A stretch of 64,000 nucleotides of DNA. Source: Nitrosopumilus adriaticus (lineage in GTDB: Archaea; Thermoproteota; Nitrososphaeria; Nitrososphaerales; Nitrosopumilaceae). How positions within the stretch are numbered: position 1 is the stretch's first letter; each line of letters starts with the position of its first letter. The notes below the pieces were generated by a model, which saw nothing but the letters and a program-made list of their open reading frames with translations, did no database searches and was not told where the DNA came from. The stretch is from positions 124,001 to 188,000 of the forward strand of contig NZ_CP011070.1 in assembly GCF_000956175.1 (NCBI RefSeq), in the 5' to 3' direction. Position numbers and translations under genes: made by a program. This document shows positions 1 through 64,000 of this stretch, one piece after another.

Positions 1-576
1 GCTAAAGATGGTGTTGTCTTATGTGCAGATATGAGGGCCAGTGCAGGCTATTTTATCGCAAATAACAACACTATGAAAATCCAGAAAATTGATTTACACG
101 CAGGATTGACTTTGGCTGGTGGTGTTGCAGACGCCCAAAATATTGTTGATATTTTACGTTATCATTCAAATCTTCATAGAGTTGAAAAACAAGGACCAAT
201 TTCTATTCATTCACTTTCAAGACTTTGCTCATTGATATTCCATCAAAACCGAGGTTATCCGTTCATGGCTGATATTCTAGTTGGTGGTTATGATGCAAAT
301 GGTCCTGCTTTATTTAATATTGATATGTTTGGCTCAGTTGAAGAAAAATCATATGTTACCACTGGTAGTGGCTCACCAGTAGCTTATGGTTTACTTGAAG
401 AAGAATATAGAGAAGATCTTACCATAGAAGATGCAAAAAAAATAGCTCTCAGAGCTGTAAAAGCTGCAATTGTTAGAAACATTGGAACAGGCGATGGAAT
501 TAACATCGCAATAATGGATAAAGATGGATTCCGTCTTTTGACAGATGAACAAAAGAAAGCAGTTATCGAACTTTAG
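1..576 (+). CDS. psmB: Proteasome subunit beta, 5'-truncated by window edge
   Basis: Catalytic beta subunit of the archaeal 20S proteasome, which degrades unfolded proteins in the cytoplasm. The frame is open from base 1, so the gene begins outside the window; the ATG at 31 is internal. The propeptide and Thr nucleophile are therefore not visible. What remains matches the fold just after it: KDGVVLCADMRAS carries the aspartate that follows the nucleophile, NNTMKIQKID the strand with the active-site lysine, and GSGSPVAYGLLE the conserved glycine-rich segment. It ends 7 nt before the preferred start of the aCPSF1 gene, so the two are probably co-transcribed. Confidence 0.9.
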   Translation, partial: AKDGVVLCADMRASAGYFIANNNTMKIQKIDLHAGLTLAGGVADAQNIVDILRYHSNLHRVEKQGPISIHSLSRLCSLIFHQNRGYPFMADILVGGYDANGPALFNIDMFGSVEEKSYVTTGSGSPVAYGLLEEEYREDLTIEDAKKIALRAVKAAIVRNIGTGDGINIAIMDKDGFRLLTDEQKKAVIEL

Positions 577-583
577 TGATTTA

Positions 584-2524
584 ATGCAAAGAAAACAACA
601 ACAAAAAGAATTACCTCCTAGTAGCCAGAATATAATGGCAACCATACTGCAAAGTATTCCAAAAGAGGCAAGCGTTACAAAAATAGAATACGAAGGCCCA
701 AGAATTGCACTTTATACAAACTCTCCTAGATATCTTATGGAAAACAATGAAACAATTTCAAATCTAGTAAATATTATCAAAAAAAGAATTGTTGTAAGAA
801 CTGATGAATCAATTAGAAAACCCGAAGATGAAGCTAGAAGAATTATTGCAGAATGTGTTCCAGAAGAAGCAAAGCTACAAGGAACAATATTTGATACAGC
901 TACTGGCGAAGTTTCAGTTGAAGCAAAAAGGCCATGGTTGTTACAAAGAAATGCAAAAGAGTTCAATCATGCTGAAGTAACAGAAAAAATGGGCTGGAAA
1001 TTGCGTATTAGAAAAGCTACCACCATACCCTCAAGAACTATTCAAACCATCAATGCAACCCTCAAACAATCATCTGCTGAGAGAAGCAAACAACTCAAAC
1101 AAGTAGGTGATGAAATATTTCGACCTCGATTAACCCAAAGAACTGAAGTTTCTCTTTATACCCTTGGTGGCTTTGGTCAAGTTGGAAGATCTTCATTATT
1201 ACTATCTACGCCTGAAAGCAAGATCTTAATTGATTGTGGAATTAATCCTGGCGCCCGTTCTCCAATGGATGCATATCCTAGATTAGATTCTCTAGATATC
1301 ACACTAGATGAACTTGATGCAATAGTCATTGGCCATGCACACTTGGATCATACAGGATTTTTGCCGGCTTTGTGCAAATATGGTTACAAAGGTCCAATCT
1401 ATTGTACTGAACCAACTCTCCCTATGATGAATCTGATTCAATTAGATGCAATCAAAGTGGCTGCTGCTCAAGGTAGAACTCCAATTTATTCTGAAAGAGA
1501 TGTAAAACAAATCATGAGACAGACTATTACGTTACCATATGGTACTGTAACTGATATTTCCCCTGACATTAAACTGGTTCTTGCAAATGCAGGTCACATA
1601 CTTGGTTCTGCATTATGTCATTTTCATATTGGAAATGGAGATCACAATTTTGTTTATTCAGGAGATATCAAATTTGGAAAAAGTATTTTGTTTGAAGCAG
1701 CAAGCTGGAATTTCCCTAGAGTAGAAACATTGTTGATAGAAAGTACATACGGCCTAAAAGAAGATATTCAGCCAACAAGACAAGAGGTAGAATCTGCTTT
1801 CATTAATGCAGTAAACAATACTTTAGCAGATGGAGGTAAAGTTTTGATTCCAATTCCCGCAGTTGGTCGTGCACAAGAAATTATGATGGTAATTGATCAC
1901 TATATGAAATCAGGAGAAATGATTGAAGCTCCGGTATTTACAGAAGGAATGATATCTGAGGCATCTGCAATTCATGAATCATATCCTGAATATCTTGCAA
2001 GAGAACTAAAACAAAAAATCTTAGAGACTGATGACAATCCATTTGATTCAGAGTATTTCACAAACATTGAACATGGTGACGCTAGAGAAGAACCAATGAG
2101 AGAAAACTCACCATGTATTATTTTGGCAACATCAGGAATGCTAGAAGGTGGACCTGTTTTAGAATATTTCAAAAATATTGCACCTGATAAAAAAAGTAAA
2201 GTGTTATTTGTTTCATATCAAGTCAATGGGACTTTAGGAAGACGAGTTCTTGATGGTTCTAAACAAGCAACAATGTTAGGAAAAGAAGGTAAAGTCGAAG
2301 TTGTTACAATCAATTGTGGTGTTGAAAAATTAGATGGATTTAGTGGTCACAGTGATTATAACCAATTAATGTCATTTGTACAAAGATTAAGACCGAAACT
2401 TCGAAGAGTACTTGTTAATCACGGTGAACGCAAAAAATCAGAAAATCTTGCAATGAATATTAGACGAATGTATAGAGTACCTGCTCATTATCCTCAAATC
2501 CAAGAAGCAATAAAATTATTTTAG
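584..2524 (+). CDS. aCPSF1/FttA-type beta-CASP ribonuclease with N-terminal KH domains
   Basis: Archaeal CPSF73 homologue, an RNase known to terminate transcription in archaea. The N-terminal 150-odd residues form the KH-domain region, followed by a metallo-beta-lactamase fold with the zinc motif GHAHLDHTG about 250 residues in, and then the beta-CASP part. Later zinc ligands are visible in GFSGHSDYNQ and VNHGE near the C-terminus. The frame is open further up to an ATG at 545, but that start would overlap psmB by 32 nt; the ATG at 584 (MQRKQQQ) leaves a 7-nt gap and gives about 646 residues, the usual family size. It converges with sepF, the two stops overlapping by 9 nt. Confidence 0.93.
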   Translation: MQRKQQQKELPPSSQNIMATILQSIPKEASVTKIEYEGPRIALYTNSPRYLMENNETISNLVNIIKKRIVVRTDESIRKPEDEARRIIAECVPEEAKLQGTIFDTATGEVSVEAKRPWLLQRNAKEFNHAEVTEKMGWKLRIRKATTIPSRTIQTINATLKQSSAERSKQLKQVGDEIFRPRLTQRTEVSLYTLGGFGQVGRSSLLLSTPESKILIDCGINPGARSPMDAYPRLDSLDITLDELDAIVIGHAHLDHTGFLPALCKYGYKGPIYCTEPTLPMMNLIQLDAIKVAAAQGRTPIYSERDVKQIMRQTITLPYGTVTDISPDIKLVLANAGHILGSALCHFHIGNGDHNFVYSGDIKFGKSILFEAASWNFPRVETLLIESTYGLKEDIQPTRQEVESAFINAVNNTLADGGKVLIPIPAVGRAQEIMMVIDHYMKSGEMIEAPVFTEGMISEASAIHESYPEYLARELKQKILETDDNPFDSEYFTNIEHGDAREEPMRENSPCIILATSGMLEGGPVLEYFKNIAPDKKSKVLFVSYQVNGTLGRRVLDGSKQATMLGKEGKVEVVTINCGVEKLDGFSGHSDYNQLMSFVQRLRPKLRRVLVNHGERKKSENLAMNIRRMYRVPAHYPQIQEAIKLF

Positions 2525-2794
2525 ATCGTACTCGGGTTTCCAAATTTTTATGTTAGATGGAGCAACAATTATTCTTTCTTCACCTAATCTTGCAATATCT
2601 GCATCAGCAGCTTTTGCAATAGAATACAATTCTTCAACAACTTTTCTTAATTGATCCACATCCTTCTGAGCTAATGGTGTAACCCTCAAAATCAAAATCA
2701 TCTCTTTTTTGATATCCTCCTTAATGGAATGAACATCGCTAATGTCTCTAATCGTTATAGCCTTGAGATATGTTGGACTTTCTTGTTTTTGCAT
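2516..2794 (-). CDS. sepF: SepF-like cell division protein (DUF552)
   Basis: 92 residues matching the SepF core domain, the archaeal and Gram-positive membrane anchor of FtsZ. The core YLKAITIRDISDVHSIKEDI then EMILILRVTPLAQKDVDQL is typical. What is missing is a clear N-terminal amphipathic membrane-targeting helix. The open frame continues 13 codons upstream of this ATG (2795-2833) and would encode RRVFEGVDRIFNR, which looks amphipathic, but it holds no ATG, GTG or TTG before an in-frame TAA at 2834-2836. Start choice is therefore uncertain. The gene converges with aCPSF1. Confidence 0.85.
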   Translation of the reverse strand: MQKQESPTYLKAITIRDISDVHSIKEDIKKEMILILRVTPLAQKDVDQLRKVVEELYSIAKAADADIARLGEERIIVAPSNIKIWKPEYDLK

Positions 2795-2866
2795 CCTATT
2801 GAAAATCCGATCTACTCCTTCAAAAACTCTTCTTTAGTTCTGACTAATTTTTAAAAAAATTCACGC

Positions 2867-3880
2867 CTACATTCTAAATTTAATGTAAGATTCCTCTTCA
2901 GCACACTGAGAACTAACTTCTTCAACAATATCATTATTTTTTACTGTGACAATCCAATCCTGATTTTTTGGAGCATCTGAATATCTTAGTGTTACAGATG
3001 CTGCAAATTCTACATGAGATTTTGCGTTCTTACCACGTAAAATTGAAACTGGTCCTAGATGATCTTTTGCTTCAAGCAAAATGTCTTCATGTAATGCAAT
3101 GGCTTTGATCATTTCATTTTCATCTTTATTTCTTCCAACAACAAATTTTGTTTCTTCATCTAATCTGAAATGTCTTCCAATTTTTAACAAATCAATATCA
3201 TTTATCGTTGGAGTTTCAACATGTTCAAACAAATCTTTTGCTTTAACTCCAAATTGTGGTTCTGTTAATAGACAACCACCTCCTGCATTAGGTGGATTTT
3301 CAATTCCATATTTCTTTGCCATTTCTAATTGATTTCGCCTTGTTCTGCCTCTTATCATTCCAAGATTTTCTCTCTTGATCAATCCTTCTTTTTCTGGATC
3401 AGTTTCTGGAAGTAATCCAGCTGATAATGGTCTTACTATTTTTCCAACAAGACCTGATTCTTTTTCAATAATACTTAATGAAGGTGCATGTTGACTCATA
3501 GGACGTTGCCCTAATACTTCACCTGAAATGATAAACTCAGCACCGATTTCTTCCATGTGTTTTTTTGCTGCATCAAACATCATAGTTCTACAATCAACAC
3601 ATGGATTGAAACCTGCACCAATTCCATGTTTTGGATGCTTTAACATCTCAATGTATTCATCTCCAAGATAAACAGTTTTCAAATTAACATTTAGATCATC
3701 AGCTCGTTCTCTAATTTCAAATCCACATCCTCTTCCACAATCAAAATCACAAAATGGTGTTTTTATTGCAACAGCCGAAACATCAAATCCTTGCTCTTGC
3801 ATCATACGAACTGCAAGCTGACTATCTAGACCCCCAGATAGTAGTGCAACAACTTTTTTCTTTTCTTTTTCTTCTGTCAC
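2867..3880 (-). CDS. PP-loop ATPase, tRNA thiolation (ThiI/MnmA-like) family
   Basis: Probable tRNA sulfur-transfer enzyme of the adenylating PP-loop class. The PP-loop SGGLDS lies near the N-terminus, followed by a cysteine cluster (CDFDCGRGCGF) and a CVDC motif, both seen in the MnmA/ThiI-related group that uses a metal or FeS centre; PPNAGGGCLLTEP is a further conserved block. A longer frame starts with ATG at 3925, but a TATA-like sequence (GTATATGG on the minus strand, about 3898-3907) lies inside that extension 20-25 nt before a GTG at 3880, so I prefer the GTG. Exact substrate is not shown. Divergent from the M24 peptidase. Confidence 0.75.
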   Translation of the reverse strand: MTEEKEKKKVVALLSGGLDSQLAVRMMQEQGFDVSAVAIKTPFCDFDCGRGCGFEIRERADDLNVNLKTVYLGDEYIEMLKHPKHGIGAGFNPCVDCRTMMFDAAKKHMEEIGAEFIISGEVLGQRPMSQHAPSLSIIEKESGLVGKIVRPLSAGLLPETDPEKEGLIKRENLGMIRGRTRRNQLEMAKKYGIENPPNAGGGCLLTEPQFGVKAKDLFEHVETPTINDIDLLKIGRHFRLDEETKFVVGRNKDENEMIKAIALHEDILLEAKDHLGPVSILRGKNAKSHVEFAASVTLRYSDAPKNQDWIVTVKNNDIVEEVSSQCAEEESYIKFRM

Positions 3881-3953
3881 AGCGATCAAAATTAATTTTC
3901 CATATACAAACTTTACATCATACATAAATTGAGAATGTGGGCGTAATTCTTGT

Positions 3954-5018
3954 ATGAAAGAAAGAAGAAAGAATCTTCTAAAATTTGCTCAAAAGATCGA
4001 TTGTGATACACTAGTAACATTTGAGCCTGAAAATTTGTTTTACATGACTGGATTTTGGGGTGAAGCAATTGGATTACTAGAAAAAAATGGTAAAACCACA
4101 ATTATTGCTCCAGAATTAGAAATTGGGAGAGCAAGAGAAGAATCTGAAGATTGTGATGTGATTACAGCAGAACGAGGAACAGGCTTGATTTCTTCTTTAA
4201 TTCATAAAATCAAAAAAAATCAAGTTTGTACTGATTGTCAAAATTATTCTGTGATGATGTCTCTGAAAAAATCAATCCCAAAAATCAAACCAACATTAGA
4301 ACCATTTTACAATTCACGTATTATTAAGGATGAAAAAGAAATCAAAATTCTCAAAAAAGCATCTAAAATAATAGATGAAATGTTCAATATTTGCTCGAAA
4401 AAGATGAAAGTTGGTCAAAAAGAATCTGAATTACAAACAATACTGATGACATATGCGATGGAACAGGAAATGTTTGATACTGGATACAAATCTACTCTTA
4501 ACCCACTGATAATTGCTGGTGGCCCAAATGGTGCACTTCCTCATGCACAAGTGACACAAAGAAAATTCAAAAAAGGTGACTTGGTTGTAACCGATCTAAC
4601 ACTACGATACAAAGGATATGTCTCTGATGCAACTAGAACTTTTGCACTAGGAAAAATTTCACAACAGGCTAATGAGGCATATGAGATTGTTAAAGAATCA
4701 CAAAAACTTGGTCTAAAAGCTGTAAGACCAAATGTAGATTGTAAAGACGTAGATCTTGCTTGTAGAAAATACATTGAGAATAAAAATTATGGAAAATACT
4801 TTATTCATTCTACTGGTCATGGAATTGGATTAGAAGTGCATGAGCTACCAACTATTTCATACAGAAGTGAAACAAAATTAGAAAAGAATATGGCAATTAC
4901 TGTTGAACCGGGAATTTACATTGAAAATAAATTTGGAATTCGTATCGAGGATTCTTTGATTGTAAAAGAAAAACCTCTTGTTATGCACAAATTTACTAAA
5001 GATTTAGTTCAAATTTAA
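3954..5018 (+). CDS. Xaa-Pro aminopeptidase-like M24 metallopeptidase
   Basis: 354-residue cytoplasmic pita-bread-fold peptidase. An N-terminal creatinase-like domain (about 1-120) precedes the M24 catalytic domain. The five dimetal ligands are all visible: Asp in VVTDLTLRY, Asp in YVSDATRTF, His in STGHGIGLEVHE, Glu in TVEPGIYI and Glu in GIRIEDS. A TATA-like CATAAATTG about 25-30 nt upstream of the ATG suggests a leaderless transcript. It ends 2 nt before a convergent hypothetical gene. Likely a dipeptidase/Xaa-Pro peptidase; the precise specificity cannot be read from the sequence. Confidence 0.9.
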   Translation: MKERRKNLLKFAQKIDCDTLVTFEPENLFYMTGFWGEAIGLLEKNGKTTIIAPELEIGRAREESEDCDVITAERGTGLISSLIHKIKKNQVCTDCQNYSVMMSLKKSIPKIKPTLEPFYNSRIIKDEKEIKILKKASKIIDEMFNICSKKMKVGQKESELQTILMTYAMEQEMFDTGYKSTLNPLIIAGGPNGALPHAQVTQRKFKKGDLVVTDLTLRYKGYVSDATRTFALGKISQQANEAYEIVKESQKLGLKAVRPNVDCKDVDLACRKYIENKNYGKYFIHSTGHGIGLEVHELPTISYRSETKLEKNMAITVEPGIYIENKFGIRIEDSLIVKEKPLVMHKFTKDLVQI

Positions 5019-5020
5019 GC

Positions 5021-5503
5021 CTAATCATAAAAATCTACTACATCAATAATGTATTTTGAATCTTGATTGTTTGATGTGATTTTTCCTAAACTTTTTTCTA
5101 CATTCCAATCATAATTTAATTCACCTTTGTATGATTTGAAATTTAATAAAATATTGTATTCCTCATCATTTATTTTTGATATAGTTAAATCAACAATAGT
5201 TTTTTTATGATCAAAAATTTTCTCATCAGGATACTCTTCACTAATTTTATTTGTTATTGCATCCATTACAGTCAATCCAGAATCATTTGGTCCATTGTAA
5301 TTCATTAGAATATCTAATACTTGTTCTTCTTCAGATGTCAGTTCTGGAAAACTACTTTCAAGATCTCCTTTTGTTAATTCCGGAATTACAAATACAATTA
5401 GCATTGCAATTAATGCAAGATAAATTGGAGCTCTTTTCTTAAGAAATGATTTAAAATCATTCTTTTTTGGCTTTCCTTCTTTTTTCTTATTCTCCTTTAC
5501 CAT
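5021..5503 (-). CDS. Hypothetical single-pass membrane protein
   Basis: 160 residues, not recognised. The first 25 are lysine-rich (MVKENKKKEGKPKKND) and are followed by one hydrophobic span, APIYLALIAMLIVFVIPEL, at about residues 30-48, then a hydrophilic acidic domain of about 110 residues predicted to lie outside. This is a type II membrane-anchor arrangement. It lies 10 nt downstream of the methyltransferase on the same strand, so it is probably the last gene of the leftward CoA operon. No catalytic motif is seen. Confidence 0.7.
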   Translation of the reverse strand: MVKENKKKEGKPKKNDFKSFLKKRAPIYLALIAMLIVFVIPELTKGDLESSFPELTSEEEQVLDILMNYNGPNDSGLTVMDAITNKISEEYPDEKIFDHKKTIVDLTISKINDEEYNILLNFKSYKGELNYDWNVEKSLGKITSNNQDSKYIIDVVDFYD

Positions 5504-5513
5504 TTCCTGAATC

Positions 5514-6359
5514 CTAGTATTTTGCAGTTAAAATTAAAACTTGCCAAGGAAATACAATATTTCCGTTTTTTATTGTATATTGAGATGTTTTCTCCTTTAC
5601 CATCTGTTTCAATTCTTTTCTTTTAGAATATTCCAATTGATTTAGTTTCACTTTTAGTGGTTTTGCTATGTATTTCATATAATTATTCCAGTAATTCTCA
5701 AATTTTCCAGGACTATAATCAAAAACAAATTCTTTTACTGAAATTTTTGAGAATCCTGCTTTACTGATTTCTTTTCTTAACGCAGATTTTGTACCAAATC
5801 TGTCTAGATCTGGAGAACCTGGTGGTATGTAATCCGGAATGAATTTAATTACGGAATCTAAAATATTGCTAAAAAATGGAACTTTTTCTCTTTTACCATG
5901 AACTGAGATTCCAATTTTACCTGATTTTTTGAGGCTATTTTTCATATTTTTTAGTGCTTTACTGGCATTTGGAAAGAAAAACAATCCATATTGACATGTA
6001 ATGATGTCAAATTTTTTTGAAAAGCTGAAATTTTCAGCATCAATGTTTAAAAAATCTAAATTATGTTTTTTATCATTCCATTTTCTTGCAATATTGATTG
6101 CAGTAGTAGATGTGTCAGCACCTACAACATATCCTAAACTTCCCACTTTTTTCCTTATTTCTTTTGTAACAACTCCCGTCCCACATGCAACATCTAACAC
6201 AGAATCCCCTTTGCAAATATTTACTAATTCTACCAACTTGGAAGTACTTTGAAAAGGGCCTTCACTCACACTTGCCCATCTTTTATGATAACGCGGTGCT
6301 ACCTCATTCCATATAGTCATGTTTCTTTTTTTGTATTCGAGAGCCTTTTGATTTAGCAA
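5514..6359 (-). CDS. SAM-dependent methyltransferase (UbiE-like class I)
   Basis: 281 residues. The SAM-binding motif I is clear (VLDVACGTGVVTKEI, about residues 54-68), followed by GADTSTTAINIA (motif II region, acidic residue contacting the ribose) and the ITCQYGLFFFPNASKALKNM block typical of UbiE/Coq5-like enzymes. The substrate is unknown; the family methylates quinones and lipids among others. The gene starts 6 nt after the stop of the 55-aa ORF at 6366-6533 and belongs to the leftward CoA cluster by position, not necessarily by function. Confidence 0.85.
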   Translation of the reverse strand: MLNQKALEYKKRNMTIWNEVAPRYHKRWASVSEGPFQSTSKLVELVNICKGDSVLDVACGTGVVTKEIRKKVGSLGYVVGADTSTTAINIARKWNDKKHNLDFLNIDAENFSFSKKFDIITCQYGLFFFPNASKALKNMKNSLKKSGKIGISVHGKREKVPFFSNILDSVIKFIPDYIPPGSPDLDRFGTKSALRKEISKAGFSKISVKEFVFDYSPGKFENYWNNYMKYIAKPLKVKLNQLEYSKRKELKQMVKEKTSQYTIKNGNIVFPWQVLILTAKY

Positions 6360-6365
6360 CTTTGA

Positions 6366-6533
6366 CTATTCTATTAAATCTGATTTTAATGTTCTTCCTG
6401 TTTCATGGAAATATTTATGTTCAATTTCTTTTAATGCTTCTTCAATTTTAAAACTATCTACATGTTTCTTTTTCTTTTTTTCTCTAAGTTCTTTGTATTG
6501 TGATATTAATTTTTTTAGCTCAGAGTTTTTCAT
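6366..6533 (-). CDS. Small charged protein (55 aa) translationally linked to coaBC
   Basis: The ATG (minus strand, 6533-6531) overlaps the TGA of coaBC in an ATGA arrangement, and the stop lies 6 nt before the methyltransferase start; this tight fit is the evidence that it is real. The protein begins MKNSELKKLISQYKEL, is very rich in lysine and glutamate, has no cysteine or hydrophobic span, and looks like one long helix, possibly coiled-coil. Function unknown. Confidence 0.65.
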   Translation of the reverse strand: MKNSELKKLISQYKELREKKKKKHVDSFKIEEALKEIEHKYFHETGRTLKSDLIE

Positions 6534-7777
6534 TTCAATTTTTTTTCAATTTCTTTTCTGATTAATTTTACAATCTTTTCTTTTTTCTTTAATCCTGAAG
6601 ACACAATTTTTTTATTATCAATTATTAAAATCTGATTATAATCAGGATTTTTTTGATATTTAGTTCCAATATCATTTGCAATCATAATATTTGCACCAAC
6701 ATCTTTTAGTCTTTTTTGAGCAGATTTGATTAAAGCACTTTTTGAAATATTTGATTCTGCTTTGAACCCAACCAGTAATGCATCTTTTTGAAATTTTCTT
6801 ACCAGATCTATGATTTTTGGGGCCTTTTTGAGCCTAATTATTAGAGATTTTTTATCACTTTTTATCTTGGATTTGGAAACATTTTCTGGTGTATAATCTG
6901 ATGCAGCTGCTGCCATAATTACAACATCAAATTTTTTCTTTAACTCATTTTTAGTTGCATCAAACATTTCTTTACTTGTTTTTACATTGATTATTTTGGC
7001 TCCCTTTGGTGGCTTTTCATTTCCTGGTCCATAAACAATAGTAACTTTAGAGCCTGCAGAAATTAATTCTGATGCTAAAAGAACTCCAGTTTTTCCCGAA
7101 CTAAGATTTGTTATTACTCTTACTGGATCTATGTATTCTAATGTAGGGCCTGCAGTCATTAACACTTTTTTATTTTTTAATATAGATGTGAATCCAAATT
7201 TCCTTAAAACAACATCTAAAACATCTTCTGGTTCTGGAGCTTTTGCTTTTCCTTCAACCATTTGTGGACTAAGAAACTGAATTTTATTTTTTAGAAATTT
7301 GATATTTTTTTTAACTGCTAAATTATCGTACATTGATTCATGCATAGCAAGACACATTAGAATTGGAATCTTTGATCCAAATCCTACTGTAAGTACTGTT
7401 GATACAGGTGTATCGTCTATTCCATTTGCAAGTTTTCCAAGTGTATTTGCTGTTGCAGGATATACAATTACTAGATCTGATTGCTTATAATCAGCTAATT
7501 TGATATGTTCTAATTCACCAGTGAGTTTTGTGATGACTTCATTGCCAGTAGCCCATTTAAAATAATCAGGCTGTATCAATTTTGTAACTGCATTACTTGC
7601 AACACATTTAACATCAGCACCATGTCTCATCAATAGTCTTGCTAACTCTATTGCTTTGTAAGCTGCAACACTTCCTGCAACACATAGAACTATCTTTTTT
7701 CCTGAAAGCTCCACACCTTTTGATGAAACGATATCAAGAGATGGGTGATCTTTTTTCTTAACCACCAATTTGCTCAC
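6530..7777 (-). CDS. coaBC: Bifunctional phosphopantothenoylcysteine decarboxylase / phosphopantothenate-cysteine ligase
   Basis: 415 residues, normal length for Dfp. The N-terminal CoaC flavoprotein half shows VLCVAGSVAAYKAIELARLL with the active-site His in GELEHIKLAD, a PATANTLGK FMN-binding loop and the substrate-clamp region LAMHESMYDN. The CoaB half (about 200 to the end) shows TAGPTLEYIDPVRVITNLSS and MAAAASDYTP, then the KAPKI lysine motif that binds the phosphopantothenate. It makes 4'-phosphopantetheine from phosphopantothenate, Cys and nucleotide. The start overlaps the 3' end of panB by 20 nt; the stop overlaps the next ORF (ATGA). Confidence 0.95.
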   Translation of the reverse strand: MSKLVVKKKDHPSLDIVSSKGVELSGKKIVLCVAGSVAAYKAIELARLLMRHGADVKCVASNAVTKLIQPDYFKWATGNEVITKLTGELEHIKLADYKQSDLVIVYPATANTLGKLANGIDDTPVSTVLTVGFGSKIPILMCLAMHESMYDNLAVKKNIKFLKNKIQFLSPQMVEGKAKAPEPEDVLDVVLRKFGFTSILKNKKVLMTAGPTLEYIDPVRVITNLSSGKTGVLLASELISAGSKVTIVYGPGNEKPPKGAKIINVKTSKEMFDATKNELKKKFDVVIMAAAASDYTPENVSKSKIKSDKKSLIIRLKKAPKIIDLVRKFQKDALLVGFKAESNISKSALIKSAQKRLKDVGANIMIANDIGTKYQKNPDYNQILIIDNKKIVSSGLKKKEKIVKLIRKEIEKKLK

Positions 7778-8597
7778 GTAATTTTTTCAACTCTTCTTCT
7801 TCCATTGAAAACCAATGTTCTTCTGCAGGAAACTTGCCTGAAATTACATCATTTTTGTAATCTTCAAGTGATTTTATGATATCTTCAGATAAATTCATGT
7901 ATCTTTTAGCAAATTTGGGTTTGATTTTCTCGTACATCCCAAGTAAATCTTGAATGACTAGTACTTGCCCATCACATCCTACACCTGAACCAATTCCAAT
8001 AATTGGCACACTAACTGTTTGAGAAATTATTTCTGCAACTTCATGACTGACCATTTCTAGTGCAATGCTAAATACACCTGCATCTTCAAGCTCTTTTGCA
8101 TCTTCAATCAACTTCATTGCAGTATCTTTTGTTTTTCCTTGAACTTTGTATCCTTGTGAAAGTGTTGTTGTTTGTGGTTGAAATCCAATATGTCCCATTA
8201 CTGGAATTCCAATATCTACAATGGCTCTAATTGTCTCAGCCATTATAGAACCACCTTCAAGCTTTACAGCATCTGCTCCTGCTTTGATTAATCTGCCAGA
8301 ATTATTGATAGCATCTTCAATGCTTGCTTGATATGACATAAATGGTAAATCAGATACTAACAAAGAATTTTTTCTTGCCCTGCTTACTGCTTCAGTAAAC
8401 ATACACATTTGCTCCATTGAAACATTGAGCGTATTCTCATATCCAAGCATCACCATACCAGCACTATCACCAACTAACAGTACATCTATTCCTGCCTTAT
8501 CACAAAGAGAGGCTAAACTATAATCATAACTAGTAATAACTGAAATTTTCTTCTTTTCTTTTTTCATATTGATAATATCTTGAACTGATTTATGCAA
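7758..8597 (-). CDS. panB: 3-methyl-2-oxobutanoate hydroxymethyltransferase (ketopantoate synthesis)
   Basis: 279 residues. Forms ketopantoate from 2-oxoisovalerate and methylene-tetrahydrofolate-type donor. Diagnostic motifs: VITSYDYSLASLCDKAGID, LLVGDSAGMVMLGYENTL (metal-binding Asp), KLEGG (metal and substrate), GHIGFQPQ, and the C-terminal GIGSGVGCDGQVLVIQDLLG. Third gene in the leftward CoA operon; its ATG overlaps the phosphopantothenate synthetase stop by 8 nt. A ketopantoate reductase gene is not in the window. Confidence 0.96.
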   Translation of the reverse strand: MHKSVQDIINMKKEKKKISVITSYDYSLASLCDKAGIDVLLVGDSAGMVMLGYENTLNVSMEQMCMFTEAVSRARKNSLLVSDLPFMSYQASIEDAINNSGRLIKAGADAVKLEGGSIMAETIRAIVDIGIPVMGHIGFQPQTTTLSQGYKVQGKTKDTAMKLIEDAKELEDAGVFSIALEMVSHEVAEIISQTVSVPIIGIGSGVGCDGQVLVIQDLLGMYEKIKPKFAKRYMNLSEDIIKSLEDYKNDVISGKFPAEEHWFSMEEEELKKLREQIGG

Positions 8598-9354
8598 TTC
8601 TTGCTCTCCTTGTTAAATTATTTTTTATTTGAATAACATTTTCAGCCAAGTTCTTTTTATTATCAAAATTATAAATAATTTTTTGAAGGCTATCTTTATT
8701 TCTCTTTGAGAGTTTTTTACATTCTTCAATTAGCAAATCTATTCCACGTGTTACATTATCTACAATTGTAATATTTGCAGTATGCGAGGTTCTAGAAAGT
8801 GGATTTAGATCAAAAGTAATTACAATCTTCCCTGCATTTCTTAGTGCCATCGTTCTATCCCCATCTTCTAGAGGTACAACAACTACGTCGGCTGCAAAAA
8901 TTCCATTTTTATCGACTATTCTTCTTGCAGAATCTATTCCATCTAATTTTGTAGATGTCTTGGGATTTGAACCCAAAACCTCTTTTGCACCCGATTTTTT
9001 GAGCATCTTGATGATGGCCTGTTTCCTTGTTTTATTTGCATAAAACAAATTTACCTCAAGTTTAGCCTTGATTTGCTTTGATAGTTTGACAATTTCTTTA
9101 GGGCATAGTGCTGCAATGTTTCCATTAACTGAGATGACAGGTCTTTCAGCAAGTAGAAGTTGTGCTGCTGCAGCCCTAATTGCATTTTTTGCAAGCCTAC
9201 TTGTTTTCTCTCCTAAAAGATAATCAAAGGCCTCACCTCTACCTTGAGCAAGTAATCCTTCTTTTGCAACTAATCCATTTTCAAATCCTTTTACAAGTTT
9301 CTCTCGAATAAATAATGATTTAGCTCTTGGATGTGATTTTGGAATTAAGGACAT
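8590..9354 (-). CDS. 4-phosphopantoate--beta-alanine ligase (archaeal phosphopantothenate synthetase)
   Basis: 254 residues, full length for the archaeal PPS family, which replaces bacterial PanC by ligating 4-phosphopantoate to beta-alanine with ATP. The N-terminus IPKSHPRAKSLFIREKLVKG is the family hallmark, followed by GLVAKEGLLAQGRGEAFDYL and the VVPLEDGDRTMALR nucleotide-binding region. It lies between the pantoate kinase gene (10 nt upstream) and panB (8-nt overlap), giving the archaeal order kinase, synthetase, PanB, CoaBC in one operon. Confidence 0.95.
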   Translation of the reverse strand: MSLIPKSHPRAKSLFIREKLVKGFENGLVAKEGLLAQGRGEAFDYLLGEKTSRLAKNAIRAAAAQLLLAERPVISVNGNIAALCPKEIVKLSKQIKAKLEVNLFYANKTRKQAIIKMLKKSGAKEVLGSNPKTSTKLDGIDSARRIVDKNGIFAADVVVVPLEDGDRTMALRNAGKIVITFDLNPLSRTSHTANITIVDNVTRGIDLLIEECKKLSKRNKDSLQKIIYNFDNKKNLAENVIQIKNNLTRRARIA

Positions 9355-9364
9355 ACAATTTCCA

Positions 9365-10276
9365 TTAATTAAAAAGAACTCGTGCTCCTTGATTATCTAA
9401 CTCTGATTTAATAATCAATCCCTCTGGATATTTTTGTAAAATCTCCAAAACATCATTTTCTTTTCCTTTAGGAATCATTGAAAAAACTGTTTCACCAAAT
9501 AATGCTATTCCACATTTTATATTCTTCTGAGATAACTCATCAACTAATTTTTGCATTCTTGGAGTCATAACATCCACATATTTTGCAAATTCTAAAGACA
9601 TATCTTGAAAATGTTCATAGTTTTTTGATTCTAGTAATCTGTTTACCATTTTTCCACCAAGACCATTGATTTGAGATAAGCGCTCTTTGATGAATTTATT
9701 TGTAGAAATTGGAGAGAAACATATCATCATAATTACAATTTTATCTGTAATAATTTTTTCAACACTTCCAATTCCGGGTGCTCCAGGTTTAACACGAATT
9801 TCAAAACCACCATGATATGATGCTAAAACATCTCCTAATCCAGTTTTACAATTTACTTCAGCATTATGTGCTATTTGTCCAATTCGTATTTTATCTAATT
9901 TAGTATTAAGGGCTTGATCCAATGCATACGATAGCGATAAAGCAACAGCGCTACTAGAACCTAAACCATATCCTACAGGAATCAATATTTCATGTTCAAT
10001 ATCAAAAAATTTATCAGAAAAGTCTCCAAGCTTTAGGAATTCATTTAACACATACTCTGACACATCTGTTTTGTCAGATTGATGTCCTTTAGTTGAAATA
10101 GAAAAATGTGATTGCTGATTATTTTTTGTATCAATTTTTACTCTGGTAGTTACTCCCTGTTTAATTGAAAATCCTGCACCCATAGACCCTAGATTCTCTA
10201 AATCCTGATGAGGATCCTCTAAGTGTGCTGTAAAAAAACCTGTAATATGAGCGGGACAAAATGCCTTAGCCTCCAT
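9365..10276 (-). CDS. Pantoate kinase (GHMP family)
   Basis: 303 residues. Phosphorylates pantoate, the step before phosphopantothenate synthetase in the archaeal CoA pathway. The N-terminus KAFCPAHITGFFTAH is typical of PoK, and the GHMP phosphate-binding loop is PVGYGLGSSSAVALSLS at about residues 105-121; a third GHMP motif is the C-terminal GIALFGETVFSM. First gene of the leftward operon. The 65-bp gap to the divergent phoU-like gene must hold both promoters. Confidence 0.94.
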   Translation of the reverse strand: MEAKAFCPAHITGFFTAHLEDPHQDLENLGSMGAGFSIKQGVTTRVKIDTKNNQQSHFSISTKGHQSDKTDVSEYVLNEFLKLGDFSDKFFDIEHEILIPVGYGLGSSSAVALSLSYALDQALNTKLDKIRIGQIAHNAEVNCKTGLGDVLASYHGGFEIRVKPGAPGIGSVEKIITDKIVIMMICFSPISTNKFIKERLSQINGLGGKMVNRLLESKNYEHFQDMSLEFAKYVDVMTPRMQKLVDELSQKNIKCGIALFGETVFSMIPKGKENDVLEILQKYPEGLIIKSELDNQGARVLFN

Positions 10277-10341
10277 TGATCTAAGTTTAAATTTTGCACA
10301 AAATATAAGAATATGCTTTAAATTAATTAAATTAATATAAA
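10277..10341. promoter_or_regulatory. Divergent promoter region, CoA operon / PhoU-AbrB gene
   Basis: 65-bp AT-rich spacer between two divergent genes. It contains GCTTTAAATT and AATTAATTAAATTAAT runs suitable as TATA boxes. On the plus strand GCTTTAAATTAA lies roughly 20-27 nt before the TTG start at 10342, as expected for a leaderless transcript. No clear operator palindrome beyond the AT repeats. Confidence 0.5.
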
Positions 10342-11322
10342 TTGACTAAATTCATTCGACGCCTACAAAAGATTGGAAGTACAATTCTAGTATCACTACC
10401 AAAAGAATGGGTAGATGAAAATAATCTAGACAAAACCAGTCAAGTTGAACTCGAAACAGGCCATGATAGTATATCAATTTCTCTTAACAAAGAATCACGT
10501 CGAACAAAAGAACTAGTAATTTCATATCCCTTACCAAAAGAAGAAAACATTGTAGCAGACATCACAGGAGCTTACCTTTTAGGATATGATGTATTCAAGA
10601 TTGTTTCTAAATCTAGTATACCCGGAGAAGATAGAGAAAAGATACGAAATTCAATGAGAAGATTAGTAGGGATGGAAATTATTGAAGAAGATGCATCTCA
10701 TATAGATATGCAATTTCTTTTGGATGCAACTACTCTTGATCCTCAAAAAATTCTAAAAAGAATGAGCTCAATTGCACTTGGGATGTATGATGATGCATCA
10801 AAAGGATTAATTTTAGAAGATAAATCTAATTTGGAAACACTATCAAAACGTGATGTTGAGGTAAATCGCCAATATTTTTTACTGGTTCGCTTAATTCGCA
10901 GTGCACTTGTTGATAAAAAATTAGCTAATATATTTAATTTAGAAAATATTGATGTTCTTGATTATAGAGTCGCAGCTAATCTTCTTGAAAATGCAGGAGA
11001 TTCTATTGTTGAGCTTTCAAATTTTATATACAATTCATCTTTATCAGAAGAACACTCAAAAAAGATTTTTGATATTGTAAAAGATTTTGGTATATTTGCA
11101 GAAAAATCAATTGATGCATTTACAAAGCCTGATAGACTCTTAGCCATCGAAGCAATATCATTACACAAAAAGTACGAAGAAAATCTTAGTAGATTAAGAA
11201 CTACATTAGGAAATAAAAAGCAAATTCCAATTGAATTTCTTGATTTAGTATACATGTATGAAAAGATTGCACAATCTTGGGCCGATGTTGCAGATCTAGT
11301 AAAACCAATTTACAATAAATAA
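10342..11322 (+). CDS. AbrB-type DNA-binding / PhoU-domain regulator
   Basis: 326 residues with a TTG start. The first 50 residues (FIRRLQKIGSTILVSLPKEW) are a SpoVT/AbrB swapped-hairpin domain; the remainder is helical and PhoU-like, with the repeated pattern of metal-binding acidic helices (VLDYRVAANLLENAGDSIVE and YMYEKIAQSWADVADL). Such archaeal fusions are thought to control phosphate uptake. The start was chosen because no ATG precedes the conserved KFIRRLQ block. Target genes are not identifiable here. Confidence 0.85.
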   Translation: MTKFIRRLQKIGSTILVSLPKEWVDENNLDKTSQVELETGHDSISISLNKESRRTKELVISYPLPKEENIVADITGAYLLGYDVFKIVSKSSIPGEDREKIRNSMRRLVGMEIIEEDASHIDMQFLLDATTLDPQKILKRMSSIALGMYDDASKGLILEDKSNLETLSKRDVEVNRQYFLLVRLIRSALVDKKLANIFNLENIDVLDYRVAANLLENAGDSIVELSNFIYNSSLSEEHSKKIFDIVKDFGIFAEKSIDAFTKPDRLLAIEAISLHKKYEENLSRLRTTLGNKKQIPIEFLDLVYMYEKIAQSWADVADLVKPIYNK

Positions 11323-11838
11323 TTAGTAAAGTTTCTTTTTAGCAGCATATGTCAAGACAGCACATATTGTTTTTGAATCTTGAATTTTTCCAGTTTTGAT
11401 TAATTTTAATAATTTCTTTAAATCCATTTTTACAACAGATAAAATCTCGTCATCATCTAGCTTCAAATCTGCAATTTTCTTCAATCCTGAGGCTACAAAA
11501 CAGTGAATTACCTCCGTATTATAGCCAATTGAAGGATAGTATGTTAAAAGAGGAGTCATCTTTTTTGCTCTATACCCTGTCTCTTCTTCTAATTCTCTGA
11601 AGGCACATTTTATTGGCTCTTCTCTTTTTTCTAATGTTCCTGCAGGAATTTCTAGAACATATCCATGGGGAAATCTGTGTTGTTTGACAAGAATTACATT
11701 TTTTTCTTCATCAAATGCAAGCATTGCTGCAGCACCTCGATGCTCTATCATTTCACGTTTGACTTTTCTACCTTCTATTTTTCCATCATAAACACTTAGA
11801 CCTAAAATTTTTCCTTCATAGATCTTCTTTTTCTTCAT
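11323..11838 (-). CDS. NUDIX hydrolase, ADP-ribose pyrophosphatase-like
   Basis: 171 residues. The NUDIX box [20 protein letters not shown] followed by TGY fits GX5EX7REUXEEXGU exactly, and the proline-containing [17 protein letters not shown] segment downstream is typical of ADP-ribose pyrophosphatases. It converts ADP-ribose or a related nucleoside diphosphate to AMP and a sugar phosphate. The stop abuts the stop of the PhoU-like gene (convergent, no gap); the start is 25 nt from the end of the Lrp-type gene, so co-transcription with it is possible. Confidence 0.88.
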
Positions 11839-11863
11839 TCTGAATCTTAGAATTTATTATTAT

Positions 11864-12766
11864 TTAATTTGTTTGATAAGCTAGATGTAATTTAGTTGAT
11901 TTCTTAAAATCTTTAATAGCTTTTTCTAACCATTGAATATGAAATGAAATTCTTTTTGGAATGAATAAATCTGCTGATTTTACATTTTGTACTGATCTGA
12001 CCTTTTGTGTTATTTCATCCATTTTGAAAATATTATCACTATACATAAACAAAACAATTTGATTTTTAGCAATAAATGGAATTTGTAAATATGATTTGGA
12101 AAATACTTTATTCATTTTCTGTAATGTTTGTTTAAGATCTCCATTTATCCATGTAAGTATTGCATGAGGAATATAATTTTCAATTTTTGTAGGGTCATAA
12201 ATTATTGTAAATTGAACACCCTCATTTTCTTGTAATTTATCAATGCATCTTGTAATTGTTTTTGTTGATAAATTTGTGTTTTCTGCAATTTTTTCAATTC
12301 TTGATCTAGGATCTTTGATTAATTCTTCTAGAATTTCTAAATCTGTCTTTGTAAGATTTGCATTAAAACCTGGATTCTCAGCTTCAAAAATTGATAAAAC
12401 TCTGACATCTTTCATCAATTTATTTGCAAGCTGAATTTTTTGTTTCATATTCTCTTTTACTACAATACTACAAACAGTGATTCCACCTACACATGGTACA
12501 ACAAAAAACGGTTCACCTACAAGACTGATCTGCCCTAAAATTTCATCAATGTCCTCCCCTGACACAACAACGTACAAAACCCCATATCCCAATACTGGAG
12601 GTTCAACTTTAATGAAAAATTCTTCTATGATCTTCTTTTCCTCCATTTTTTTAATTCTAGCACGCACTGCTCCCCCAGAAATACCCAGATCAATTCCAAT
12701 TTGCCTATCTGATTCTCTGCAATTATTGAGTAAACTGCTTAGAATTTTCATATCTAAATTGTCCAT
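11864..12766 (-). CDS. Lrp/AsnC-type regulator with two helix-turn-helix domains
   Basis: 300 residues, about twice the usual Lrp size. Residues 1-60 are an AsnC HTH (LLNNCRESDRQIGIDLGISGGAVRARI), followed by a ferredoxin-like ligand domain; residues 145-205 are a second HTH (LIKDPRSRIEKIAENTNLSTKTITRCI) with a second ligand-like domain. This fused architecture occurs widely in Thaumarchaeota. Probably binds DNA as a compact dimer; ligand unknown. Divergent from the ABC exporter across 116 bp, so it may control itself and that exporter. Confidence 0.85.
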   Translation of the reverse strand: MDNLDMKILSSLLNNCRESDRQIGIDLGISGGAVRARIKKMEEKKIIEEFFIKVEPPVLGYGVLYVVVSGEDIDEILGQISLVGEPFFVVPCVGGITVCSIVVKENMKQKIQLANKLMKDVRVLSIFEAENPGFNANLTKTDLEILEELIKDPRSRIEKIAENTNLSTKTITRCIDKLQENEGVQFTIIYDPTKIENYIPHAILTWINGDLKQTLQKMNKVFSKSYLQIPFIAKNQIVLFMYSDNIFKMDEITQKVRSVQNVKSADLFIPKRISFHIQWLEKAIKDFKKSTKLHLAYQTN

Positions 12767-12804
12767 TATATCACCTAGACTCTCTCAATAAAACATGTAA
12801 CCAA

Positions 12805-12865
12805 CTAATATGATATAAAACTGTCTATAATGTTAGCACTATACATCATATATATTAAATATTAG
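12805..12865. promoter_or_regulatory. Inverted repeat and TATA region between Lrp-type regulator and ABC exporter
   Basis: CTAATAT at 12805-12811 is the reverse complement of ATATTAG at 12859-12865, and the intervening DNA carries GATATAAAACTG and CATATATATTAAAT. The right part (about 12850-12862) lies 21-33 nt before the GTG of the permease and is a plausible TATA box. The inverted repeat could be a regulator site, but the AT richness makes chance occurrence possible. Confidence 0.4.
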
Positions 12866-12882
12866 ACTATTCCATTGGTTTT

Positions 12883-14070
12883 GTGGAATATAGGCTACGA
12901 TTAGCAAAAAGAATGCTTTTCAACAAAAAGGGCAGTCTGATAGGGGCTGTATTGGCAGTAACCATTGGAATTTTAGTAATTCATGTAAACTTTGTAATTT
13001 TTCAGGGACTCTTTGATGCTATAGTTAGGGATATCAGCGATTATCGAAATGGTGATATTCTTGTTACAGATGATGCAGATTTTATAGATAAATCTGATCT
13101 ATCTCTTGTAAATTGGTTTGAGCGAATTCCATATGTTGAGGCTGCAACTCCGCGGCTTTCATCGACGGCAGAAATGAATATGACAAAAAATGGAAAATTA
13201 ATTGAAGAAACTAGAGTTCCTATTGTTGGAGTTGATCCATTTAGAGATATTCTTGCATCTACAGTTGCTCAAACTGTAAAAGATGGTTCCTATGTTTTCT
13301 CTAGAAATTCTATTGTGTTAGGTTCAAATGTTGCAAGAGATCTTGGTGGAGCTCAAGTTGGAGATAGTGTTAAAGTTCTTGTAGTTGATAGATACGGCCA
13401 AGATCAAATTAGAAGATTTACTGTTTCTGGAATTGCAGAGTCACCTGGAGGTCAGGGATTTGATTATACTGCTGTTGTGCATATTGATACTTTACGTGAT
13501 ATGATGAATAGACAGGGTGATTCAGGATCATTAATAGTAAAACTAAATGATCCATCAAAGGCATTTGAAGTGAAAGAATTCTTTTTACGATCATTTCCAA
13601 ACGACGATTTCATTGCAGAAACAATTGAAGAATCAGCAGAACAACAACTAGCTGGTTTTAGATCAGGTATTGCAATGATTAACATGATTGGGTATTTTGG
13701 AATGATGTCATCAGCGTTTGCAATCGTTACAATTCAGATGATGCTAGTAAATGGTAAAACAAGAGAAATTGGTGTTATGAGAGCAATTGGAGCAAAAAGA
13801 AAAGACATCCTCATAATTTTTATTTTTCAAGGAATGATAATTGGAGCAATAGGTGCTGGAGTTGGAACTGCAGCAGGATTGGGATATACATTTTATGCAA
13901 AGGAAACAAAAATGTCATTTAACAACAGTCTACCACTCGAAGTATCATATAATTGGGAAAAAATCATTCAAACAGCCTTAACTTCATTTATTTTGGCAAT
14001 TATTGCATCACTGTATCCATCGTATAGAGCGACTAAATTGTTACCAGTGGAGGCGATGAGAACTGTCTAA
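12883..14070 (+). CDS. ABC transporter permease, MacB/FtsX (LolE-like) family
   Basis: 395 residues, GTG start. One transmembrane helix near the N-terminus (GAVLAVTIGILVIHVNFVIF), a large extracytoplasmic MacB-like domain (about 45-250), then three helices at the C-terminus around MISNMIGYFGMMSSAFAIVTI-type segments and a terminal VEAMRTV. The FtsX signature region TREIGVMRAIGAKRKDI precedes the second TM, where it contacts the ATPase. Forms an exporter or mechanotransmission complex with the following ATPase; substrate unknown. Confidence 0.9.
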   Translation: MEYRLRLAKRMLFNKKGSLIGAVLAVTIGILVIHVNFVIFQGLFDAIVRDISDYRNGDILVTDDADFIDKSDLSLVNWFERIPYVEAATPRLSSTAEMNMTKNGKLIEETRVPIVGVDPFRDILASTVAQTVKDGSYVFSRNSIVLGSNVARDLGGAQVGDSVKVLVVDRYGQDQIRRFTVSGIAESPGGQGFDYTAVVHIDTLRDMMNRQGDSGSLIVKLNDPSKAFEVKEFFLRSFPNDDFIAETIEESAEQQLAGFRSGIAMINMIGYFGMMSSAFAIVTIQMMLVNGKTREIGVMRAIGAKRKDILIIFIFQGMIIGAIGAGVGTAAGLGYTFYAKETKMSFNNSLPLEVSYNWEKIIQTALTSFILAIIASLYPSYRATKLLPVEAMRTV

Positions 14071-14767
14071 GGTATTAGAAATTACTAATCTATCCAAAAT
14101 TTATGGTGAGGGCGATAATAAAGTCAAAGCACTAGATAATGTTTCATTTTCAATAGAACAAGGAGAAATTGTCCTCATTGTTGGAAGTTCTGGATCAGGT
14201 AAATCTACACTGCTTAACATGATTGGATTATTAGATCGTCCTACAAATGGAAAAATTTTCATTGATGGAGTTGATACTACAACACTTGATGACAACAACA
14301 TTTCATCATTTAGAAATAAAAAATTGGGATTTATTTTTCAATTTTCAAATTTGTTAACTGATCTTTCTGTCTTAGAAAATATTTTACTGCCAAGACAAAT
14401 TGCAGGAACAAATCACACCGCAGAAAATGATGCAAGAGATTTACTAAAAGCAGTAGGATTAGAAGATCAAACTAATAAACGGGCAAATAAAATTTCTGGT
14501 GGACAAGCTCAAAGAGTAGCAATAGCCAGAGGATTAATCAACAAACCTTCAATAGTTTTAGCTGATGAACCAACTGGCAATCTTGACTCTGTCACTTCAG
14601 AAACTATTGTTCAATTAATGAAATCAATGGCAAAAAAACTCAATCAAACATTCATTATAGTTACTCACGACAGACAACATTTTGGTGATGTTGACAAGGT
14701 AATTACTATCAAAGATGGTAGAGCATTTGAAGGTGATCAACCATCAGAAATGAAGGTTATTGCATAA
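14063..14767 (+). CDS. ABC transporter ATP-binding protein (LolD/MacB-type), non-canonical start
   Basis: The reading frame opens after a TGA at 14057 and contains no ATG, GTG or TTG until 14219, which lies after the Walker A motif. The intact domain therefore must start earlier; the best candidate is CTG at 14063, overlapping the permease stop and giving (M)SKVLEITNLSKIYG, a normal ABC N-terminus. Walker A GSSGSGKST is at residues 41-49, the signature is SGGQAQR, Walker B is VLADEP with TGNLD after it, and the H-loop is VTHD. About 234 residues, full length. Powers the exporter with the preceding permease. Confidence 0.85.
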   Translation: MSKVLEITNLSKIYGEGDNKVKALDNVSFSIEQGEIVLIVGSSGSGKSTLLNMIGLLDRPTNGKIFIDGVDTTTLDDNNISSFRNKKLGFIFQFSNLLTDLSVLENILLPRQIAGTNHTAENDARDLLKAVGLEDQTNKRANKISGGQAQRVAIARGLINKPSIVLADEPTGNLDSVTSETIVQLMKSMAKKLNQTFIIVTHDRQHFGDVDKVITIKDGRAFEGDQPSEMKVIA

Positions 14768-16068
14768 TGATTCCAAAAATATTGTTTATCTTATTTGTAA
14801 TCGGATTGATGCCATTTGTTTTTGAAAACTCTTTTGCTCAAATAAAATCCGGAGGATTTGGTGATTCTCCATTTGAGCGAGACTATGGTGATGTCAAATT
14901 TTTAGATGCTTATTTTGGTACAATTAACGAAAAAATCGAAATTGATGGAGGTGACAGTAATGTGCCATTTACAGTAGTGTTTGCAAATGTCGGGACACAA
15001 GATATTACAGGCATTCGTGGGCAATTATCACTACCATTAGGATTCTCAGCATCTGATGGTCCAGGCTCAATTATTTTTGCTGACAGTGATTCTAATTCTT
15101 TAGCTGGCGAAAACTTTCATCTTACATTTTTTGTAAATATTGATAAAAATGTAAAAATTCAGCAGTACCCTGGAACTGCTAAAGTTGATTACTCTAGATT
15201 ACGTGAGTCGGGAGTAAGAACTGCTTTTGCTGATTTTAATTTTAAAATCACAGGTGATAGTGTAATCAATGTTAAGGCACAAGAACCATTTCTTACTTCT
15301 CTAAAAACTAACAATGTTTCAATTGAAATTTCTAATGATGGAAGCGCTCCAATCTCTGGTGTTGATATTGTTGCAACTAATACACAAACTGAGCTTGCAT
15401 CAACATCATCATCTACTACAAATGTAGAAAACGTAGTTATTCTTGAATCAAACTGGGATGTTGGACAAATTAATCCAAAGACCTCAAAATATCTTACTGC
15501 AACTGTGTATGTTCCTGAGGGACTAAAAGGCGATACCTTAAGAATTCCTTTGTCAATTTCATACTATAATCCACATGGGGATTTAAAACAGATCTCAAAA
15601 ATTGTTGATTTTTACATTAAAGGATTAATTGATCTTACAGTTTTCAATGTAGAAGTAATTGAATTATCTGGAACCCAAATGGTAGTTGGAGAAATAATTA
15701 ATGAAGGAAATCAGGATGGACTGTTTGGATTTGTAACTGTTGAACCTCGTGGTGATTCAAATATAGTTTCTAATACTCAATTTATTGATGAAATTGAGGT
15801 TGATGCACCTGTCCCATTTAATGTTCCAATAGAATTTGATGGTGAACCAAAATATGGTGAACATGACATTACAATTACTGTAAGATACAAAGACAGTACA
15901 AGAGATGAGATCTTTCTAACACATGATGCAACCATCTTTGTAAAAGAACCAACAAATGATGAAGATGGTCCTGACTTTACAATGATAATTATTCCAATCG
16001 CTTTAGTAATTGGTGCTGGAATCTATGTGATTCGTAGGCGTAAAAAGGCCAAAATTGAGGCTAGTTAG
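14767..16068 (+). CDS. Secreted, C-terminally anchored S-layer/CARDB-like protein, exporter partner
   Basis: 433 residues. An N-terminal signal peptide (PKILFILFVIGLMPFVFENSFAQ) and a C-terminal helix (MIIIPIALVIGAGIYVI) followed by basic RRRKKAK anchor it with the body outside. The middle consists of beta-rich modules with NVSIEISNDGSAPISGVDI and VGEIINEGNQDGLFGFV, typical of CARDB/COG1361 domains that occur in S-layer proteins. The ATG overlaps the ATPase stop by one base (TAATG), so it is the third gene of the exporter operon and probably an extracellular partner. Confidence 0.8.
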   Translation: MIPKILFILFVIGLMPFVFENSFAQIKSGGFGDSPFERDYGDVKFLDAYFGTINEKIEIDGGDSNVPFTVVFANVGTQDITGIRGQLSLPLGFSASDGPGSIIFADSDSNSLAGENFHLTFFVNIDKNVKIQQYPGTAKVDYSRLRESGVRTAFADFNFKITGDSVINVKAQEPFLTSLKTNNVSIEISNDGSAPISGVDIVATNTQTELASTSSSTTNVENVVILESNWDVGQINPKTSKYLTATVYVPEGLKGDTLRIPLSISYYNPHGDLKQISKIVDFYIKGLIDLTVFNVEVIELSGTQMVVGEIINEGNQDGLFGFVTVEPRGDSNIVSNTQFIDEIEVDAPVPFNVPIEFDGEPKYGEHDITITVRYKDSTRDEIFLTHDATIFVKEPTNDEDGPDFTMIIIPIALVIGAGIYVIRRRKKAKIEAS

Positions 16069-16112
16069 AGATTAATTTTTAATTATACTGGGAGAATTAA
16101 GGTCAGTTCAAA

Positions 16113-16433
16113 ATGAGATTAAGTATTGCTGTTTTAATTGCAGCTGTTGCAATAGGTAGTATCGTAATTCTTGTAGGTTTGACAAACCAGGAATATGTTG
16201 AAATCTCTGATCAATATAAGAAATTAGAAAATTACAAAATCGAATTGGAAAAAATTAATCAAAACAATCAACAAATTCTAGAAGATTTAGAAAAACAGAT
16301 TAAAAGTTCCGATGATTCTTCTCTAGATCAGATTCGTAAAGAAATTGATGTAGCAAAGCGTGTAATTGAAGAAAATAAAGCAGAACTTGAAAGAGTTATT
16401 GAAAGATTGTCTCAAATAGAGCCTACAACCTAA
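16113..16433 (+). CDS. Small membrane-anchored coiled-coil protein
   Basis: 106 residues. An N-terminal hydrophobic helix (LSIAVLIAAVAIGSIVILVGL) leads into about 80 residues of uninterrupted charged heptad-like sequence (YKKLENYKIELEKINQNNQQ and onward), which is a coiled coil ending VIERLSQIEPTT. It follows the exporter operon by 44 nt on the same strand and may belong to it. Family not recognised. Confidence 0.6.
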   Translation: MRLSIAVLIAAVAIGSIVILVGLTNQEYVEISDQYKKLENYKIELEKINQNNQQILEDLEKQIKSSDDSSLDQIRKEIDVAKRVIEENKAELERVIERLSQIEPTT

Positions 16434-16501
16434 AATATTGATTCCATTTTTGGGAAATATACATCATAATTATATCAAATCTAAAGAAAACTCATTTGGG
16501 T

Positions 16502-16570
16502 ATGGCAAGGGGCATTTTTCTATTTCTAGTAGGTAGTGTGGTTGGATTTATCACAACACCTCTTCTTTGA
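16502..16570 (+). CDS. Possible 22-aa hydrophobic peptide
   Basis: ATG at 16502 opens MARGIFLFLVGSVVGFITTP followed by LL and TGA. The peptide is a single hydrophobic span with one arginine near the N-terminus. AATTATATC at 16468-16476 lies about 26-34 nt upstream and could be its TATA box, making it leaderless. Very short, so conservation in relatives is needed before it is trusted. Confidence 0.35.
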   Translation: MARGIFLFLVGSVVGFITTPLL

Positions 16571-16621
16571 TTAATAATGAAATTTTCTTAATTCATATAG
16601 TTACAAAGAATATTTTTCTTA

Positions 16622-16810
16622 ATGGAGACTCATCAAAAATTATCAATAATTGGGGCCGTTTTACTTGTAATTACTTTTTTAATAAATAATTATCATCAAG
16701 AAGTTCATCCTGATGAAGTGCTAAACTATGCATATGTTACAGGCATTGCGATGTTAGTATTTTTCTCAATTAGTTTTATTATGTTTACGAAAGATAGATT
16801 AAACTCTTAA
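16622..16810 (+). CDS. Small two-helix membrane protein
   Basis: 62 residues with two hydrophobic segments (LSIIGAVLLVITFLI and VTGIAMLVFFSISFIMF) separated by a polar loop NNYHQEVHPDEVLN. A TCATATAGTT element about 20-28 nt upstream is a plausible TATA box for a leaderless transcript. Not recognised; no catalytic residues evident. Confidence 0.55.
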   Translation: METHQKLSIIGAVLLVITFLINNYHQEVHPDEVLNYAYVTGIAMLVFFSISFIMFTKDRLNS

Positions 16811-16829
16811 GATTACATTATCAAAAATC

Positions 16830-16880
16830 AATAGATGGTGTAAGGTCTCTTTTCGGGAAAAAGCCTCCATCCTATCTATT
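16830..16880 (+). ncRNA. Stem-loop element downstream of the 62-aa gene
   Basis: AATAGATGG (16830-16838) pairs with CCTATCTATT (16871-16880) apart from one bulged T. Inside it, AGG pairs with CCT and CTTTT with AAAAG around a CGGG-containing loop. It begins 20 nt after the stop of the 62-aa gene and ends about 20 nt before the TATA box of the repeated RNA element. It could be a 3' end structure or a small RNA; no known family recognised. Confidence 0.4.
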
Positions 16881-16901
16881 TGATACAAATCAATTTAATT
16901 T

Positions 16902-17010
16902 GAATATAAGACCCTCGTAGAAATTATCAGTGATCCCTAAATACAATTTTACAAAATTTAATCTAACCGTCACCAAAGTACAATTCGTTTTTGGTCTTAG
17001 GTTGAAGCAC
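16902..17010 (+). ncRNA. Repeated structured RNA candidate, copy 1
   Basis: Aligns over about 110 nt with 19599-19712, including a TATA-like box at equal distance (AATATAAG, 6 nt before GTAGAAAT). Shared blocks are GTAGAAAT, TCAGT, CTAAATAC, ATTTT, GTCACCA and TGGTCTTA. A hairpin is formed by AACC (16968 region) with GGTT (17000-17003) and ACCAAA with TTTGGT, enclosing an asymmetric internal loop GTC/CTTA. In copy 2 the outer stem is GGAACT/AGTTCC: different bases, same pairing. A smaller hairpin ATCA-g-TGAT becomes TCA-gta-TGA in copy 2. It ends 52 nt before the start codon of the next gene, upstream of that gene's own TATA box. Confidence 0.6.
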
Positions 17011-17054
17011 TTTCAAGACCGTAAGATTATAAGCAATTACTAGATCTTGCGAAT

Positions 17055-17435
17055 ATGCCTGGGGATGAGATTGAAGTCCCAAAGGAATTGCGAGAATTCA
17101 TGCTAGAAGGAGCAGAAGAGACATTCCTTGGACAAAAAAATGGTGCCAACAAACAATATCGTTATGGTAATTTACACATTAGAGAATATGATGAAAAATT
17201 TTTAGTTCATACTGATAAAATTGATCCAAGAAAAGATCCAGTAGGACACTTAATTCATGATGCACCAGAAATCTTAATCGGGTTAGCATGTGCAATTTAT
17301 GGCGGCTCACAAATTACAAAAAAACTAAACACAAATTCAAAAAAGAAATCAATTACAACAGGATTGCTTTCATCAATAATTACTGGATATCTGGGATATG
17401 CAGCAACTAAAAAAATTAAAAAATATGTGGAGTAA
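17055..17435 (+). CDS. Hypothetical protein with C-terminal membrane segment, upstream of ABC1 kinase
   Basis: 126 residues. The N-terminal 75 are soluble and charged (MPGDEIEVPKELREFMLEG); a hydrophobic region around EILIGLACAIYGGSQI and a second one around TGLLSSIITGYLGYAATKK suggest two membrane passes. A GATTATAAG box at 17025-17033 lies 22-30 nt upstream, so the mRNA should be leaderless. It is followed after 3 nt by the ABC1 kinase gene and is probably its partner. Family not recognised. Confidence 0.7.
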   Translation: MPGDEIEVPKELREFMLEGAEETFLGQKNGANKQYRYGNLHIREYDEKFLVHTDKIDPRKDPVGHLIHDAPEILIGLACAIYGGSQITKKLNTNSKKKSITTGLLSSIITGYLGYAATKKIKKYVE

Positions 17436-17438
17436 ATA

Positions 17439-18992
17439 ATGACCGCTGCAAGAACAATCCAAGTCTTAATCAAACTTTTACCATCAATACTTGCATTACG
17501 TAAAGATCGAAAAAAATGGATTCATCATGAAGGCAATGAAATAGATTTAGAACAATTTAGAAAGAATGCACGAAAGGTACTTGCAACATTTATCTCATTA
17601 GGACCTGTCTACATAAAATTAGGACAGTGGCTTTCTTCTAGAGCAGATATTTTACCTCAGCCATATTTAGAAGAATTATCGAAACTTCAGGACAGTGTTC
17701 CATCTGCTCCATTTGATCAGGCAAAATCAATTATTGAAAAAGATCTTGGTCCAATTGAAAAGAAATTTGATCAAATAGATCCTAATTCAATTTCTGGTGC
17801 ATCATTAGGGCAGGTATATCGAGGTTCAATTTCTGGTAAACAAATTGTAATTAAAGTAAAAAGACCTGGAATTGAAAAAATTGTCGCAGAAGATATCAAA
17901 GTATTAAAAAAAATTCTTCCATTAGCAATGAGATTTGTTGATCCCAATTTGCGTTATTCTGCAAAAGCTATGCTTTCTCAGTTTATTGAGACAATTCATG
18001 AAGAAATGGATTATACCAATGAATCAGCAAATCTCAAAAAAATTAAACGTGATTTAGGAGATAACAGCAAAGTTGTAGTTCCTTCAGTATATGATGACTA
18101 TTCATCAAAAAATATCCTTACAATGGAATATCTTCCAGGAATCAAAATTACTAATATTGAAGCCCTAAATGAGAAGGGAATTGATAGGCAAAAACTCGTA
18201 ATTGATGTACATAAGGTATTCTTTACTATGCTTCTTAAGCACTCCATATTTCACGCTGATCCTCATCCAGGAAACATTTCAGTCACTGATGATGGTAAAT
18301 TGATTTTGTATGACTATGGAATGGTAGGCAGGCTAGATAATGAAACTAGATTAAGATTGATTCGACTATATCTTGCATTAGTTGAGAAAGACCCCCCTAG
18401 AACTGTAAATGCAATGAATGATCTTGGAATGCTCACTCCCGATTTTAATCGGTCAGTCATTGAAAAAGGAATAGAACTTACTGTTCGTGCAATGCATGGA
18501 AAAAAACCTGATGAAATGGAAGTGGAAAGTCTAATGGAGCTTGCAAACAAAACTATGAGTAAATTCCCTTTCATTCTTCCAAAAAATTTGGCTTTGTACA
18601 TGAGAATGGCATCAATTATTGAAGGAATTTACAAAACACACAAAGTTAATTTCAGATTTGTAAAAATTGTAAGAGAAATTTTAGAAGAAGAGAGTCTAAT
18701 TAAAGATGCATACATTGAAGAAATCAAACGTTCGTTTGACAGATTCGCAAAATCAATTGATGCCACAATTTCTATAGCTCCTGAGCTCAAAAAATTCCTC
18801 GATGAAAATAGATCCTTGAATCTCCTAAATGCAAAACCTAAATCAAATGTTTTACTCTCTGGAAGTATTCTTTCGGCGGCAATTTTTATTGGCTCTTCTT
18901 TTTTGTATACCACAAATGAATCAATTGGAATTACTGGAATGATTGGATCACTAATTATAATGAGTTTATTTACAATTTTTAGAAAGCGATAA
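17439..18992 (+). CDS. ABC1/UbiB-family atypical kinase
   Basis: 517 residues, full length. The family hallmarks are the N-terminal LGPVYIKLGQWLSSRADILP (KxGQ motif), SGASLGQVYRG (the Ala-rich replacement of the P-loop), the lysine in VIKVKRPGI, and HADPHPGNI with LYDYGMVG as catalytic and metal-binding loops. Two hydrophobic segments close the C-terminus (VLLSGSILSAAIFIGSSFLY and ITGMIGSLIIMSLFTIF), as in membrane-associated UbiB. In bacteria and eukaryotes relatives support quinone biosynthesis; the archaeal role is inferred only. Confidence 0.92.
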   Translation: MTAARTIQVLIKLLPSILALRKDRKKWIHHEGNEIDLEQFRKNARKVLATFISLGPVYIKLGQWLSSRADILPQPYLEELSKLQDSVPSAPFDQAKSIIEKDLGPIEKKFDQIDPNSISGASLGQVYRGSISGKQIVIKVKRPGIEKIVAEDIKVLKKILPLAMRFVDPNLRYSAKAMLSQFIETIHEEMDYTNESANLKKIKRDLGDNSKVVVPSVYDDYSSKNILTMEYLPGIKITNIEALNEKGIDRQKLVIDVHKVFFTMLLKHSIFHADPHPGNISVTDDGKLILYDYGMVGRLDNETRLRLIRLYLALVEKDPPRTVNAMNDLGMLTPDFNRSVIEKGIELTVRAMHGKKPDEMEVESLMELANKTMSKFPFILPKNLALYMRMASIIEGIYKTHKVNFRFVKIVREILEEESLIKDAYIEEIKRSFDRFAKSIDATISIAPELKKFLDENRSLNLLNAKPKSNVLLSGSILSAAIFIGSSFLYTTNESIGITGMIGSLIIMSLFTIFRKR

Positions 18993-19403
18993 CTATTCTA
19001 TTTTGATATCTTTTCCATGTTTTTGAACAGGGATAATGATTGTCAAAACTCCTTGTTCGTATTTTGCAGAATTGACTGACTCTTCTCCTTTTTTTAATTC
19101 AATTGGTAATCTTATTTTTTTATCAATTATGTTTGGTCTTTGATTACAAATAATGCTGTGCTTATTTTGTTCAGGAATTTCTTTGCATGCCTGAATTGAC
19201 AGAATATTTGCATTAATAGATAATTTGATATCCTTTTTTTCGAATCCTGGAATATCTATTACCACTGTTAATTTATCGTCATCAAGATGCATATCTACAG
19301 GAGGTAAAACAAATTCATAAAATTCTCTTGATTTGTTTCCAATTTCCTTCATCATTTCATTTGCCATAGATTTTACTAATCCCATTTTGAGATATATGCT
19401 CAA
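18993..19403 (-). CDS. Hsp20/alpha-crystallin small heat-shock protein
   Basis: 136 residues with the alpha-crystallin domain from about 35 to the end: VDMHLDDDKLTVVIDIPGFEKKDIKL and the closing beta strand YEQGVLTIIIPVQ. An ATP-independent holdase chaperone. Its stop codon directly abuts the stop of the ABC1 kinase gene (convergent, no gap). The N-terminal arm is short and starts MSIYLKMGLVKSM; a later Met (residue 7 or 14) is also a possible start. Confidence 0.9.
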   Translation of the reverse strand: MSIYLKMGLVKSMANEMMKEIGNKSREFYEFVLPPVDMHLDDDKLTVVIDIPGFEKKDIKLSINANILSIQACKEIPEQNKHSIICNQRPNIIDKKIRLPIELKKGEESVNSAKYEQGVLTIIIPVQKHGKDIKIE

Positions 19404-19598
19404 TTTTTGGTTATAAACCTTGTAATTTATCGAGTGTTTTCATAAACAATTAGGTAGAATTTTGATTAATTCTAATAAATCGTTTAGCCTTGATGGATTT
19501 AGATAATAAAAGATTGGGCCAAACTTGCCCAATCCTTGGACGACGGTAAACTTGTAAATGACTTTTGTAAGAATACCATTATTCATTTTAGAAATTTG
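19404..19598. other. Intergenic region upstream of Hsp20, with perfect stem-loop
   Basis: No gene seen. GATTGGGC (19512-19519) and GCCCAATC (19527-19534) form a perfect 8-bp stem with a 7-nt loop, unusually GC-rich for this genome. AGATAATAAAAG just before it (19501-19512) resembles a TATA box in plus orientation. Whether the stem is transcribed or is a protein site for the leftward Hsp20 gene, whose start lies 109 nt away, cannot be told. Confidence 0.5.
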
Positions 19599-19712
19599 GC
19601 TTAAAAGAAAATAGTAGAAATGCTCAGTATGATCTAAATACTATTTTTTCAAAATAAATTCAATCGGAACTGTCACCAAACAACTAATCGTTGCTGGTCT
19701 TAAGTTCCAATC
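19599..19712 (+). ncRNA. Repeated structured RNA candidate, copy 2
   Basis: Counterpart of 16902-17010. TATA-like TTAAAAG ends 6 nt before GTAGAAAT, exactly as in copy 1. The hairpin has outer stem GGAACT (about 19667-19672) with AGTTCC (19703-19708), internal loop GTC/CTTA, inner stem ACCA/TGGT and an apical CAAC-taatc-GTTG stem. It ends 49 nt before the start codon at 19757. Similarity to copy 1 continues into the following TATA box, so the duplicated unit is promoter, RNA, second promoter. Confidence 0.6.
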
Positions 19713-19756
19713 TAGAAAACACCGACGGTATAAAAGACCAAAATACAATTTTCATT

Positions 19757-19903
19757 ATGGGGAAAAGAGTTACTGTTGTTCTTGAAGATGATATCTTAAA
19801 AAAACTTCGAATCATACAGGCAAAACAAATCAAAGATTCTTCTGCGTCTGTAAGTTTTTCTAAAGTAATCAATGAAACTTTGAAAAAATCCCTCAAAAAT
19901 TAA
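19757..19903 (+). CDS. Small ribbon-helix-helix-like protein
   Basis: 48 residues starting MGKRVTVVLEDDILKKLRII, a beta strand followed by two helices as in CopG/Arc-type DNA-binding proteins. An in-frame extension to 19691 exists, but a strong TATA box (TATAAAAG at 19729-19736) lies inside it, 21-28 nt before the ATG at 19757, so the leaderless start is preferred. Small size and fold suggest a transcription factor; the target is unknown. Copy 2 of the RNA element is directly upstream. Confidence 0.7.
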   Translation: MGKRVTVVLEDDILKKLRIIQAKQIKDSSASVSFSKVINETLKKSLKN

Positions 19904-19980
19904 ACTACTTTGTCTCTGAGCAATAAAAATAGTATCTCTTGATTATTTTTTAATAAATTCAATTTAATAAAATCCAAAAA

Positions 19981-20139
19981 TTATTTGCTCTTTCTCTTTG
20001 CACGCAGATGTGTTCTACAACAAGGACATTGTATTCCACCATATTCTAAATATGCATCACAAGAGGTACATCTTTTTACTCCGTAACCATATCTTTTATT
20101 TTCTGATCTATATCTTTCACAAATTCCTCTACAAGCCAA
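19981..20139 (-). CDS. Small zinc-ribbon protein
   Basis: 52 residues from a TTG at 20139, beginning (M)ACRGICERY and containing GVKRCTSCDAYLEYGG and QCPCCRTHLRAKRKSK: two CxxC pairs that form a zinc ribbon with a basic tail. A longer in-frame ATG at 20166 exists, but the conserved part starts at ACRGIC and the TTG lies 2 nt after the stop of the preceding small ORF. Similar short ACRGIC-type proteins are familiar from marine Thaumarchaeota. Last gene of a three-gene leftward operon; function unknown. Confidence 0.7.
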   Translation of the reverse strand: MACRGICERYRSENKRYGYGVKRCTSCDAYLEYGGIQCPCCRTHLRAKRKSK

Positions 20140-20141
20140 TT

Positions 20142-20258
20142 CTATGGAACCAAGAGTCCTTTGCATTTAGGGCAGCAATTTTTTGATTTTGTTAATGGGT
20201 ATGTGGTATAAACACCTGCACACAAAACACAGATTTTCAGAGATGCTTGTTTGCTCAT
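20142..20258 (-). CDS. Mini zinc ribbon (38 aa)
   Basis: ATG at 20258 overlaps the TGA of the upstream HTH gene as ATGA, and the TAG at 20144-20142 lies 2 nt before the next start. The protein MSKQASLKICVLCAGVYTTY continues with a CCPKCKG element, giving two CxxC pairs (CVLC and CPKC) in 38 residues. The two-sided operon fit and the cysteine pattern support a real gene. Confidence 0.65.
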   Translation of the reverse strand: MSKQASLKICVLCAGVYTTYPLTKSKNCCPKCKGLLVP

Positions 20259-20596
20259 TTTCTTGTAATCTCGTTTTTTGTAAATGAAATTGAAGGCTCA
20301 AATTTTGTAATACTGATTTTAACATCTTTGATTAAACTCTGATAAAATGTTGTAATGTGTCCCGATTCTGTAAAGTCCTTTTTTTCTGTAATTAAAGAGC
20401 AGTCTTTGAGACTTTGGATTTGTTTGTATGCTGAACTGAGTGGGATTTTCATTTCTTTAGAAATTTCTAAAATTGATTTTGGCTCTTTAATTATTGAAAA
20501 TAGGATGTGTCTTGATTCTAAATGAGCAAGCTCATTTAACATTTTATGAGAAATATCGTATTTTTCTATGAGTGATGGTTTGAGTTTTGTAGTCAT
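20255..20596 (-). CDS. ArsR-like winged-helix transcription regulator
   Basis: 113 residues. The winged helix spans about 20-85: LAHLESRHILFSIIKEPKSI, then SKEMKIPLSSAYKQIQSLKD as helix-turn-helix, and a wing (LITEKKDFTESGHITTFYQS). No cysteine metal site is present. It heads a leftward operon with two zinc-ribbon mini-proteins, linked by an ATGA overlap. Target unknown. Confidence 0.75.
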   Translation of the reverse strand: MTTKLKPSLIEKYDISHKMLNELAHLESRHILFSIIKEPKSILEISKEMKIPLSSAYKQIQSLKDCSLITEKKDFTESGHITTFYQSLIKDVKISITKFEPSISFTKNEITRK

Positions 20597-21028
20597 GTGA
20601 GAATTATTGTGTAATCTATAATTTAAGAAATCTACTGATTATAAAAGTCTGGAATATGAAATTAAAACAATTTTTGATGTACCATACGTATCAAATATTT
20701 TTTTATTTTGATAGAAAACATTGGAAAATTGGTTGTTGAACCAATAATGCCAATAGAAATACTTCCTGGTCGGTCAGGATGAATAACTATAATGTACCAA
20801 TTCTTCCAATGCTTTTTGAACTTGTAATGCCTTGTAAAGGAATGACAGACCAAACATTCAAGATCACTATGATTTGTTATTGTCAAATTATTATAGATGC
20901 CTAATATTATACAAAAATATTCTATAATCATAAACTATGTAATAATTTTTAGATTTTTATTTCACACCATTGTTTTAGAATAATAAATTCATCATTATGT
21001 TTAAAACAAAATTTTTAAGATATTGGTT
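20597..21028. other. 432-bp region without a convincing gene
   Basis: Contains one leftward frame (20662-20931, listed separately with low confidence). The right end has AAAACAAAATTTTTAAGATA before the ATG at 21029, where TTTTTAAG at about 21012-21019 is a weak TATA candidate. Nothing else was recognised; the GACTGATTATAAAAGTC stretch near 20634-20650 looks like a leftward or rightward promoter fragment. Confidence 0.4.
20662..20931 (-). CDS. Doubtful 89-aa ORF
   Basis: Open leftward frame beginning MIIEYFCIILGIYNNL with one CxxC (LECLVCHSF) and the segment HWKNWYIIVIHPDRPGS. Aromatic and His content is unlike random frames here, so it may be a small or decaying gene, but there is no operon link, no recognised domain and no good promoter. 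Could equally be noise. Confidence 0.3.
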   Translation of the reverse strand: MIIEYFCIILGIYNNLTITNHSDLECLVCHSFTRHYKFKKHWKNWYIIVIHPDRPGSISIGIIGSTTNFPMFSIKIKKYLIRMVHQKLF

Positions 21029-21331
21029 ATGAGTCAAGAAGAAACAAAACCTTGGGTACTTGTAAGCAATGTCAAAAAAGATACAACGTCTCTAGACTTG
21101 CAAATGATTGCACCACAAATCACAGCACTTGTGGATGAATGGCAATCAAAGGGAAGAATAATGTGGTCTGGTGCATTTGATAATGAACAATCATCAATGG
21201 CAGTATTTGAGGCAACAGAAAATGAAGCAAAGGAATTTTTCAAAAAATATGAGAACATTTGTTCCGGTGTATTGAATTATTACTTGCACCAATGGGATGC
21301 GATGCCAATTTTATCAGTATTGTCTCATTGA
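21029..21331 (+). CDS. YciI-like small alpha/beta protein
   Basis: 100 residues from the ATG at 21029 (a TTG two codons earlier is also in frame). The pattern of beta strand PWVLVSNV, long helix, GRIMWSGAF and the central acidic ATENEAKEFFKKYE resembles YciI/ferredoxin-like dimeric barrels. No firm catalytic site is evident. A possible hairpin CATTTT...AAAATG at about 21375-21393 follows the gene. Confidence 0.55.
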   Translation: MSQEETKPWVLVSNVKKDTTSLDLQMIAPQITALVDEWQSKGRIMWSGAFDNEQSSMAVFEATENEAKEFFKKYENICSGVLNYYLHQWDAMPILSVLSH

Positions 21332-21492
21332 TACAATCATTTTTCTAATTTCACATCTAACTACTCCCATTTTCATCCCCAAAATGATGGCTAAATCCCC
21401 ATGAAATAGGATCTAATGATCATTTACACACATGAACGTAGTCTATATCTTGATAGATTTTTAATCAATTAATTTCTCTGTTTTGATAACTT

Positions 21493-22074
21493 ATGATTAT
21501 TGTAATAGAAGGTGGAGATCAGGCAGGAAAGCTAACTCAATCAACACTATTAGAGAAAGCGCTAAAAAAAAGAAAGATCAAAACTAAACTATTTCATTTT
21601 CCAGATTATAAAACACCAATAGGACAAGAAATAAGAAAATATTTGGATGGAAAAAGAAAATTTCCTCCGCAAGTAATTCATTGTCTGTTAGCAGCAAATA
21701 GATGGGAAAAACTCAATAAAATCATAGCAGCACAAGAAAAAAATTCTATTTTAATCATGAATCGCTATTATCATTCTAATTTGATTTATGGTATAGCAAA
21801 TGGTTTGAAACCAAAATGGCTTGAGAAACTTGATGCAGGTCTGCCAAAAGCTGATCTAGTAATTTTGCTTGATGTATCTCAAAAAGAATCATTTCATAGG
21901 CAAAAAACCAACCGTGACAAATTTGAAAAAAATGAAGAATTCTTGCAAAAAATTTCTAAAATCTATAGAACTACCGCAAAGAAAAAAAAATGGAAAATAA
22001 TAGACGCTTCAAAATCTAAACAAGAAGTACATGAAGAAATTATGAAAACATTTTCAAAGAAAATAGGATTATGA
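21493..22074 (+). CDS. tmk: Thymidylate kinase-like protein with divergent P-loop
   Basis: 193 residues similar in layout to eukaryotic-type dTMP kinase: P-loop region EGGDQAGKLTQS, FPDYKTPIGQEI, LLAANRWE (typical of human-type TMK), the DRY region here NRYYHSN, and AGLPKADLVILLD. Two departures: the S/T after the P-loop Lys is Leu (GKL instead of GKS/T), with Thr next, and DRY is NRY. It overlaps the following HD gene by 4 nt (ATGA) and sits in an operon with UMP kinase, supporting a role in pyrimidine nucleotide metabolism. Confidence 0.8.
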   Translation: MIIVIEGGDQAGKLTQSTLLEKALKKRKIKTKLFHFPDYKTPIGQEIRKYLDGKRKFPPQVIHCLLAANRWEKLNKIIAAQEKNSILIMNRYYHSNLIYGIANGLKPKWLEKLDAGLPKADLVILLDVSQKESFHRQKTNRDKFEKNEEFLQKISKIYRTTAKKKKWKIIDASKSKQEVHEEIMKTFSKKIGL

Positions 22075-23306
22075 AAAAAAATTATTCAGACATAATTGAT
22101 CCTATTCATGATTTTATTCGTGTATATGATCATGAATTATCAATAATTGACAATCCAATTTTTCAAAGATTAAGACGAATAAGGCAACTATCAGGTGCTC
22201 ATTTGACATACCCTGCAGCTCAGCACACAAGATTTGAGCACTCATTGGGTGTAATGCATATTGCAAGTCAAGCAGGCAATGCACTAAATGAAAAAGAGAT
22301 TTTGAAATCAGATGACATTGAAATTCTTAGATTATCTGGACTATTGCATGATATAGGACATGGTCCATTCTCTCATCTTTTTGAGGAAATTATTCAGGAA
22401 AGAAAAATTTCTCATGAAGATTTTGGCAAAGAAATAATTCTAAAATCTGAAATTGGTGATATCTTATCAAAAAACGGTTATGACAAAAAACTTGTCACTA
22501 AAATTGCATTTGGAGATTCTAAATTTCAATATTTAAACGAAATTGTATCAGGTGCACTTAGTGCAGACATGATGGATTATTTACTTCGGGATGGTTATTT
22601 TACTGGGGCAGAACATGCAAAAATTGATCATAAAAGAATTACACAATCCCTTGATGTACATAAAAAAAAATTAGCTCTAGAACGTTCAGCGCTATATTCC
22701 TTTGAATCTATGATGCACTCAAGATATCAAATGTTCAAGGCTGTATATTTTCATAAAACTGTAAGAGCAGCAGAAGTAATGTTGCTTGAAGCCTTAAGAT
22801 TATCTGATGATGAATATGGTTTTACAACTTTTAATCTAGATGAATTTGTTAACCTTACAGATGAGTATGTCTTATCTACTCTAATTTCATCAAAATCTAC
22901 AAAATTAAGACGTGCTAGACAATTTGCTCAAGACTATCAAGATCGAAAATTGCTAAAATGTGTGTTTGAGAGAATTTTGACCAGTCAAACAAATCTCAAA
23001 AAAACAAGAACTGATGAACTTAGAACTGAAATTTCTAAAAAATCCAAAGTCCAGGAAAATGAAATTTTTGTTGATAGTTCCGTAACTCCGTCAATTCCTC
23101 TTGCACCATCCAAAAATGAGTCAAAATCTATAATTCTGATTTCAAATGAGAATGGAAAATCGTCTGCTAATGTGATGCCAATTTCTAAAATTCCAGTTGT
23201 TTCTGCGATTTCAGGCTTTATGAATATCCTTAGAATTTATACTCATGACAAGAACAGAAAGAAAGTTGAAATTGCCGCAAAATCAATTCTTGGTGATCTA
23301 AAATGA
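22071..23306 (+). CDS. HD-domain phosphohydrolase (dNTPase/SAMHD1-like)
   Basis: 411 residues. The HD metal site is intact: [14 protein letters not shown] supplies the first His, [12 protein letters not shown] the HD pair, and [17 protein letters not shown] the last Asp. This arrangement is typical of dGTPase/SAMHD1 relatives that remove triphosphate from deoxynucleotides. Overlaps tmk by 4 nt at its start and pyrH by 4 nt at its end (ATGA both times), so the three form one nucleotide operon. Substrate specificity cannot be read off. Confidence 0.87.
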
Positions 23307-23986
23307 AAAAAAGAATTGTAATCAAATTGTCTGGAAAGATTTTTGGCATAGATAATGCCAAAGTGCTAAAGGATTATGCAGAATTTCTAGTAAAAATTAG
23401 CAAGACTTGTCAGCCTATAGTAATTGCTGGAGGGGGAAATATTGCACGACACTATATTTCTCATGCAAGATCTTCAGGTGCTGATGAATCAACTCTTGAT
23501 GAACTAGGAATCGAAATTTCAAGGCTTAATGCAAAGTTGTTGATTTATGCTCTGAAAAATAAAGCATATTCTCATCCCCCAACCACTTTACAAGAAGTCA
23601 GACATGCTGTAGATGATGGATTAATTGTAGTTGCTGGTGGCTTACATCCTGGTCAAAGTACTAATGGTACTGCAGCTTTGATTGCCGAAAAAGTACAGGC
23701 AGAGCAATTTCTCAATGCAACTGATGTTGATGGTGTATATGACAAGGATCCAAATAAATTCAAAAATGCAAAAAAATTCCGACGTATTGATCTCAAGAAT
23801 TTGAAAAATATGCTTGTTCATGAGGATTCAGTTGCTGGAGGATATGATTTGATGGATATTGTAGCTCTGAAAATTATAGAGCGCTCCAAAATTAAAACAA
23901 GAATACTAAAAGCAACTCCAAAAAATATTGAAAATGCCATTAAAGGTGGAAATATAGGCACAGAAATTATTCTTAGTTCAAAATAA
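23303..23986 (+). CDS. pyrH: UMP kinase, archaeal type
   Basis: 227 residues of the amino-acid kinase fold: [12 protein letters not shown] at the N-terminus, [14 protein letters not shown] (phosphate loop), [14 protein letters not shown] (UMP region), and [16 protein letters not shown] near the nucleotide site. Length and ending match the archaeal PyrH branch. Makes UDP from UMP. Ends directly adjacent to a convergent hypothetical gene. Confidence 0.94.
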
Positions 23987-24343
23987 TTACTCAGTTATCT
24001 GGTTTTGAATGGTTGGTCTTGTTTCAGACCAAATCTGAATCTCTTTTTCCGGATATTCTTCAATTCCAGTATCTCGAAGTTTTTTGTAGATTGATAATGC
24101 TTCTTCTTTTTCTACAGCCTTTGATTGAGCCTTTGTAAATCCATCCTTGTCTACGATTACTGCTACATGTCCATCTGGAGAATTGATTACTGCTGTAAAT
24201 TCCTCCTCCCCTACAGGATGAAATTTTCCATCAATTTTTTTGGTAGTTAATGTTAGCATTGCAAATCCAGCTACATCAAACATCTTCATTTGTGATTTAC
24301 TTGCCCTTAGTTTTCCTTGTTGAACTGCTTGAAAATACTGCAT
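23987..24343 (-). CDS. Hypothetical protein
   Basis: 118 residues, soluble, starting MQYFQAVQQGKLRASKSQMK, with a central beta-rich segment (EEFTAVINSPDGHVAVIVDK) and an acidic C-terminal half. No membrane segment or known motif. Stop abuts pyrH; start is 71 nt from the divergent LEA-like gene, so both have promoters in that gap. Composition matches neighbours. Not recognised. Confidence 0.6.
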   Translation of the reverse strand: MQYFQAVQQGKLRASKSQMKMFDVAGFAMLTLTTKKIDGKFHPVGEEEFTAVINSPDGHVAVIVDKDGFTKAQSKAVEKEEALSIYKKLRDTGIEEYPEKEIQIWSETRPTIQNQITE

Positions 24344-24414
24344 TATTTTTTTCTGTCTCCAATGGTATAATAACTATCTCAACATTTAAGATATGAAGAG
24401 GAAATAGAAAAATA

Positions 24415-24969
24415 ATGAATCCTAAAATCTTTGTTGGTATTGCTGTTGCAGCACTTGCAGCGATATTAGGTAGCATTCTTTTAGTAGGACCCACAATGCA
24501 AGTTTCATCTTCAGAGAACTCTTCTACTAATACCCAAATCCAGCTGGTAAAACCTCTAGAAGTAGAATTAGAAGATATTTCAGTTTTAAAAATTTCAGAG
24601 CGTACTGCAACAATTGAAATTGAATTTAAAATTTCAAATCCCAATCCCCGATCTGTAATAGTTCAAACCATGGATTATCAATTATTTGAAACAGGATATT
24701 CTGAAAATGAGCAAATTTCAGGTGGTGAAATTGGTAGCAGGCCAGAGGGAATGGTAGAATTTGGTTCAAATTATTATACTCTTCTTGGAGAAAATTCTAT
24801 TGTACTTAGAGATAAAATAACTCTGAAAAACACTGGCAACACTCCGGAACTATGGAAAGACTTTGAGGATGGCACAAATACGTGGAAAGTTTCTGGTACT
24901 GTCTATTACAATCTTAGCTCAATGACTAGCGGTCAAGAGAATCAACTTAATTTTGAATTTACAAAATAA
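24415..24969 (+). CDS. Membrane-anchored LEA14-like protein
   Basis: 184 residues. N-terminal hydrophobic anchor (IFVGIAVAALAAILGSILLVG), Ser/Thr-rich linker, then a beta-sandwich with TATIEIEFKISNPNPRSVIV, the NPN pattern of the LEA-2/WHy domain. Probably external. The second half (KITLKNTGNTPELWKDFEDG) continues the same fold. Stress-related in other organisms; the role here is unknown. Confidence 0.65.
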   Translation: MNPKIFVGIAVAALAAILGSILLVGPTMQVSSSENSSTNTQIQLVKPLEVELEDISVLKISERTATIEIEFKISNPNPRSVIVQTMDYQLFETGYSENEQISGGEIGSRPEGMVEFGSNYYTLLGENSIVLRDKITLKNTGNTPELWKDFEDGTNTWKVSGTVYYNLSSMTSGQENQLNFEFTK

Positions 24970-25068
24970 ACCTGTATTGTATCATAAAATTCAAAAATTA
25001 TGATATTTTGTTTTTAGAGAAAAATTATTGGCAAAGTTATAAAAGCTCGTAGAGTGGTTTTTTATCAA

Positions 25069-25179
25069 ATGGCAGAAGCAGGTATGGCCGCATTTGGCGC
25101 AGCAGCAGGAGTCGCAATTGCACTAGCAGTAGTGTGTTTCGCTCTTCGTGGTAAAGGACATCCAGAACCACTCGATTAA
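25069..25179 (+). CDS. Small Ala/Gly-rich membrane protein (36 aa), leaderless
   Basis: MAEAGMAAFGAAAGVAIALA begins a single hydrophobic helix, followed by VVCFALRGKGHPEPLD. TTATAAAAG at 25037-25045 is a textbook TATA box 24-32 nt before the ATG, and a hairpin with a T-run follows the stop, so this is a complete small transcription unit that looks strongly expressed. GxxxA packing in the helix suggests it associates with another membrane protein. Function unknown. Confidence 0.75.
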   Translation: MAEAGMAAFGAAAGVAIALAVVCFALRGKGHPEPLD

Positions 25180-25181
25180 CC

Positions 25182-25206
25182 AAAAGGAATTTTTCCTTTA
25201 CAATAT
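25182..25206 (+). terminator. Hairpin terminator of the 36-aa gene
   Basis: AAAAGGAA (25182-25189) and TTCCTTT (25193-25199) pair around a TTT loop, and a T-rich stretch (ATATTTTT) follows. Positioned 3 nt after the stop codon. Confidence 0.55.
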
Positions 25207-25221
25207 TTTTAATTTAAGTAA

Positions 25222-25869
25222 CTAATCTTTGTCGCCCATTCCTAACATCTCAGCTAGAGATACCTGTTTGGAATTCTTCTTTTTCATGTAGCATCTTTCA
25301 TAATATTGGCATTCAGAGCATTCAGTAGATGGCTCTAGGATGGGCAATTTCTGCTCTTTTAGAAGATCATTTAGAACTCTGACTCTTCTAATTATTTCCT
25401 CAAACATTTTTTTATTTCGTGTAAGAGAGAATGTTGTTTCTTTTCTATCGCCTGAAATATACACCACGATTCCATCGTCTTTGTCATATATCCACATACA
25501 TGCATTAAGATACAAAACATCATTTGCTAGAGGATTTTCTAATTCAGTTGAGGCTGGTCTAAACAAAAGAATAGTGTCATCAACTACCATGTCGACTTGA
25601 CCTTTCAATTTTATATCATCAACTGCAAATTCTTTAGGCTCACTTCCGTACTCAAGTTTTCTGAGTAATCCTGATAGAAGCTCATTGAATCCTCGTCTTT
25701 CAATCTCTTGAGGATCTACTCTGTCATAATAGGAACGTCTGAGACATTGAACTACCTCGTGAAGATGAATGGTTTGAATATCTTTTGAATCAATTTGAAT
25801 CTCTAATTCTTTGCCTATGGATCCTACGGCACTTTGGATAATTTTTCTATAATCTCGATCTCCCATCAT
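25222..25869 (-). CDS. Cas4/Dna2-like PD-(D/E)xK nuclease-family protein, not near CRISPR
   Basis: 215 residues. It has the cysteine framework of FeS-containing Cas4/AddB nucleases: VVQCLRRSYYDR near residue 42 and CSECQYYERCY at about 185-194, plus the conserved His in TIHLHEV. The central motif GQVDMVVDD supplies the catalytic Asp, but the following strand reads TILLFRPAS where the family has an E-x-K, so the lysine may be replaced by arginine or the enzyme may be altered. No CRISPR array or other cas gene is in the window, suggesting a housekeeping repair role. Confidence 0.75.
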   Translation of the reverse strand: MMGDRDYRKIIQSAVGSIGKELEIQIDSKDIQTIHLHEVVQCLRRSYYDRVDPQEIERRGFNELLSGLLRKLEYGSEPKEFAVDDIKLKGQVDMVVDDTILLFRPASTELENPLANDVLYLNACMWIYDKDDGIVVYISGDRKETTFSLTRNKKMFEEIIRRVRVLNDLLKEQKLPILEPSTECSECQYYERCYMKKKNSKQVSLAEMLGMGDKD

Positions 25870-25902
25870 GATGATTGACTCTCCCTGATGTTCCCTTTTA
25901 CT

Positions 25903-26139
25903 TTAACTAATGATCTTAGTAATGAACTTTGAAATTCTTCCTGAAAATGCCAAAATCACAAAATGAATACCAAAACCGATTACTGCGCCTATGATTAATT
26001 CTCCTGTAAAATGGTAAATTCCCAAGAAAAGTGCTAGTGGTGGAATGGCAAAAATTATGGCTAAAAGTAAACTAACCCAGATGAATCTAATTAAAACCTC
26101 AATAGATACTTCGTTTTTTTTCTTTGGAAACTTAAACAT
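25903..26139 (-). CDS. Small two-helix membrane protein next to ATPase subunit C
   Basis: 78 residues with hydrophobic segments LIRFIWVSLLLAIIFAIPPL and FTGELIIGAVIGFGIHFVIL, basic at both ends. It starts 10 nt after the stop of the ATP synthase C-subunit gene on the same strand, so it is likely co-transcribed. It could be a complex-specific accessory, as small membrane proteins accompany many ATP synthase operons, but this is inference. Confidence 0.6.
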   Translation of the reverse strand: MFKFPKKKNEVSIEVLIRFIWVSLLLAIIFAIPPLALFLGIYHFTGELIIGAVIGFGIHFVILAFSGRISKFITKIIS

Positions 26140-26149
26140 ACTAAATTTC

Positions 26150-27202
26150 CTATTCTTCTTTTAGGATTAATTTTGACATTGTAGTTTCAGTTGGTATTTT
26201 TTGTTCAACAGCAAAAGCGATAGCTGCTAGGTTCCTAATCTCAAATGCAGTCAATTTGGTAATTCCGACTATAGTACCAAAACTAAACATCTTTGTAAAA
26301 GATCTAAGTGATGAATTGTAGATTGCCATCTCAAAAGCTCTTTCAAATTCTGCAATAGCATCTAATTCATTTTCTACTTGAGGTACCAAATCTTTGTACT
26401 TTGTAGCAGACAATTCATTAAATGAATCTCTTACAGTTGCAGCTGACATCATTCTTCCCAATAATTCTCTTACAGATGGACTATTACCAATAATTAGATC
26501 TTGGATTTGTTCTTCTTGTAATCCCCAAAATTTTCCTCTAATCACACTCAAAATATTGTAAAAATCAATATCCATTGAAATGATTTTGGTTGCTTCTTTA
26601 TCAGAAGAATTTTTCATTGAACTAGCAAGGTGTTGATATAAAATTTTATCAAAATATGTATCAAAGATTTGTACATTCTTTTTTTCATTGTATAATGCTG
26701 CGGCCTTTGCAATTTCTTCACCAAACTGAACTGAATTCAAGCTTGCTACTGCCTCCTCCAAATCTTTTGCAACTAAAGCTTTGATTACAATGTCTCTCTG
26801 TTTGATTAGTTCTTCAGCATGTAGATTTACATGTGCTTCAAGCTCTTCCTGAGATTTTCCAAGAACTTTTCCTTTTAGAATTAATTTGAGATTTGATATT
26901 ATGAATTTCATGTAATATGCTTCTAAAACATCTGATTTTCCTGATGTCACTGCTATGGAATAGTGAATATCTGCTAATTTGCTTCTGAGAGCAGATTCAA
27001 TTTTTTGCGAAGTGTATGGTTTTTGAATATCAGCTACCGAATCTGCATAAACTGTATTTTTAATTCTGGTGACTAATTCTTCTAAATCCCTTGATTCAGC
27101 CAGTGTTTGAAAATCTGATTTTGAAAGTAATTTTCCTCTTTTACTGTATGCTTTAACAGAGGCATAGACATTCTTTGAACCGCCCATTTCGATCAATCTC
27201 AA
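26150..27202 (-). CDS. atpC: A/V-type ATP synthase subunit C
   Basis: 350 residues, the usual size for the archaeal C (V-type d) subunit, which links the rotor stalk to the membrane ring. The YASVKAYSKRGKLLSKSDF start, the IDFYNILSVIRGKFWG block and FEIRNLAAIAFAVEQKIP near the C-terminus are characteristic. It is separated from the main ATP synthase cluster at 31-38 kb by Amt and other genes and is on the minus strand. Confidence 0.9.
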   Translation of the reverse strand: MRLIEMGGSKNVYASVKAYSKRGKLLSKSDFQTLAESRDLEELVTRIKNTVYADSVADIQKPYTSQKIESALRSKLADIHYSIAVTSGKSDVLEAYYMKFIISNLKLILKGKVLGKSQEELEAHVNLHAEELIKQRDIVIKALVAKDLEEAVASLNSVQFGEEIAKAAALYNEKKNVQIFDTYFDKILYQHLASSMKNSSDKEATKIISMDIDFYNILSVIRGKFWGLQEEQIQDLIIGNSPSVRELLGRMMSAATVRDSFNELSATKYKDLVPQVENELDAIAEFERAFEMAIYNSSLRSFTKMFSFGTIVGITKLTAFEIRNLAAIAFAVEQKIPTETTMSKLILKEE

Positions 27203-27248
27203 TAGGCAACTGATTTTAATGTTTGGCGATCTATTCCTAGACCAAACC

Positions 27249-27917
27249 CTAGGTAATTTTATCTAGAAATAATATTGCATCATTTCTCTCTTGTTTTGAG
27301 AGTTTTGAAAAAGCCAAAAGAATCTCTTTTTGAATTAGTAATGATTCATCTGAAATATTCCTTAATTTTGAGAGATCAAAAGGGAGTAATTCTTCAATTT
27401 TATTATCACAAAATGCCTTGACATATTTCTGAAAAATAGAGTATGTAAAATTGGGACTGGTCAGTAAAAGATTCGTTAAAATTTTCTCAAATTCCTTTTC
27501 AGAAGATTCGGACTTGGAAAAAAACTGTTTTAGTAATTCCTCTCTATTCTTATTTTCACTAATTGATAGTGCTATCAAAATTCCTTTTTTTGTTAAATGA
27601 TAGTAAGGAATTCCTTTTTCTTGGAGTGCCTTAGGGCCTCTTTTTAGAGGCAGTCGACCGTCTTCTTCTGCAATACCCATAGGGAGTAAAATTTCATCCA
27701 GATCTCGAAATATCCCTGAATAGATATTCTTCCAAGCAATCCCATGCTTTTTTGCAATTCTTTGAGAAATTCCTGTTCGAGTTCTTTCTGCAGGGTTTAC
27801 ATTACTTCCAAGAATTGTGATGATCGCTCTTTGTCTATTAGCCTCCCCCGTTAAATCGTCGCCCTTTGTCTTGAAAGTGTCAAAAATTGCTAGTTTTGTG
27901 TTCGATTTAATCTTCAT
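27249..27917 (-). CDS. Hypothetical protein with N-terminal winged-helix-like region
   Basis: 222 residues. The N-terminal 115 have an HTH-like order (QRAIITILGSNVNPAERTRT, then TGISQRIAKKHGIAWKNIYS, then YYHLTKKGILIALS), suggesting DNA or RNA binding. The C-terminal half is helical and charged. Located upstream of the ATPase C gene on the same strand and divergent from amt. Family not recognised. Confidence 0.6.
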   Translation of the reverse strand: MKIKSNTKLAIFDTFKTKGDDLTGEANRQRAIITILGSNVNPAERTRTGISQRIAKKHGIAWKNIYSGIFRDLDEILLPMGIAEEDGRLPLKRGPKALQEKGIPYYHLTKKGILIALSISENKNREELLKQFFSKSESSEKEFEKILTNLLLTSPNFTYSIFQKYVKAFCDNKIEELLPFDLSKLRNISDESLLIQKEILLAFSKLSKQERNDAILFLDKIT

Positions 27918-27951
27918 TTACTTCCCCTTATCATGATTTTCATATTTTATG

Positions 27952-27971
27952 TTAGTATCAGAATATACTAA
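27952..27971. promoter_or_regulatory. Inverted repeat upstream of amt
   Basis: TTAGTAT (27952-27958) and ATACTAA (27965-27971) form a 7-bp inverted repeat with a 6-nt centre; flanking ATATTTTA and AATATAAT partly extend it. It lies 35 nt from the start of the leftward hypothetical gene and 74 nt from the amt start codon, so it could serve either. Confidence 0.4.
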
Positions 27972-28014
27972 AATATAATAATTTACTTTTTTGAAGGCTT
28001 TCGAGTCTCCAATG

Positions 28015-28023
28015 CTTAAATAA
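28015..28023 (+). promoter_or_regulatory. TATA box of amt
   Basis: CTTAAATAA lies 22-30 nt before the ATG at 28045, predicting a leaderless or nearly leaderless transcript. Confidence 0.55.
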
Positions 28024-28044
28024 TTTTCAATTTCGATAAATTTA

Positions 28045-29604
28045 ATGAATTCTAGGAACTACAAGTATGCTCTATTACTTGTAGCCGCAGTATCTATCAC
28101 AGCAGCAGGTGCTATGTCACAGGCATATGCACAAAGTGTTGAAGATGGTATGGACGGATATGTAAAGGGAACCAGTGGAATTTACACTGGTAACCCAAAC
28201 GAATGTTGGTATGAAGAAGATGGCAGCATGTTGCCCTGTAAAATAGATACAGGTGATACAGCATGGATGCTAACTGCAACTTCATTAGTACTCTTCATGT
28301 CCCCAGGTGTCGGTTTCTTTTATGGCGGATTAGCCAGATCAAAGAACATCGTCAACGTACTTGGTATGACCTTAATCGTAATGGGTCTAATGTCAGTACA
28401 ATGGGTTCTATGGGGTTACTCACTAGCATTTGGCGGAATTGATTCAGATGCAAACTTGTTTATGGGAAATCTCGATTATGTCGGATTTAACATGGTTTCA
28501 CCATACGCACCATTAGGTGAAGTAGGTCCTTGTGGAGACACATGGTCAGCCGCTTACCAGATGAATGCAATGGTGGAAGGCGAGTATTGTAGTCAAGGTT
28601 GGCCAGGTACAGTACCTCACCAACTATTTGCAATGTTCCAAGCAACATTTGCAATAATTACACCAGTTCTAATCATTGGTGGATTAATTGACAGAATCAA
28701 ATTCAGCGCATTAGTCATATTCGTACTCTTATGGGGAACCTTCGTTTATGATCCAATAGCACATTGGGTCTGGGGAGGCGGATACATAGGAGGAGGTTCA
28801 CTAGACCTTGATCCAGACTTATCACCTTCGTATGCATTAGACTTTGCTGGTGGTACTGTAGTACACATATCTTCAGGATTCGCTGCATTGGCAGGAGCCT
28901 TAGTCCTTGGTAGACGACTTGGATATGGCAAAGTTCCAATGGAGCCACACAACATCCCAATGGTAGTCCTCGGCGCAGGAATTCTATGGTTCGGATGGTT
29001 TGGCTTCAACGCAGGAAGTGAAGTTATGGTAGACGGCATTACCGTCAGCGCATGGACTGTTACAAATACAGCAACTGGTATGGCTGCAGTCACTTGGGTG
29101 CTCATGTCTTGGGCACATACAGGAAAACCAAGTGTCGTAGGAGCTGCATCAGGAGCAGTAGCAGGATTGGTAGCAATCACACCAGCCTCTGGTTGGGTAG
29201 GTCCAATGGCTGCGATTATAATCGGTATTGCAGCTGGTACAATTTGTTATGCAGCAATTGCATTCAAGAGTGCACGCAAATGGGACGACGCATTAGATGT
29301 ATGGGGAGTACACGGAATGGGTGGTCTTACAGGTGCAATTTTGACTGGTACATTGGCTAGTCCACACATTTGGGATACTGGAGACGGTATCGGTGCATGG
29401 ACCGGAACTGCAGAAGGAATGGAACAGCAAGCAATCAGCATCATCGGTGCTGCAATATCAATAGGCTATGCCTTTGGTGTTACTATTGTAATCCTCAAAG
29501 TAATGGATGCCGTATGGCCTGGCGGAATCAGAGTCACTCCAAAAGAAGAGGAGATTGGTCTCGATTTGGCACAGCATGGCGAAAGAGCATACGTAAACGA
29601 ATAA
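28045..29604 (+). CDS. amt: Ammonium transporter, Amt family
   Basis: 519 residues. Signal peptide (LLLVAAVSITAAGAMSQAYAQS), then the Amt fold with 11 hydrophobic segments: GVGFFYGGLARSKNIVNVL near TM1, FVYDPIAHWVWGGG with the first pore histidine, DFAGGTVVHISSG, and VWGVHGMGGLTGAILTG with the second pore histidine. Supplies ammonium or ammonia to an ammonia oxidiser. Codon use is visibly richer in C-ending codons than neighbouring genes, as expected for strong expression. A T-rich terminator follows. Confidence 0.96.
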   Translation: MNSRNYKYALLLVAAVSITAAGAMSQAYAQSVEDGMDGYVKGTSGIYTGNPNECWYEEDGSMLPCKIDTGDTAWMLTATSLVLFMSPGVGFFYGGLARSKNIVNVLGMTLIVMGLMSVQWVLWGYSLAFGGIDSDANLFMGNLDYVGFNMVSPYAPLGEVGPCGDTWSAAYQMNAMVEGEYCSQGWPGTVPHQLFAMFQATFAIITPVLIIGGLIDRIKFSALVIFVLLWGTFVYDPIAHWVWGGGYIGGGSLDLDPDLSPSYALDFAGGTVVHISSGFAALAGALVLGRRLGYGKVPMEPHNIPMVVLGAGILWFGWFGFNAGSEVMVDGITVSAWTVTNTATGMAAVTWVLMSWAHTGKPSVVGAASGAVAGLVAITPASGWVGPMAAIIIGIAAGTICYAAIAFKSARKWDDALDVWGVHGMGGLTGAILTGTLASPHIWDTGDGIGAWTGTAEGMEQQAISIIGAAISIGYAFGVTIVILKVMDAVWPGGIRVTPKEEEIGLDLAQHGERAYVNE

Positions 29605-29634
29605 GAAAAACCCTTTTCTTTTCTTCTTTTTATT
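29605..29634 (+). terminator. T-rich terminator of amt
   Basis: The stop is followed by AAACCC and then several runs of T broken by C (CCCTTTTCTTTTCTTC then TTTTTATT), the usual archaeal intrinsic termination signal. Confidence 0.5.
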
Positions 29635-29677
29635 ATCCAATCCAAATCAATTTAGATTTGATCATTTTACCCAAATC

Positions 29678-30454
29678 ATGTTAATCTCTACAACTGATCT
29701 TAATTCGATTCTTGATGATCCAAATCTCATCATAGCTGACACTCGTTCTTTCAAGGAATATTCAGAAGGTCATATTCCGGGAGCAGTTCATTTGGATTTA
29801 TTTGCATTTCATTGGATTGATACTACAAAACAAGGAATAGAAAATTTTAACAATCAAACTCAAAACCTTCTTTCATTTCTTGGAGTTACTCGAGAAAAAA
29901 AAGTCATTTTTTATGATTCTATTTCTGGAATGCTTGCAGCAAGAGGAGTTTGGATGCTGATGTATTTTTCTCATGAAAACACATCCATGTTAGATGGGGG
30001 GATAACAAAATGGAAAAAAGAAAATCTCCCACTTGAAACAAAACCTAATGGTTTCAAACCATCTGACTTTTCAGGAAAAATTAATCCAGAAATAATTTCA
30101 GGATTTGAGCACATCAGAGACAATCTTGATAAAATAAAAATTCTTGATTCCCGCTCAACTGGCGAATATGATGGAAGTATTATGCGAGCTGCTCAATCAG
30201 GACATATTCCAAATGCAATCAATATTGATTGGAATCAAAATATCAATGATGATGGGACTTTCAAAAATGATGAACAATTATCCAAAATGTATGATTTTCC
30301 AAAAGACACTGAAATTGTTACTTATTGTCAAGGCGCATATAGGGCTGCCAATTCCTTTCTGGCTTTGAAGAAACTAGGTTTTCAAAATGTCAAAGTCTAT
30401 CTTGGCTCTTGGGGAGAATGGGGAAATAAACTTGAACTACCAGTTGAAAAATAA
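29678..30454 (+). CDS. Thiosulfate/3-mercaptopyruvate sulfurtransferase (tandem rhodanese)
   Basis: 258 residues with two rhodanese domains. The inactive N-terminal domain has LIIADTRSFKEYSEGHIPGA; the C-terminal domain has KILDSRSTGEYDG and the active-site loop VTYCQGAYRA with the catalytic cysteine. The CQGAYRA loop fits thiosulfate-type sulfurtransferases. Cytoplasmic, no signal peptide. Located after amt, apparently with its own promoter. Confidence 0.9.
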   Translation: MLISTTDLNSILDDPNLIIADTRSFKEYSEGHIPGAVHLDLFAFHWIDTTKQGIENFNNQTQNLLSFLGVTREKKVIFYDSISGMLAARGVWMLMYFSHENTSMLDGGITKWKKENLPLETKPNGFKPSDFSGKINPEIISGFEHIRDNLDKIKILDSRSTGEYDGSIMRAAQSGHIPNAINIDWNQNINDDGTFKNDEQLSKMYDFPKDTEIVTYCQGAYRAANSFLALKKLGFQNVKVYLGSWGEWGNKLELPVEK

Positions 30455-30540
30455 CTCTCTACTTAACTAGAAATCGTATGAATTGAATGTCTCAAAATTT
30501 TACATATACATAATCCAAAAATCTAATTTGAAGAAAAGAC

Positions 30541-31335
30541 ATGAAAAAAATTCTCTATGTGGTGATTCCAGTTATTGTATTTTCAATAATATTTGTAAAT
30601 GCATTTTTTGGTCACTTAATTTTCTTATCAGAAACCCAGCAGGTTATGAACAAATATTCTGTATATGTTCATCTGCTATCCGATTGGCAAAGTGATTCAA
30701 AGAATATTGTTTTTGAGGTATCAAACTCTTGGCACAAATCAGACAAAAGAAATGATGTAAATCATGTGTTTGATGCAGAATCCAAAGAATACAATACAAA
30801 TCAACTTCAAGAAATCAACGGTAAATCTTTTGTTGAATTAAAACATGAATTTAGTGAATGTCAAGAAGAATGGCAACCCATGCTCTATAGAAAAGCAGTG
30901 GATACTGTTAGACATGAAATTGAATATGTGCAAGGAAAACAGCTAAGTACAGATCCTGATATCTCGGTATATCCAAATATTGAAAATAGAAATTATGACA
31001 ATTTAGAACAACAATCAAAAATTAAAAATGGCTATGCACAATTTTTCCCTATTTGCACATCTAAAGAAACTACATCATATGATTATAGTGTAAAAACAGA
31101 CAACAAAGATTTGGGCTTTGATGTGTATTTTGTTTCATCATCTACACAACGTGAAAACTTTACTTCTTCTGAGTTTGACTATTACATCGATTCAGGCTGC
31201 TTTGGACAAAACAAACAAAGCTATAGCGGCTCATGCAAAAATATCCAAAAAGATAGTGGATTATTAATTATATTCCCTGATGAACTCAAACCATGGATTA
31301 CAAAAGTTACAGTAAATCTTTATGAAGTCAACTAG
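30541..31335 (+). CDS. Hypothetical membrane-anchored exoprotein
   Basis: 264 residues. One N-terminal helix (ILYVVIPVIVFSIIFVNAFF) then an extracytoplasmic domain with five cysteines (FSECQEEW, FFPICTSKE, DSGCFGQN, SGSCKNIQ), suggesting disulfides. The body is hydrophilic and rich in Asn, Ser and Tyr. No family recognised. AT-rich and isolated between the rhodanese and convergent ATPase subunit I genes, so possibly lineage-specific. Confidence 0.6.
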   Translation: MKKILYVVIPVIVFSIIFVNAFFGHLIFLSETQQVMNKYSVYVHLLSDWQSDSKNIVFEVSNSWHKSDKRNDVNHVFDAESKEYNTNQLQEINGKSFVELKHEFSECQEEWQPMLYRKAVDTVRHEIEYVQGKQLSTDPDISVYPNIENRNYDNLEQQSKIKNGYAQFFPICTSKETTSYDYSVKTDNKDLGFDVYFVSSSTQRENFTSSEFDYYIDSGCFGQNKQSYSGSCKNIQKDSGLLIIFPDELKPWITKVTVNLYEVN

Positions 31336-31348
31336 GTGATTTTTTAAT

Positions 31349-33448
31349 TTATTTTCTTTTCCAGATAAATTGATTGTAAATTAATTCTGGTCTGATCTGT
31401 CTGAATGGCTCAGAACCTCCAACATACCATTTTGTAAAGAATTCGTACAGGTGCAATCTGAGTGACTGAATATACACAATTAATCCTTCAATCATCATAA
31501 TTCCCAAGTTACCTCCAATAATCATTGCCATTGCTGCACCTGAACTTGCACCACCTAAGGATGCAAATGCATTATTTACTGTCAGCAGTAAAGCGGCATG
31601 TACCAGTAGCATAATTCCAAGTCGTGCATAACTAATTGTATGTGCTAAACTTTCAACTGTTTTTCCTAAGAGTACTTCCATTATCACACTTGCAGGATCT
31701 GCCCCGTCTTCTGGATGCTTCTTTGCATGCATTACTCCGCCAACCATCATCATTACCATTGATGCGATAACAATTACAACTGCGATTCTTGTCACAACCC
31801 AAACCTGTGCCCAATCACCAAGAAATACTGTTACCCAAGGGACTGCTTCTGTGTGCACTTTGGAATACATGTTCATTACATCATATTGTGATCCAATTGC
31901 ACACATCATAATGACTACAATTCCTCCATAGAGTGTGATGTTTGGAATTGCTTCAGTAAATGCTACTAATTTATGACCTTCTTTAATTGATCTGATTACT
32001 CTCAAAACCATTGCCCAAACTAAATGAACGATTCCGATGAATAATGAAACTTTGAGAATATTGATTACTTGTTCAAATGTTAACTCTGCAACACTAAGAA
32101 TACCTACTATCCAACTAAGTGGATATAAAATTCCCCCCTCTTTTAATAAATCTCCTATAGGACTGAATACTTGAATATGATAACCAAACACCTCTCCTGC
32201 ACCTATTCCGGCAATTGCAGATGCAGCACCAGAGATTGCAATTAGCATACCCCATCTTGATACCTCTCCTTGTCCCTTTAACTTGAACAATAATCCTAAT
32301 GCCATTAGCAATAACCCGTGACCAGTATCTGCAAACATAATTCCATAGAAAATTGGCCACATTAGGGCAATCATTGGGGTAGGATCTGGCTCCCCTGCCT
32401 TTGGAATGCCTTGACTTTTTGTAATAACTTCAAAAGTTTTAACGAATTTTTTATTATCAAATAGTGTGGGGATCTCTTCTTTTAATTTAGGATCTGTAAT
32501 GTCTTCTACTATAGACATCCATTGCTTTGTTGACTTTGTAAACTCCGCTTCCATTTTTTGTGGGATGAATCCTTGAATTACTGCAAAGTTTTTAGTTCCA
32601 CCTGGTTTTCTCAAAGTCTCAAGAACATCTTTTGCAACCAGTGCTTTTTCATGTAATGATAGAATGTCCCTTCTTGATTTCTTTGCAATTTTTCCCAATT
32701 CTTTTTTAATTGATGAAAGTTTTTCTGTTAGTTCCTTTACTTTTGATTCTGCAAGATTATATGCCTCACTGGGAATCTGTGGAAATCCTTCTGGAATTTT
32801 AAATGTAGTAGAGTTGAAACTTCTTAAAACTTTTAGAACTTTATCGTAATCTTGATTATCTGAGATAACTAAAATTGCAGATTTTTCTTTATTTTCTAAA
32901 TCATACTTGTAAATTGTAACACCTTCAAGGGAACGACTAATCTCATCAAAATCTGCAGAATTTATGACAAACAAGTTAGTGAAAAAGTATTTCATCAAAC
33001 CAAATCCGGAAAGATCAATGTTCATCTTTCTGATAATTTCTAAAGTATCTTTGAGTGCATTATATTCCTCAATGGAGCGTCGAGTGCTTGCAGCATCTTC
33101 TAATAATTTGGCAGGTTTTTCAATAACTGAAGGAGCCTCTTTTTTTATCTGCTCTATCATCTCTTCAATTTCATCAATCTCAAAATCTTTTTTCTTGATT
33201 ACAGTGCCTTTGAATAATATCTCCATAATTCCCACAGTCAGCGGAATTCCCATGTTTTTTACCACATCATCAATTGATTGAAAAATCTGCTGTGCTTTTA
33301 GTAACAAATCGTCAATTTCAGGAGTTACCAAATCACTAGGAGAATCAATTTTGTGATACCATTCAAACTCGGTTAATCTTGAAATTGCTTTTGGGGATTC
33401 ATTTCTCGGTAAAATTATAGTTCCAAGTTTTAGATCGGCTGTTCCCAA
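31349..33448 (-). CDS. atpI: A/V-type ATP synthase subunit I (a-subunit)
   Basis: 699 residues. The N-terminal half is the cytoplasmic collar domain with coiled coil (ELTEKLSSIKKELGKIAKKS); the C-terminal half has 7-8 membrane helices beginning at PTPMIALMWPIFYGIMFADT, with GHGLLLMALGLLFKLKG, and the key arginine region AHTISYARLGIMLLVHAALL. Forms the proton half-channels against the K ring. The start codon is TTG at 33448. Divergent from the atpE gene rather than co-directional. Confidence 0.92.
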   Translation of the reverse strand: MGTADLKLGTIILPRNESPKAISRLTEFEWYHKIDSPSDLVTPEIDDLLLKAQQIFQSIDDVVKNMGIPLTVGIMEILFKGTVIKKKDFEIDEIEEMIEQIKKEAPSVIEKPAKLLEDAASTRRSIEEYNALKDTLEIIRKMNIDLSGFGLMKYFFTNLFVINSADFDEISRSLEGVTIYKYDLENKEKSAILVISDNQDYDKVLKVLRSFNSTTFKIPEGFPQIPSEAYNLAESKVKELTEKLSSIKKELGKIAKKSRRDILSLHEKALVAKDVLETLRKPGGTKNFAVIQGFIPQKMEAEFTKSTKQWMSIVEDITDPKLKEEIPTLFDNKKFVKTFEVITKSQGIPKAGEPDPTPMIALMWPIFYGIMFADTGHGLLLMALGLLFKLKGQGEVSRWGMLIAISGAASAIAGIGAGEVFGYHIQVFSPIGDLLKEGGILYPLSWIVGILSVAELTFEQVINILKVSLFIGIVHLVWAMVLRVIRSIKEGHKLVAFTEAIPNITLYGGIVVIMMCAIGSQYDVMNMYSKVHTEAVPWVTVFLGDWAQVWVVTRIAVVIVIASMVMMMVGGVMHAKKHPEDGADPASVIMEVLLGKTVESLAHTISYARLGIMLLVHAALLLTVNNAFASLGGASSGAAMAMIIGGNLGIMMIEGLIVYIQSLRLHLYEFFTKWYVGGSEPFRQIRPELIYNQFIWKRK

Positions 33449-33517
33449 GACAAAATTTGGGTACTTTCATTGAGTTTAATATCTTTCTGATTTGCTTCCC
33501 AAACATTAAAATCCATT

Positions 33518-34135
33518 ATGGGTAAACTGCATCCATTGACGTCTAATTTTGCATTAGAAACTACTATTGACAAAATTCTCACTAATACTGAAAAAGATAT
33601 ACTTTCTAACATTAAATCATCTCTGGCTGAATCCCAACAAAAATTAGAAGATTCACTCCCAAAATTAGAGACAGAATATGACAAAATTATTTCAGATGGC
33701 AAAAAAGAGGCAGATAAGATAGAAAAACAGATCCTTGGAAGTGCCGATATTGAGGTCAGAAATAAACAACTTTTAGCACTTGAAGAGGCAGTAGATAGAG
33801 TCTTTGGTAAAGCCCTTGAGCAAATTACAAATGCAGATAGAAGTGGTGATTACTCTAATTTGATCAAGTCTCTAATTGAGGAATCTACTCAAATATTGGG
33901 TACTTCTGAAGTTATGGTTTTCACAAACGCTAAGGACAAGGATATAGTACAATCAACATTATCTCAATTCCCAGGATCTCAATTATCTCCTGATGTAATA
34001 GATTGTATTGGCGGAATAATAGTAAAATCAAAAGATGGTGCTATGACATTTGATAGCACAATTGATGCTAGAATTGATCGTTTGAAGCCTTTAATAAGGA
34101 AAGATGTCGCAGCGAAGTTCGGAGTAGGAAATTAG
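33518..34135 (+). CDS. atpE: A/V-type ATP synthase subunit E (peripheral stalk)
   Basis: 205 residues: a long N-terminal helix (about 25-90; SLAESQQKLEDSLPKLETEY) and a globular C-terminal domain with GGIIVKSKDGAMTFDSTIDA, the conserved end of subunit E. It heads the rightward E-A-B-D-(43 aa)-K operon and abuts atpA directly (stop at 34135, ATG at 34136). Confidence 0.88.
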   Translation: MGKLHPLTSNFALETTIDKILTNTEKDILSNIKSSLAESQQKLEDSLPKLETEYDKIISDGKKEADKIEKQILGSADIEVRNKQLLALEEAVDRVFGKALEQITNADRSGDYSNLIKSLIEESTQILGTSEVMVFTNAKDKDIVQSTLSQFPGSQLSPDVIDCIGGIIVKSKDGAMTFDSTIDARIDRLKPLIRKDVAAKFGVGN

Positions 34136-35914
34136 ATGGCAGCTCAAGGTAGAATTGTATGGGTAAGTGGTCCTGCTGTAAGAGCAGATGGTATGTCTGA
34201 TGCAAAAATGTATGAGACTGTTACTGTTGGTAATTCAAAATTAGTAGGCGAAGTAATTCGTTTAACTGGTGATGTTGCATTTATTCAAGTTTATGAGTCA
34301 ACAAGTGGATTAAAACCAGGTGAACCTGTAATTGGTACTGGAAACCCACTTAGTGTATTATTAGGTCCGGGAATTATTGGACAACTCTATGATGGAATTC
34401 AAAGACCTCTAAGAGAATTATCAAAAGCTTCTGGTTCCTTCATCGGAAGAGGTATTACAACTACTCCAGTAGACATGACCAAAAAATATCACTTTGTTCC
34501 AACTGTATCTAATGGCGATGTAGTTCATCCAGGATTTATCATCGGCACTGTTCAGGAAACTGATCTTATTGAACACTCTATCATGGTTCCTCCAGATCAT
34601 CCAGGTGGTGTTATCTCAAATTTAGTATCTGAAGGAGATTATGATTTAGAAACCGTTTTGGCATCTACTGAGAAAGACGGTGAATCCATTCAACTCAAAA
34701 TGTATCACAAATGGCCAGTACGAAAACCACGTCCTTACAATAAGAGATATGATCCTACTGTTCCATTACTTACCGGTCAACGAGTAATTGATACATTCTT
34801 CCCAATCGCAAAAGGAGGAACTGGTTCAATCCCTGGAGCATTTGGAACTGGAAAGACAGTTACATTGCATCAGATTGCAAAATGGGCAGATTCTCAAGTT
34901 GTAGTCTACATTGGTTGCGGTGAAAGAGGAAACGAAATGACCGAAGTATTAGTTGAATTTCCACATCTTAAAGATCCACGTAGTGGAAAACCACTTATGG
35001 ATAGAACCGTTCTTGTTGCAAATACTAGTAACATGCCAGTAGCAGCAAGAGAGGCTAGTATCTACACTGGTGTAACAATTGCCGAATATTATAGAGATAT
35101 GGGAAAAGACGTTGTACTTGTAGCAGATTCAACAAGTAGATGGGCCGAAGCACTCAGAGAAATGAGTGGTAGATTAGAAGAGATGCCTGCAGAAGAAGGT
35201 TATCCATCATATCTTGCATCAAGGTTAGCAGAATTTTATGAAAGAGCAGGTCGTGTTCAAGCTTCTGGAAGTCCAGAACGTGATGGTTCAGTTACTTTGA
35301 TTGGTGCAGTATCACCATCTGGTGGTGACTTTACAGAACCAGTTACAACTCACACAATGAGATTTATCAAAACTTTCTGGGCTTTGGATGCAAAACTTGC
35401 ATACTCTAGACACTACCCATCAATTAACTGGATGAACAGCTATTCTGGTTATCTTGCAGATATTGCTAAGTGGTGGAGTAAGAACATCAGTGAGGATTGG
35501 TTTAAGATTAGAAGTGAAACTTATGGTATCTTACAAAGAGAAGACACGCTAAAAGAAATTGTCAGACTCTTAGGACCTGAAGCACTACCTGATGAAGAAA
35601 AATTAATTCTTGAAGTTGCAAGAATGGTAAAGATTGCTTTGTTACAACAAAACTCATTTGATGATGTTGATACTTATTGTAGTCCTGAAAAACAATTCAA
35701 ATTAATGAAATTACTAGTAGACTTTTACAACAAAGGACAGCAAGCACTCAAAGAAGGAGCAGCACTATCTGACATACGCGAACTTGGTGTAGTTTCAAGT
35801 ATACTCAAAGCAAGAATGGATATCAAAGATGATGAGATGCCAAAACTTGATCAATTAGATAAAGATATGCAAGAACAATTCAAATCAATTACAGGAGTTA
35901 AAGTTTCAAATTGA
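34136..35914 (+). CDS. atpA: A/V-type ATP synthase catalytic subunit A
   Basis: 592 residues. The catalytic P-loop is [13 protein letters not shown] (the archaeal A-subunit form of GPFGSGKT), followed by [15 protein letters not shown] with the catalytic Glu and [20 protein letters not shown]. The long non-homologous insert typical of subunit A lies before the P-loop ([15 protein letters not shown] region). The stop TGA overlaps the TTG start of atpB. Confidence 0.97.
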
Positions 35915-37296
35915 CAACAGAAGGCGGAGTCCAATACAGCAAGATTGCAGAAATCAAAGGTCCGCTAGTTGTAGTTGACGATGTTGAAAATGCAGCATTT
36001 GATGAACTAGTTGAAATTGAAACTTCTGATGGTGAGAGACGATTAGGAAAAGTTCTCGAAGTAGGAAACGGTAAAGCCATTGTCCAGGTCTTTGAGGGAA
36101 CAACAGGATTATCAATTTCTGGAACTAATGCAAAATTTGTAGGTAAGGTCATGGAAATGCCAGTATCAAAAGAGGTACTAGGTAGAGTATTTGATGGATT
36201 AGGTAGACCAAAAGATGGACTACCAGATCCAATCGCTGATCAATTTATTGACATTAATGGTGAACCAATGAATCCAGAACAACGTGAATATCCAAAAGAT
36301 TTCATCCAAACTGGTGTATCTGTAATCGATGGATTGATGACTCTGGTTAGAGGACAAAAACTTCCAATCTTTTCAGGTTCTGGAATGTCTCACAATCTTT
36401 TGGCAGCACAAATCGCAAGACAAGCAAGTGTTGTTGGTACAAGTGATGACTTTGCCGTAGTCTTTGCAGCAATTGGTGTGCAGTACAGTGAGGCAGAATA
36501 TTTTAGACGAAGTCTTGAAGAATCTGGTGCATTAAAGAGAAGTGTTCTATTTCTAAATACAGCAGATGATCCTGCAATTGAGAGAATCATTACTCCTCGT
36601 GTAGCATTAACTGTCGCTGAATATTTGGCATTTGAATTGGGAATGCACGTTTTAGTTGTAATTACAGATATGACAAACTATGCAGAAGCACTAAGAGAGA
36701 TTAGTGCAGCAAGAGAGGAAGTTCCTGGAAGAAAAGGATATCCTGGTTATCTTTACACTGACCTTTCAACACTTTATGAAAGAGCAGGAAAACTTAATGG
36801 CAAAAAAGGAAGTGTTACACAAGTTCCAATTTTATCAATGCCATCTGATGATATCACTCATCCAATTCCTGACCTTACAGGTTACATTACTGAAGGACAA
36901 ATAGTAGTTGGTAGAGATTTGTTCAGACAAGGAGTTTATCCACCAATCAATATTTTGATGAGTCTTAGTAGACTGATGAAAGACGGTATTGGTGAAGGAA
37001 GTACAAGAGCTGATCACAGTGAAGTTGCTAACCAAGTTTATGATGCATATTCAAGAGCACAAGAAGTTAGAGCATTAGCTGGAATTGTAGGTAAAGCAGG
37101 ACTAACTGAAATTGATCTGAAATACATGGATGTAGGTGATACTTTTGAAAAAGAATTCCTTACACAAGCAACTGATGAGAACAGAACCATCGAAGAAACG
37201 CTTACTCTAATGTGGAAGATTGTGTCAAAATTACCAAAGAATGAGATTACTAAAATCAAAGATAAATTCGTAGATCAATATTACAAGGAAGAGTAA
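35911..37296 (+). CDS. atpB: A/V-type ATP synthase regulatory subunit B
   Basis: 461 residues; TTG start at 35911 overlapping the atpA stop (TTGA). No true P-loop is present ([20 protein letters not shown]), which marks the non-catalytic B subunit; [20 protein letters not shown] and [20 protein letters not shown] are its signature blocks. Alternates with A in the hexameric head. Confidence 0.97.
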
Positions 37297-37300
37297 CTAA

Positions 37301-37933
37301 ATGTCATTTGGACAAAACGTTGCAGCAACAAAAATTGAGCTTTTCAAATACAAAAAATCAACTCAAATTGCTGCGATGGTTCAGCAAATTTTAGATGATA
37401 AACGTAAAGTTCTCTTAAAAAATATTGAAGAGATGATTCAAGAAGCATCAAAAGCTAGAGGTGGAATCTGGGATCCATTACAAGATATTTACAAATCAGT
37501 TAACGAAGCATATCTTGCACTAGGCACAAACACTGTTGACTCTGTTGCAGAATCAACTCCACCAGTAATGGAGGTAGAACTTCACGTTAGAAGAGTAGTT
37601 GATGTAAAAATTCCTGCACTTACAGTTACTGAAAAAGATACAAAATCAATGCCCTATGGATTTGCAGATACAAATTCCTCAATTGATAGAGCTTCAAAAC
37701 AAATCAAAGAGTTAATGCCAAAAATTTGCAAAGCTGCAGAATATGAAAATTCCATTTTTAGTCTTGCAAAGGCATTAGAAAAGACTCAAAAATTGCTAAA
37801 TGCTCTTGAAAATGTCATTATTCCACAATACAAAGAAAATATTCGATTTATTCTATCTACTCTTGAGGAAAGAGAAAGAGAAGAATTCGCAAAGTTAAAA
37901 AAAGTGAAAGAAAAGATGGAAAGTGGAAAATAA
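37301..37933 (+). CDS. atpD: A/V-type ATP synthase subunit D (central rotor)
   Basis: 210 residues forming an antiparallel coiled coil: N-terminal helix with KIELFKYKKSTQIAAMVQQI and C-terminal helix with RRVNALE-type signature here as LLNALENVIIPQYKENIRFI. Starts 5 nt after atpB; its TAA overlaps the ATG of the following 43-aa ORF by one base. Confidence 0.94.
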   Translation: MSFGQNVAATKIELFKYKKSTQIAAMVQQILDDKRKVLLKNIEEMIQEASKARGGIWDPLQDIYKSVNEAYLALGTNTVDSVAESTPPVMEVELHVRRVVDVKIPALTVTEKDTKSMPYGFADTNSSIDRASKQIKELMPKICKAAEYENSIFSLAKALEKTQKLLNALENVIIPQYKENIRFILSTLEEREREEFAKLKKVKEKMESGK

Positions 37934-38064
37934 TGGGAAAAGAAGAAATTAAAAAATTACTTGAGAATTCAAAAAAGGAATTAGATGCAGATTTTGATAA
38001 ATTTGAGACATCTGTCAAAGATGAATTGAACTCTTTCAAAAAGAAAGCACTAGATCGAATTTGA
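37933..38064 (+). CDS. 43-aa charged helical protein in ATP synthase operon
   Basis: MGKEEIKKLLENSKKELDAD then a second helical stretch ending FKKKALDRI. The ATG overlaps the atpD stop (TAATG), the strongest form of operon linkage. Heptad-like, without cysteine or aromatic core, as expected of a coiled-coil partner. No subunit G/H gene, the partner of E in the peripheral stalk, is seen elsewhere in the window; this could be a reduced version, but it is less than half the usual G/H length. The assignment is inference. Confidence 0.65.
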   Translation: MGKEEIKKLLENSKKELDADFDKFETSVKDELNSFKKKALDRI

Positions 38065-38116
38065 GACAAATATCTCATCATGATTTAAATATGGACCTAA
38101 AGGAGCCACAACATAA

Positions 38117-38422
38117 ATGAAAACTTTCGTCATGTTACTTTTGGCAGCATCAGCAATTTCAATTCTAGGTTCAACTGGGGTTGCATTTGCAGCAGAAGAT
38201 GGTGCATCTAGTGGCGACTCTATGAAAATCCTTGGTGCTGGTCTTGCATTTGGTTTGGCAGCACTTGGAGCAGGATTGGGTCTTGGTCAAGTAGGTGCAG
38301 CAGGTCTTGCAGTCATTAGTGAGAACCCAGCTTTACAATCTAAGGTGTTCATCTTCGTAGGTATGGTAGAATCAATTGCTATCTACGGTATAGTTATGAT
38401 GTTTATCATCTTAGGACAATAG
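38117..38422 (+). CDS. atpK: A/V-type ATP synthase subunit K (membrane rotor ring)
   Basis: 101 residues. An N-terminal cleavable-signal-like helix (KTFVMLLLAASAISILGSTGVAFA) is followed by two membrane helices: a glycine-rich one (ILGAGLAFGLAALGAGLGLG) and one carrying the proton-binding glutamate in FVGMVESIAIYGIVMMFII. A two-helix c-type subunit with one Glu, as in many archaea. A short leader of about 50 nt separates it from the 43-aa ORF. Confidence 0.93.
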   Translation: MKTFVMLLLAASAISILGSTGVAFAAEDGASSGDSMKILGAGLAFGLAALGAGLGLGQVGAAGLAVISENPALQSKVFIFVGMVESIAIYGIVMMFIILGQ

Positions 38423-38459
38423 TCCTACAACATCTTTTTCAAATTTTTAAATTTTTTAA

Positions 38460-38921
38460 TTAATTATATTTTAGCTTATTAACATCTAGAACTCTGGCAC
38501 AATATCTGCATTTGAGCACTCTTCCTTCTTTGTCAATTACATCCATTATCGATTCGATGTGTTCTGTACTGTTTGTAATACAATCAGGATTTGAGCAGCG
38601 AAATATTCTATCAATCTCATTTGGAAGTGATACTCTTCTCTTCTCTACAAGCTTGAAATCCTTTATCATGTTGATTGTTGCCTTTGGTGCAATAACTGCA
38701 AGCTTGTTTGTGTCATCATCTTTTAGAAACTTGTTTTCAATTTTTATGATGTCTTTTTTCTTAAATTTACCACTTGGGACATTTAGCGCTATGGTGATTA
38801 ATTCGCCATCTCCCCCATCAATTCTTAATGCACTAAGAACCTGAAGGCCCTTACCTCCATCAATATGGTCAATTACAGTGCCTTCTTTGATTCGTCGAAC
38901 CATAAGTTCGGACTGTTCCAT
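38460..38921 (-). CDS. pyrI: Aspartate carbamoyltransferase regulatory chain
   Basis: 153 residues from the ATG at 38921 (MEQSELMVRRIKEGTVIDHI); an upstream in-frame ATG at 38942 exists but would leave only 20 bp for the divergent pyrB promoter. The nucleotide-binding domain is followed by the zinc domain with four Cys: CSNPDCITN and CRYCARVLD. It binds CTP/ATP and controls PyrB. Divergent from pyrB instead of the usual pyrBI operon. Confidence 0.94.
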   Translation of the reverse strand: MEQSELMVRRIKEGTVIDHIDGGKGLQVLSALRIDGGDGELITIALNVPSGKFKKKDIIKIENKFLKDDDTNKLAVIAPKATINMIKDFKLVEKRRVSLPNEIDRIFRCSNPDCITNSTEHIESIMDVIDKEGRVLKCRYCARVLDVNKLKYN

Positions 38922-38962
38922 CAGAATACTTTGTATAGTCACCTGTATATATTATTGAAAGA
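38922..38962. promoter_or_regulatory. Overlapping divergent promoters of pyrI and pyrB
   Basis: Only 41 bp separate the preferred start codons. TTGTATAGTC (38931-38940) lies 23-32 nt before the pyrB ATG and AATATATAC on the minus strand (about 38944-38952) lies 23-31 nt before the pyrI ATG, so two leaderless promoters face each other and overlap. Confidence 0.6.
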
Positions 38963-39892
38963 ATGAACCAGTTCTACCATAAAGATATCATCTCAATTAA
39001 GGACTTTGACAAGGAATCACTAGAATCAATATTTTCTGCAACCAATAAAATAATGCAATTAGATCCTGCTGAAAGAAGGGAGATCTGCAAAGGCAAAACT
39101 TTGGGATATTTGTTTTATGAACCAAGTACTAGAACACGACTAAGTTTTGATGCTGCAATGGCATCTATTGGAGGAAATTCGTTAGGAATCTCAAGTGTGT
39201 CTTCATCTTCAACTCAAAAAGGTGAGAGTCTTGCTGATACTGTAAGAATAATGTCGATTTATTCTGATGTCCTTGTATTGAGACATACCTTGGATGGCTC
39301 TAGCAGATTTGCAGCTGAAGTTTCTGATAAACCAGTAATCAATGCAGGAAGTGGTACTGAAGAGCATCCAACTCAAGCAATTCAAGATTTATTCACAATC
39401 AAAAAAGAAAAGAAAAAGATTGATGGTCTAAAGATTGGAATCGTAGGAGATCTCAAATATGGACGAACAGTTTACTCTCTACTTTATGGACTAGGAAATT
39501 ATGATGTTGATGTTCACTTAATTTCTCCTGAATCACTAAAAATTAGATCTGATTCAGTTTATGAAATTAAAAAGAGATTAGATTTTGCAGAATCAACTGA
39601 CATTACAGAAACAATAGATGAACTTGATGTGCTCTATGTTACAAGAATTCAAAAGGAGAGATTTCCCGATGAAGAAGAATATCTCAAGGTCAAAGGAAGT
39701 TATGTAGTAGGATTAGATTTGATTAAACAGATGAAAGATGATGCAATTGTTATGCATCCGCTTCCAAGAATTGATGAAATCTCACCAGATGTTGATAAGA
39801 CAAAAAATGCAAAATACTTTGAGCAAGCTGAATATGGAAAATATACCCGTGCTGCAATTTTGGGCTTGACACTTAATGAAAATGGATTTTAA
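38963..39892 (+). CDS. pyrB: Aspartate carbamoyltransferase catalytic chain
   Basis: 309 residues, full length. Carbamoyl phosphate motif STRTRLSFDAAM, the lysine-bearing loop SSSSTQKGESLADT, HPTQAIQDLFTI, and the aspartate motif MHPLPRIDEI. First committed step of pyrimidine synthesis. Divergent from pyrI. Confidence 0.97.
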   Translation: MNQFYHKDIISIKDFDKESLESIFSATNKIMQLDPAERREICKGKTLGYLFYEPSTRTRLSFDAAMASIGGNSLGISSVSSSSTQKGESLADTVRIMSIYSDVLVLRHTLDGSSRFAAEVSDKPVINAGSGTEEHPTQAIQDLFTIKKEKKKIDGLKIGIVGDLKYGRTVYSLLYGLGNYDVDVHLISPESLKIRSDSVYEIKKRLDFAESTDITETIDELDVLYVTRIQKERFPDEEEYLKVKGSYVVGLDLIKQMKDDAIVMHPLPRIDEISPDVDKTKNAKYFEQAEYGKYTRAAILGLTLNENGF

Positions 39893-39943
39893 TTTTTTTA
39901 AGAATCCGTATTCCATATATCTAGAGAGATTTCAATAGAACTG

Positions 39944-40654
39944 TTGACACAAACTAAAGTAATTCCAATTTTTCCATTAGACTTAGTTCTATTCCCTAGA
40001 CAAGAACTCCCCCTTAGAATTTTTGAGCCACGATACAAGCAATTAGTTGATGATTGCATGATAGGTGATGGTCAATTTGGTGTCTGTCTTCTTGATGAAA
40101 ATAATACTGTAAATGGTTGGAACTCACCTAAATTAGTTGGAACTATTGCTAAAATTACTAAATGTGAAGACGTTGAGATGGATGGCTTACAACTCCACAT
40201 TGAAACTATAGGAAGAAATTCATTTAAGATAAAAAAAATCATTCCTCCATCTATACCCCAACCTGAAAACTATGATCCATTATCAGTTGAAGGACATCAA
40301 GAAATTTCTAACATTCATGAAAAAATTGGAACAGAAGAAAAAATGTACATTCAGGCAGAAGTTGAAATGATTCCAGAAATTGATGAAAATATTTCTCTAG
40401 AAAAATGGGAGAAATTAGTTGAATTGTGGAAAAAGAAAATTGTAAGACAAGCATTACCTCAAGTTGTGGAACCTCATGCTTTAGATCATGTATTGGAGCA
40501 ATACTATCTAACTACTGATACACCTACTGTTGATTACATTTACTCATTATCTGCACTTGGTGCAAAAGATCCTAATGAACTTCAACCGATTTTGGAGGCC
40601 ACAACTATGGATGAATTAATTTTAAGCGTAGAAGAATTACTGACAGTAAAATAA
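39944..40654 (+). CDS. Lon N-terminal (substrate-recognition) domain protein
   Basis: 236 residues, TTG start. Consists of a stand-alone Lon N-domain: VIPIFPLDLVLFPRQELPLR and IFEPRYKQLVDDCM, then FGVCLLDE, followed by a helical tail. There is no ATPase or protease part. Such proteins may bind substrates or RNA through the PUA-like fold; function unproven. Stands alone 50 nt after pyrB. Confidence 0.85.
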   Translation: MTQTKVIPIFPLDLVLFPRQELPLRIFEPRYKQLVDDCMIGDGQFGVCLLDENNTVNGWNSPKLVGTIAKITKCEDVEMDGLQLHIETIGRNSFKIKKIIPPSIPQPENYDPLSVEGHQEISNIHEKIGTEEKMYIQAEVEMIPEIDENISLEKWEKLVELWKKKIVRQALPQVVEPHALDHVLEQYYLTTDTPTVDYIYSLSALGAKDPNELQPILEATTMDELILSVEELLTVK

Positions 40655-40673
40655 CCCTTGAATCTCTAAAATT

Positions 40674-42038
40674 ATGTTGTCTCTAAAAAAATTTTCAGTC
40701 ATTGTTCTTGTGATGTGTTTGGTATTTCCTGCAAGTAATGTCTATGGACATGGATTTGGGATTGAAACAATATCTGCAATTGATGTTCAAGGCAAAAATT
40801 TGTCAATTTCAGTAGAGATGCCAATGTATTTTGAAAATGCCCAAGAACAAATCACAATTACAGCAACTGAAGATAAAACAAAGGAGAACGCAAAAAATGT
40901 TACATTCCTCATTGGATTATTCCATGAAAATGAAATGATATTTAGAAATTATTTTTTTGCCGATGATGGAGTGTTGAAAATTAAAGTAAACCCAACACAA
41001 GATGAAAAAATTACAATTCATGGCGAGCAAGACTCGTTACTTGGAGCATGGCATGGAACAGAATCAAATCCAATTGAAATTACAGGTCCATTATTTACTT
41101 CATCTGGTATGTATAATTTTGAGATTGAGATTAGAACTATTGATGAGCCTACCAACATTATAGAGAATGCTGGTGTCTATAATGCTGATTTGAGCCTCAT
41201 TGAGACTGTCTCTTTTATGCAAAAGGATTCAGAAAACAATGATGTAGAGTTTAGATCAAAGTCCTACTTTGATTCAATTTCTAATTTCAAGTATGATTAT
41301 GAGGCTAAACAGGTTACATTTGAAATGCCATTTGATTGGAGTGAAAAGCAATTATCACACGTATCAGTAGTTCATGTCGAAACTCATTTTCCAAAAGATT
41401 TTGTAGAGTTTCTGTCTCCTAGCTATTCTGCATATGTAAATGACATTGAATTATTCAAATCTTCAGTATCTGTTGATGATTATACTGAAGACCATGAAAG
41501 AATCGTTCACCTTGTAATGTTGGAAGATCATTTGCGATTTTTGAAAAATGAAATGAAAAAAAATGATGAACCGCTACCAGACAATATGAGTTTTAGAATA
41601 TCTGCTAGTACAGATACGGCATTTCCATTAGAAGCCTATACAAAAAGTGAGGACTTTAAAGTAAATCTGTCATGGGATCCTGTAGAAGTTGAGCCAGGAG
41701 TTGATACTAATTTTATTTTTACAATTAGAGACGGAAGAACAAATGATCCATTAAGAAATTCTGATTATACATTTGTATTAATACAAAATGGAAAAGAAAT
41801 TCATCGTGTATCTGGTTCAGCTCAAGTTGGAGGAGAGTTTGAGAAATTTACCTTTGCTGAAGATCAAACTGGTCCTACAATAATTAAATTTGAAAACATT
41901 AGAAATACAGGACAAGAAACAGAGTTTGCCCTAGTTGTTGTACCTGAGTTTGGTACAGTTGCGATGATAATTCTAGCAGTTGCCATGATTGGGACTATTG
42001 CATTAAGAGGAAAATATCCTACTTTATCCCTATCTTGA
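40674..42038 (+). CDS. PEFG-CTERM surface protein, paralogue of 53014-54588
   Basis: 454 residues. Signal peptide (FSVIVLVMCLVFPASNVYG) followed immediately by HGFG, beta-rich body, and a C-terminal sorting signal VVPEFGTVAMIILAVAMIGT ending with a basic tail, the thaumarchaeal PEFG-CTERM form recognised by an archaeosortase. Its body aligns along most of its length with the protein at 53014-54588 (both have HGxG, LLGxW, ITGPLFTSxG, FEMPFDW blocks). The last domain (VNLSWDPVEVEPGVDTNFIF) recurs in the cupredoxin at 51303-52340. Confidence 0.8.
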   Translation: MLSLKKFSVIVLVMCLVFPASNVYGHGFGIETISAIDVQGKNLSISVEMPMYFENAQEQITITATEDKTKENAKNVTFLIGLFHENEMIFRNYFFADDGVLKIKVNPTQDEKITIHGEQDSLLGAWHGTESNPIEITGPLFTSSGMYNFEIEIRTIDEPTNIIENAGVYNADLSLIETVSFMQKDSENNDVEFRSKSYFDSISNFKYDYEAKQVTFEMPFDWSEKQLSHVSVVHVETHFPKDFVEFLSPSYSAYVNDIELFKSSVSVDDYTEDHERIVHLVMLEDHLRFLKNEMKKNDEPLPDNMSFRISASTDTAFPLEAYTKSEDFKVNLSWDPVEVEPGVDTNFIFTIRDGRTNDPLRNSDYTFVLIQNGKEIHRVSGSAQVGGEFEKFTFAEDQTGPTIIKFENIRNTGQETEFALVVVPEFGTVAMIILAVAMIGTIALRGKYPTLSLS

Positions 42039-42102
42039 GTGAATTTCTTAGTAAATCTATATATTTCTAGGCTCAAAAACCACTTTTATAATTATATATG
42101 AG

Positions 42103-42116
42103 TTTCTAGTGGAACT
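42103..42116. promoter_or_regulatory. Origin recognition box-like site upstream of cdc6
   Basis: GTTTCTAGTGGAAC matches 10 or more positions of the archaeal mini-ORB core TTCCAGTGGAAA and keeps its imperfect dyad. It lies 13 nt before the TTG of cdc6, next to the AT-rich TTTTATAATTATATATG stretch, as at many archaeal origins. Confidence 0.45.
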
Positions 42117-42128
42117 AATGGTCGTATC

Positions 42129-43436
42129 TTGGATAAGAAGGAACTGCGTAAAATTGTCGGTGATGTAAGAAAACAAAATTCCATATTTTCTAACAAATCA
42201 TTTCTTGATAATCTAATGGTTCCAAATTCAATAGTTGGACGAGAATCAGAATCAAAAAAATTAGTAGACTATTTGCTCTCATATGAAAAGGGCCTGGTTG
42301 TTCCGCTAGTTTCAATTTATGGTAGAAGCGGATCTGGAAAATCAACCATTGTCCAATTTGTTTGTGAAAATTTAGATTTGGATTTTTGTTATGTAAATTT
42401 CAGAAAAGCAAAGACCGTCTTTGGCTGTGTCAACCTAATCCTATCTGAGATGGGACATCCAAACCTAAAAAATGCTCAGGGAATAAACTCTGCATTTTTA
42501 ATTTTGGAGAGATTGATAAAAGAGACACTTGAGAAATCTGGAAACTCTCTATTTGTTTTATGTCTTGACGAATTTGATACACTATTTTATGACAAACGAG
42601 GCAAGCCTTCAGACTTTGTTTACAAACTTGTCGTCCTTGTAGAAAAACTTCGAGCATTAAAAAAACACATGTGTATTGTAACAATATCAAACAAAGTGTT
42701 ATCTGAATTTAATTTAGATGACAGAGTCATATCTAGAATTGGAGCTTCGGAGATTTACTTTGATTCTTATTCTCAAAGCGATGTGCTAAAGATAATTCGC
42801 AATAGAGCAAAAAAATCATTTTTAAAAAAAATAGATGATGACGTTTTGCAGCATTGCGCCAATATTAGCTCAGAAGAACACGGTGATGCAAGACGTGCAA
42901 TTGATCTTCTTAGGACCAGTGGCGAAATAGCTGGAATTGAAAACAAGAAAATCTCAAAGAGGCATATAGATGAGGCAGTTTCCCAGCTACAAAAAAATCA
43001 GATAACTACTATAATTTCTGGCGGCTCGTATCATTTCAGGCTTGCGTGTGCTGCACTATCCAGGCTCACATATGTCAATGATGAAGGATGGCACAGCACA
43101 TCTGATCTATTCAAGCAGTATCAGCAAATTATCTCCTCTGATACTAGGCAGATATCTTACAGACGATTCTCAGAGATGCTAGTTGAATTGGTAAACTCTG
43201 GCATTGCAGTATCAAAAACGGAATCTAGGGGACGACATGGGTATGGTAGCCAATTCAAGCTTTCAGTTGATCCTGATTTGATTGGTAACTCTTGTTTTCC
43301 TGACTGGTGGCCCAGTGTTGTAGAATCAAAAAAGAGAAAAGACGACGCAATTAGAAGTATGAAAGCCCTCAAGTCGCTTTCTTTTGGAAGACGTCGTTCA
43401 CGATTTGGTAACCTATATGGTGATCTTGGATTGTGA
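42129..43436 (+). CDS. cdc6: Orc1/Cdc6 replication initiator
   Basis: 435 residues, TTG start. AAA+ domain with Walker A GRSGSGKST (about residues 62-70), Walker B VLCLDEFDTL, sensor 1 CIVTISNK and the sensor 2 Arg in GDARRAIDLL; a winged-helix DNA-binding domain follows (RRFSEMLVELVNSGIAVSKT). Binds origin repeats and loads the MCM helicase. The neighbouring ORB-like site suggests an origin nearby. Confidence 0.95.
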   Translation: MDKKELRKIVGDVRKQNSIFSNKSFLDNLMVPNSIVGRESESKKLVDYLLSYEKGLVVPLVSIYGRSGSGKSTIVQFVCENLDLDFCYVNFRKAKTVFGCVNLILSEMGHPNLKNAQGINSAFLILERLIKETLEKSGNSLFVLCLDEFDTLFYDKRGKPSDFVYKLVVLVEKLRALKKHMCIVTISNKVLSEFNLDDRVISRIGASEIYFDSYSQSDVLKIIRNRAKKSFLKKIDDDVLQHCANISSEEHGDARRAIDLLRTSGEIAGIENKKISKRHIDEAVSQLQKNQITTIISGGSYHFRLACAALSRLTYVNDEGWHSTSDLFKQYQQIISSDTRQISYRRFSEMLVELVNSGIAVSKTESRGRHGYGSQFKLSVDPDLIGNSCFPDWWPSVVESKKRKDDAIRSMKALKSLSFGRRRSRFGNLYGDLGL

Positions 43437-43499
43437 AAAATACAACATGGTTTCTGGTTGACTAAACTCGTAAAACAAAGATTGGTCTATGATAAATAA

Positions 43500-43522
43500 A
43501 TTGTAATGTTTACATTGTAATG
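43500..43522. repeat. Direct repeat upstream of the short CDF transporter
   Basis: ATTGTAATG occurs at 43500-43508 and 43514-43522; the centre TTACATTGTAA is itself a palindrome, resembling the CTTTACA/TGTAAAG sites of the 58-64 kb region with one spacer base less. Confidence 0.45.
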
Positions 43523-43539
43523 AATAAAATCAAGGATTA

Positions 43540-44160
43540 ATGCCAGATGATGATGATCTGCCAAAAGATCTTGCTCATATCACACCTGCATACAAACGCG
43601 CATTATGGGTTGTTGTTTTAATCAATGTAGGTTACGGACTTGCAGAAATGATTGGGGGATTCTTGGCAGATTCTCAAGCACTAAAAGCTGACGCACTTGA
43701 TTTTCTAGGTGACGGTTCAATCACATTCTTGGGATTACTTGCAATAGGATGGGGTTTGAAATTACGTGCTCGCTCAGCTCTTCTACAAGGAATCTTTCTT
43801 GGCGTAATGGGAATAGCAGTACTTGGTTATACGATATATCGCACACAAGTTCTGCATGTTCCAGAAGCTGGAATGATGGGAGTCTTTGGCTTTGGTGCAC
43901 TTTTGATAAATGTACTTGCTGTTATCATATTGCTTCCACATAGAAAGGGTGACGCTAACGTACGTGCAGTATGGCTCTTTAGCCGAAATGACGCACTAGG
44001 TAATATTTTGGTAATAGTTGGTGCAGGTTTTGTCTTTTTGACAGGAACCTCATACCCTGACCTTATAGTAGCTGGAATAATTGCAAGTCTCTTTTTACAA
44101 TCATCATTCTCAATAATTAAAGACGCTAGAAATGATCTAAAACAATCTAAATCAACGTAA
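43540..44160 (+). CDS. Cation diffusion facilitator-family transporter, short form
   Basis: 206 residues, membrane domain only. Six hydrophobic segments; KADALDFLGDGSITFLG and LFSRNDALGNILVIVGAGF hold the metal site in the D-xxx-D and N-D form that some CDF branches have instead of H-xxx-D. The C-terminal cytoplasmic metal domain is missing; the start region has an acidic MPDDDDLPKD. Likely exports a divalent metal; the neighbourhood suggests copper or another heavy metal, which is inference. Confidence 0.8.
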   Translation: MPDDDDLPKDLAHITPAYKRALWVVVLINVGYGLAEMIGGFLADSQALKADALDFLGDGSITFLGLLAIGWGLKLRARSALLQGIFLGVMGIAVLGYTIYRTQVLHVPEAGMMGVFGFGALLINVLAVIILLPHRKGDANVRAVWLFSRNDALGNILVIVGAGFVFLTGTSYPDLIVAGIIASLFLQSSFSIIKDARNDLKQSKST

Positions 44161-44246
44161 TCTGAGGATTCCCACTCTATCATTTGAGAATCATCTATGA
44201 AATTTGGTATATGCTTTAAATTTAACAAAAACACTATCAAAAAAGT

Positions 44247-45560
44247 ATGAAAAATGTATTATTTTCTGGAATCTTAATTTTTGCTATTGCTACAATTTCA
44301 CTATCATTAATTTCTGAACAAGTCATGGCACAAACCATGATGAGTCCAAGACAACAAATGATGATGGGAACAAACCCAAATCAAGTAACATGTGCTGATG
44401 GTCTAGTACTAATGATGAAAAATATGGGGATGACTGCATGTGTTAATCCTGATAGTTATCTGCGATTGGCAGATAGAGGATGGGGCAATTGGGATATGAA
44501 TATGATGACAAATGATCCTCAACAAATGCAACGTGTAATGAATAGTATGCTAAGCAATCAGCAAACTGGAAAACTTTGGTATGATGTAATGAAAAATGAT
44601 CCTCAGCATTTACAGACAATGACTGATCAAATGAAAACAACCATGATGAACAATCCTCAGATGATGAGTCCTATGATAAATACAATGATGGATAATCCAG
44701 AACTACGCCAACAAATGATGGACATGATGACACAACACCAACCAATGATACAGACAATGCGAGGAAATAGCACTATGATGAATATGATGAATGGAGGTTC
44801 AATGAATCATGGAATGATGGGAATGATGAATGATCCAGAATTACGTCAACAAATGATGGATATGATGATGAACAATCCTCAGATGATGCAAGACATGATG
44901 AACAATGGAATGATGATGAATATGATGAATGGTAAAATGATGACTGGAAATATGATGGGAAATAATATGATGATGAACAATAACATGATGGGAAATAATA
45001 TGATGAATGGTAACATGATGGGTTCTGGAATGAACCAAGGTATGATGGGTAAGAACATGATGGGTAATTCTATGATGGGCAAAGGAATGATGATGGGCAA
45101 CATGATGGGAATGAATCATGGAATGATGTCAAATATGAATAACATGAGTGCTATGGGAACTGCAATGAATGATCCTGAACTAAGACAACAGATGATGTAT
45201 GACATGATGAATCATCCACAGATGATGTATGACATGATGAACAATAATCAAATGATGAACATGATGAATATGGGAACTATGATGAACAGTAATTGGACTA
45301 TGAACAATCCACAAATGATGAATAACATGATGGGTCAAATGATGAATGATCCTCAAGTAATGCAGAACATGCATGATATGATGTTAAACAATCCTTGGCA
45401 TATGCAAGGAATGATGGGAAACATGATGAGTCCAATGATGAATGCCATGATGGATGATCCTGAATTACGTCAACAAATGATGGATAACATGATGATGCAT
45501 CCACAAATGATGCAGAACATGATGAATAATCAACAGTTTATGCAACAGTTGATTCCGTAA
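44247..45560 (+). CDS. Extremely methionine-rich secreted protein
   Basis: 437 residues after a signal peptide (LFSGILIFAIATISLSLISE). About 130 are Met by hand count, in MM pairs every few residues. A short N-terminal domain with two Cys (CADGLVLMMKNMGMTACVNP then LADRGWG) is followed by repeats of NDPELRQQMMDMM and NNPQMM, with a Gly/Asn/Met-rich centre (GNMMGNNMMMNNNMMGNNMM). Met-rich motifs bind Cu(I), as in copper chaperones and PcoA/CueO-like proteins, so an external copper sink is likely. First gene of an operon with a beta-propeller and a Cys-rich peptide. Opposite-strand frames here are His-rich shadows. Confidence 0.8.
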   Translation: MKNVLFSGILIFAIATISLSLISEQVMAQTMMSPRQQMMMGTNPNQVTCADGLVLMMKNMGMTACVNPDSYLRLADRGWGNWDMNMMTNDPQQMQRVMNSMLSNQQTGKLWYDVMKNDPQHLQTMTDQMKTTMMNNPQMMSPMINTMMDNPELRQQMMDMMTQHQPMIQTMRGNSTMMNMMNGGSMNHGMMGMMNDPELRQQMMDMMMNNPQMMQDMMNNGMMMNMMNGKMMTGNMMGNNMMMNNNMMGNNMMNGNMMGSGMNQGMMGKNMMGNSMMGKGMMMGNMMGMNHGMMSNMNNMSAMGTAMNDPELRQQMMYDMMNHPQMMYDMMNNNQMMNMMNMGTMMNSNWTMNNPQMMNNMMGQMMNDPQVMQNMHDMMLNNPWHMQGMMGNMMSPMMNAMMDDPELRQQMMDNMMMHPQMMQNMMNNQQFMQQLIP

Positions 45561-45562
45561 TC

Positions 45563-46501
45563 TTGGAATCTAAGAAAAAAATATTTGTGGCCAGTGCAAT
45601 TATAGTAGTAATAGTAGTTGTAGCAATATCTCTAGTTGACTCATCTCTTATTTCAGAATCTACTGAAAATACTGATTATTCTAAAACAAATGACTCACGA
45701 ATAATTGATTGGCGTCATGTTCACGGTGTTGGTCTAGATCCTGAAGATAGTTCTATTTTGTACATTGCAACTCATGGTGATTTCTATCAAAGTATCAGTG
45801 GCTCTCCCCCTGTCAAAGTAGACAAGGTAAGAGCTGATTATATGGCATTTAATGCACCTCCAATTCCAGGCATTCCACTTTATGCAAGTGGTCATCCATC
45901 TACTGGGGGAAATACTGGATTGATCAAAAGTAATGATGGCGGAATTACTTGGGAGCATGTTTCAAATGTAATAGAACCTCCTGTTGATTTTCATGCAATG
46001 GCAATAAGCAAACAAAACCCAGAAATGATAATTGGGTTTGATAGTGGTGCAAGAGGCTTGTTCAAAACTACAGATGCTGGAAAAACTTGGGACACTCTAG
46101 AGTATCCAGAATACATTTCTGCACTAGCAATATCACCTAATAATTCTGAACTAATCTTTGCAGGAACTGGCAAAGGAATCTTCAAATCAGAAAATGGGGG
46201 AAATACTTGGATTCATCTTGATGCATATAGGGATTTGGCTGTATTTGCATTGGCATTTGATGATGATGGGAAACTGTTTGCGTCAGTCAAAACATTCGGT
46301 CTTGTACAATCAGATGACCTTGGTGATTCGTGGGAAAGCTTCCAGCATGTTGATCTTACAGTTACAAGCATAGCTGCAGATTCACAACACAAAGAAATCT
46401 ACGTTGGAGGTTATTCATCTGGGGGATTTCAAGAAGTCTATAAAATAAAATATGATTCAAGCACTTATGATAAGATTGGAACCAATAAAGGGTTGAGATG
46501 A
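45563..46501 (+). CDS. BNR/sialidase-type beta-propeller, membrane-anchored
   Basis: 312 residues, TTG start 2 nt after the Met-rich gene. One N-terminal helix (IFVASAIIVVIVVVAISLVD), then a propeller with SNDGGITWEHV, TTDAGKTWDTL, SENGGNTWIHL and SDDLGDSWESF Asp-box repeats. The family is usually called F510-type or Ycf48/sialidase-like; no sialidase catalytic residues were looked up. Extracytoplasmic. It ends one base before the start of the Cys-rich peptide gene. Confidence 0.82.
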   Translation: MESKKKIFVASAIIVVIVVVAISLVDSSLISESTENTDYSKTNDSRIIDWRHVHGVGLDPEDSSILYIATHGDFYQSISGSPPVKVDKVRADYMAFNAPPIPGIPLYASGHPSTGGNTGLIKSNDGGITWEHVSNVIEPPVDFHAMAISKQNPEMIIGFDSGARGLFKTTDAGKTWDTLEYPEYISALAISPNNSELIFAGTGKGIFKSENGGNTWIHLDAYRDLAVFALAFDDDGKLFASVKTFGLVQSDDLGDSWESFQHVDLTVTSIAADSQHKEIYVGGYSSGGFQEVYKIKYDSSTYDKIGTNKGLR

Positions 46502-46609
46502 TTGGAATCTAAAAAACAATTTTGTAATTACTGTTCTGAAGACACATGTTTGCTAGATTGTGAAATATGTGATCCAAAGTTTGACAAGGACTGTAATTGT
46601 TACTGCTAA
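46502..46609 (+). CDS. Cys-rich metallothionein-like peptide (35 aa)
   Basis: TTG at 46502 directly follows the TGA of the propeller gene. MESKKQFCNYCSEDTCLLDC is followed by EICDPKFDKDCNCYC: eight Cys in 35 residues with CxxC, CxxxC, CxxC and CNCYC spacing, and no signal peptide, so a cytoplasmic metal binder. Its first codons repeat those of the upstream propeller gene (both start MESKK, same bases TTGGAATCTAA). Together with the Met-rich protein it suggests metal (copper) buffering. Confidence 0.7.
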   Translation: MESKKQFCNYCSEDTCLLDCEICDPKFDKDCNCYC

Positions 46610-46622
46610 ATTATAGTTAGGA

Positions 46623-47141
46623 CTAACATGTTAAATTCTCTTCATCATTTAACATATTCCAAAAGTCAAATGCAGTGTATTGTTCTGATACTACATATGG
46701 AATCCCAATAACTGTGGTTTGAAATTGTGTTACTACATCCATCTTTCTAGGATCGATTCTAACGGTATTGTCACTACCACTAAACAAATGATCAAAGTGC
46801 ATGAAAAGGGTTTGCGAATACTCTATTGAATCCGAAACATATTCTCCATTTGCTTTAACTATTGAATTTGGATCGATAATTGTAGAATCAATTACATAGG
46901 TTCCTAAAAGTTCTTTTTCAAAATAGATCAGTATGCCCAACTCATTAAAACTTGCAGGAATCCATGAATTGTTACAAATATTGATTTTAGTATCTACAGT
47001 ATACAATGAAAAAAATCTAAAAAGATTATCGATTCCACCAAATTCAAGTTGTTCCAAAGCATAGACATTCAATAATGAATATCCTACTGTGCCAAGTATG
47101 ACTATAATTGCAATACAACTAATTATTTTTTGTTTTTCCAT
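46623..47141 (-). CDS. Hypothetical membrane-anchored protein
   Basis: 172 residues. N-terminal helix (IISCIAIIVILGTVGYSLL), then an exodomain with LFRFFSLYTVDTKINICNNS and ASFNELGILIYFEKELLGTY, a beta-sandwich order reminiscent of LEA14/WHy domains. Ends with a single Cys at the C-terminus (LTC). Convergent with the Cys-rich peptide gene. The gene upstream (47144-47419) ends 2 nt from its start, so they are co-transcribed. Function unknown. Confidence 0.55.
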   Translation of the reverse strand: MEKQKIISCIAIIVILGTVGYSLLNVYALEQLEFGGIDNLFRFFSLYTVDTKINICNNSWIPASFNELGILIYFEKELLGTYVIDSTIIDPNSIVKANGEYVSDSIEYSQTLFMHFDHLFSGSDNTVRIDPRKMDVVTQFQTTVIGIPYVVSEQYTAFDFWNMLNDEENLTC

Positions 47142-47143
47142 AT

Positions 47144-47419
47144 CTATCCAGTAGGATTCATCAGTATTGCCCGTTCATTAATTTTAGAGTCATAAGTTCC
47201 AACTACAATATCCCCTGCTTTTGCATCACATGGACCAATGTTTACAGAGAATCCATCATAGGATTCGGCAATACATCCGTCTGCAGTGTTTGCAATCACT
47301 TTGACTTTTTCAGTTACTTCATCAGGTGCGACATACCAATTTAGATATCCAAATAATGAACCTGCTACTCCTACTATTGCAATTACAAGAAAAATTGTAA
47401 ACTTTGAGTTTTCAAACAA
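47144..47419 (-). CDS. Hypothetical small membrane-anchored protein
   Basis: 91 residues: N-terminal helix (FTIFLVIAIVGVAGSLFGYL), then a short exodomain with two Cys (DGCIAESYDG and NIGPCDAKAG) that may form a disulfide. First gene of a two-gene leftward unit. Not recognised. Confidence 0.55.
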   Translation of the reverse strand: MFENSKFTIFLVIAIVGVAGSLFGYLNWYVAPDEVTEKVKVIANTADGCIAESYDGFSVNIGPCDAKAGDIVVGTYDSKINERAILMNPTG

Positions 47420-47479
47420 TACTTCAAATAAAAAAAACCAGTATAATAATTACAGATATGTTTTATGGTTGTACTAATT

Positions 47480-47507
47480 TAATATTCTAAAAAATCTAAT
47501 ATTCTAA
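47480..47507. repeat. Direct repeat in promoter region
   Basis: TAATATTCTAA occurs at 47480-47490 and 47497-47507, between the divergently placed ends of 47419 and 47532. Its 17-bp period puts the copies on one face and a half of the helix; may be a regulator site. Confidence 0.4.
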
Positions 47508-47531
47508 CAGTTGTTGATGAAAAACATTACA

Positions 47532-48410
47532 TTAATCATCAAGATCCATTAATCCGTGCTCACTTTCTATTTGAACTGTACAATGGGTTATACCAAATTT
47601 TTCATTCATTCGATGATTGATTTTTTTTAAGATTTTATCTGGTTGCTGTAATGCCTCTTGTTTTATTTTTATGTGAACTGTCATTGAAAAAAGATTTGAA
47701 GTTAATGTCCATACGTGAAGATCATGAACTTCAATAATTTCTTCTATATTCAAAAGATCTTTTGTTACATCTGATACTTTGATCTCTTCTGGCGTACCTT
47801 CCATGAAAATATGAATACATTTCTTACACAATATTATTCCAGAACGTAAAATAACTAATGCAATTCCAATACTTACAACTACGTCAACTATAAAGTTATT
47901 AGATAACATCATTATTACTGCACCAACTATAACTCCGATAGAAGAAAGAAGATCACCTAATACATGAAGATAAGACCCATGTACATTTAGATTTGAATGA
48001 CTATGTTTTTCAAGTCTTTTAGCCATTATGATGTTAGTAACAAGACCTACACTAGCAAAAATTATTAGTATTATTGTATCAATTTCTGGTGGTTCAAAAA
48101 ATCTTTTGTTGGCTTCAATTATAATAAATACTGATGTTGCAACAAGTGAAATTCCATTTACAAACGCTGCAATAATTTCGACTCTGTGAAATCCAAATGT
48201 AAGTGCTGAAGTGTGTTTCTTTTTTGCTATTCTAAAAGCAACTAATGAAATTCCTATCGCCACAAAATCTAGCATTACATGAAATGAATCAGCAATAAGG
48301 GCTAAGCTATTTGATAGTATGCCTCCCACAAATTCAAATACAAATAATGATACTGCTATGACAAAAACAATACTGAGATGTTTTTCTACATCTGAATGTA
48401 TTTTGATCAA
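47532..48410 (-). CDS. Cation diffusion facilitator transporter (ZnT/CzcD-type)
   Basis: 292 residues, full-length CDF. Six TM helices; metal ligands in ADSFHVMLDFVAIGISL and YLHVLGDLLSSIGVIVG (H-xxx-D pairs), and a cytoplasmic C-terminal domain with IEVHDLHVWTLTSN and the terminal HCTVQIESEHG. Expels zinc or a similar divalent metal. Second CDF of this region. Confidence 0.92.
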   Translation of the reverse strand: MIKIHSDVEKHLSIVFVIAVSLFVFEFVGGILSNSLALIADSFHVMLDFVAIGISLVAFRIAKKKHTSALTFGFHRVEIIAAFVNGISLVATSVFIIIEANKRFFEPPEIDTIILIIFASVGLVTNIIMAKRLEKHSHSNLNVHGSYLHVLGDLLSSIGVIVGAVIMMLSNNFIVDVVVSIGIALVILRSGIILCKKCIHIFMEGTPEEIKVSDVTKDLLNIEEIIEVHDLHVWTLTSNLFSMTVHIKIKQEALQQPDKILKKINHRMNEKFGITHCTVQIESEHGLMDLDD

Positions 48411-48440
48411 TTAGTACCTGAATGTATTTTCATATTAAAA

Positions 48441-49973
48441 TCAGATGATCCTTACTGAAACATATGATGATACTACCACGTCTTGTAGTTGTATACTTAA
48501 CAGAATTTTATAATCTCCCTGATGTGCTTTTTCATCAACGATTATCAAAATTGGGATCTTCACCATCCTGTCTGAAATTTGTGTTGGTTCTGGGTTTGTT
48601 TTGATTTTGATTAATTCAGAATTTGAATTTCCAGATAAAACTAAATCAATATTCTGATTTGTTTGAGGTATAGCGGTAACAAAGATTTCTTTTTGTCCTC
48701 CTTGTTTAATCGCAATGATCTCCTTTTCTATCTCAAGTGAAATCGGAATTGTAATCGAAGTGTCTAAGACCCCAATGTTATTTTCTACCCATTCTGTAAA
48801 CCAAACTTGTTTATCTTTGAAGGCAAACCCAAAACTTTGAGACAAACCGCAGTCAGTTAAATCCCCGCAATCTGACCAGCTAGGATTTTTTGATGGAATA
48901 TCGTATTCTATTAGTGATTCAGACTCTGGATCAAACACTGCCAATCTGTTCCCTGTTTGTTGATTAAACCACATTTTTCCGTCTGAATCAAATGCATTCC
49001 AATATGGACGAGTAATCGGCGTTTTGATTAGTCCTGAGGCATTTCCATAAGTCAAAACTGATGGCTTTGATGTGACAAATTCTATCACTTTTTTATCCTC
49101 TGGATTGAACTTGTAAAATGAATTTCCTGCAGTATCTGCAATCCAAATTCCTCCTAATGGTCCAATCGCAACACCATTTGGAGCTTGAATTGACTCTGGT
49201 AGTGTATATTGCTCTACTTTTTGTGTAATGGAATTTGTTTTAACAAGAATTATTTCTTTTTGATATTTCCACATAACAAACCACATATTCCCTTCGTTGT
49301 CAACAACTGCCTGGCTTGTGAAGAAGCCCTCTGGAATTGAAAGAGTGGAATTTGTATATTGTCCCTCATCTAATTTTTCATGATTTAAAACAACTATTTG
49401 ATTTCCTGTGAAATCATTAATTACAAAATTGTCATTGTAAAGAGCAATTTTTTGGGGAAATGCTTTTTTTATCTTACCTTTAATTTCAAACTTTGAGTAT
49501 GTTTCATCTGGAATAGAAAATCTCCATATTGCTCCATACTTGTCATCTGTAAACCAAATTTCATCATCATCCGTATATGCAATTCCCCACATCATTGATG
49601 CACCATTCAACGACCACATTTCATTTTGGTATTCTGTAAATTCTTCAGATTCTGGATCAAACATTGCAATTTTTCCTGTATTAGTTTGTGTAAACCATAT
49701 GTTGCCTTTAGGATCAGCAATTATGGAAAGGGGCTGGGTGCAAGGAGTTGGGATTTCAAATTCTTTGATATATTGATTTGTTTTGGCATTTGAGCTTCCA
49801 CAATGTTGCTCTCTTTCATCTAAGGAATATTTGTCAGCAGGAGTCCCTGTGATTTCTATTACATGTTCATCATTCTCTTTTAGTGTTTTAGTTGATTCAT
49901 CAAATACACTGATTGCTAGTACTACGATTATTAAAAATACAAATCCAGTGACAAAATAAATTGGTTTTTTCAC
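48441..49973 (-). CDS. Vgb/streptogramin-lyase-like beta-propeller, membrane-anchored
   Basis: 510 residues. N-terminal helix (IYFVTGFVFLIIVVLAISVF) and a seven-bladed propeller with repeats such as GNIWFTQTNTGKIAMFDPES, DEIWFTDDKYGAIWRF and GGIWIADTAGNSFYKFNPED, which is the Vgb pattern. The C-terminal 100 residues form a CARDB-like module. Extracellular. Lyase activity is not implied; such propellers are common surface proteins in Thaumarchaeota. Confidence 0.8.
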   Translation of the reverse strand: MKKPIYFVTGFVFLIIVVLAISVFDESTKTLKENDEHVIEITGTPADKYSLDEREQHCGSSNAKTNQYIKEFEIPTPCTQPLSIIADPKGNIWFTQTNTGKIAMFDPESEEFTEYQNEMWSLNGASMMWGIAYTDDDEIWFTDDKYGAIWRFSIPDETYSKFEIKGKIKKAFPQKIALYNDNFVINDFTGNQIVVLNHEKLDEGQYTNSTLSIPEGFFTSQAVVDNEGNMWFVMWKYQKEIILVKTNSITQKVEQYTLPESIQAPNGVAIGPLGGIWIADTAGNSFYKFNPEDKKVIEFVTSKPSVLTYGNASGLIKTPITRPYWNAFDSDGKMWFNQQTGNRLAVFDPESESLIEYDIPSKNPSWSDCGDLTDCGLSQSFGFAFKDKQVWFTEWVENNIGVLDTSITIPISLEIEKEIIAIKQGGQKEIFVTAIPQTNQNIDLVLSGNSNSELIKIKTNPEPTQISDRMVKIPILIIVDEKAHQGDYKILLSIQLQDVVVSSYVSVRII

Positions 49974-50096
49974 ATATCAAACAAACTTCAATCAGTTATA
50001 ATTGATCAGTATGTTCTATCATTGTACTAATGGATATATCTGGTATAACTATAGAATTTTTGGGAATATTTTTTATGAACTTGTTAAATCAGGATT

Positions 50097-50582
50097 GTGG
50101 TATTGATGGAACCTGATGATTTTCTTAGAGATGAATATGCTAGATTAATTCTCAAATCAACAACTACCTACAAACCTGCCTCTGAGATACACAAAGAAAC
50201 TGGAATCCCTCTTGGTACAATTTATCGTAGACTAGAGCTTCTCAAAAATGCTGGATTATTACAGGTTGCAGGATATATTGAAAATGGCGTTAAAGTGAAA
50301 ACTTATCACAACAAGCCTAGAAGATACCATGTTTCAAATCCTAGAATTTCACGAATTTTGGAAATTATTCAAAAAAACCCTGCTATTTCATATCGAGACA
50401 TACAAAAAATATCTGGATATCCTTTTGGTACTTTATCTAATTCCTTATCTAATCTAGAAAAAGACTCTAAAATTACTGTCAAACGTTTTACCAGAAGAAC
50501 ACATCATTTTCCCTCACACATCCCATCTGTTGAATATCCTGTGTTAATTAATCTAAGAAAAGAAACAGCAAAAAAATTATAA
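50097..50582 (+). CDS. Winged-helix regulator, N-terminal part (frameshifted gene)
   Basis: 161 residues to the stop. Two winged-helix domains: LKSTTTYKPASEIHKETGIP (with LGTIYRRLELLKNAGLLQVA) and IIQKNPAISYRDIQKISGYP. The frame stops at 50580-50582, right after a run of seven A (50570-50576), whereas the -1 frame from that run continues for 81 codons with a third winged helix. The start is GTG at 50097, but ATG at 50106 (MEPDDFLRDE) is equally plausible. Likely a regulator for nearby envelope genes; target unknown. Confidence 0.7.
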   Translation: MVLMEPDDFLRDEYARLILKSTTTYKPASEIHKETGIPLGTIYRRLELLKNAGLLQVAGYIENGVKVKTYHNKPRRYHVSNPRISRILEIIQKNPAISYRDIQKISGYPFGTLSNSLSNLEKDSKITVKRFTRRTHHFPSHIPSVEYPVLINLRKETAKKL

Positions 50583-50830
50583 TTTTTCTTGCAGAAAATA
50601 AAAAAGGCACGTATGCAGACTTTAGAAAATGCACAAACAGAGCTCCTTCTACGATTTCTATCACTCTAACTAATTTAATTGAAGAAAAAATAATTAAAAG
50701 AATTTCTGATTTCACACCTTATTTTATTTTAGAAGATCCACAATTTGTACAAAATATCTTGGCCAAAATTTCTCCAAGTAATACTGATAAAATGAAAGAT
50801 AGGTTTGCAGATACCTTTTCTTATTTCTAG
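50577..50830 (+). pseudogene. Third winged-helix domain in -1 frame of the regulator
   Basis: From the A7 run the -1 frame reads IIFLAENKKGTYADFRKCTN and goes on with RAPSTISITLTNLIEEKIIK and a short tail to TAG at 50828-50830. This is a good winged helix and follows the previous two in register, so the whole (50097-50830) was or is one protein. Either a base is missing in the sequence or strain, or the A-AAA-AAA heptamer is used for slippage. Confidence 0.6.
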
Positions 50831-51210
50831 TCTGATCTAAAAACACCTATTATGAAAAAAGACAGCATTACAAGAATTAAACTATGGGTGACATAACCGT
50901 GTATGCCATACGTATTTTCAAAAAATGGGTAAAACAAATTAACCCATGATGTACTTTCAGCTATTGTAATTGCAACAAACGCACAAAATACCATTAACAA
51001 TCTTGTACTTTTAAATTCTCTATATGTAAGAAATCCCAATACTGATAAGAATGAACCAAAAATCAAACTGACAACGTGAATTGCATAGTATCCTCTCTCC
51101 GAAGAATCTATTTTCTCAAATCCTATTGGAACTGAAATCAAAAGAATTGCTGCTGCCAATATCAAAAGAACATTTGTTTTATCTTTGGTTGAAAGTGTTG
51201 GTTTCTGCAA
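50827..51210 (-). CDS. Hypothetical four-helix membrane protein
   Basis: 127 residues with four hydrophobic segments (NVLLILAAAILLISVPIGF, AIHVVSLIFGSFLSVLGFL, LLMVFCAFVAITIAES and SLILVMLSFFIIGVF). The conserved-looking EST SWVNLFYPFF loop lies outside. Not recognised. Its end overlaps the regulator fragment by 4 nt (convergent). Confidence 0.6.
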   Translation of the reverse strand: MQKPTLSTKDKTNVLLILAAAILLISVPIGFEKIDSSERGYYAIHVVSLIFGSFLSVLGFLTYREFKSTRLLMVFCAFVAITIAESTSWVNLFYPFFENTYGIHGYVTHSLILVMLSFFIIGVFRSD

Positions 51211-51302
51211 TATCTTCCTCTAAAATTATTTAATTTTAAATTCTTTGGAACAATGGTAAAACAATCTCATCATTAATTAGAGTTGAAGTAAATTAATTAT
51301 TT

Positions 51303-52340
51303 ATGAGTGTGCTTGAAAAAAACTATAGAGCATATGCCATGCATACTCTTTTTTTTACATCTGTAGTCTTTTTGTTAGTAATTGGTAATGGTAAATACTC
51401 TCATGCTGAAGACTATACAATTAGTATTCCGTTTGGAGCTTTCAATCCTGAACTAAACACGCCTGCAGAAGTCTGGTATGATCCTCCTGTACTCTCTATT
51501 CATGTAGGTGACTCTGTTACCTGGGTAAATGATGATCGTGAAGGACACACAGTAACAAGTGGTGATGGTGCTGGTAGATTTGAGTGGATGGATACAAAGG
51601 AATTGGGAGAGCCAGATGGGATATTTGACAGTCAGCGATTCATGCCAAATGAATCATGGACATATACATTTGATAAGGCAGGAACTTTCAATTATTTTTG
51701 TATAATTCATCCTTGGATGAGTGGAGTGATAGCTGTACAGCAAGCTATTCCTGATTACCCTCATGACGCACAAGGCAATAAAATTGAAACTTTTCCATTA
51801 ATTCAGTTCACTCCAGATAAGTTAATAGAATTTGATCTGACTTGGGAGCCAAACATTATCAAGACTTTTGAAAAAACAACATTTGTTTTTCAAACTTATG
51901 ATGGGCTAACAAATTCTAATCTAGACAAGATGAGATATGATATGATAATTACCCAAAACGGCAAAGAGGTATTTCAAGATTCAGGTATTACCCAAGTTGG
52001 TGGCGATTACAGAAATGTAATTTTTGAAACCTCTGGTCCTATAGAAATTAGATTTCAAAATATCATAAGTAGTGGAACTTCAGGTATTGATAGTGTTGCA
52101 AGAGAATCTGTAACCCAACCTCTCTTTCGTACTGTTGTATTCTCTACAATAGTATATGACAATCCTGAAAAGTTTAGTGCAACTGAAACTATGGTACAAC
52201 CTGCACAAAGATTAGATATCTATTATGAATTGTTAGTTGCAATAATAACAGTTCCTGCATTAATGCTATTGGGAATTGTCATTTACATGAAATTCAAAAA
52301 ACCTGATATACGTTCACAGGAGATGTCCACTCCCATCTAA
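51303..52340 (+). CDS. Membrane-bound cupredoxin with a second beta domain
   Basis: 345 residues. Signal/anchor at the N-terminus (HTLFFTSVVFLLVIGNG), a blue-copper domain at about 35-150 with type 1 ligands His (EGHTVTSGDG), Cys, His and Met (FCIIHPWMSGV), a second beta domain (FDLTWEPNIIKTFEKTTFVF) shared with the proteins at 40674 and 53014, and a C-terminal helix (LLVAIITVPALMLLGIVIYM). Probably an electron carrier or copper scavenger at the outer face. Followed 4 nt later by the next gene. Confidence 0.87.
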   Translation: MSVLEKNYRAYAMHTLFFTSVVFLLVIGNGKYSHAEDYTISIPFGAFNPELNTPAEVWYDPPVLSIHVGDSVTWVNDDREGHTVTSGDGAGRFEWMDTKELGEPDGIFDSQRFMPNESWTYTFDKAGTFNYFCIIHPWMSGVIAVQQAIPDYPHDAQGNKIETFPLIQFTPDKLIEFDLTWEPNIIKTFEKTTFVFQTYDGLTNSNLDKMRYDMIITQNGKEVFQDSGITQVGGDYRNVIFETSGPIEIRFQNIISSGTSGIDSVARESVTQPLFRTVVFSTIVYDNPEKFSATETMVQPAQRLDIYYELLVAIITVPALMLLGIVIYMKFKKPDIRSQEMSTPI

Positions 52341-52344
52341 CATC

Positions 52345-53013
52345 ATGGAACTAAACACTGAACGTCGACTTGTCAGATGTGCATTGATTGTTTCTATAAT
52401 ATGTGGGGTATCATGGATGGCTATGTGGGATCTTTCAAACCTTGCGGATTCTCAAAATAATGTAATTTTAGGCACACAAATAGCAGTTTCTGGATTTGGT
52501 GAGATAACTTTGTTTGATCCACAAAAAGTGGACTTGTTTTCTGTAAACGTCTATCAGGATTCACAACTAGGATTTCAAATATCAAAACCAAATGATATCT
52601 GGGAAATTCACTCCGTACTAGATGATCTAAATTCAGATGAGTTGGTCTCATTGAAGACTAAGGGGTTTCTTGATGGAGTATATGTAGAACAAAATCATGA
52701 CAGACGATTCATGGTGACAGTTTTTGATATACGACAAGAAAATTTCTCACTTCATGCTTATATTGATAATCAAATTGCTCTAATGGAATCCAAAAATGCG
52801 ATAATTCCTTTTGAACAAGTTTCTCCCCAAAATGATTGGGCACTTTTTGCAGTAGAGGTATCTGATCGCACTAATCAATATGGAGAACAGATGTTATTTC
52901 TAAAAGACAATAGATTGTATATGCTACAATATTCTGGGACATCTCCTCAATCGCTTGACTCTGATCAAAAAGATGACTTTAAACAAATAATGGATTCATT
53001 TGAGGTAATCTAG
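52345..53013 (+). CDS. Hypothetical membrane-anchored PsbP-like protein
   Basis: 222 residues with an N-terminal helix (ALIVSIICGVSWMAMWDLS) and an exodomain starting YQDSQLGFQISKPNDIWEIH, a PsbP-like beginning, then VYVEQNHDRRFMVTVFDIRQ. Located between the cupredoxin (4 nt) and the surface protein (stop/start contiguous, TAGATG), so all three form one operon. Confidence 0.6.
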   Translation: MELNTERRLVRCALIVSIICGVSWMAMWDLSNLADSQNNVILGTQIAVSGFGEITLFDPQKVDLFSVNVYQDSQLGFQISKPNDIWEIHSVLDDLNSDELVSLKTKGFLDGVYVEQNHDRRFMVTVFDIRQENFSLHAYIDNQIALMESKNAIIPFEQVSPQNDWALFAVEVSDRTNQYGEQMLFLKDNRLYMLQYSGTSPQSLDSDQKDDFKQIMDSFEVI

Positions 53014-54588
53014 ATGAGATATTCCATTCCACTTACAGCAATCTTTCTAATTATTTGTTTAGGATTTTCTGCAAATTTAGCATTTGGACATGGGTTAGGA
53101 GGCGAGATGCATCCTCCAACTACTATTGGAGATAGAGATGCAACGCTTTCAATAGACATTTCTCCTTCTACATTTGATCCAAAAGTTTCTGAGAATTTTA
53201 TTACATTGAAGTTATTTGATTCAAAAACTGAAGCAATAATAGAACACGTCACATTCGTTTTGGAATTAAAAAAAGACGGAGAGAGAATTTTCAGATATAT
53301 GTTTCATGATGAATTTGGAAATCTCAACTTTCGTGTTATTTCCAATGATTCAGAAAATATCGATGTAAAAGGAGTCCAAGAACCACTGTTAGGAGGTTGG
53401 ATGAAAGGAAATGATCAACCTCTTACTCTTACTGGACCTATTTTTACTTCGGGTGGCCTTTATGAGTATAAAGTTGAGGTACTAACTGTTGATTCTGATA
53501 CGAATATCTTAGATGTAAGAGTGGAATTGGAAGGCGCAATCAGTCTTGCAGATGTGAAATCCTTTGAAGCGACTGACTCTAAAAATCAGTCTCATGATGT
53601 GCAAATTATCTCATATTTTGATACAATAAAGAATTTTGATTTTAATTCAAACCAAATGAGCTTCTCAATGCCCTTTGATTGGAATCAAGACTTGGAACAA
53701 CTAAGTGTGGTTCACGAAGAAATCAGAGTTCCAAACACCTTTGGGGAATTTCTATCTACAAAATACAATTCTTATGCTAATGGAATTTTACTGCCTGAAG
53801 ATGTTGTAACTATTGATGACTATTCATTTGATGATAGAACTGTTCACATGGTGATTAATCGTGAACTAATCAAACAGATTAAGGATGAGGCAACTAAAAA
53901 ATCTGATTCTCAAATAGATTTTAGACTGGAGACAAGTGACAAAGTCCAGTTTCCATTAGAGTTTACAACTCCTGATATTAGATTCAAAGTATTCTTGTCT
54001 TGGGAACCTGAAATTATTAGAGCAGGCGAAGAAGTAACATTTTTTGTTGATTTTCAAGAATTATTCAGTGATAAAACTAAAAAACTTGCAGAATATGATC
54101 TTACAGTAATTCAAAACGACTCGGAAATTTATAAAAAGCGTCTTACTGGAAATGTAAATTCTGATACTCCTAATTCACATACTATAACATTTGATCCAGA
54201 ACACTCTGGAACTGCAAATCTGTTTTTTTCAAACATTGATGGTAACTCTCTCTCAAAGGGAAATTTTATCATAGTGATTGAACCTTCATCGAACTTACAA
54301 GAATCTAAAATCTTTGATTCTGACATTCCAACTTGGATTAAGAACAATGCCAGTTGGTGGGCTGAAGATTCCATTGATGATGAGACATTTGTTCAAGGAA
54401 TACAATTTCTAATTAAACAAAACATCTTACAAGTTCCAGATACTATTCCCCAAGAATCAAACTCTAGTGATATTCCTTCTTGGATTAAGAACAATGCTGG
54501 ATGGTGGGCAGATGGACAAATAGATGATGAAGCATTTGTTCAAGGTATTCAATATTTGATCAAAAATGGCATTATTGTCATAAGTTGA
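53014..54588 (+). CDS. Surface protein, paralogue of the PEFG protein, with two WIKNNA repeats
   Basis: 524 residues. Signal peptide (IPLTAIFLIICLGFSANLAFG) and HGLGG, then a body homologous to 40674-42038 (VTFVLELKKDGERIFRYMFH, LTLTGPIFTSGGLYEYKVEV, MPFDWNQDL) and the LSWEPEIIRAGEEVTFFVDF domain. Instead of PEFG it ends with two repeats: IPTWIKNNASWWAEDSIDDE and IPSWIKNNAGWWADGQIDDE, each followed by FVQGIQxLIK. This motif recurs in many Nitrosopumilus surface proteins; a third version is in the 3D-domain protein at 60839. Third gene of its operon. Confidence 0.78.
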   Translation: MRYSIPLTAIFLIICLGFSANLAFGHGLGGEMHPPTTIGDRDATLSIDISPSTFDPKVSENFITLKLFDSKTEAIIEHVTFVLELKKDGERIFRYMFHDEFGNLNFRVISNDSENIDVKGVQEPLLGGWMKGNDQPLTLTGPIFTSGGLYEYKVEVLTVDSDTNILDVRVELEGAISLADVKSFEATDSKNQSHDVQIISYFDTIKNFDFNSNQMSFSMPFDWNQDLEQLSVVHEEIRVPNTFGEFLSTKYNSYANGILLPEDVVTIDDYSFDDRTVHMVINRELIKQIKDEATKKSDSQIDFRLETSDKVQFPLEFTTPDIRFKVFLSWEPEIIRAGEEVTFFVDFQELFSDKTKKLAEYDLTVIQNDSEIYKKRLTGNVNSDTPNSHTITFDPEHSGTANLFFSNIDGNSLSKGNFIIVIEPSSNLQESKIFDSDIPTWIKNNASWWAEDSIDDETFVQGIQFLIKQNILQVPDTIPQESNSSDIPSWIKNNAGWWADGQIDDEAFVQGIQYLIKNGIIVIS

Positions 54589-54664
54589 TTTGTACGAAAA
54601 TATGGCGTAATTGATATGAATTTTTGTAAAGGTGTTCTAGAACGGTTTTAAGTAAAGAATTTCA

Positions 54665-54759
54665 ATGACAAAAAAACAAGATATGATGATAATCCAAAAC
54701 AATGTCTTGTATGTGGAGTTTACATGAAATGCCCTGAATGTTATGTATTGGGAAAATAA
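54665..54759 (+). pseudogene. Mini zinc ribbon broken at an A7 run
   Basis: ATG ACA AAA AAA opens at 54665, and the frame that follows the run of seven A (54670-54676) must shift by -1 to read TRYDDNPKQCLVCGVYMKCP followed by ECYVLGK and TAA at 54757-54759. The result is a 31-residue protein with CxxC...CxxC. Unshifted frames give no sensible protein; the zinc frame itself has no start codon. Either a missing A in this sequence or slippage. Confidence 0.5.
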
Positions 54760-54802
54760 AGTAAGACAAATTATGTTGTGATGTTGTAGTAAATAAAAGA
54801 CT

Positions 54803-55399
54803 ATGAAATTCAGATCTTTCAAACATGCACGGGACTATGTACAAAGTTTACAATTAAAAAATGAACGAGAATGGATTTTATTTTGCAAATCAAACAAAAA
54901 ACCTAGCGACATCCCTTCTGTGCCAAGACAATATTATACAAATGAATGGAAAGGGTTGGGGGATTGGTTAGGTACATACACTATAGCACCACAAAATAAA
55001 AAATTCCGAACTTTTAAAAAAGCAAGAAAATTTGTTCATTCACTTAATTTAAGAACTTATTATGACTGGTTAGATTTTTGCAAATCAAACAAAAAACCTA
55101 GCGATATCCCTTCTGTGCCAAGACAATATTATACAAATGAATGGAAAGGATTTGGAGATTGGTTAGGTACATACACTATAGCACCACAAAACAAAAAATT
55201 CCGATCTTTTAAACAGGCTAGAATTTTTGCAAGGAATTTAAAATTGAAAAATCATCTTCAATGGGTTCAATATTCTAAAACCTCTAATTTTCCTGTAGAC
55301 ATTCCAAGTACTCCAAATAGAACCTATCAAAACAAAGGATGGATTGGATGGTCTGACTGGCTTGGAACTAAAAAGAAATCCCTACAAAAAAATTCTTAA
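54803..55399 (+). CDS. Protein of three phage-integrase-repeat (INT_rpt) units
   Basis: 198 residues consisting of three units of about 65: F(R/K)SFKHARDYVQSLQL, EWILFCKSNKKPSDIPSVPR and GLGDWLGTY, then the same again, then a diverged third (WVQYSKTSNFPVDIPSTPNR, WIGWSDWLGTKKK). This is the phage-integrase repeat family that occurs in variable copy number in diverse genomes. Units 1 and 2 are nearly identical also at DNA level, showing recent duplication. No catalytic recombinase domain. TATA candidates precede it. Role unknown; likely DNA binding. Confidence 0.8.
   Translation: MKFRSFKHARDYVQSLQLKNEREWILFCKSNKKPSDIPSVPRQYYTNEWKGLGDWLGTYTIAPQNKKFRTFKKARKFVHSLNLRTYYDWLDFCKSNKKPSDIPSVPRQYYTNEWKGFGDWLGTYTIAPQNKKFRSFKQARIFARNLKLKNHLQWVQYSKTSNFPVDIPSTPNRTYQNKGWIGWSDWLGTKKKSLQKNS
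54881..55222. repeat. 195-bp tandem duplication inside the INT_rpt gene
   Basis: 54881 to about 55027 recurs at 55076 to about 55222 with only some nine differences in about 147 bp (for example CTAGCGACATCCC versus CTAGCGATATCCC). Copies are 195 bp apart, exactly one 65-residue unit. Confidence 0.85.
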
Positions 55400-55483
55400 A
55401 ATAAAAAAAGTCCGGGTTTGTGTAGAAAATATCTAGAAATCTCAATTGATTCAATATTTCTGTGATGTACTAGATCTAATTTT

Positions 55484-55499
55484 CTTGTCAATTGACAAG
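55484..55499. promoter_or_regulatory. Perfect 16-bp palindrome upstream of nirK
   Basis: CTTGTCAATTGACAAG is perfectly self-complementary. It lies 128 nt before the nirK ATG and about 96 nt before its TATA box, so it is upstream of the promoter. It shares 12 of 16 positions with the CTTTACAATTGTAAAG site at 58274-58289 but has different half-sites. Confidence 0.6.
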
Positions 55500-55594
55500 T
55501 CAAATTGGTACTTTAAGCAGATCCACCAAAATATTGATGAAAAAACAATGTATTATTTTGAAAAATTTGATGAAACCATTGCCTAAAGAGGAAT

Positions 55595-55603
55595 TATTAT
55601 ATA
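55595..55603 (+). promoter_or_regulatory. TATA box of nirK
   Basis: TATTATATA lies 24-32 nt before the nirK ATG, indicating a leaderless start at 55627. Confidence 0.6.
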
Positions 55604-55626
55604 GGAATCGTAGTCACCGGTGCATA

Positions 55627-57051
55627 ATGAATAGAAGAATAAGCACACTCTTTACAATTGCAGCAGTAGCTGTAATGGGTGCAACTCTATTCGGAAGCAC
55701 ATACACACAAACCCAGATTGCTGGTCAATCTCTTGACGCATCTAAAATGGATGTTGATGTCATGGACCAAATTATGCAAATGGGCGGTTTACAGCTTGTA
55801 ATGCCTCAAGCATTCGCAGAAACTGATTGTGGTGTTCTAGAAAGTTCTGGTAGAACAGTAGTCGAGTTTGACTTGACTGGTGAAAGTGTTGAACTTCCAG
55901 TTATGGGAGGAAAAACTTTCAACGCCATGACCTTTAGTGGACAAGTCCCAGGACCAACACTAAGAGTTACACAAGGTGATGTTGTAAAAATGACACTTAC
56001 AATTCCAGACGATGAAGTTACTGGACACGGTAACGACATGCACGCATCACAAATTTCTGCAAGCGCTTTTGAGTCTGTCAATCCTGGCGAAACAGCACAG
56101 TATTGTTACATCGCAGAAGCAGCTGGTGTCTTCAAATACCATTGTTCTGGTGTCAAATTAATTGGCATGGACCAACACGTACTTTCCGGCATGTACGGAA
56201 TTGCAATCGTTGATCCTGTTGATGGATACAAGAAATTAATGGTTGAGAAAACCAAAGTTGATGGTAGCGGTGAAGTATCGCTAGACAGAAAGTTCTATAG
56301 TGCAGATGCATTAGAGTTCCAACTCCAATACAACCAATTGTATCTAACACCTGAAGGCAACTATGATGCCGGAGCAATGTTCAAGCATCATAACACTGCA
56401 ACAGTTGTTAACGGAATGCAATTCGGTTATGTACCAAACATGGCTCATAACTTACTCGTCAATGGCGATGTAAACAAGAACATCTTTGTTGCACAACCAT
56501 GGAATGGAATTGAACACAAGCAATACCAATCACAACTCTTGTTTGTTGAAAATGATCAACACGTGAGACTCTTTATCGAAAACTCCGGTAATGAACCAGT
56601 ATTTTTCCACATTGTTGGAGAAATCTTGGACAGAGTAGTTCAAGGTAACAGAGTACAATCCGCAGCAACTGAAACATGGTTGATTGGCGGTTCACAGAAT
56701 GCAATTGTTGATTTGGTCTTTGATGAACCAGGTGCATATGCAGCAGTAAACCATGATTATGCAGCAATTTACACTGGCGCAGCTACAGTCTTTGTAGCAG
56801 GTGACCCATTCGGCTTGAACCCAGTTCTAGTTGAGAAAGGAGTTATCCCAGCACCAGTAGCATCTTATGCATATGCTTTAGGCAATCCAAGTGATGCTGT
56901 CCCACCAATGGGAAAGAACAGTATTGCTCATCCTGCACTAAACATTCACGGTTTATACACTGATGAAGTAGCTTCTGAAATGCAAGCAAGTGGCGATTAT
57001 GTCGCATTATGGGAAGTAATTCCTGTAGTAGCAGAAATCCTTACTTCTTGA
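55627..57051 (+). CDS. nirK: Copper-containing nitrite reductase (NirK), thaumarchaeal type
   Basis: 474 residues from the ATG at 55627 (MNRRISTLFTIAAVAVMGAT signal peptide). Two cupredoxin domains. Type 1 copper ligands: KYHCSGVKLIG with Cys, then DQHVLSGMYG with His and Met. Type 2 ligands: HGNDMHASQ (with the catalytic Asp) and HIVGE in VFFHIVGE; AVNHDYAAIYTG supplies further conserved His. Reduces nitrite to NO outside the membrane and is highly expressed in marine ammonia oxidisers. Codon use is C-rich like amt. The in-frame extension to 55492 is rejected because the TATA box lies inside it. A T-rich terminator follows. Confidence 0.95.
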   Translation: MNRRISTLFTIAAVAVMGATLFGSTYTQTQIAGQSLDASKMDVDVMDQIMQMGGLQLVMPQAFAETDCGVLESSGRTVVEFDLTGESVELPVMGGKTFNAMTFSGQVPGPTLRVTQGDVVKMTLTIPDDEVTGHGNDMHASQISASAFESVNPGETAQYCYIAEAAGVFKYHCSGVKLIGMDQHVLSGMYGIAIVDPVDGYKKLMVEKTKVDGSGEVSLDRKFYSADALEFQLQYNQLYLTPEGNYDAGAMFKHHNTATVVNGMQFGYVPNMAHNLLVNGDVNKNIFVAQPWNGIEHKQYQSQLLFVENDQHVRLFIENSGNEPVFFHIVGEILDRVVQGNRVQSAATETWLIGGSQNAIVDLVFDEPGAYAAVNHDYAAIYTGAATVFVAGDPFGLNPVLVEKGVIPAPVASYAYALGNPSDAVPPMGKNSIAHPALNIHGLYTDEVASEMQASGDYVALWEVIPVVAEILTS

Positions 57052-57586
57052 TCTTTTAACATCTTTTTTTCTTTTTATTTTACTGTTAGTAGATACTATG
57101 TTTAGTATTGTTTCAAGTATTTTCTAATTGGTGTGTTTTATAGTTATAATCTTCATCCTATCCTATTTCATTTCATTAAAGAATTTCTTTTGATTAATTA
57201 TGTTAGAAATATTGTGGATATTACATTGATACTATGCCTAAAACACCAATTACAAAAATCTTCTCCTTTTTTCCATACATATCAATCATTAATTGTAAAT
57301 TAAGGTCTATTAACTAATAAAAAATATGAAACTATTGCAGATATAATCACTATTATTGAAATTTTTGTGTTGGATTGAAGTTTCAACTTTAATTATATTA
57401 ATGATTAATATTTGTAAAGATTTCTAATACTGATCTTCATTTTATCATTGTAGCATTCGTGTTTAGTATTTGACAAAAGAATTAGAGATTTGGTAAATTT
57501 AACAAGTAACACTACCAAAATTCATCAGAAATAAAATCTCGTTAACTAATTCTTGTTTTTCAATCTTAAATTCATACTCTAAAAAA
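57052..57586. other. 535-bp gene-free region after nirK
   Basis: Very AT-rich. It opens with a T-rich terminator (ATCTTTTTTTCTTTTTATTTTACT) and shows no open frame worth keeping, no palindrome like those upstream of the neighbouring genes and no tRNA. GTTTAGTATT occurs twice (about 57109 and 57460). Otherwise I see nothing in it. Confidence 0.6.
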
Positions 57587-58123
57587 TTAAAAACCTGACA
57601 TCTCAAGACTTTGTTCTTGAGCAAATTCTAACATGTAAAATTCAATATATCCTCCTGCCAAAAGAAGTGCTAGCATAATTCCAATTTCTATTGCCGTTGG
57701 TTTGATAAGTGGAATGAGATTAATTTTTTTAAAAATTACTCTAATCAGAATAAAGCTTCTAGAGATTCCCATTGAATATGCAACAAGTTCCATTAATCCA
57801 AAGGGGGATAAGAAAAGAATTGAAAGCGGTGGAATGCTTTCTAATTCAGGTGTAGTGGCAGATATTGCAGCAAAGGCAAATCCCGTTGACCATGAAGAGA
57901 AGAGCCCCCATGCAACTCCAAATCCTGGAATAAACATTGGTAGAGCAATTGTCGTATTATGTACAAAAATTCCAAATGCATCAATATTTGAAACAAGTTC
58001 TTCGAATTCATCCATGAAGATATTTGCTTCATCTTCACTTACATCTGACATTGAGCCAATTTGATATGTGACGGAAAAAATCCCTAGAAAAATAAAAAAT
58101 AAAATTATTCTTATTTTATTCAT
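57587..58123 (-). CDS. SpoIIM/DUF95-type membrane protein
   Basis: 178 residues from the ATG at 58123 (MNKIRIILFFIFLGIFSVTY); a longer frame reaches 58255 but its first 44 residues are of poor quality. Features of the SpoIIM (stage II sporulation M-like) family: NTTIALPMFIPGFGVAWGLF, PHG-like FGLMELVAYSMG and several TM helices. In archaea it accompanies membrane proteins of unknown function. Confidence 0.75.
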   Translation of the reverse strand: MNKIRIILFFIFLGIFSVTYQIGSMSDVSEDEANIFMDEFEELVSNIDAFGIFVHNTTIALPMFIPGFGVAWGLFSSWSTGFAFAAISATTPELESIPPLSILFLSPFGLMELVAYSMGISRSFILIRVIFKKINLIPLIKPTAIEIGIMLALLLAGGYIEFYMLEFAQEQSLEMSGF

Positions 58124-58272
58124 ATTGTAGTTCTCAGTTGATTGTATTAGATGTTTATGTTGATGAGATGTTTGAATAAAATCTATTTTTTTGAAATCAT
58201 TTCCGTATAAAATTAGTACAACAATAAAATGATGAGATGAATACTGTTGGAACATTATTCTTAATCAAAAAA

Positions 58273-58290
58273 ACTTTACAATTGTAAAGT
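58273..58290. promoter_or_regulatory. Operator palindrome, DsbA gene
   Basis: ACTTTACAATTGTAAAGT, perfect 18-bp palindrome, 4 nt before a TATA-like TAATTATATT (58295-58304) of the gene starting at 58326. Confidence 0.7.
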
Positions 58291-58325
58291 ACTGTAATTA
58301 TATTTCTTGAGAAATTGCCTATTGT

Positions 58326-59123
58326 GTGAAAGATTTTGAATTTATTGAAGATAAAAAATCAGATAACCAAATTATTGTAAACAAGTCAACGTTTAATCGA
58401 CTAATTATGGCAATTGTAGCAGCAGCTGTTGTTTCTGCATTTTTAGGTGGCTATGTAGTTGGGGGAGAAACAGCAGAACCAAAAGAAGTCATTGTTAGAG
58501 AAGCCGTTCCAACATCTCAAGCAAAACCAACTTCACAAGAACAGCTTGGACCTCAAATTATTAGAAATATCTCAATTGATGATGATCCTATGAAAGGAAA
58601 CCCTGACGCATCAATTAGTATTATTGAATTTTCTGACTTTCAATGCCCATTCTGTGCAAAGTTTCATGAAACAACCCTTCCGCAACTAGAACAAAACTAT
58701 ATTTCCACAGGAAAGGTAAATTTTGTGTACCGAGACTTTCCAATCCAGAGTATTCATCCAAATGCGATTCCTGCTGCACTTGCATCAGAATGTGCTGATG
58801 ATCAAGGAAAATTCTGGGAGATGCATGATGAGATCTTCAAAAATCAGAGAATATGGCAAGATCTAGAAATTCTGCAATCTGTAGCCCTCTTCAAACAATA
58901 TGCATCTAATTTGGGACTTGATGAAAATGCTTTTGACTCATGCCTAGATTCTGGAAAATATCTTAATGAGATTACAAATGATCTTAATGATGGTCGTGCA
59001 TATGGTGTTACTGGAACTCCTGCATTCTTTGTTGGAAATGAAAAAATTGGATTTACACATATTTCAGGCGCACAACCATATTCTACATTTCAAAGAGTCA
59101 TAGATGGACAGCTTGATCAATAA
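58326..59123 (+). CDS. DsbA-family thiol-disulfide oxidoreductase, membrane-anchored
   Basis: 265 residues, GTG start. N-terminal cytoplasmic tail, one TM (LIMAIVAAAVVSAFLGGYVV), linker, and a DsbA-like thioredoxin domain with active site FSDFQCPFCAKFHE (CPFC) and the cis-Pro in YGVTGTPAFFVG. Catalyses disulfide formation or isomerisation in extracytoplasmic proteins. Directly under the first operator palindrome; next gene is the Lrp-TRASH regulator. Confidence 0.92.
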   Translation: MKDFEFIEDKKSDNQIIVNKSTFNRLIMAIVAAAVVSAFLGGYVVGGETAEPKEVIVREAVPTSQAKPTSQEQLGPQIIRNISIDDDPMKGNPDASISIIEFSDFQCPFCAKFHETTLPQLEQNYISTGKVNFVYRDFPIQSIHPNAIPAALASECADDQGKFWEMHDEIFKNQRIWQDLEILQSVALFKQYASNLGLDENAFDSCLDSGKYLNEITNDLNDGRAYGVTGTPAFFVGNEKIGFTHISGAQPYSTFQRVIDGQLDQ

Positions 59124-59141
59124 TCATGGAATCACACCTAT

Positions 59142-59165
59142 TTGACTTTACAAATGTAAAGTCAA
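59142..59165. promoter_or_regulatory. Operator palindrome, Lrp-TRASH regulator gene
   Basis: TTGACTTTACA (59142-59152), AA, TGTAAAGTCAA (59155-59165): 11-bp perfect arms, the longest of the set. The AT-rich CATAAATATC that follows (59169-59178) is 21-30 nt before the ATG at 59199, so the operator touches the TATA region and suggests autoregulation. Confidence 0.75.
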
Positions 59166-59198
59166 GTTCATAAATATCTAGAGATGGTAAAGATTCTC

Positions 59199-59636
59199 AT
59201 GCCACATGAATTAGATGACGTAGATATTGGCATTGTGACATCTCTACAACAAGATGGGAGGAAATCATTTAGACAGATTGCAAGAGAACTTAACATAAGC
59301 ACTCCTACAGTACAAGCTAGATATCAAAGATTACTCAATATAGGATTAATAAAATCAGTTTCTCCTGTAATTGATTCTTCTAATGTTATAGATGGACAAA
59401 AGAAACAACTCCAAACATGTGATTGTCATGAGTCTCATGATGTAGATTTAAAATCAGGAATGTCTGTAACTATGAAATGCGATTTATGTGATGGTCCTAT
59501 AGGGGACAAACCTCATGTTTACAAATTTGCAAATTTTGAGAGATTTTTCTGTTGTAATACCTGTAAAACTCAGTACAAGGAAAAAAACAAAGGACGAATT
59601 CAATCAATTATAGAAAAAGATAAAGAAAAAAACTGA
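59199..59636 (+). CDS. Lrp/AsnC-type regulator with C-terminal TRASH-like metal domain
   Basis: 145 residues from the ATG at 59199 (MPHELDDVDIGIV), chosen over 59184 because the TATA lies 21-30 nt before it. The AsnC HTH spans about 1-60 (LQQDGRKSFRQIARELNIST and TPTVQARYQRL). The usual ligand domain is replaced by a Cys-rich TRASH-like region: CDCHESHD, then MKCDLCDGPIGDKPHVYKFA, then RFFCCNTCKTQYKEK, the spacing of metal-sensing TRASH domains such as in archaeal copper regulators. Probably senses Cu or another thiophilic metal. It ends where the next palindrome begins. Confidence 0.85.
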   Translation: MPHELDDVDIGIVTSLQQDGRKSFRQIARELNISTPTVQARYQRLLNIGLIKSVSPVIDSSNVIDGQKKQLQTCDCHESHDVDLKSGMSVTMKCDLCDGPIGDKPHVYKFANFERFFCCNTCKTQYKEKNKGRIQSIIEKDKEKN

Positions 59637-59653
59637 TTTTACAAATGTAAAAT
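59636..59653. promoter_or_regulatory. Operator palindrome, DegP gene
   Basis: ATTTTACA-AA-TGTAAAAT, arms perfect with an AA centre; differs from the core only by T for C/G at the outermost positions. Located 33 nt before the DegP ATG and ending within the regulator stop codon region. Confidence 0.65.
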
Positions 59654-59685
59654 ACCATTGTTATCTATCTCATAATTTACAATCT

Positions 59686-60834
59686 ATGTGTATTAGATTG
59701 TCTTATTCGATTAATAACAGTTCAAAGATTTTGCTTGGAGGAGTAGTGTTTAGTATTGTTTTGCTGTCTGGAATATCCGTCGTGTTTCTGTCGCCAGTTT
59801 TGGCACAAGACAATTCCTACTCCTCTGAGAATCTACAAACTACAATTGATTCCTCAAAAAATCTTTCCCTTATTGAAATCTTTGAAAGTTCAGAATTTGG
59901 TGTAGTGAGTATTACTGTAACAAAAACATCTACTTCTGGTGGTAATACAAACAGTGTTGGTTCTGGATTTATCTTTGATAAAGAAGGTCATATCATTACA
60001 AACAATCATGTGGTAAAAGATACTAAAAAAATTGATGTGACTTTTATTGATGGAACTTCATATCGTGCAGAAATTATAGGTACAGATCCTTATGCTGATA
60101 TTGCAGTAATCAAAATAGATGTGAATTCTAAAAAACTCTATCCAATTCCAATAGGAGATTCATCAAAACTCAAGGTAGGGGAGCAGATAGCAGCAATTGG
60201 TAATCCATTTGGGTTATCCGGTTCAATGACTTCAGGAATTGTGAGTCAATTAGGAAGGTTACTTCCATCAGGCGCTGGGTTTTCAATTCCTGATGTAATC
60301 CAAACAGATACTGCGATTAACCCTGGAAATTCTGGAGGGCCATTACTTAACATGAAAGGAGAAATAGTCGGGGTTAATACTGCAATCTATTCCAATGATG
60401 GTAGTTTTTCAGGTGTAGGTTTCTCTATTCCATCAAATGTTATTTTAAAAATAGTACCTGTATTGATTAAAGAAGGAGAGTTTCAACATCCCTGGGTTGG
60501 AATATCTAGTGCAAACATTACTCCTGATCTTGCAGAACTATTGAATCTACAAGATGCAAAAGGAGTTTTAATTATGACTGTAGTAAAAGATAGCCCTGCA
60601 GATAAAGCAAATCTTAGAGGTTCATCACAAACTGCTACTGCAGATGGAATGGAGTATATCATAGGTGGAGACATTGTATTGTCAATTGATGGAAAAGAAG
60701 TACGAAAGATTGATGATATTTTGACTCATTTACAACGTGAGAAAAATGTTGGTGATGCATTAAACCTTGGAATACTGCGAGACGGAAAATCAATTAATAT
60801 AACTTTGACACTTGAAGAAAGACCTGAATCATAA
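59686..60834 (+). CDS. DegP/HtrA-family serine protease with PDZ domain
   Basis: 382 residues. Signal/anchor at the N-terminus (KILLGGVVFSIVLLSGISVV, then AQDNSY). Trypsin-like domain with the triad His in TNNHVVKD, Asp in YADIAVIKI and Ser in NPGNSGGPLL; one PDZ domain at about 275-375. Degrades or refolds damaged extracytoplasmic proteins. The palindrome upstream puts it with the oxidoreductases in one regulon. Confidence 0.93.
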   Translation: MCIRLSYSINNSSKILLGGVVFSIVLLSGISVVFLSPVLAQDNSYSSENLQTTIDSSKNLSLIEIFESSEFGVVSITVTKTSTSGGNTNSVGSGFIFDKEGHIITNNHVVKDTKKIDVTFIDGTSYRAEIIGTDPYADIAVIKIDVNSKKLYPIPIGDSSKLKVGEQIAAIGNPFGLSGSMTSGIVSQLGRLLPSGAGFSIPDVIQTDTAINPGNSGGPLLNMKGEIVGVNTAIYSNDGSFSGVGFSIPSNVILKIVPVLIKEGEFQHPWVGISSANITPDLAELLNLQDAKGVLIMTVVKDSPADKANLRGSSQTATADGMEYIIGGDIVLSIDGKEVRKIDDILTHLQREKNVGDALNLGILRDGKSINITLTLEERPES

Positions 60835-60838
60835 TATT

Positions 60839-61561
60839 TTGGCATTCAAGTATTTTGTAATATTTTTTTTCATGGCTTTAATTGTAAACTTTAGCATTGC
60901 AAATGCTGAAACTGTAAGTATTCCTGAATGGGTTTATACAGTACATGATTTTTGGATTGAAGAAAAAATTTCTGATGATGAATTTACTACCGTGCTAAAC
61001 TATCTAGAAAAACAAAATATAGTTGATCTCATTTTGCATAAATCCTATGATGTTAAAACCAACTTTTTACTTAGTATGATGCAAAACCAAGATGCCCAAC
61101 GATTTGTATCTTGTACTGATGGCTGGTATGTAACGGGGTATTTTGTACCCGTAGAGAAAGATTATTCTGATGAATTTATCATAATCAACATTGGTGAAAC
61201 ACAACGAGAATTTCGACAAGATTTTGTTGATGCAATACAGATAGAAGGTTGGGGGAAAACATTATCTGGAGATTATTTAGGTTGGTATGATAATTCCTTT
61301 CACATAAATGAAACTGCATTAGATCAAAATGGACAACCACTTGTTGCAGGTATGATAGCTGTTGATAATACCATAATAGATAGGGAAACTGAATTAATAA
61401 TCTCTACACTCCCAGAACCGTGGAACGAAATCATTCTTATTTCTGCAGATGAAGGACCTGCAATCAAAGGAAAACATATTGATTTGTTTACAGGAGAAGG
61501 AAAACTAGCCGAAAATGAAACTTTTCGTGTTACTGGTTATGATAACAAAGTATGCAAATAG
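60839..61561 (+). CDS. Secreted 3D-domain protein with WIKNNA-like N-terminal motif
   Basis: 240 residues from TTG at 60839; an ATG at 60812 is in frame but lies inside the DegP gene. Signal peptide (FVIFFFMALIVNFSIANA), a motif VSIPEWVYTVHDFWIEEKIS related to the WIKNNA repeats, then a 3D (Asp-Asp-Asp) double-psi barrel: WYVTGYFVPV, MIAVDNTIIDRETEL, IISADEGPAIKGKHIDLF and FRVTGYDNKVC. 3D domains occur in MltA- and resuscitation-factor-type wall enzymes; here the substrate is unclear. Probably in the DegP operon. Confidence 0.75.
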   Translation: MAFKYFVIFFFMALIVNFSIANAETVSIPEWVYTVHDFWIEEKISDDEFTTVLNYLEKQNIVDLILHKSYDVKTNFLLSMMQNQDAQRFVSCTDGWYVTGYFVPVEKDYSDEFIIINIGETQREFRQDFVDAIQIEGWGKTLSGDYLGWYDNSFHINETALDQNGQPLVAGMIAVDNTIIDRETELIISTLPEPWNEIILISADEGPAIKGKHIDLFTGEGKLAENETFRVTGYDNKVCK

Positions 61562-61562
61562 T

Positions 61563-61790
61563 TTATGATAGTCTTTCGAACAATTCTTGTTTTTTTGGAA
61601 TCCCTATGAATTCCAGTTTATCATCAATTACAATTCCAGGTGCAGTAAATATTGGATATTTTTCCAAATATTCGGGTTTTTCTGTAATGTCAATTACATC
61701 ATAAGATACTTTCATTTCATCTAACATTGTTTCAACAACTTTACAATTACCACAAGAAGGTGTTGTTAGAATTTCGATTTTATGACTCAT
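61563..61790 (-). CDS. Thioredoxin/glutaredoxin-like protein
   Basis: 75 residues from ATG at 61790 (MSHKIEILTTPSCGNCKVVE); the longer frame to 61904 runs over the YHS gene. Active site CGNC in a thioredoxin fold with cis-Pro FTAPGIVID. Cytoplasmic. It overlaps the YHS ORF by 11 nt and is third in the CcdA-YHS-glutaredoxin operon; it could pass electrons to CcdA. Confidence 0.85.
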   Translation of the reverse strand: MSHKIEILTTPSCGNCKVVETMLDEMKVSYDVIDITEKPEYLEKYPIFTAPGIVIDDKLEFIGIPKKQELFERLS

Positions 61791-61920
61791 TTTCAAAATG
61801 CTCTGGGTTGTTTTCAAATGCCCATCTGCAACTAGCACAACAGAATCGATATTCCTTTCCTTTGTAAGAAAATACTTCACCTTTCTCCCCCATTTCCATT
61901 CCACATACAGGATCTTTCAT
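61780..61920 (-). CDS. YHS-domain metal-binding protein (46 aa)
   Basis: ATG at 61920 overlaps the ccdA TGA (ATGA) and the TAA at 61780-61782 lies within the start of the next gene. Sequence MKDPVCGMEMGEKGEVFSYK, then GKEYRFCCASCRWAFENNPE: the DPVCGM...YRFCCxxC pattern is the YHS family, found at the ends of copper ATPases and in mercury and copper proteins. Three Cys in CCASC plus one earlier would bind a metal. Not found as a separate frame by length filters because of its size. Confidence 0.8.
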   Translation of the reverse strand: MKDPVCGMEMGEKGEVFSYKGKEYRFCCASCRWAFENNPEHFENES

Positions 61921-62912
61921 GCATTCACTCCTCTTATTCTTCTGACTGACCGTACAAAAAGTGGACTAAGGATCAAAACTGCCAACAAAGCACCATAAAA
62001 TATTTTGAAGTCTCCCTTAACATGTCCGTGCTCATGATCATGCTCATCCATCTCAAACTCTGATGGAATAGGAGTCATTTCAATTATGCTATTCCATCCC
62101 TTATGGATAAATGTCTCCTCATACCATTCATGACCTTCTGGAAGACCATTAATTATCAAAAAGGCACCAATAACGATCAGCATCCATCCAGAAGCCCTTT
62201 CAATTGATTCTCTTTTGAGGGTAAGGCTCTTTGTTGCATTGATTCCAATTACTGCAAGAACTGACATCAAAATCAAAGGAATTGCTCTTCCTACTCCATG
62301 CACAACCCCTAATGATGCACCTACCTCTATACTTCCAGTCCCTGCAATGTAAATCAAAAGCCAATAAAATAATGGATTGGGACAACCAACTCCTGCATTT
62401 CCAAGTAACAATCCCATGAAAAATGATTTTGTATATTCTCCACGATTCTGTATGAACTTTGGTGTTCCTGAATATGACGGCAGTCTAAGAGAAATTATTT
62501 TTAGTTGAGATAAACCAAAAACAAAGGCTGCTATTCCTGCAATCAAAAACATTACAGTTGATGCTTGATCTAATGATGCACTCTGCCCAATTGCTGCAAT
62601 TGCCATTCCATAAGCTGCTATTGTAATTGTTAGACCTACACCAAAAAGTAGTGCCATACTCAAACCTTTCTTGTAACCTTGACCCATACTTAGTGGAACA
62701 ATAATGAAAACAAGGGGTAATGTACATGGTAGAACAATCATTGATAGACCTGCAACATATGCAATAACAATCCATGAAAGATATGTTGTATGCTCTTTTC
62801 CTTCAATTGTAAAACTTGTTCCAAGCGAAAAAATTATTCCAAGAAAAATTAATGAAAATAAAATAAATGAAATAATTACCATTGATTTTTTTGCAATTAC
62901 AACTGAAGACAT
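61917..62912 (-). CDS. CcdA/DsbD-type membrane thiol transporter
   Basis: 331 residues, 8 or so hydrophobic segments. The two cysteines of the CcdA core are visible: AGLSMIVLPCTLPLVFIIVP and LLLGNAGVGCPNPLFYWLL. A His/Asp-rich loop (EMDEHDHEHGHVKGD) near the C-terminus may bind metal. Moves reducing equivalents across the membrane to extracytoplasmic thiols. Under an operator at 62949; TATA-like TTAAGTATC is about 23-30 nt upstream. First of three genes. Confidence 0.88.
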   Translation of the reverse strand: MSSVVIAKKSMVIISFILFSLIFLGIIFSLGTSFTIEGKEHTTYLSWIVIAYVAGLSMIVLPCTLPLVFIIVPLSMGQGYKKGLSMALLFGVGLTITIAAYGMAIAAIGQSASLDQASTVMFLIAGIAAFVFGLSQLKIISLRLPSYSGTPKFIQNRGEYTKSFFMGLLLGNAGVGCPNPLFYWLLIYIAGTGSIEVGASLGVVHGVGRAIPLILMSVLAVIGINATKSLTLKRESIERASGWMLIVIGAFLIINGLPEGHEWYEETFIHKGWNSIIEMTPIPSEFEMDEHDHEHGHVKGDFKIFYGALLAVLILSPLFVRSVRRIRGVNA

Positions 62913-62948
62913 ACCTCATACTGTTTTATTTTGATACTTAATTAGTGG

Positions 62949-62966
62949 ACTTTACAAATGTAAGGC
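62949..62966. promoter_or_regulatory. Operator-like palindrome, ccdA operon
   Basis: ACTTTACA-AA-TGTAAGGC: left arm as in the core, right arm with two mismatches, but flanked by TTAGTG and CACTAA, which restores dyad symmetry around it. Lies 37 nt upstream of the ccdA start (minus strand), beyond its TATA. Confidence 0.55.
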
Positions 62967-62989
62967 ACTAATCAAATACCTGATTTTGA

Positions 62990-63673
62990 TTATGACATGG
63001 ATTCAATTACTTTCTCAAATACTGGATATGGCTGTGGTCCCACAATTTTCTCTTGAATGCCATCAGGGCCAACAATGAAAAATGTAGGAGTGCCTGTTAC
63101 TCCATTTTCCTGTGCCTCATTTGTGTTAAATTGCACACGTTTTTGATATTTTGCCGAATCTAGGCAATTTACAAACAAATCCATATCTAATCCTAAATTG
63201 TAGGCGTATCCTTTTAGGCTGTCTGAGTTTGCCCAGCCACTGTCAATTGATAATTGATTTGAATACAGAAATCCATGATAATCCCAGTATTTTTCTTGTT
63301 CTTCTGCACAGTAAGTTGCTATTGATGCAGGAACCGAATCTTTGCCTAAGAAAGCAATATCTACAAAAACCAGTTTTGCTTTTCCTGTTTCAATGTAATT
63401 AGTTACAATGTCGGGTTTTGTATTTAGAAACCATTTCTTACAATTAGGACATTGATAATCCCCAAATTCAATTATGGTGATTGGTGCATTAGAGGAACCC
63501 ATAATTGGTGAACCAAGCGAGGTATCAACAGTACCAATTTGTCTATTCATATCAAGATTGATGGATTCTGAATTTGTAGGTATTTGATAAAATAATACAA
63601 GTGTTACTAAAACAACTACAATACTTGCAGCAAATATAATTTGCTTAGGTTTGCTTTTCTTACTCTTTTTCAT
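62990..63673 (-). CDS. DsbA-family thioredoxin-fold protein, membrane-anchored
   Basis: 227 residues. N-terminal anchor (IIFAASIVVVLVTLVLFYQI), then a DsbA-like domain with active site FGDYQCPNCKKWF (CPNC) and cis-Pro NGVTGTPTFFIVG. Paralogue of 58326-59123 but with a different CxxC, so perhaps a different redox potential. Upstream site 63714-63731. Confidence 0.91.
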   Translation of the reverse strand: MKKSKKSKPKQIIFAASIVVVLVTLVLFYQIPTNSESINLDMNRQIGTVDTSLGSPIMGSSNAPITIIEFGDYQCPNCKKWFLNTKPDIVTNYIETGKAKLVFVDIAFLGKDSVPASIATYCAEEQEKYWDYHGFLYSNQLSIDSGWANSDSLKGYAYNLGLDMDLFVNCLDSAKYQKRVQFNTNEAQENGVTGTPTFFIVGPDGIQEKIVGPQPYPVFEKVIESMS

Positions 63674-63713
63674 GTTTGCAATATTTTAAAAATTGAACAT
63701 ACTTAATCCCTGT

Positions 63714-63731
63714 ACTTTACAAATGACAAAG
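63714..63731. promoter_or_regulatory. Hybrid operator-like site, second DsbA gene
   Basis: ACTTTACA-AA-TGACAAAG: left arm of the regulon type, right arm TGACAA as in the nirK palindrome. Located 41 nt upstream of the DsbA start (minus strand), beyond TAAGTATG-like TATA at about 63700-63707. Confidence 0.45.
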
Positions 63732-63734
63732 ATA

Positions 63735-64000
63735 CTAGAACCTACTCTTTTCAACAGTAATTGTTCCTGTCATCCATGGATGTGGTTGGCAGTGATAAGG
63801 AATTACTTGCTCTTCAGTAAATAGAAATTCGTATGTATCACCTGGTTTTAATACACCTGTAGATCCAAAGTCTCCGCTATATCCGTCAGCTTGACGATGA
63901 TCAGGAGTTACAGTATGAGCAGTATCATCATTATTCTGCCAAATCACTTTGTTTGTGAATCCCAATAAAACAGTAGGTTTGTTTGGAACATAGTTTTCAT
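63735..64000 (-). CDS. Cupredoxin (plastocyanin-like), 5' end beyond window
   Basis: Frame is open to the window edge; the TTG at 63965 is internal because the frame continues upstream as ENYVPNKPTVLLGFTNKVIW. Type 1 copper ligands are visible: His in DDTAHTVTPDH and Cys, His, Met in PYHCQPHPWMTGTITV. The visible part is 88 codons; a signal peptide should lie outside the window. Electron carrier or copper protein, adjacent to the DsbA gene. Confidence 0.88.
   Translation of the reverse strand, partial: ENYVPNKPTVLLGFTNKVIWQNNDDTAHTVTPDHRQADGYSGDFGSTGVLKPGDTYEFLFTEEQVIPYHCQPHPWMTGTITVEKSRF

Follow-up and report, generated by a model that had tools for sequence, protein, structure and literature searches.

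The Qrr RNAs of Vibrio are multi-copy bacterial sRNAs that pair with mRNAs and use Hfq, and the CsrB/RsmZ-type RNAs titrate proteins by means of many motifs carried on one RNA. In Archaea, sRNA132, an intergenic sRNA of Haloferax volcanii, has a phosphate transporter operon as its reported regulatory target (PMC6560208), and Tan1, a 229-nt ncRNA with a complex fold, was seen by RNA-seq in marine group II Euryarchaeota (PMC5069720). Comparison of the window (the whole 64,000-nt stretch of Nitrosopumilus adriaticus DNA under study) with related genomes indicates that H RNA is a previously undescribed hairpin RNA of ∼55 nt, which many ammonia-oxidizing archaea carry in 1 to 17 copies per genome. 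Like the Qrr RNAs, H has several near-equivalent small RNA genes that share a promoter element; it differs in being archaeal and in having no comparably long conserved unpaired seed. With the CsrB/RsmZ-type RNAs it would share the proposed mode, recognition of a recurring hairpin motif by a protein, but there is one motif per H RNA, spread over many genes, and the protein partner of H is hypothetical. sRNA132 resembles H in being a small RNA encoded between archaeal genes and in having a promoter of its own (predicted in the case of H), whereas H is multi-copy and hairpin-only, and a target has been reported for sRNA132 only. Tan1, too, is a structured ncRNA of planktonic marine archaea whose function, like that of H, is unassigned (PMC5069720); its phylum, length and complex fold set it apart, as does its origin in RNA-seq rather than in sequence alone. 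In the window, Rfam 15 gave no match at the gathering threshold, in agreement with the earlier note, which had recognised no known family, and permissive searches returned far sub-threshold matches only. Literature searches on ammonia-oxidizing archaea found no small RNA described for the group and no paper on H.

Copies of H in the genome and in the family

Both copies in the window share the motifs (the 28-mer, GTCACCA and TGGTCTTA) and the hairpin that the earlier note had described. The pattern GTAGAAAT..TCAGT..CTAAATAC lies at 16917-16944 and 19614-19641, i.e. 2 matches in the window against 0 expected from 100 shuffles, and across the 1,803,090-base (1.80-Mb) genome the same pattern (also written ..TAAATAC) occurs at these 2 sites only. 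Of 151 genomes of the family, 22 contained the 28-mer pattern, always with a spacing of 28 nt; a reversed control pattern had 0 matches across the same 151 genomes. The covariance-model search that the earlier note had suggested, using a model built from 30 copies (R1), gave matches in 73 of the 250 class genomes searched, dispersed on both strands and with at most 13 per genome. A hairpin-only model from 86 copies (R2) detected H in 108 of 300 genomes of a class sample, in 11 of 69 genera and with up to 17 matches per genome. When 250 genomes were sampled across the phylum, all matches fell within Nitrosopumilaceae, the family of the window itself, and in the 300-genome R2 sample a single match belonged to a different family of the order. 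Judged by contig names, most carriers are Nitrosopumilus, Nitrosarchaeum or their relatives; a few bins bear the label Nitrosotalea or Nitrososphaeraceae. In one check H was present in 20 of 20 genomes, a sample chosen for already known matches. A viral origin was dropped, since the model confirmed none of the 7 pattern matches on viral contigs; among bacterial-named contigs with pattern matches, it confirmed none except one bin (L198).

Copy 1 belongs to a conserved neighbourhood. Its ortholog alignment comprises 13 syntenic regions including the window, in which gene 16622, copy 1, gene 17055, an ABC1-like gene and, where the locus extends that far, Hsp20 follow one another; all 13 keep the hairpin and the operator-like block. 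No syntenic ortholog of copy 2 was present among the loci compared. Directly 5′ of the ATG of gene 17055, the window holds a further conserved block, GTAAGATTATAAGCAATTACTnGATCTTGCGATT (17015-17054), that contains the inverted repeat CGTAAGAT/ATCTTGCG. Nearly all 13 orthologs retain the block, which is probably the operator of another regulator.

R2 also revealed a third copy in this genome (G000:C1:644960-645017), at a locus that is conserved in many species and lies divergent to a gene for a plastocyanin-like protein (PF00127). This plastocyanin-linked single copy is the older copy. Its start is less certain, because the TATA-like box lies ∼35 nt, not 27 nt, 5′ of the hairpin base. The plastocyanin-H intergenic region (L261 1704-1960 and orthologs) additionally contains conserved ATGATCGCTCTAAT and TTGTCAAT..GTTGAACAA elements 5′ of the TATA box.

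Being multi-copy and dispersed, H could be thought a small, MITE-like mobile element with a hairpin serving transposition, the more so as 16 of 52 copies are most closely related to a copy in their own genome and L062 carries near-identical copies 2 kb apart. We regard this as improbable: for the other 36 copies the nearest relative lies in another genome, copy 1 keeps its gene neighbourhood across 13 genomes, and the promoter spacing is conserved. The two L062 copies (81-199, + strand; 2013-2133, − strand) face each other and match from the operator up to the end of the hairpin, while their flanks differ; the unit may have been duplicated recently or been subject to gene conversion.

Hairpin structure and strand

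The H core consists of an outer stem, CU/AG, an internal loop NUC/CUUA, ACCA/UGGU and AAC...GUU around a variable apical loop; the stems vary in sequence and the internal loop is nearly invariant. Common to both window copies is the GTCACCA/TGGTCTTA hairpin. Its outer stem reads AACC/GGTT in copy 1 (16965-16968 with 17000-17003) and GGAACT/AGTTCC in copy 2 (19666-19671 with 19703-19708), and the compensatory nature of this difference, first proposed from the two copies, extends well beyond them. In an alignment of 72 R1 matches (A2), 12 of 17 pairs had double changes and 78 cells were compensated, against 20 in shuffles; in an alignment of 86 copies (A6), the figures were 12 of 18 pairs and 103 versus 28 cells. 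Control structures slid along the alignment had much lower covariation scores than the true H structure. Within the copy 1 orthologs, 5 of 12 pairs showed double changes, and the outer stems were AACC/GGTT, AGTC/GGCT, AGTC/GACT or AGCC/GGCT, a few of them imperfect. These comparisons demonstrate the hairpin. On the + strand, G.U outnumbered A.C (67:24 and 63:12), a bias rather than a formal test given that the copies are related, and the H RNA was therefore assigned to that strand.

Folding energy was a poorer guide. The interval originally marked for copy 1 folded no better than shuffles (z = −0.53); copy 2 gave z = −4.1, and its predicted transcript out-folded 200 of 200 shuffles. Thermodynamics alone is insufficient to reveal the RNA. 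H is unlikely to be a coding sequence, because the apical loops of different copies differ by indels of 1–2 nt, and no conserved RUGAUGA or CUGA, as in C/D box sRNAs, was seen among the aligned hairpins. It does combine the general features of small structured ncRNAs, namely a covarying helix, a predicted promoter of its own and an intergenic site. A T-rich tail after the hairpin is modestly enriched (0.46 vs 0.35).

Predicted promoter, operator-like block and divergent partners

In 110 of 135 copies the T of CTAAATAC lies 27–29 nt 5′ of the hairpin base, a rule that includes the copy 1 group, although the stem is ∼6 nt shorter there. Owing to this fixed spacing, the most plausible reading of CTAAATAC is a TATA box for an RNA of ∼55 nt that starts at the hairpin base. 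We infer from sequence that H is transcribed, and from the spacing where exactly it starts. For copy 1, the predicted TATA box is at 16937..16944 (+) and the predicted transcript, hairpin plus T-rich end, at 16965..17014 (+), its start set by the 27-nt spacing and its structure backed by covariation among the 86 copies and the 13 syntenic orthologs. For copy 2, the corresponding features are at 19634..19641 (+) and 19662..19720 (+), as judged by the spacing to the hairpin base and, for the transcript, also by covariation and the fold.

The 28-mer behaves differently from the hairpin. The earlier note had favoured a structured RNA over a protein site for the whole unit and had drawn a small stem ATCA/TGAT within it; in 72 copies the covariation there, and at GTA/TAC, is at the level of shuffles (0.052 vs 0.053). 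The RNA interpretation stands for the hairpin, whereas the 28-mer, its stem showing no covariation, probably works as DNA, as promoter or operator. In a two-unit variant it contains a 17-bp near-palindrome, as a DNA block bound by a protein might; the idea of a simple palindromic operator of 17 bp was discarded, the palindrome being clear in that variant only. The putative operator lies directly 5′ of CTAAATAC and was located at 16916..16936 in copy 1 (CGTAGAAATTATCAGTGATCC, near-invariant among orthologs, with no RNA covariation) and at 19613..19633 in copy 2 (by sequence comparison), with no strand assigned to either; GTAGAAATTATCAGTATGATC is the candidate regulator site. As a candidate regulator, the ribbon-helix-helix-like gene 19757 was dropped, its relatives lying near few H loci only and in mixed orientation.

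Most copies carry another TATA-like box at a fixed distance 5′ of the 28-mer, which had initially been taken for the promoter of the RNA itself (16902-16910), with a start ∼25 nt downstream. One longer RNA, made of part of the highly conserved 28-mer plus the hairpin, would account for that arrangement. It is improbable, however: apart from the missing covariation in the 28-mer, two-unit variants move CTAAATAC ∼13 nt away from the upstream box, three loci (L109, L119 and L163) have no upstream box yet keep CTAAATAC and the hairpin, and the box lies 28 nt from divergent starts. At no fewer than 12 loci, leaderless start codons are found 28 nt from this minus-strand TATA box, and the hairpin bases of two candidate divergent RNAs, UA and UC, are mostly 28–32 nt from it. 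Most likely, then, the upstream box serves the opposite strand, and H starts at the hairpin base, ∼27 nt after CTAAATAC. With a probability that we put at roughly 0.7, both sites are bidirectional promoters that have the gene for a small structured RNA on their + strand; the locus would probably pair the hairpin RNA on one side with a variable partner on the other.

The H RNA would comprise ∼50–60 nt, the hairpin followed by a T-rich stretch, and the second TATA box, on the far side of the operator-like block, would drive partners that include UA, UB, UC, a GLSW micro-protein, a small C2H2 zinc-finger protein and other genes. At copy 1, the predicted box GAATATAAG (16902..16910, −), with partner starts ∼28 nt away, faces UA (16822..16881, −), a predicted divergent hairpin RNA with a T-run; its hairpin is conserved with weak covariation, and G.U exceeds A.C by 17:4 on the minus strand. 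At copy 2, GCTTAAAAG (19599..19607, −), placed by partner-start spacing, would serve UB (19505..19579, −), a predicted RNA ending in a terminator hairpin and a T-run on the minus strand, whose terminator helix covaries and which matches model R3 (the locus itself is part of the model). A UB model search in the family gave 31 matches, of which 26 were head-to-head with H and one stood alone (G093:C1:1086257), as judged by a comparison with the H positions that covered 27 of the 31. Also among the partners is a protein of 222 aa, which has a signal-like N-terminus and matches no Pfam family.

Further divergent features were noted at other loci. Micro-ORFs with a GLSW motif occur near 22 of 135 H copies (loci including L069, L071, L092, L097, L118 and L076); they are leaderless, 24–30 aa long and end in W-E-x-x-x-GLSW-x-x-x-D/E, and the two searched had no Pfam match. 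Small C2H2 zinc-finger-like ORFs (e.g. MSALGWKCYRCDLTFKQESHALIHKDITNHPAREIERTV) lie divergent to H at L024, L064, L065 and L115, with starts ∼28–31 nt from the divergent TATA box. UC, a candidate structured RNA of ∼115 nt closed by AUGCAAUGGUGC/GCACCAUUGCAU, was seen at L066, L078, L145, L176, L192, L194 and L198. Pairing of H with its own divergent partner RNA was set aside, cognate pairs being no better than permuted ones.

Possible function and significance

In the window, each copy precedes a same-strand start codon by ∼45 nt (genes 17055 and 19757), as a cis-acting leader (riboswitch or attenuator) would. Among 120 loci, however, the next gene shares the strand of H in 54 cases and has the other strand in 66, i.e. 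in no consistent position, and gene 17055 has its own TATA box 28 nt 5′ of its ATG, conserved across the 13 orthologs; a leader is very unlikely. Somewhat less far-fetched, if still unlikely, is that H merely terminates back-transcription from the bidirectional promoter, the RNA itself being functionless. The short predicted transcript with its T-rich end, usually opposite another transcript, would suit such a role, but the nearly invariant TCACCA/TGGTCTTA loop is superfluous for termination, and H is retained where its partner UA has decayed (L110, L189 and L223).

Tentatively, and at a little under even odds, we propose that H is a co-regulated, trans-acting small RNA whose NUC/CUUA loop, flanked by CU/AG and ACCA/UGGU, serves as the binding site of a protein, with the number of copies setting the dose. 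Protein binding is favoured over antisense pairing because the stems vary, the loop is fixed and no unpaired stretch of seed length is conserved. A single transcription factor may act on both directions of each promoter. It is a more doubtful step to a dedicated RNA regulon in Nitrosopumilaceae, in which one such factor would control many bidirectional promoters, all of them producing H in one direction and, in the other, a small RNA or micro-protein that differs between loci, and in which the multi-copy H would titrate or guide a shared protein.

Ammonia-oxidizing archaea rank among the most abundant marine cells. Many of their genomes hold several copies of H, an RNA family supported by covariation, and its predicted start sites are precise enough for comparison with RNA-seq. 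The head-to-head arrangement of H with small RNAs and micro-proteins points to a regulon that has so far gone unrecognised.

Follow-up and report, generated by a model that had tools for sequence, protein, structure and literature searches.

What does a frame of 35 codons with eight cysteines, lying directly behind a propeller gene of Nitrosopumilus adriaticus, encode, and is it a gene at all? Marine ammonia-oxidising archaea run on copper enzymes, and their cytoplasmic metal buffering is, to our knowledge, largely unknown; no archaeal metallothionein was found in the literature searched. In the window, by which the whole stretch of 64,000 nucleotides that was analysed is meant, the local order runs from CDF efflux through a Met-rich exported protein and a membrane-anchored propeller to the peptide, with the following features:

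43540..44160, + strand: CDF cation efflux transporter, upstream of the Met-rich gene
44247..45560, + strand: exported Met-rich protein of 437 aa with a signal-like N-terminus, 2 nt upstream of the propeller TTG
45563..46501, + strand: membrane-anchored beta-propeller (Sortilin-Vps10 / PSII_BNR type)
46502..46609, + strand: Cys-rich microprotein gene, TTG start, 35 aa, 8 Cys (23%), with core C8-x2-C11-x4-C16-x3-C20-x2-C23 and tail C31xC33xC35
46610..46700: downstream flank of the peptide gene
46623..47141, - strand: convergent gene downstream of the peptide

The translation of the frame, MESKKQFCNYCSEDTCLLDCEICDPKFDKDCNCYC, contains CxxC twice and CxCxC, and its aromatic residues are F7, Y10, F27 and Y34. 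Its TTG abuts the TGA of the propeller frame with a gap of 0 nt and the Met-rich gene stands two genes earlier, both as described in the sequence-only reading, and translation of the peptide is probably coupled to the propeller stop codon. Because no signal, membrane or other hydrophobic segment is present in the 35 residues, the peptide is taken to be cytoplasmic. The promoter scan was a bacterial one and is not informative for an archaeon. The region abounds in metal and thiol genes, for some 12-17 kb downstream of the peptide there are two that encode DsbA-like proteins, one for a TRASH-type Lrp regulator and one for a membrane protein of CcdA/DsbD-like type (window positions 58326-59123, 59184-59636, 61917-62912 and 62990-63673).

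Cysteine content alone is weak proof of a gene, because short Cys-rich frames also arise by chance: at least 20% Cys was found in 3 of 500 ORFs of 25-60 aa in the window and in 7 of 4443 ORFs of the same size in 560 kb of comparison DNA. It is homology, rather than Cys richness, that marks this gene as real. A second copy, MESKKKQFCGYCPEDKCLLDCKICNPKFGKGCKCDC, lies at 461.9 kb in the same genome (1,803,090 bases, one contig; E 8.5e-12, 70% identity), and 49 of 250 genomes of the family Nitrosopumilaceae bear the peptide, in one to five copies each. Profile searches gave matches in 48 of 400 genomes at the level of the order and in 22 of 398 at that of the phylum; the only match outside the same family was on a short contig from a MAG that bears the name Nitrosocosmicus. 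This 7.9-kb contig carries the order propeller-peptide-C9 (L110 / L118), and either horizontal transfer or a binning error would account for its assignment. Viral carriage was rejected, the viral contigs of IMG/VR being without a relative of the peptide, and a weak third match in the own genome (L003, E 0.26) was discarded as antisense within an aldehyde dehydrogenase-like gene.

Altogether 73 copies were collected, and the core cysteines are kept in 61 of them; in-frame stops occur in 8 copies and core cysteines are lost in 4, so that about one copy in 6 is broken. Over the 21-codon core of 61 distinct intact sequences, pN was 0.086 against a saturated pS of 0.76, a ratio of 0.11 that is biased low because the sequences were recruited through protein similarity and only those with intact cores were retained. 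Third positions change freely at fixed amino acids in the codon table, and long-term selection is indicated because synonymous sites are saturated while the protein is conserved. The gene is an accessory one, since it is absent from many genomes of the genus and about a sixth of its copies are broken; its presence is weakly associated with genome size (1.70 vs 1.54 Mb, p 0.03). A chance Cys-rich ORF, for which the ease with which such frames arise could be cited, has a negligible probability and is rejected in view of the homologs, the selection and the conserved position. Judged by its sequence, the 35-residue, eight-Cys frame is a real, selected gene of an unnamed microprotein family in marine ammonia-oxidising archaea.

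Intact members of the family keep C-x2-C-x4-C-x3-C-x2-C, and total Cys is seven in 33 of the 61 copies and eight in 12, the window copy among them. A CxC tail is found in 43/61, the number of tail cysteines ranging from 0 to 3; His is almost absent, and CGYC occurs in most copies, with CNYC in that of the window. Three members from genus g13 (L053, L062, L067) have an N-terminal extension with one extra Cys (MDDENLPVECHPRFE...). Besides the cysteines, F7, Y10, L17, L18, I22, N24 and P25 are conserved, and Q6, Y10, D14, D19 and L17/L18/I22/N24/P25 are kept as well as some of the cysteines, suggesting a defined fold or a partner surface. Searches with 36 family members gave no match to Pfam-A or NCBIfam and no metallothionein model up to E 1, and the best hit among PDB sequences (E 0.11) covered the LxDCxIC stretch alone. 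The apo model from AlphaFold2 was not a confident one, its pLDDT of 57 being too low for a fold search, and had no predicted helices of four or more residues; this low confidence would be compatible with folding on metal, but a low-confidence model of 35 residues is not readable as support.

Because the non-Cys residues are so conserved, the main rival to a metal-thiolate function is a one-zinc microprotein, a serious possibility that we hold tentatively. In such a zinc-finger-like protein, C8-x2-C11 and C20-x2-C23 (CxxC-x8-CxxC) would hold one structural Zn, the conserved residues would form a surface for a partner, whether the coupled membrane protein, a regulator or nucleic acid, and the peptide would be a small regulator or accessory subunit instead of a metal store. 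The strict conservation of F/Y/L/I/D/N/P between the cysteines argues for this, as do the C-terminal cysteines, dispensable in some copies, and the precedent of small archaeal zinc-finger proteins such as Brz, which regulate adjacent genes (PMC2253796). However, one site would require neither the fifth core Cys, which is also invariant, nor the CxC tail; a regulator would be unusual in having four or five near-identical copies per genome, and the PDB sequences gave no fold match. Nor do the motifs suit the CPxCG-related proteins, which are defined by at least one CPxCG, CPxCx or CxxCG and a second Cys/His pattern 7-40 residues away (PMC2253796): CPxC or CxxCG is required, whereas the peptides have CNYCS/CGYCP and CEICD/CKICN.

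The position of the gene was followed through 13 propeller orthologs with identities of 60% or more, twelve from the genus and one from the Nitrosocosmicus-named contig. The peptide lies directly after, or overlaps, the propeller stop in 8 of them, which answers the call of the sequence-only reading to look for the frame at the same place in relatives and bears out the conservation of frame and cysteines on which that reading had staked itself; apparent relics of the peptide start are seen in two (TTGAAATCTTAA in G118 and a frame-broken start in G147), and nothing of the peptide in the other three. The Met-rich gene is directly followed by the peptide at three loci from three other genomes, L048, L081 and L055, the copy of L055 being broken, and a CDF gene is also near that of L081. 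G087 has the peptide directly behind the Met-rich gene, next a gene for a NicO/DsbD_2-like membrane protein, and, divergent to them on the other strand, an ArsR-type regulator and a CDF gene. Most copies in other genomes are not beside a Met-rich gene; the peptide is found there behind a DUF6789-like membrane gene (C7) or a pyridoxamine-oxidase-like gene, or alone next to a YnfA (UPF0060) pair.

These neighbours bear on the metal. The Met-rich protein suggests Cu(I), and the CDF and ArsR-type genes suggest Zn or other divalent ions. Copper, as in the copper operon of the sequence-only reading, is a candidate metal rather than an established one, as the CDF gene before the Met-rich gene and the ArsR-type gene in G087 fit Zn, Co, Ni or Cd at least as well. 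Its two-sided copper buffering agrees with the exported Met-rich neighbour and the cytoplasmic Cys peptide of this locus, but is a local arrangement at best, because most copies lie elsewhere.

Neighbour enrichment was scored by presence or absence in 61 intervals around peptide copies and 84 random 6-kb control intervals from the own and other peptide-bearing genomes; this replaced a count of distinct Pfam families, which was uninformative since the neighbours are too diverse. CDF, CopA, NicO-like or TRASH genes lay within 3 kb in 12/61 peptide intervals against 1/84 random ones (p 1.3e-4), in 10 against 1 when the NicO-like gene, a weak assignment, is set aside (p 8e-4), and CopA by itself in 3/61 against 0/84 (p 0.07), p-values that are indicative only, because the loci share ancestry and several query proteins came from them. 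The corresponding counts were 16 and 0 for YnfA, 9 and 0 for the propeller, 8 and 1 for cupredoxins, and 11 and 3 for DsbA/CcdA. TRASH-domain regulators are near three of the sampled copies and next to the second own-genome copy (L002). The DsbA/CcdA neighbours, together with the CGYC of most copies, would suit a thiol-redox or thiol-transfer peptide in which CGYC is the redox pair beside DsbA/CcdA-type systems. Such a role is nevertheless distinctly unlikely, as 35 aa are too short for a thioredoxin fold, CNYC replaces CGYC in the window copy, none of the five core cysteines is less invariant than the others, and the peptide is cytoplasmic whereas DsbA proteins are exported.

The copies also carry traces of exchange. 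That of the window is a mosaic, with an upstream flank as in the propeller-linked copies (~72-83%, best five) and a 3' end in which 36 nt are 86% identical and the next ~76 nt 100% identical to L033 of G118, a copy that sits behind a C7 gene; the 100% match therefore assigns this end to the lineage adjoining the convergent gene 46623-47141 (-). In G118, a YnfA-YnfA-HxlR-C7-peptide block stands between the propeller, with its relic of a peptide start, and the same downstream gene, and three of the five peptide copies lie within 17.4 kb (G118:C1:131070-148511; chance 0.003), one of them directly behind a YnfA-YnfA-HxlR-C7 block. At L002, C7 is a tail relic and the peptide intact. The window propeller starts TTGGAATCTAAGAAA after TAATC (45558-45590), the same as the Met-rich/peptide junction of L048, and looks as though it had acquired the start of a peptide gene by fusion. 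The mosaic copy, the G118 block, the C7 relic and the TAATC junction all fit exchange between peptide copies, which appear to recombine, decay and travel with accessory gene blocks.

With such mobility, the peptide could be travelling as a passenger on accessory islands that are mobile or recombine, conserved through recent spread and gene conversion more than through a function in each genome. The patchy presence, the several copies, the 8 with in-frame stops and 4 with lost core cysteines, the mosaic and the G118 cluster all point this way, but we regard the idea as very improbable, since saturated synonymous sites and a conserved protein speak of long-term selection and the peptide persists where the linked C7 is a mere relic, as at L002. 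Rather unlikely, too, is an archaeal metallothionein-like family whose copies double as homologous recombination sites for accessory metal/thiol blocks; speculatively, the YnfA pair-HxlR-C7 block, DsbA and the propeller would be inserted, swapped and lost at peptide genes. If this were so, the metal buffer and the address for resistance cassettes would be the same gene.

With a probability of about one half, the peptide is a metal-thiolate microprotein of the cytoplasm that functions in the manner of a metallothionein or metal chaperone, a reading based on the lack of a signal or membrane segment, the conserved thiolates, the proximity to metal genes and the multi-copy occurrence. Its translation would take place at the 3' ends of local operons, coupled here to the propeller stop codon, and it would bind soft or borderline metal ions, presumably Zn(II) and/or Cu(I), via the five core thiolates, with two or three further thiolates from the CxC(xC) tail. 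Once expressed, it may buffer metal beside efflux and thiol-redox proteins, and up to five copies per genome fit a dosage-type buffer. Against the metal-thiolate reading, the non-Cys conservation appears to exceed the needs of a plain metal sponge, the tail cysteines vary from 0 to 3, the neighbours are diverse and the gene is accessory. As a Cys microprotein under selection, in several copies and without a match among the Pfam and NCBIfam models, the peptide is a candidate open to direct test, and its patchy copy number could mark metal niches among species.

A second, unrelated Cys-rich microprotein, MSKSCECGICGHHSESECREKECKCCLNFHERSGPKRK (~18% Cys), is encoded at G000:C1:1003074-1003187 (L180:3075-3188). 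It occurs in 34 of the 61 relatives sampled, some of them from two other families of the order, has a diverged paralog, is more widely spread than the 35-aa peptide and is another candidate for cytoplasmic metal handling.

How, then, does the peptide compare with known systems? Classical metallothioneins have no or few aromatic and hydrophobic residues, and bacterial members vary. The peptide is short and has ~20-30% Cys in CxC/CxxC clusters, as metallothioneins do, but Y10, L17, L18 and I22 are conserved across the family, and membership is doubtful because such aromatic and aliphatic residues are atypical of the classical proteins. The metallothionein-like label of the sequence-only reading fits the Cys richness; as no metallothionein, Pfam or NCBIfam model matches, the peptide is not filed as a metallothionein, though it probably works like one.

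The archaeal TRASH-domain metallochaperone/regulator systems (CopT/CopM type) share its presumed small, Cys-based handling of metal, but the peptide has no TRASH match in Pfam. The Brz family of CPxCG-related small archaeal zinc fingers is likewise short, with paired CxxC, and often encoded beside the genes affected (PMC2253796); the peptide is shorter, richer in Cys and has neither CPxC nor CxxCG. The copper storage proteins (Csp) offer the likeness of a Cys-rich copper reserve proposed in an ammonia-oxidising archaeon, Nitrososphaera viennensis, with 18 Cys (PMC7785015), but are four-helix bundles of >100 residues against 35 here. From bacterial metallothioneins, the peptide differs in having no Pfam/NCBIfam match and hardly any His, in keeping aromatic and aliphatic residues between its cysteines, in a metal binding that is predicted, and in being archaeal and multi-copy. 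It resembles those of the SmtA/NmtA/PmtA type and MymT of Mycobacterium tuberculosis in being very small, Cys-rich and cytoplasmic with clustered CxxC and CxC; MymT, too, was a missed small ORF, and metallothioneins, according to a review, fold once metal is bound (PMC7558416). Moreover, smtA has the ArsR-type regulator SmtB (PMC7387436), a likeness to the ArsR-type regulator at the peptide locus of a relative.
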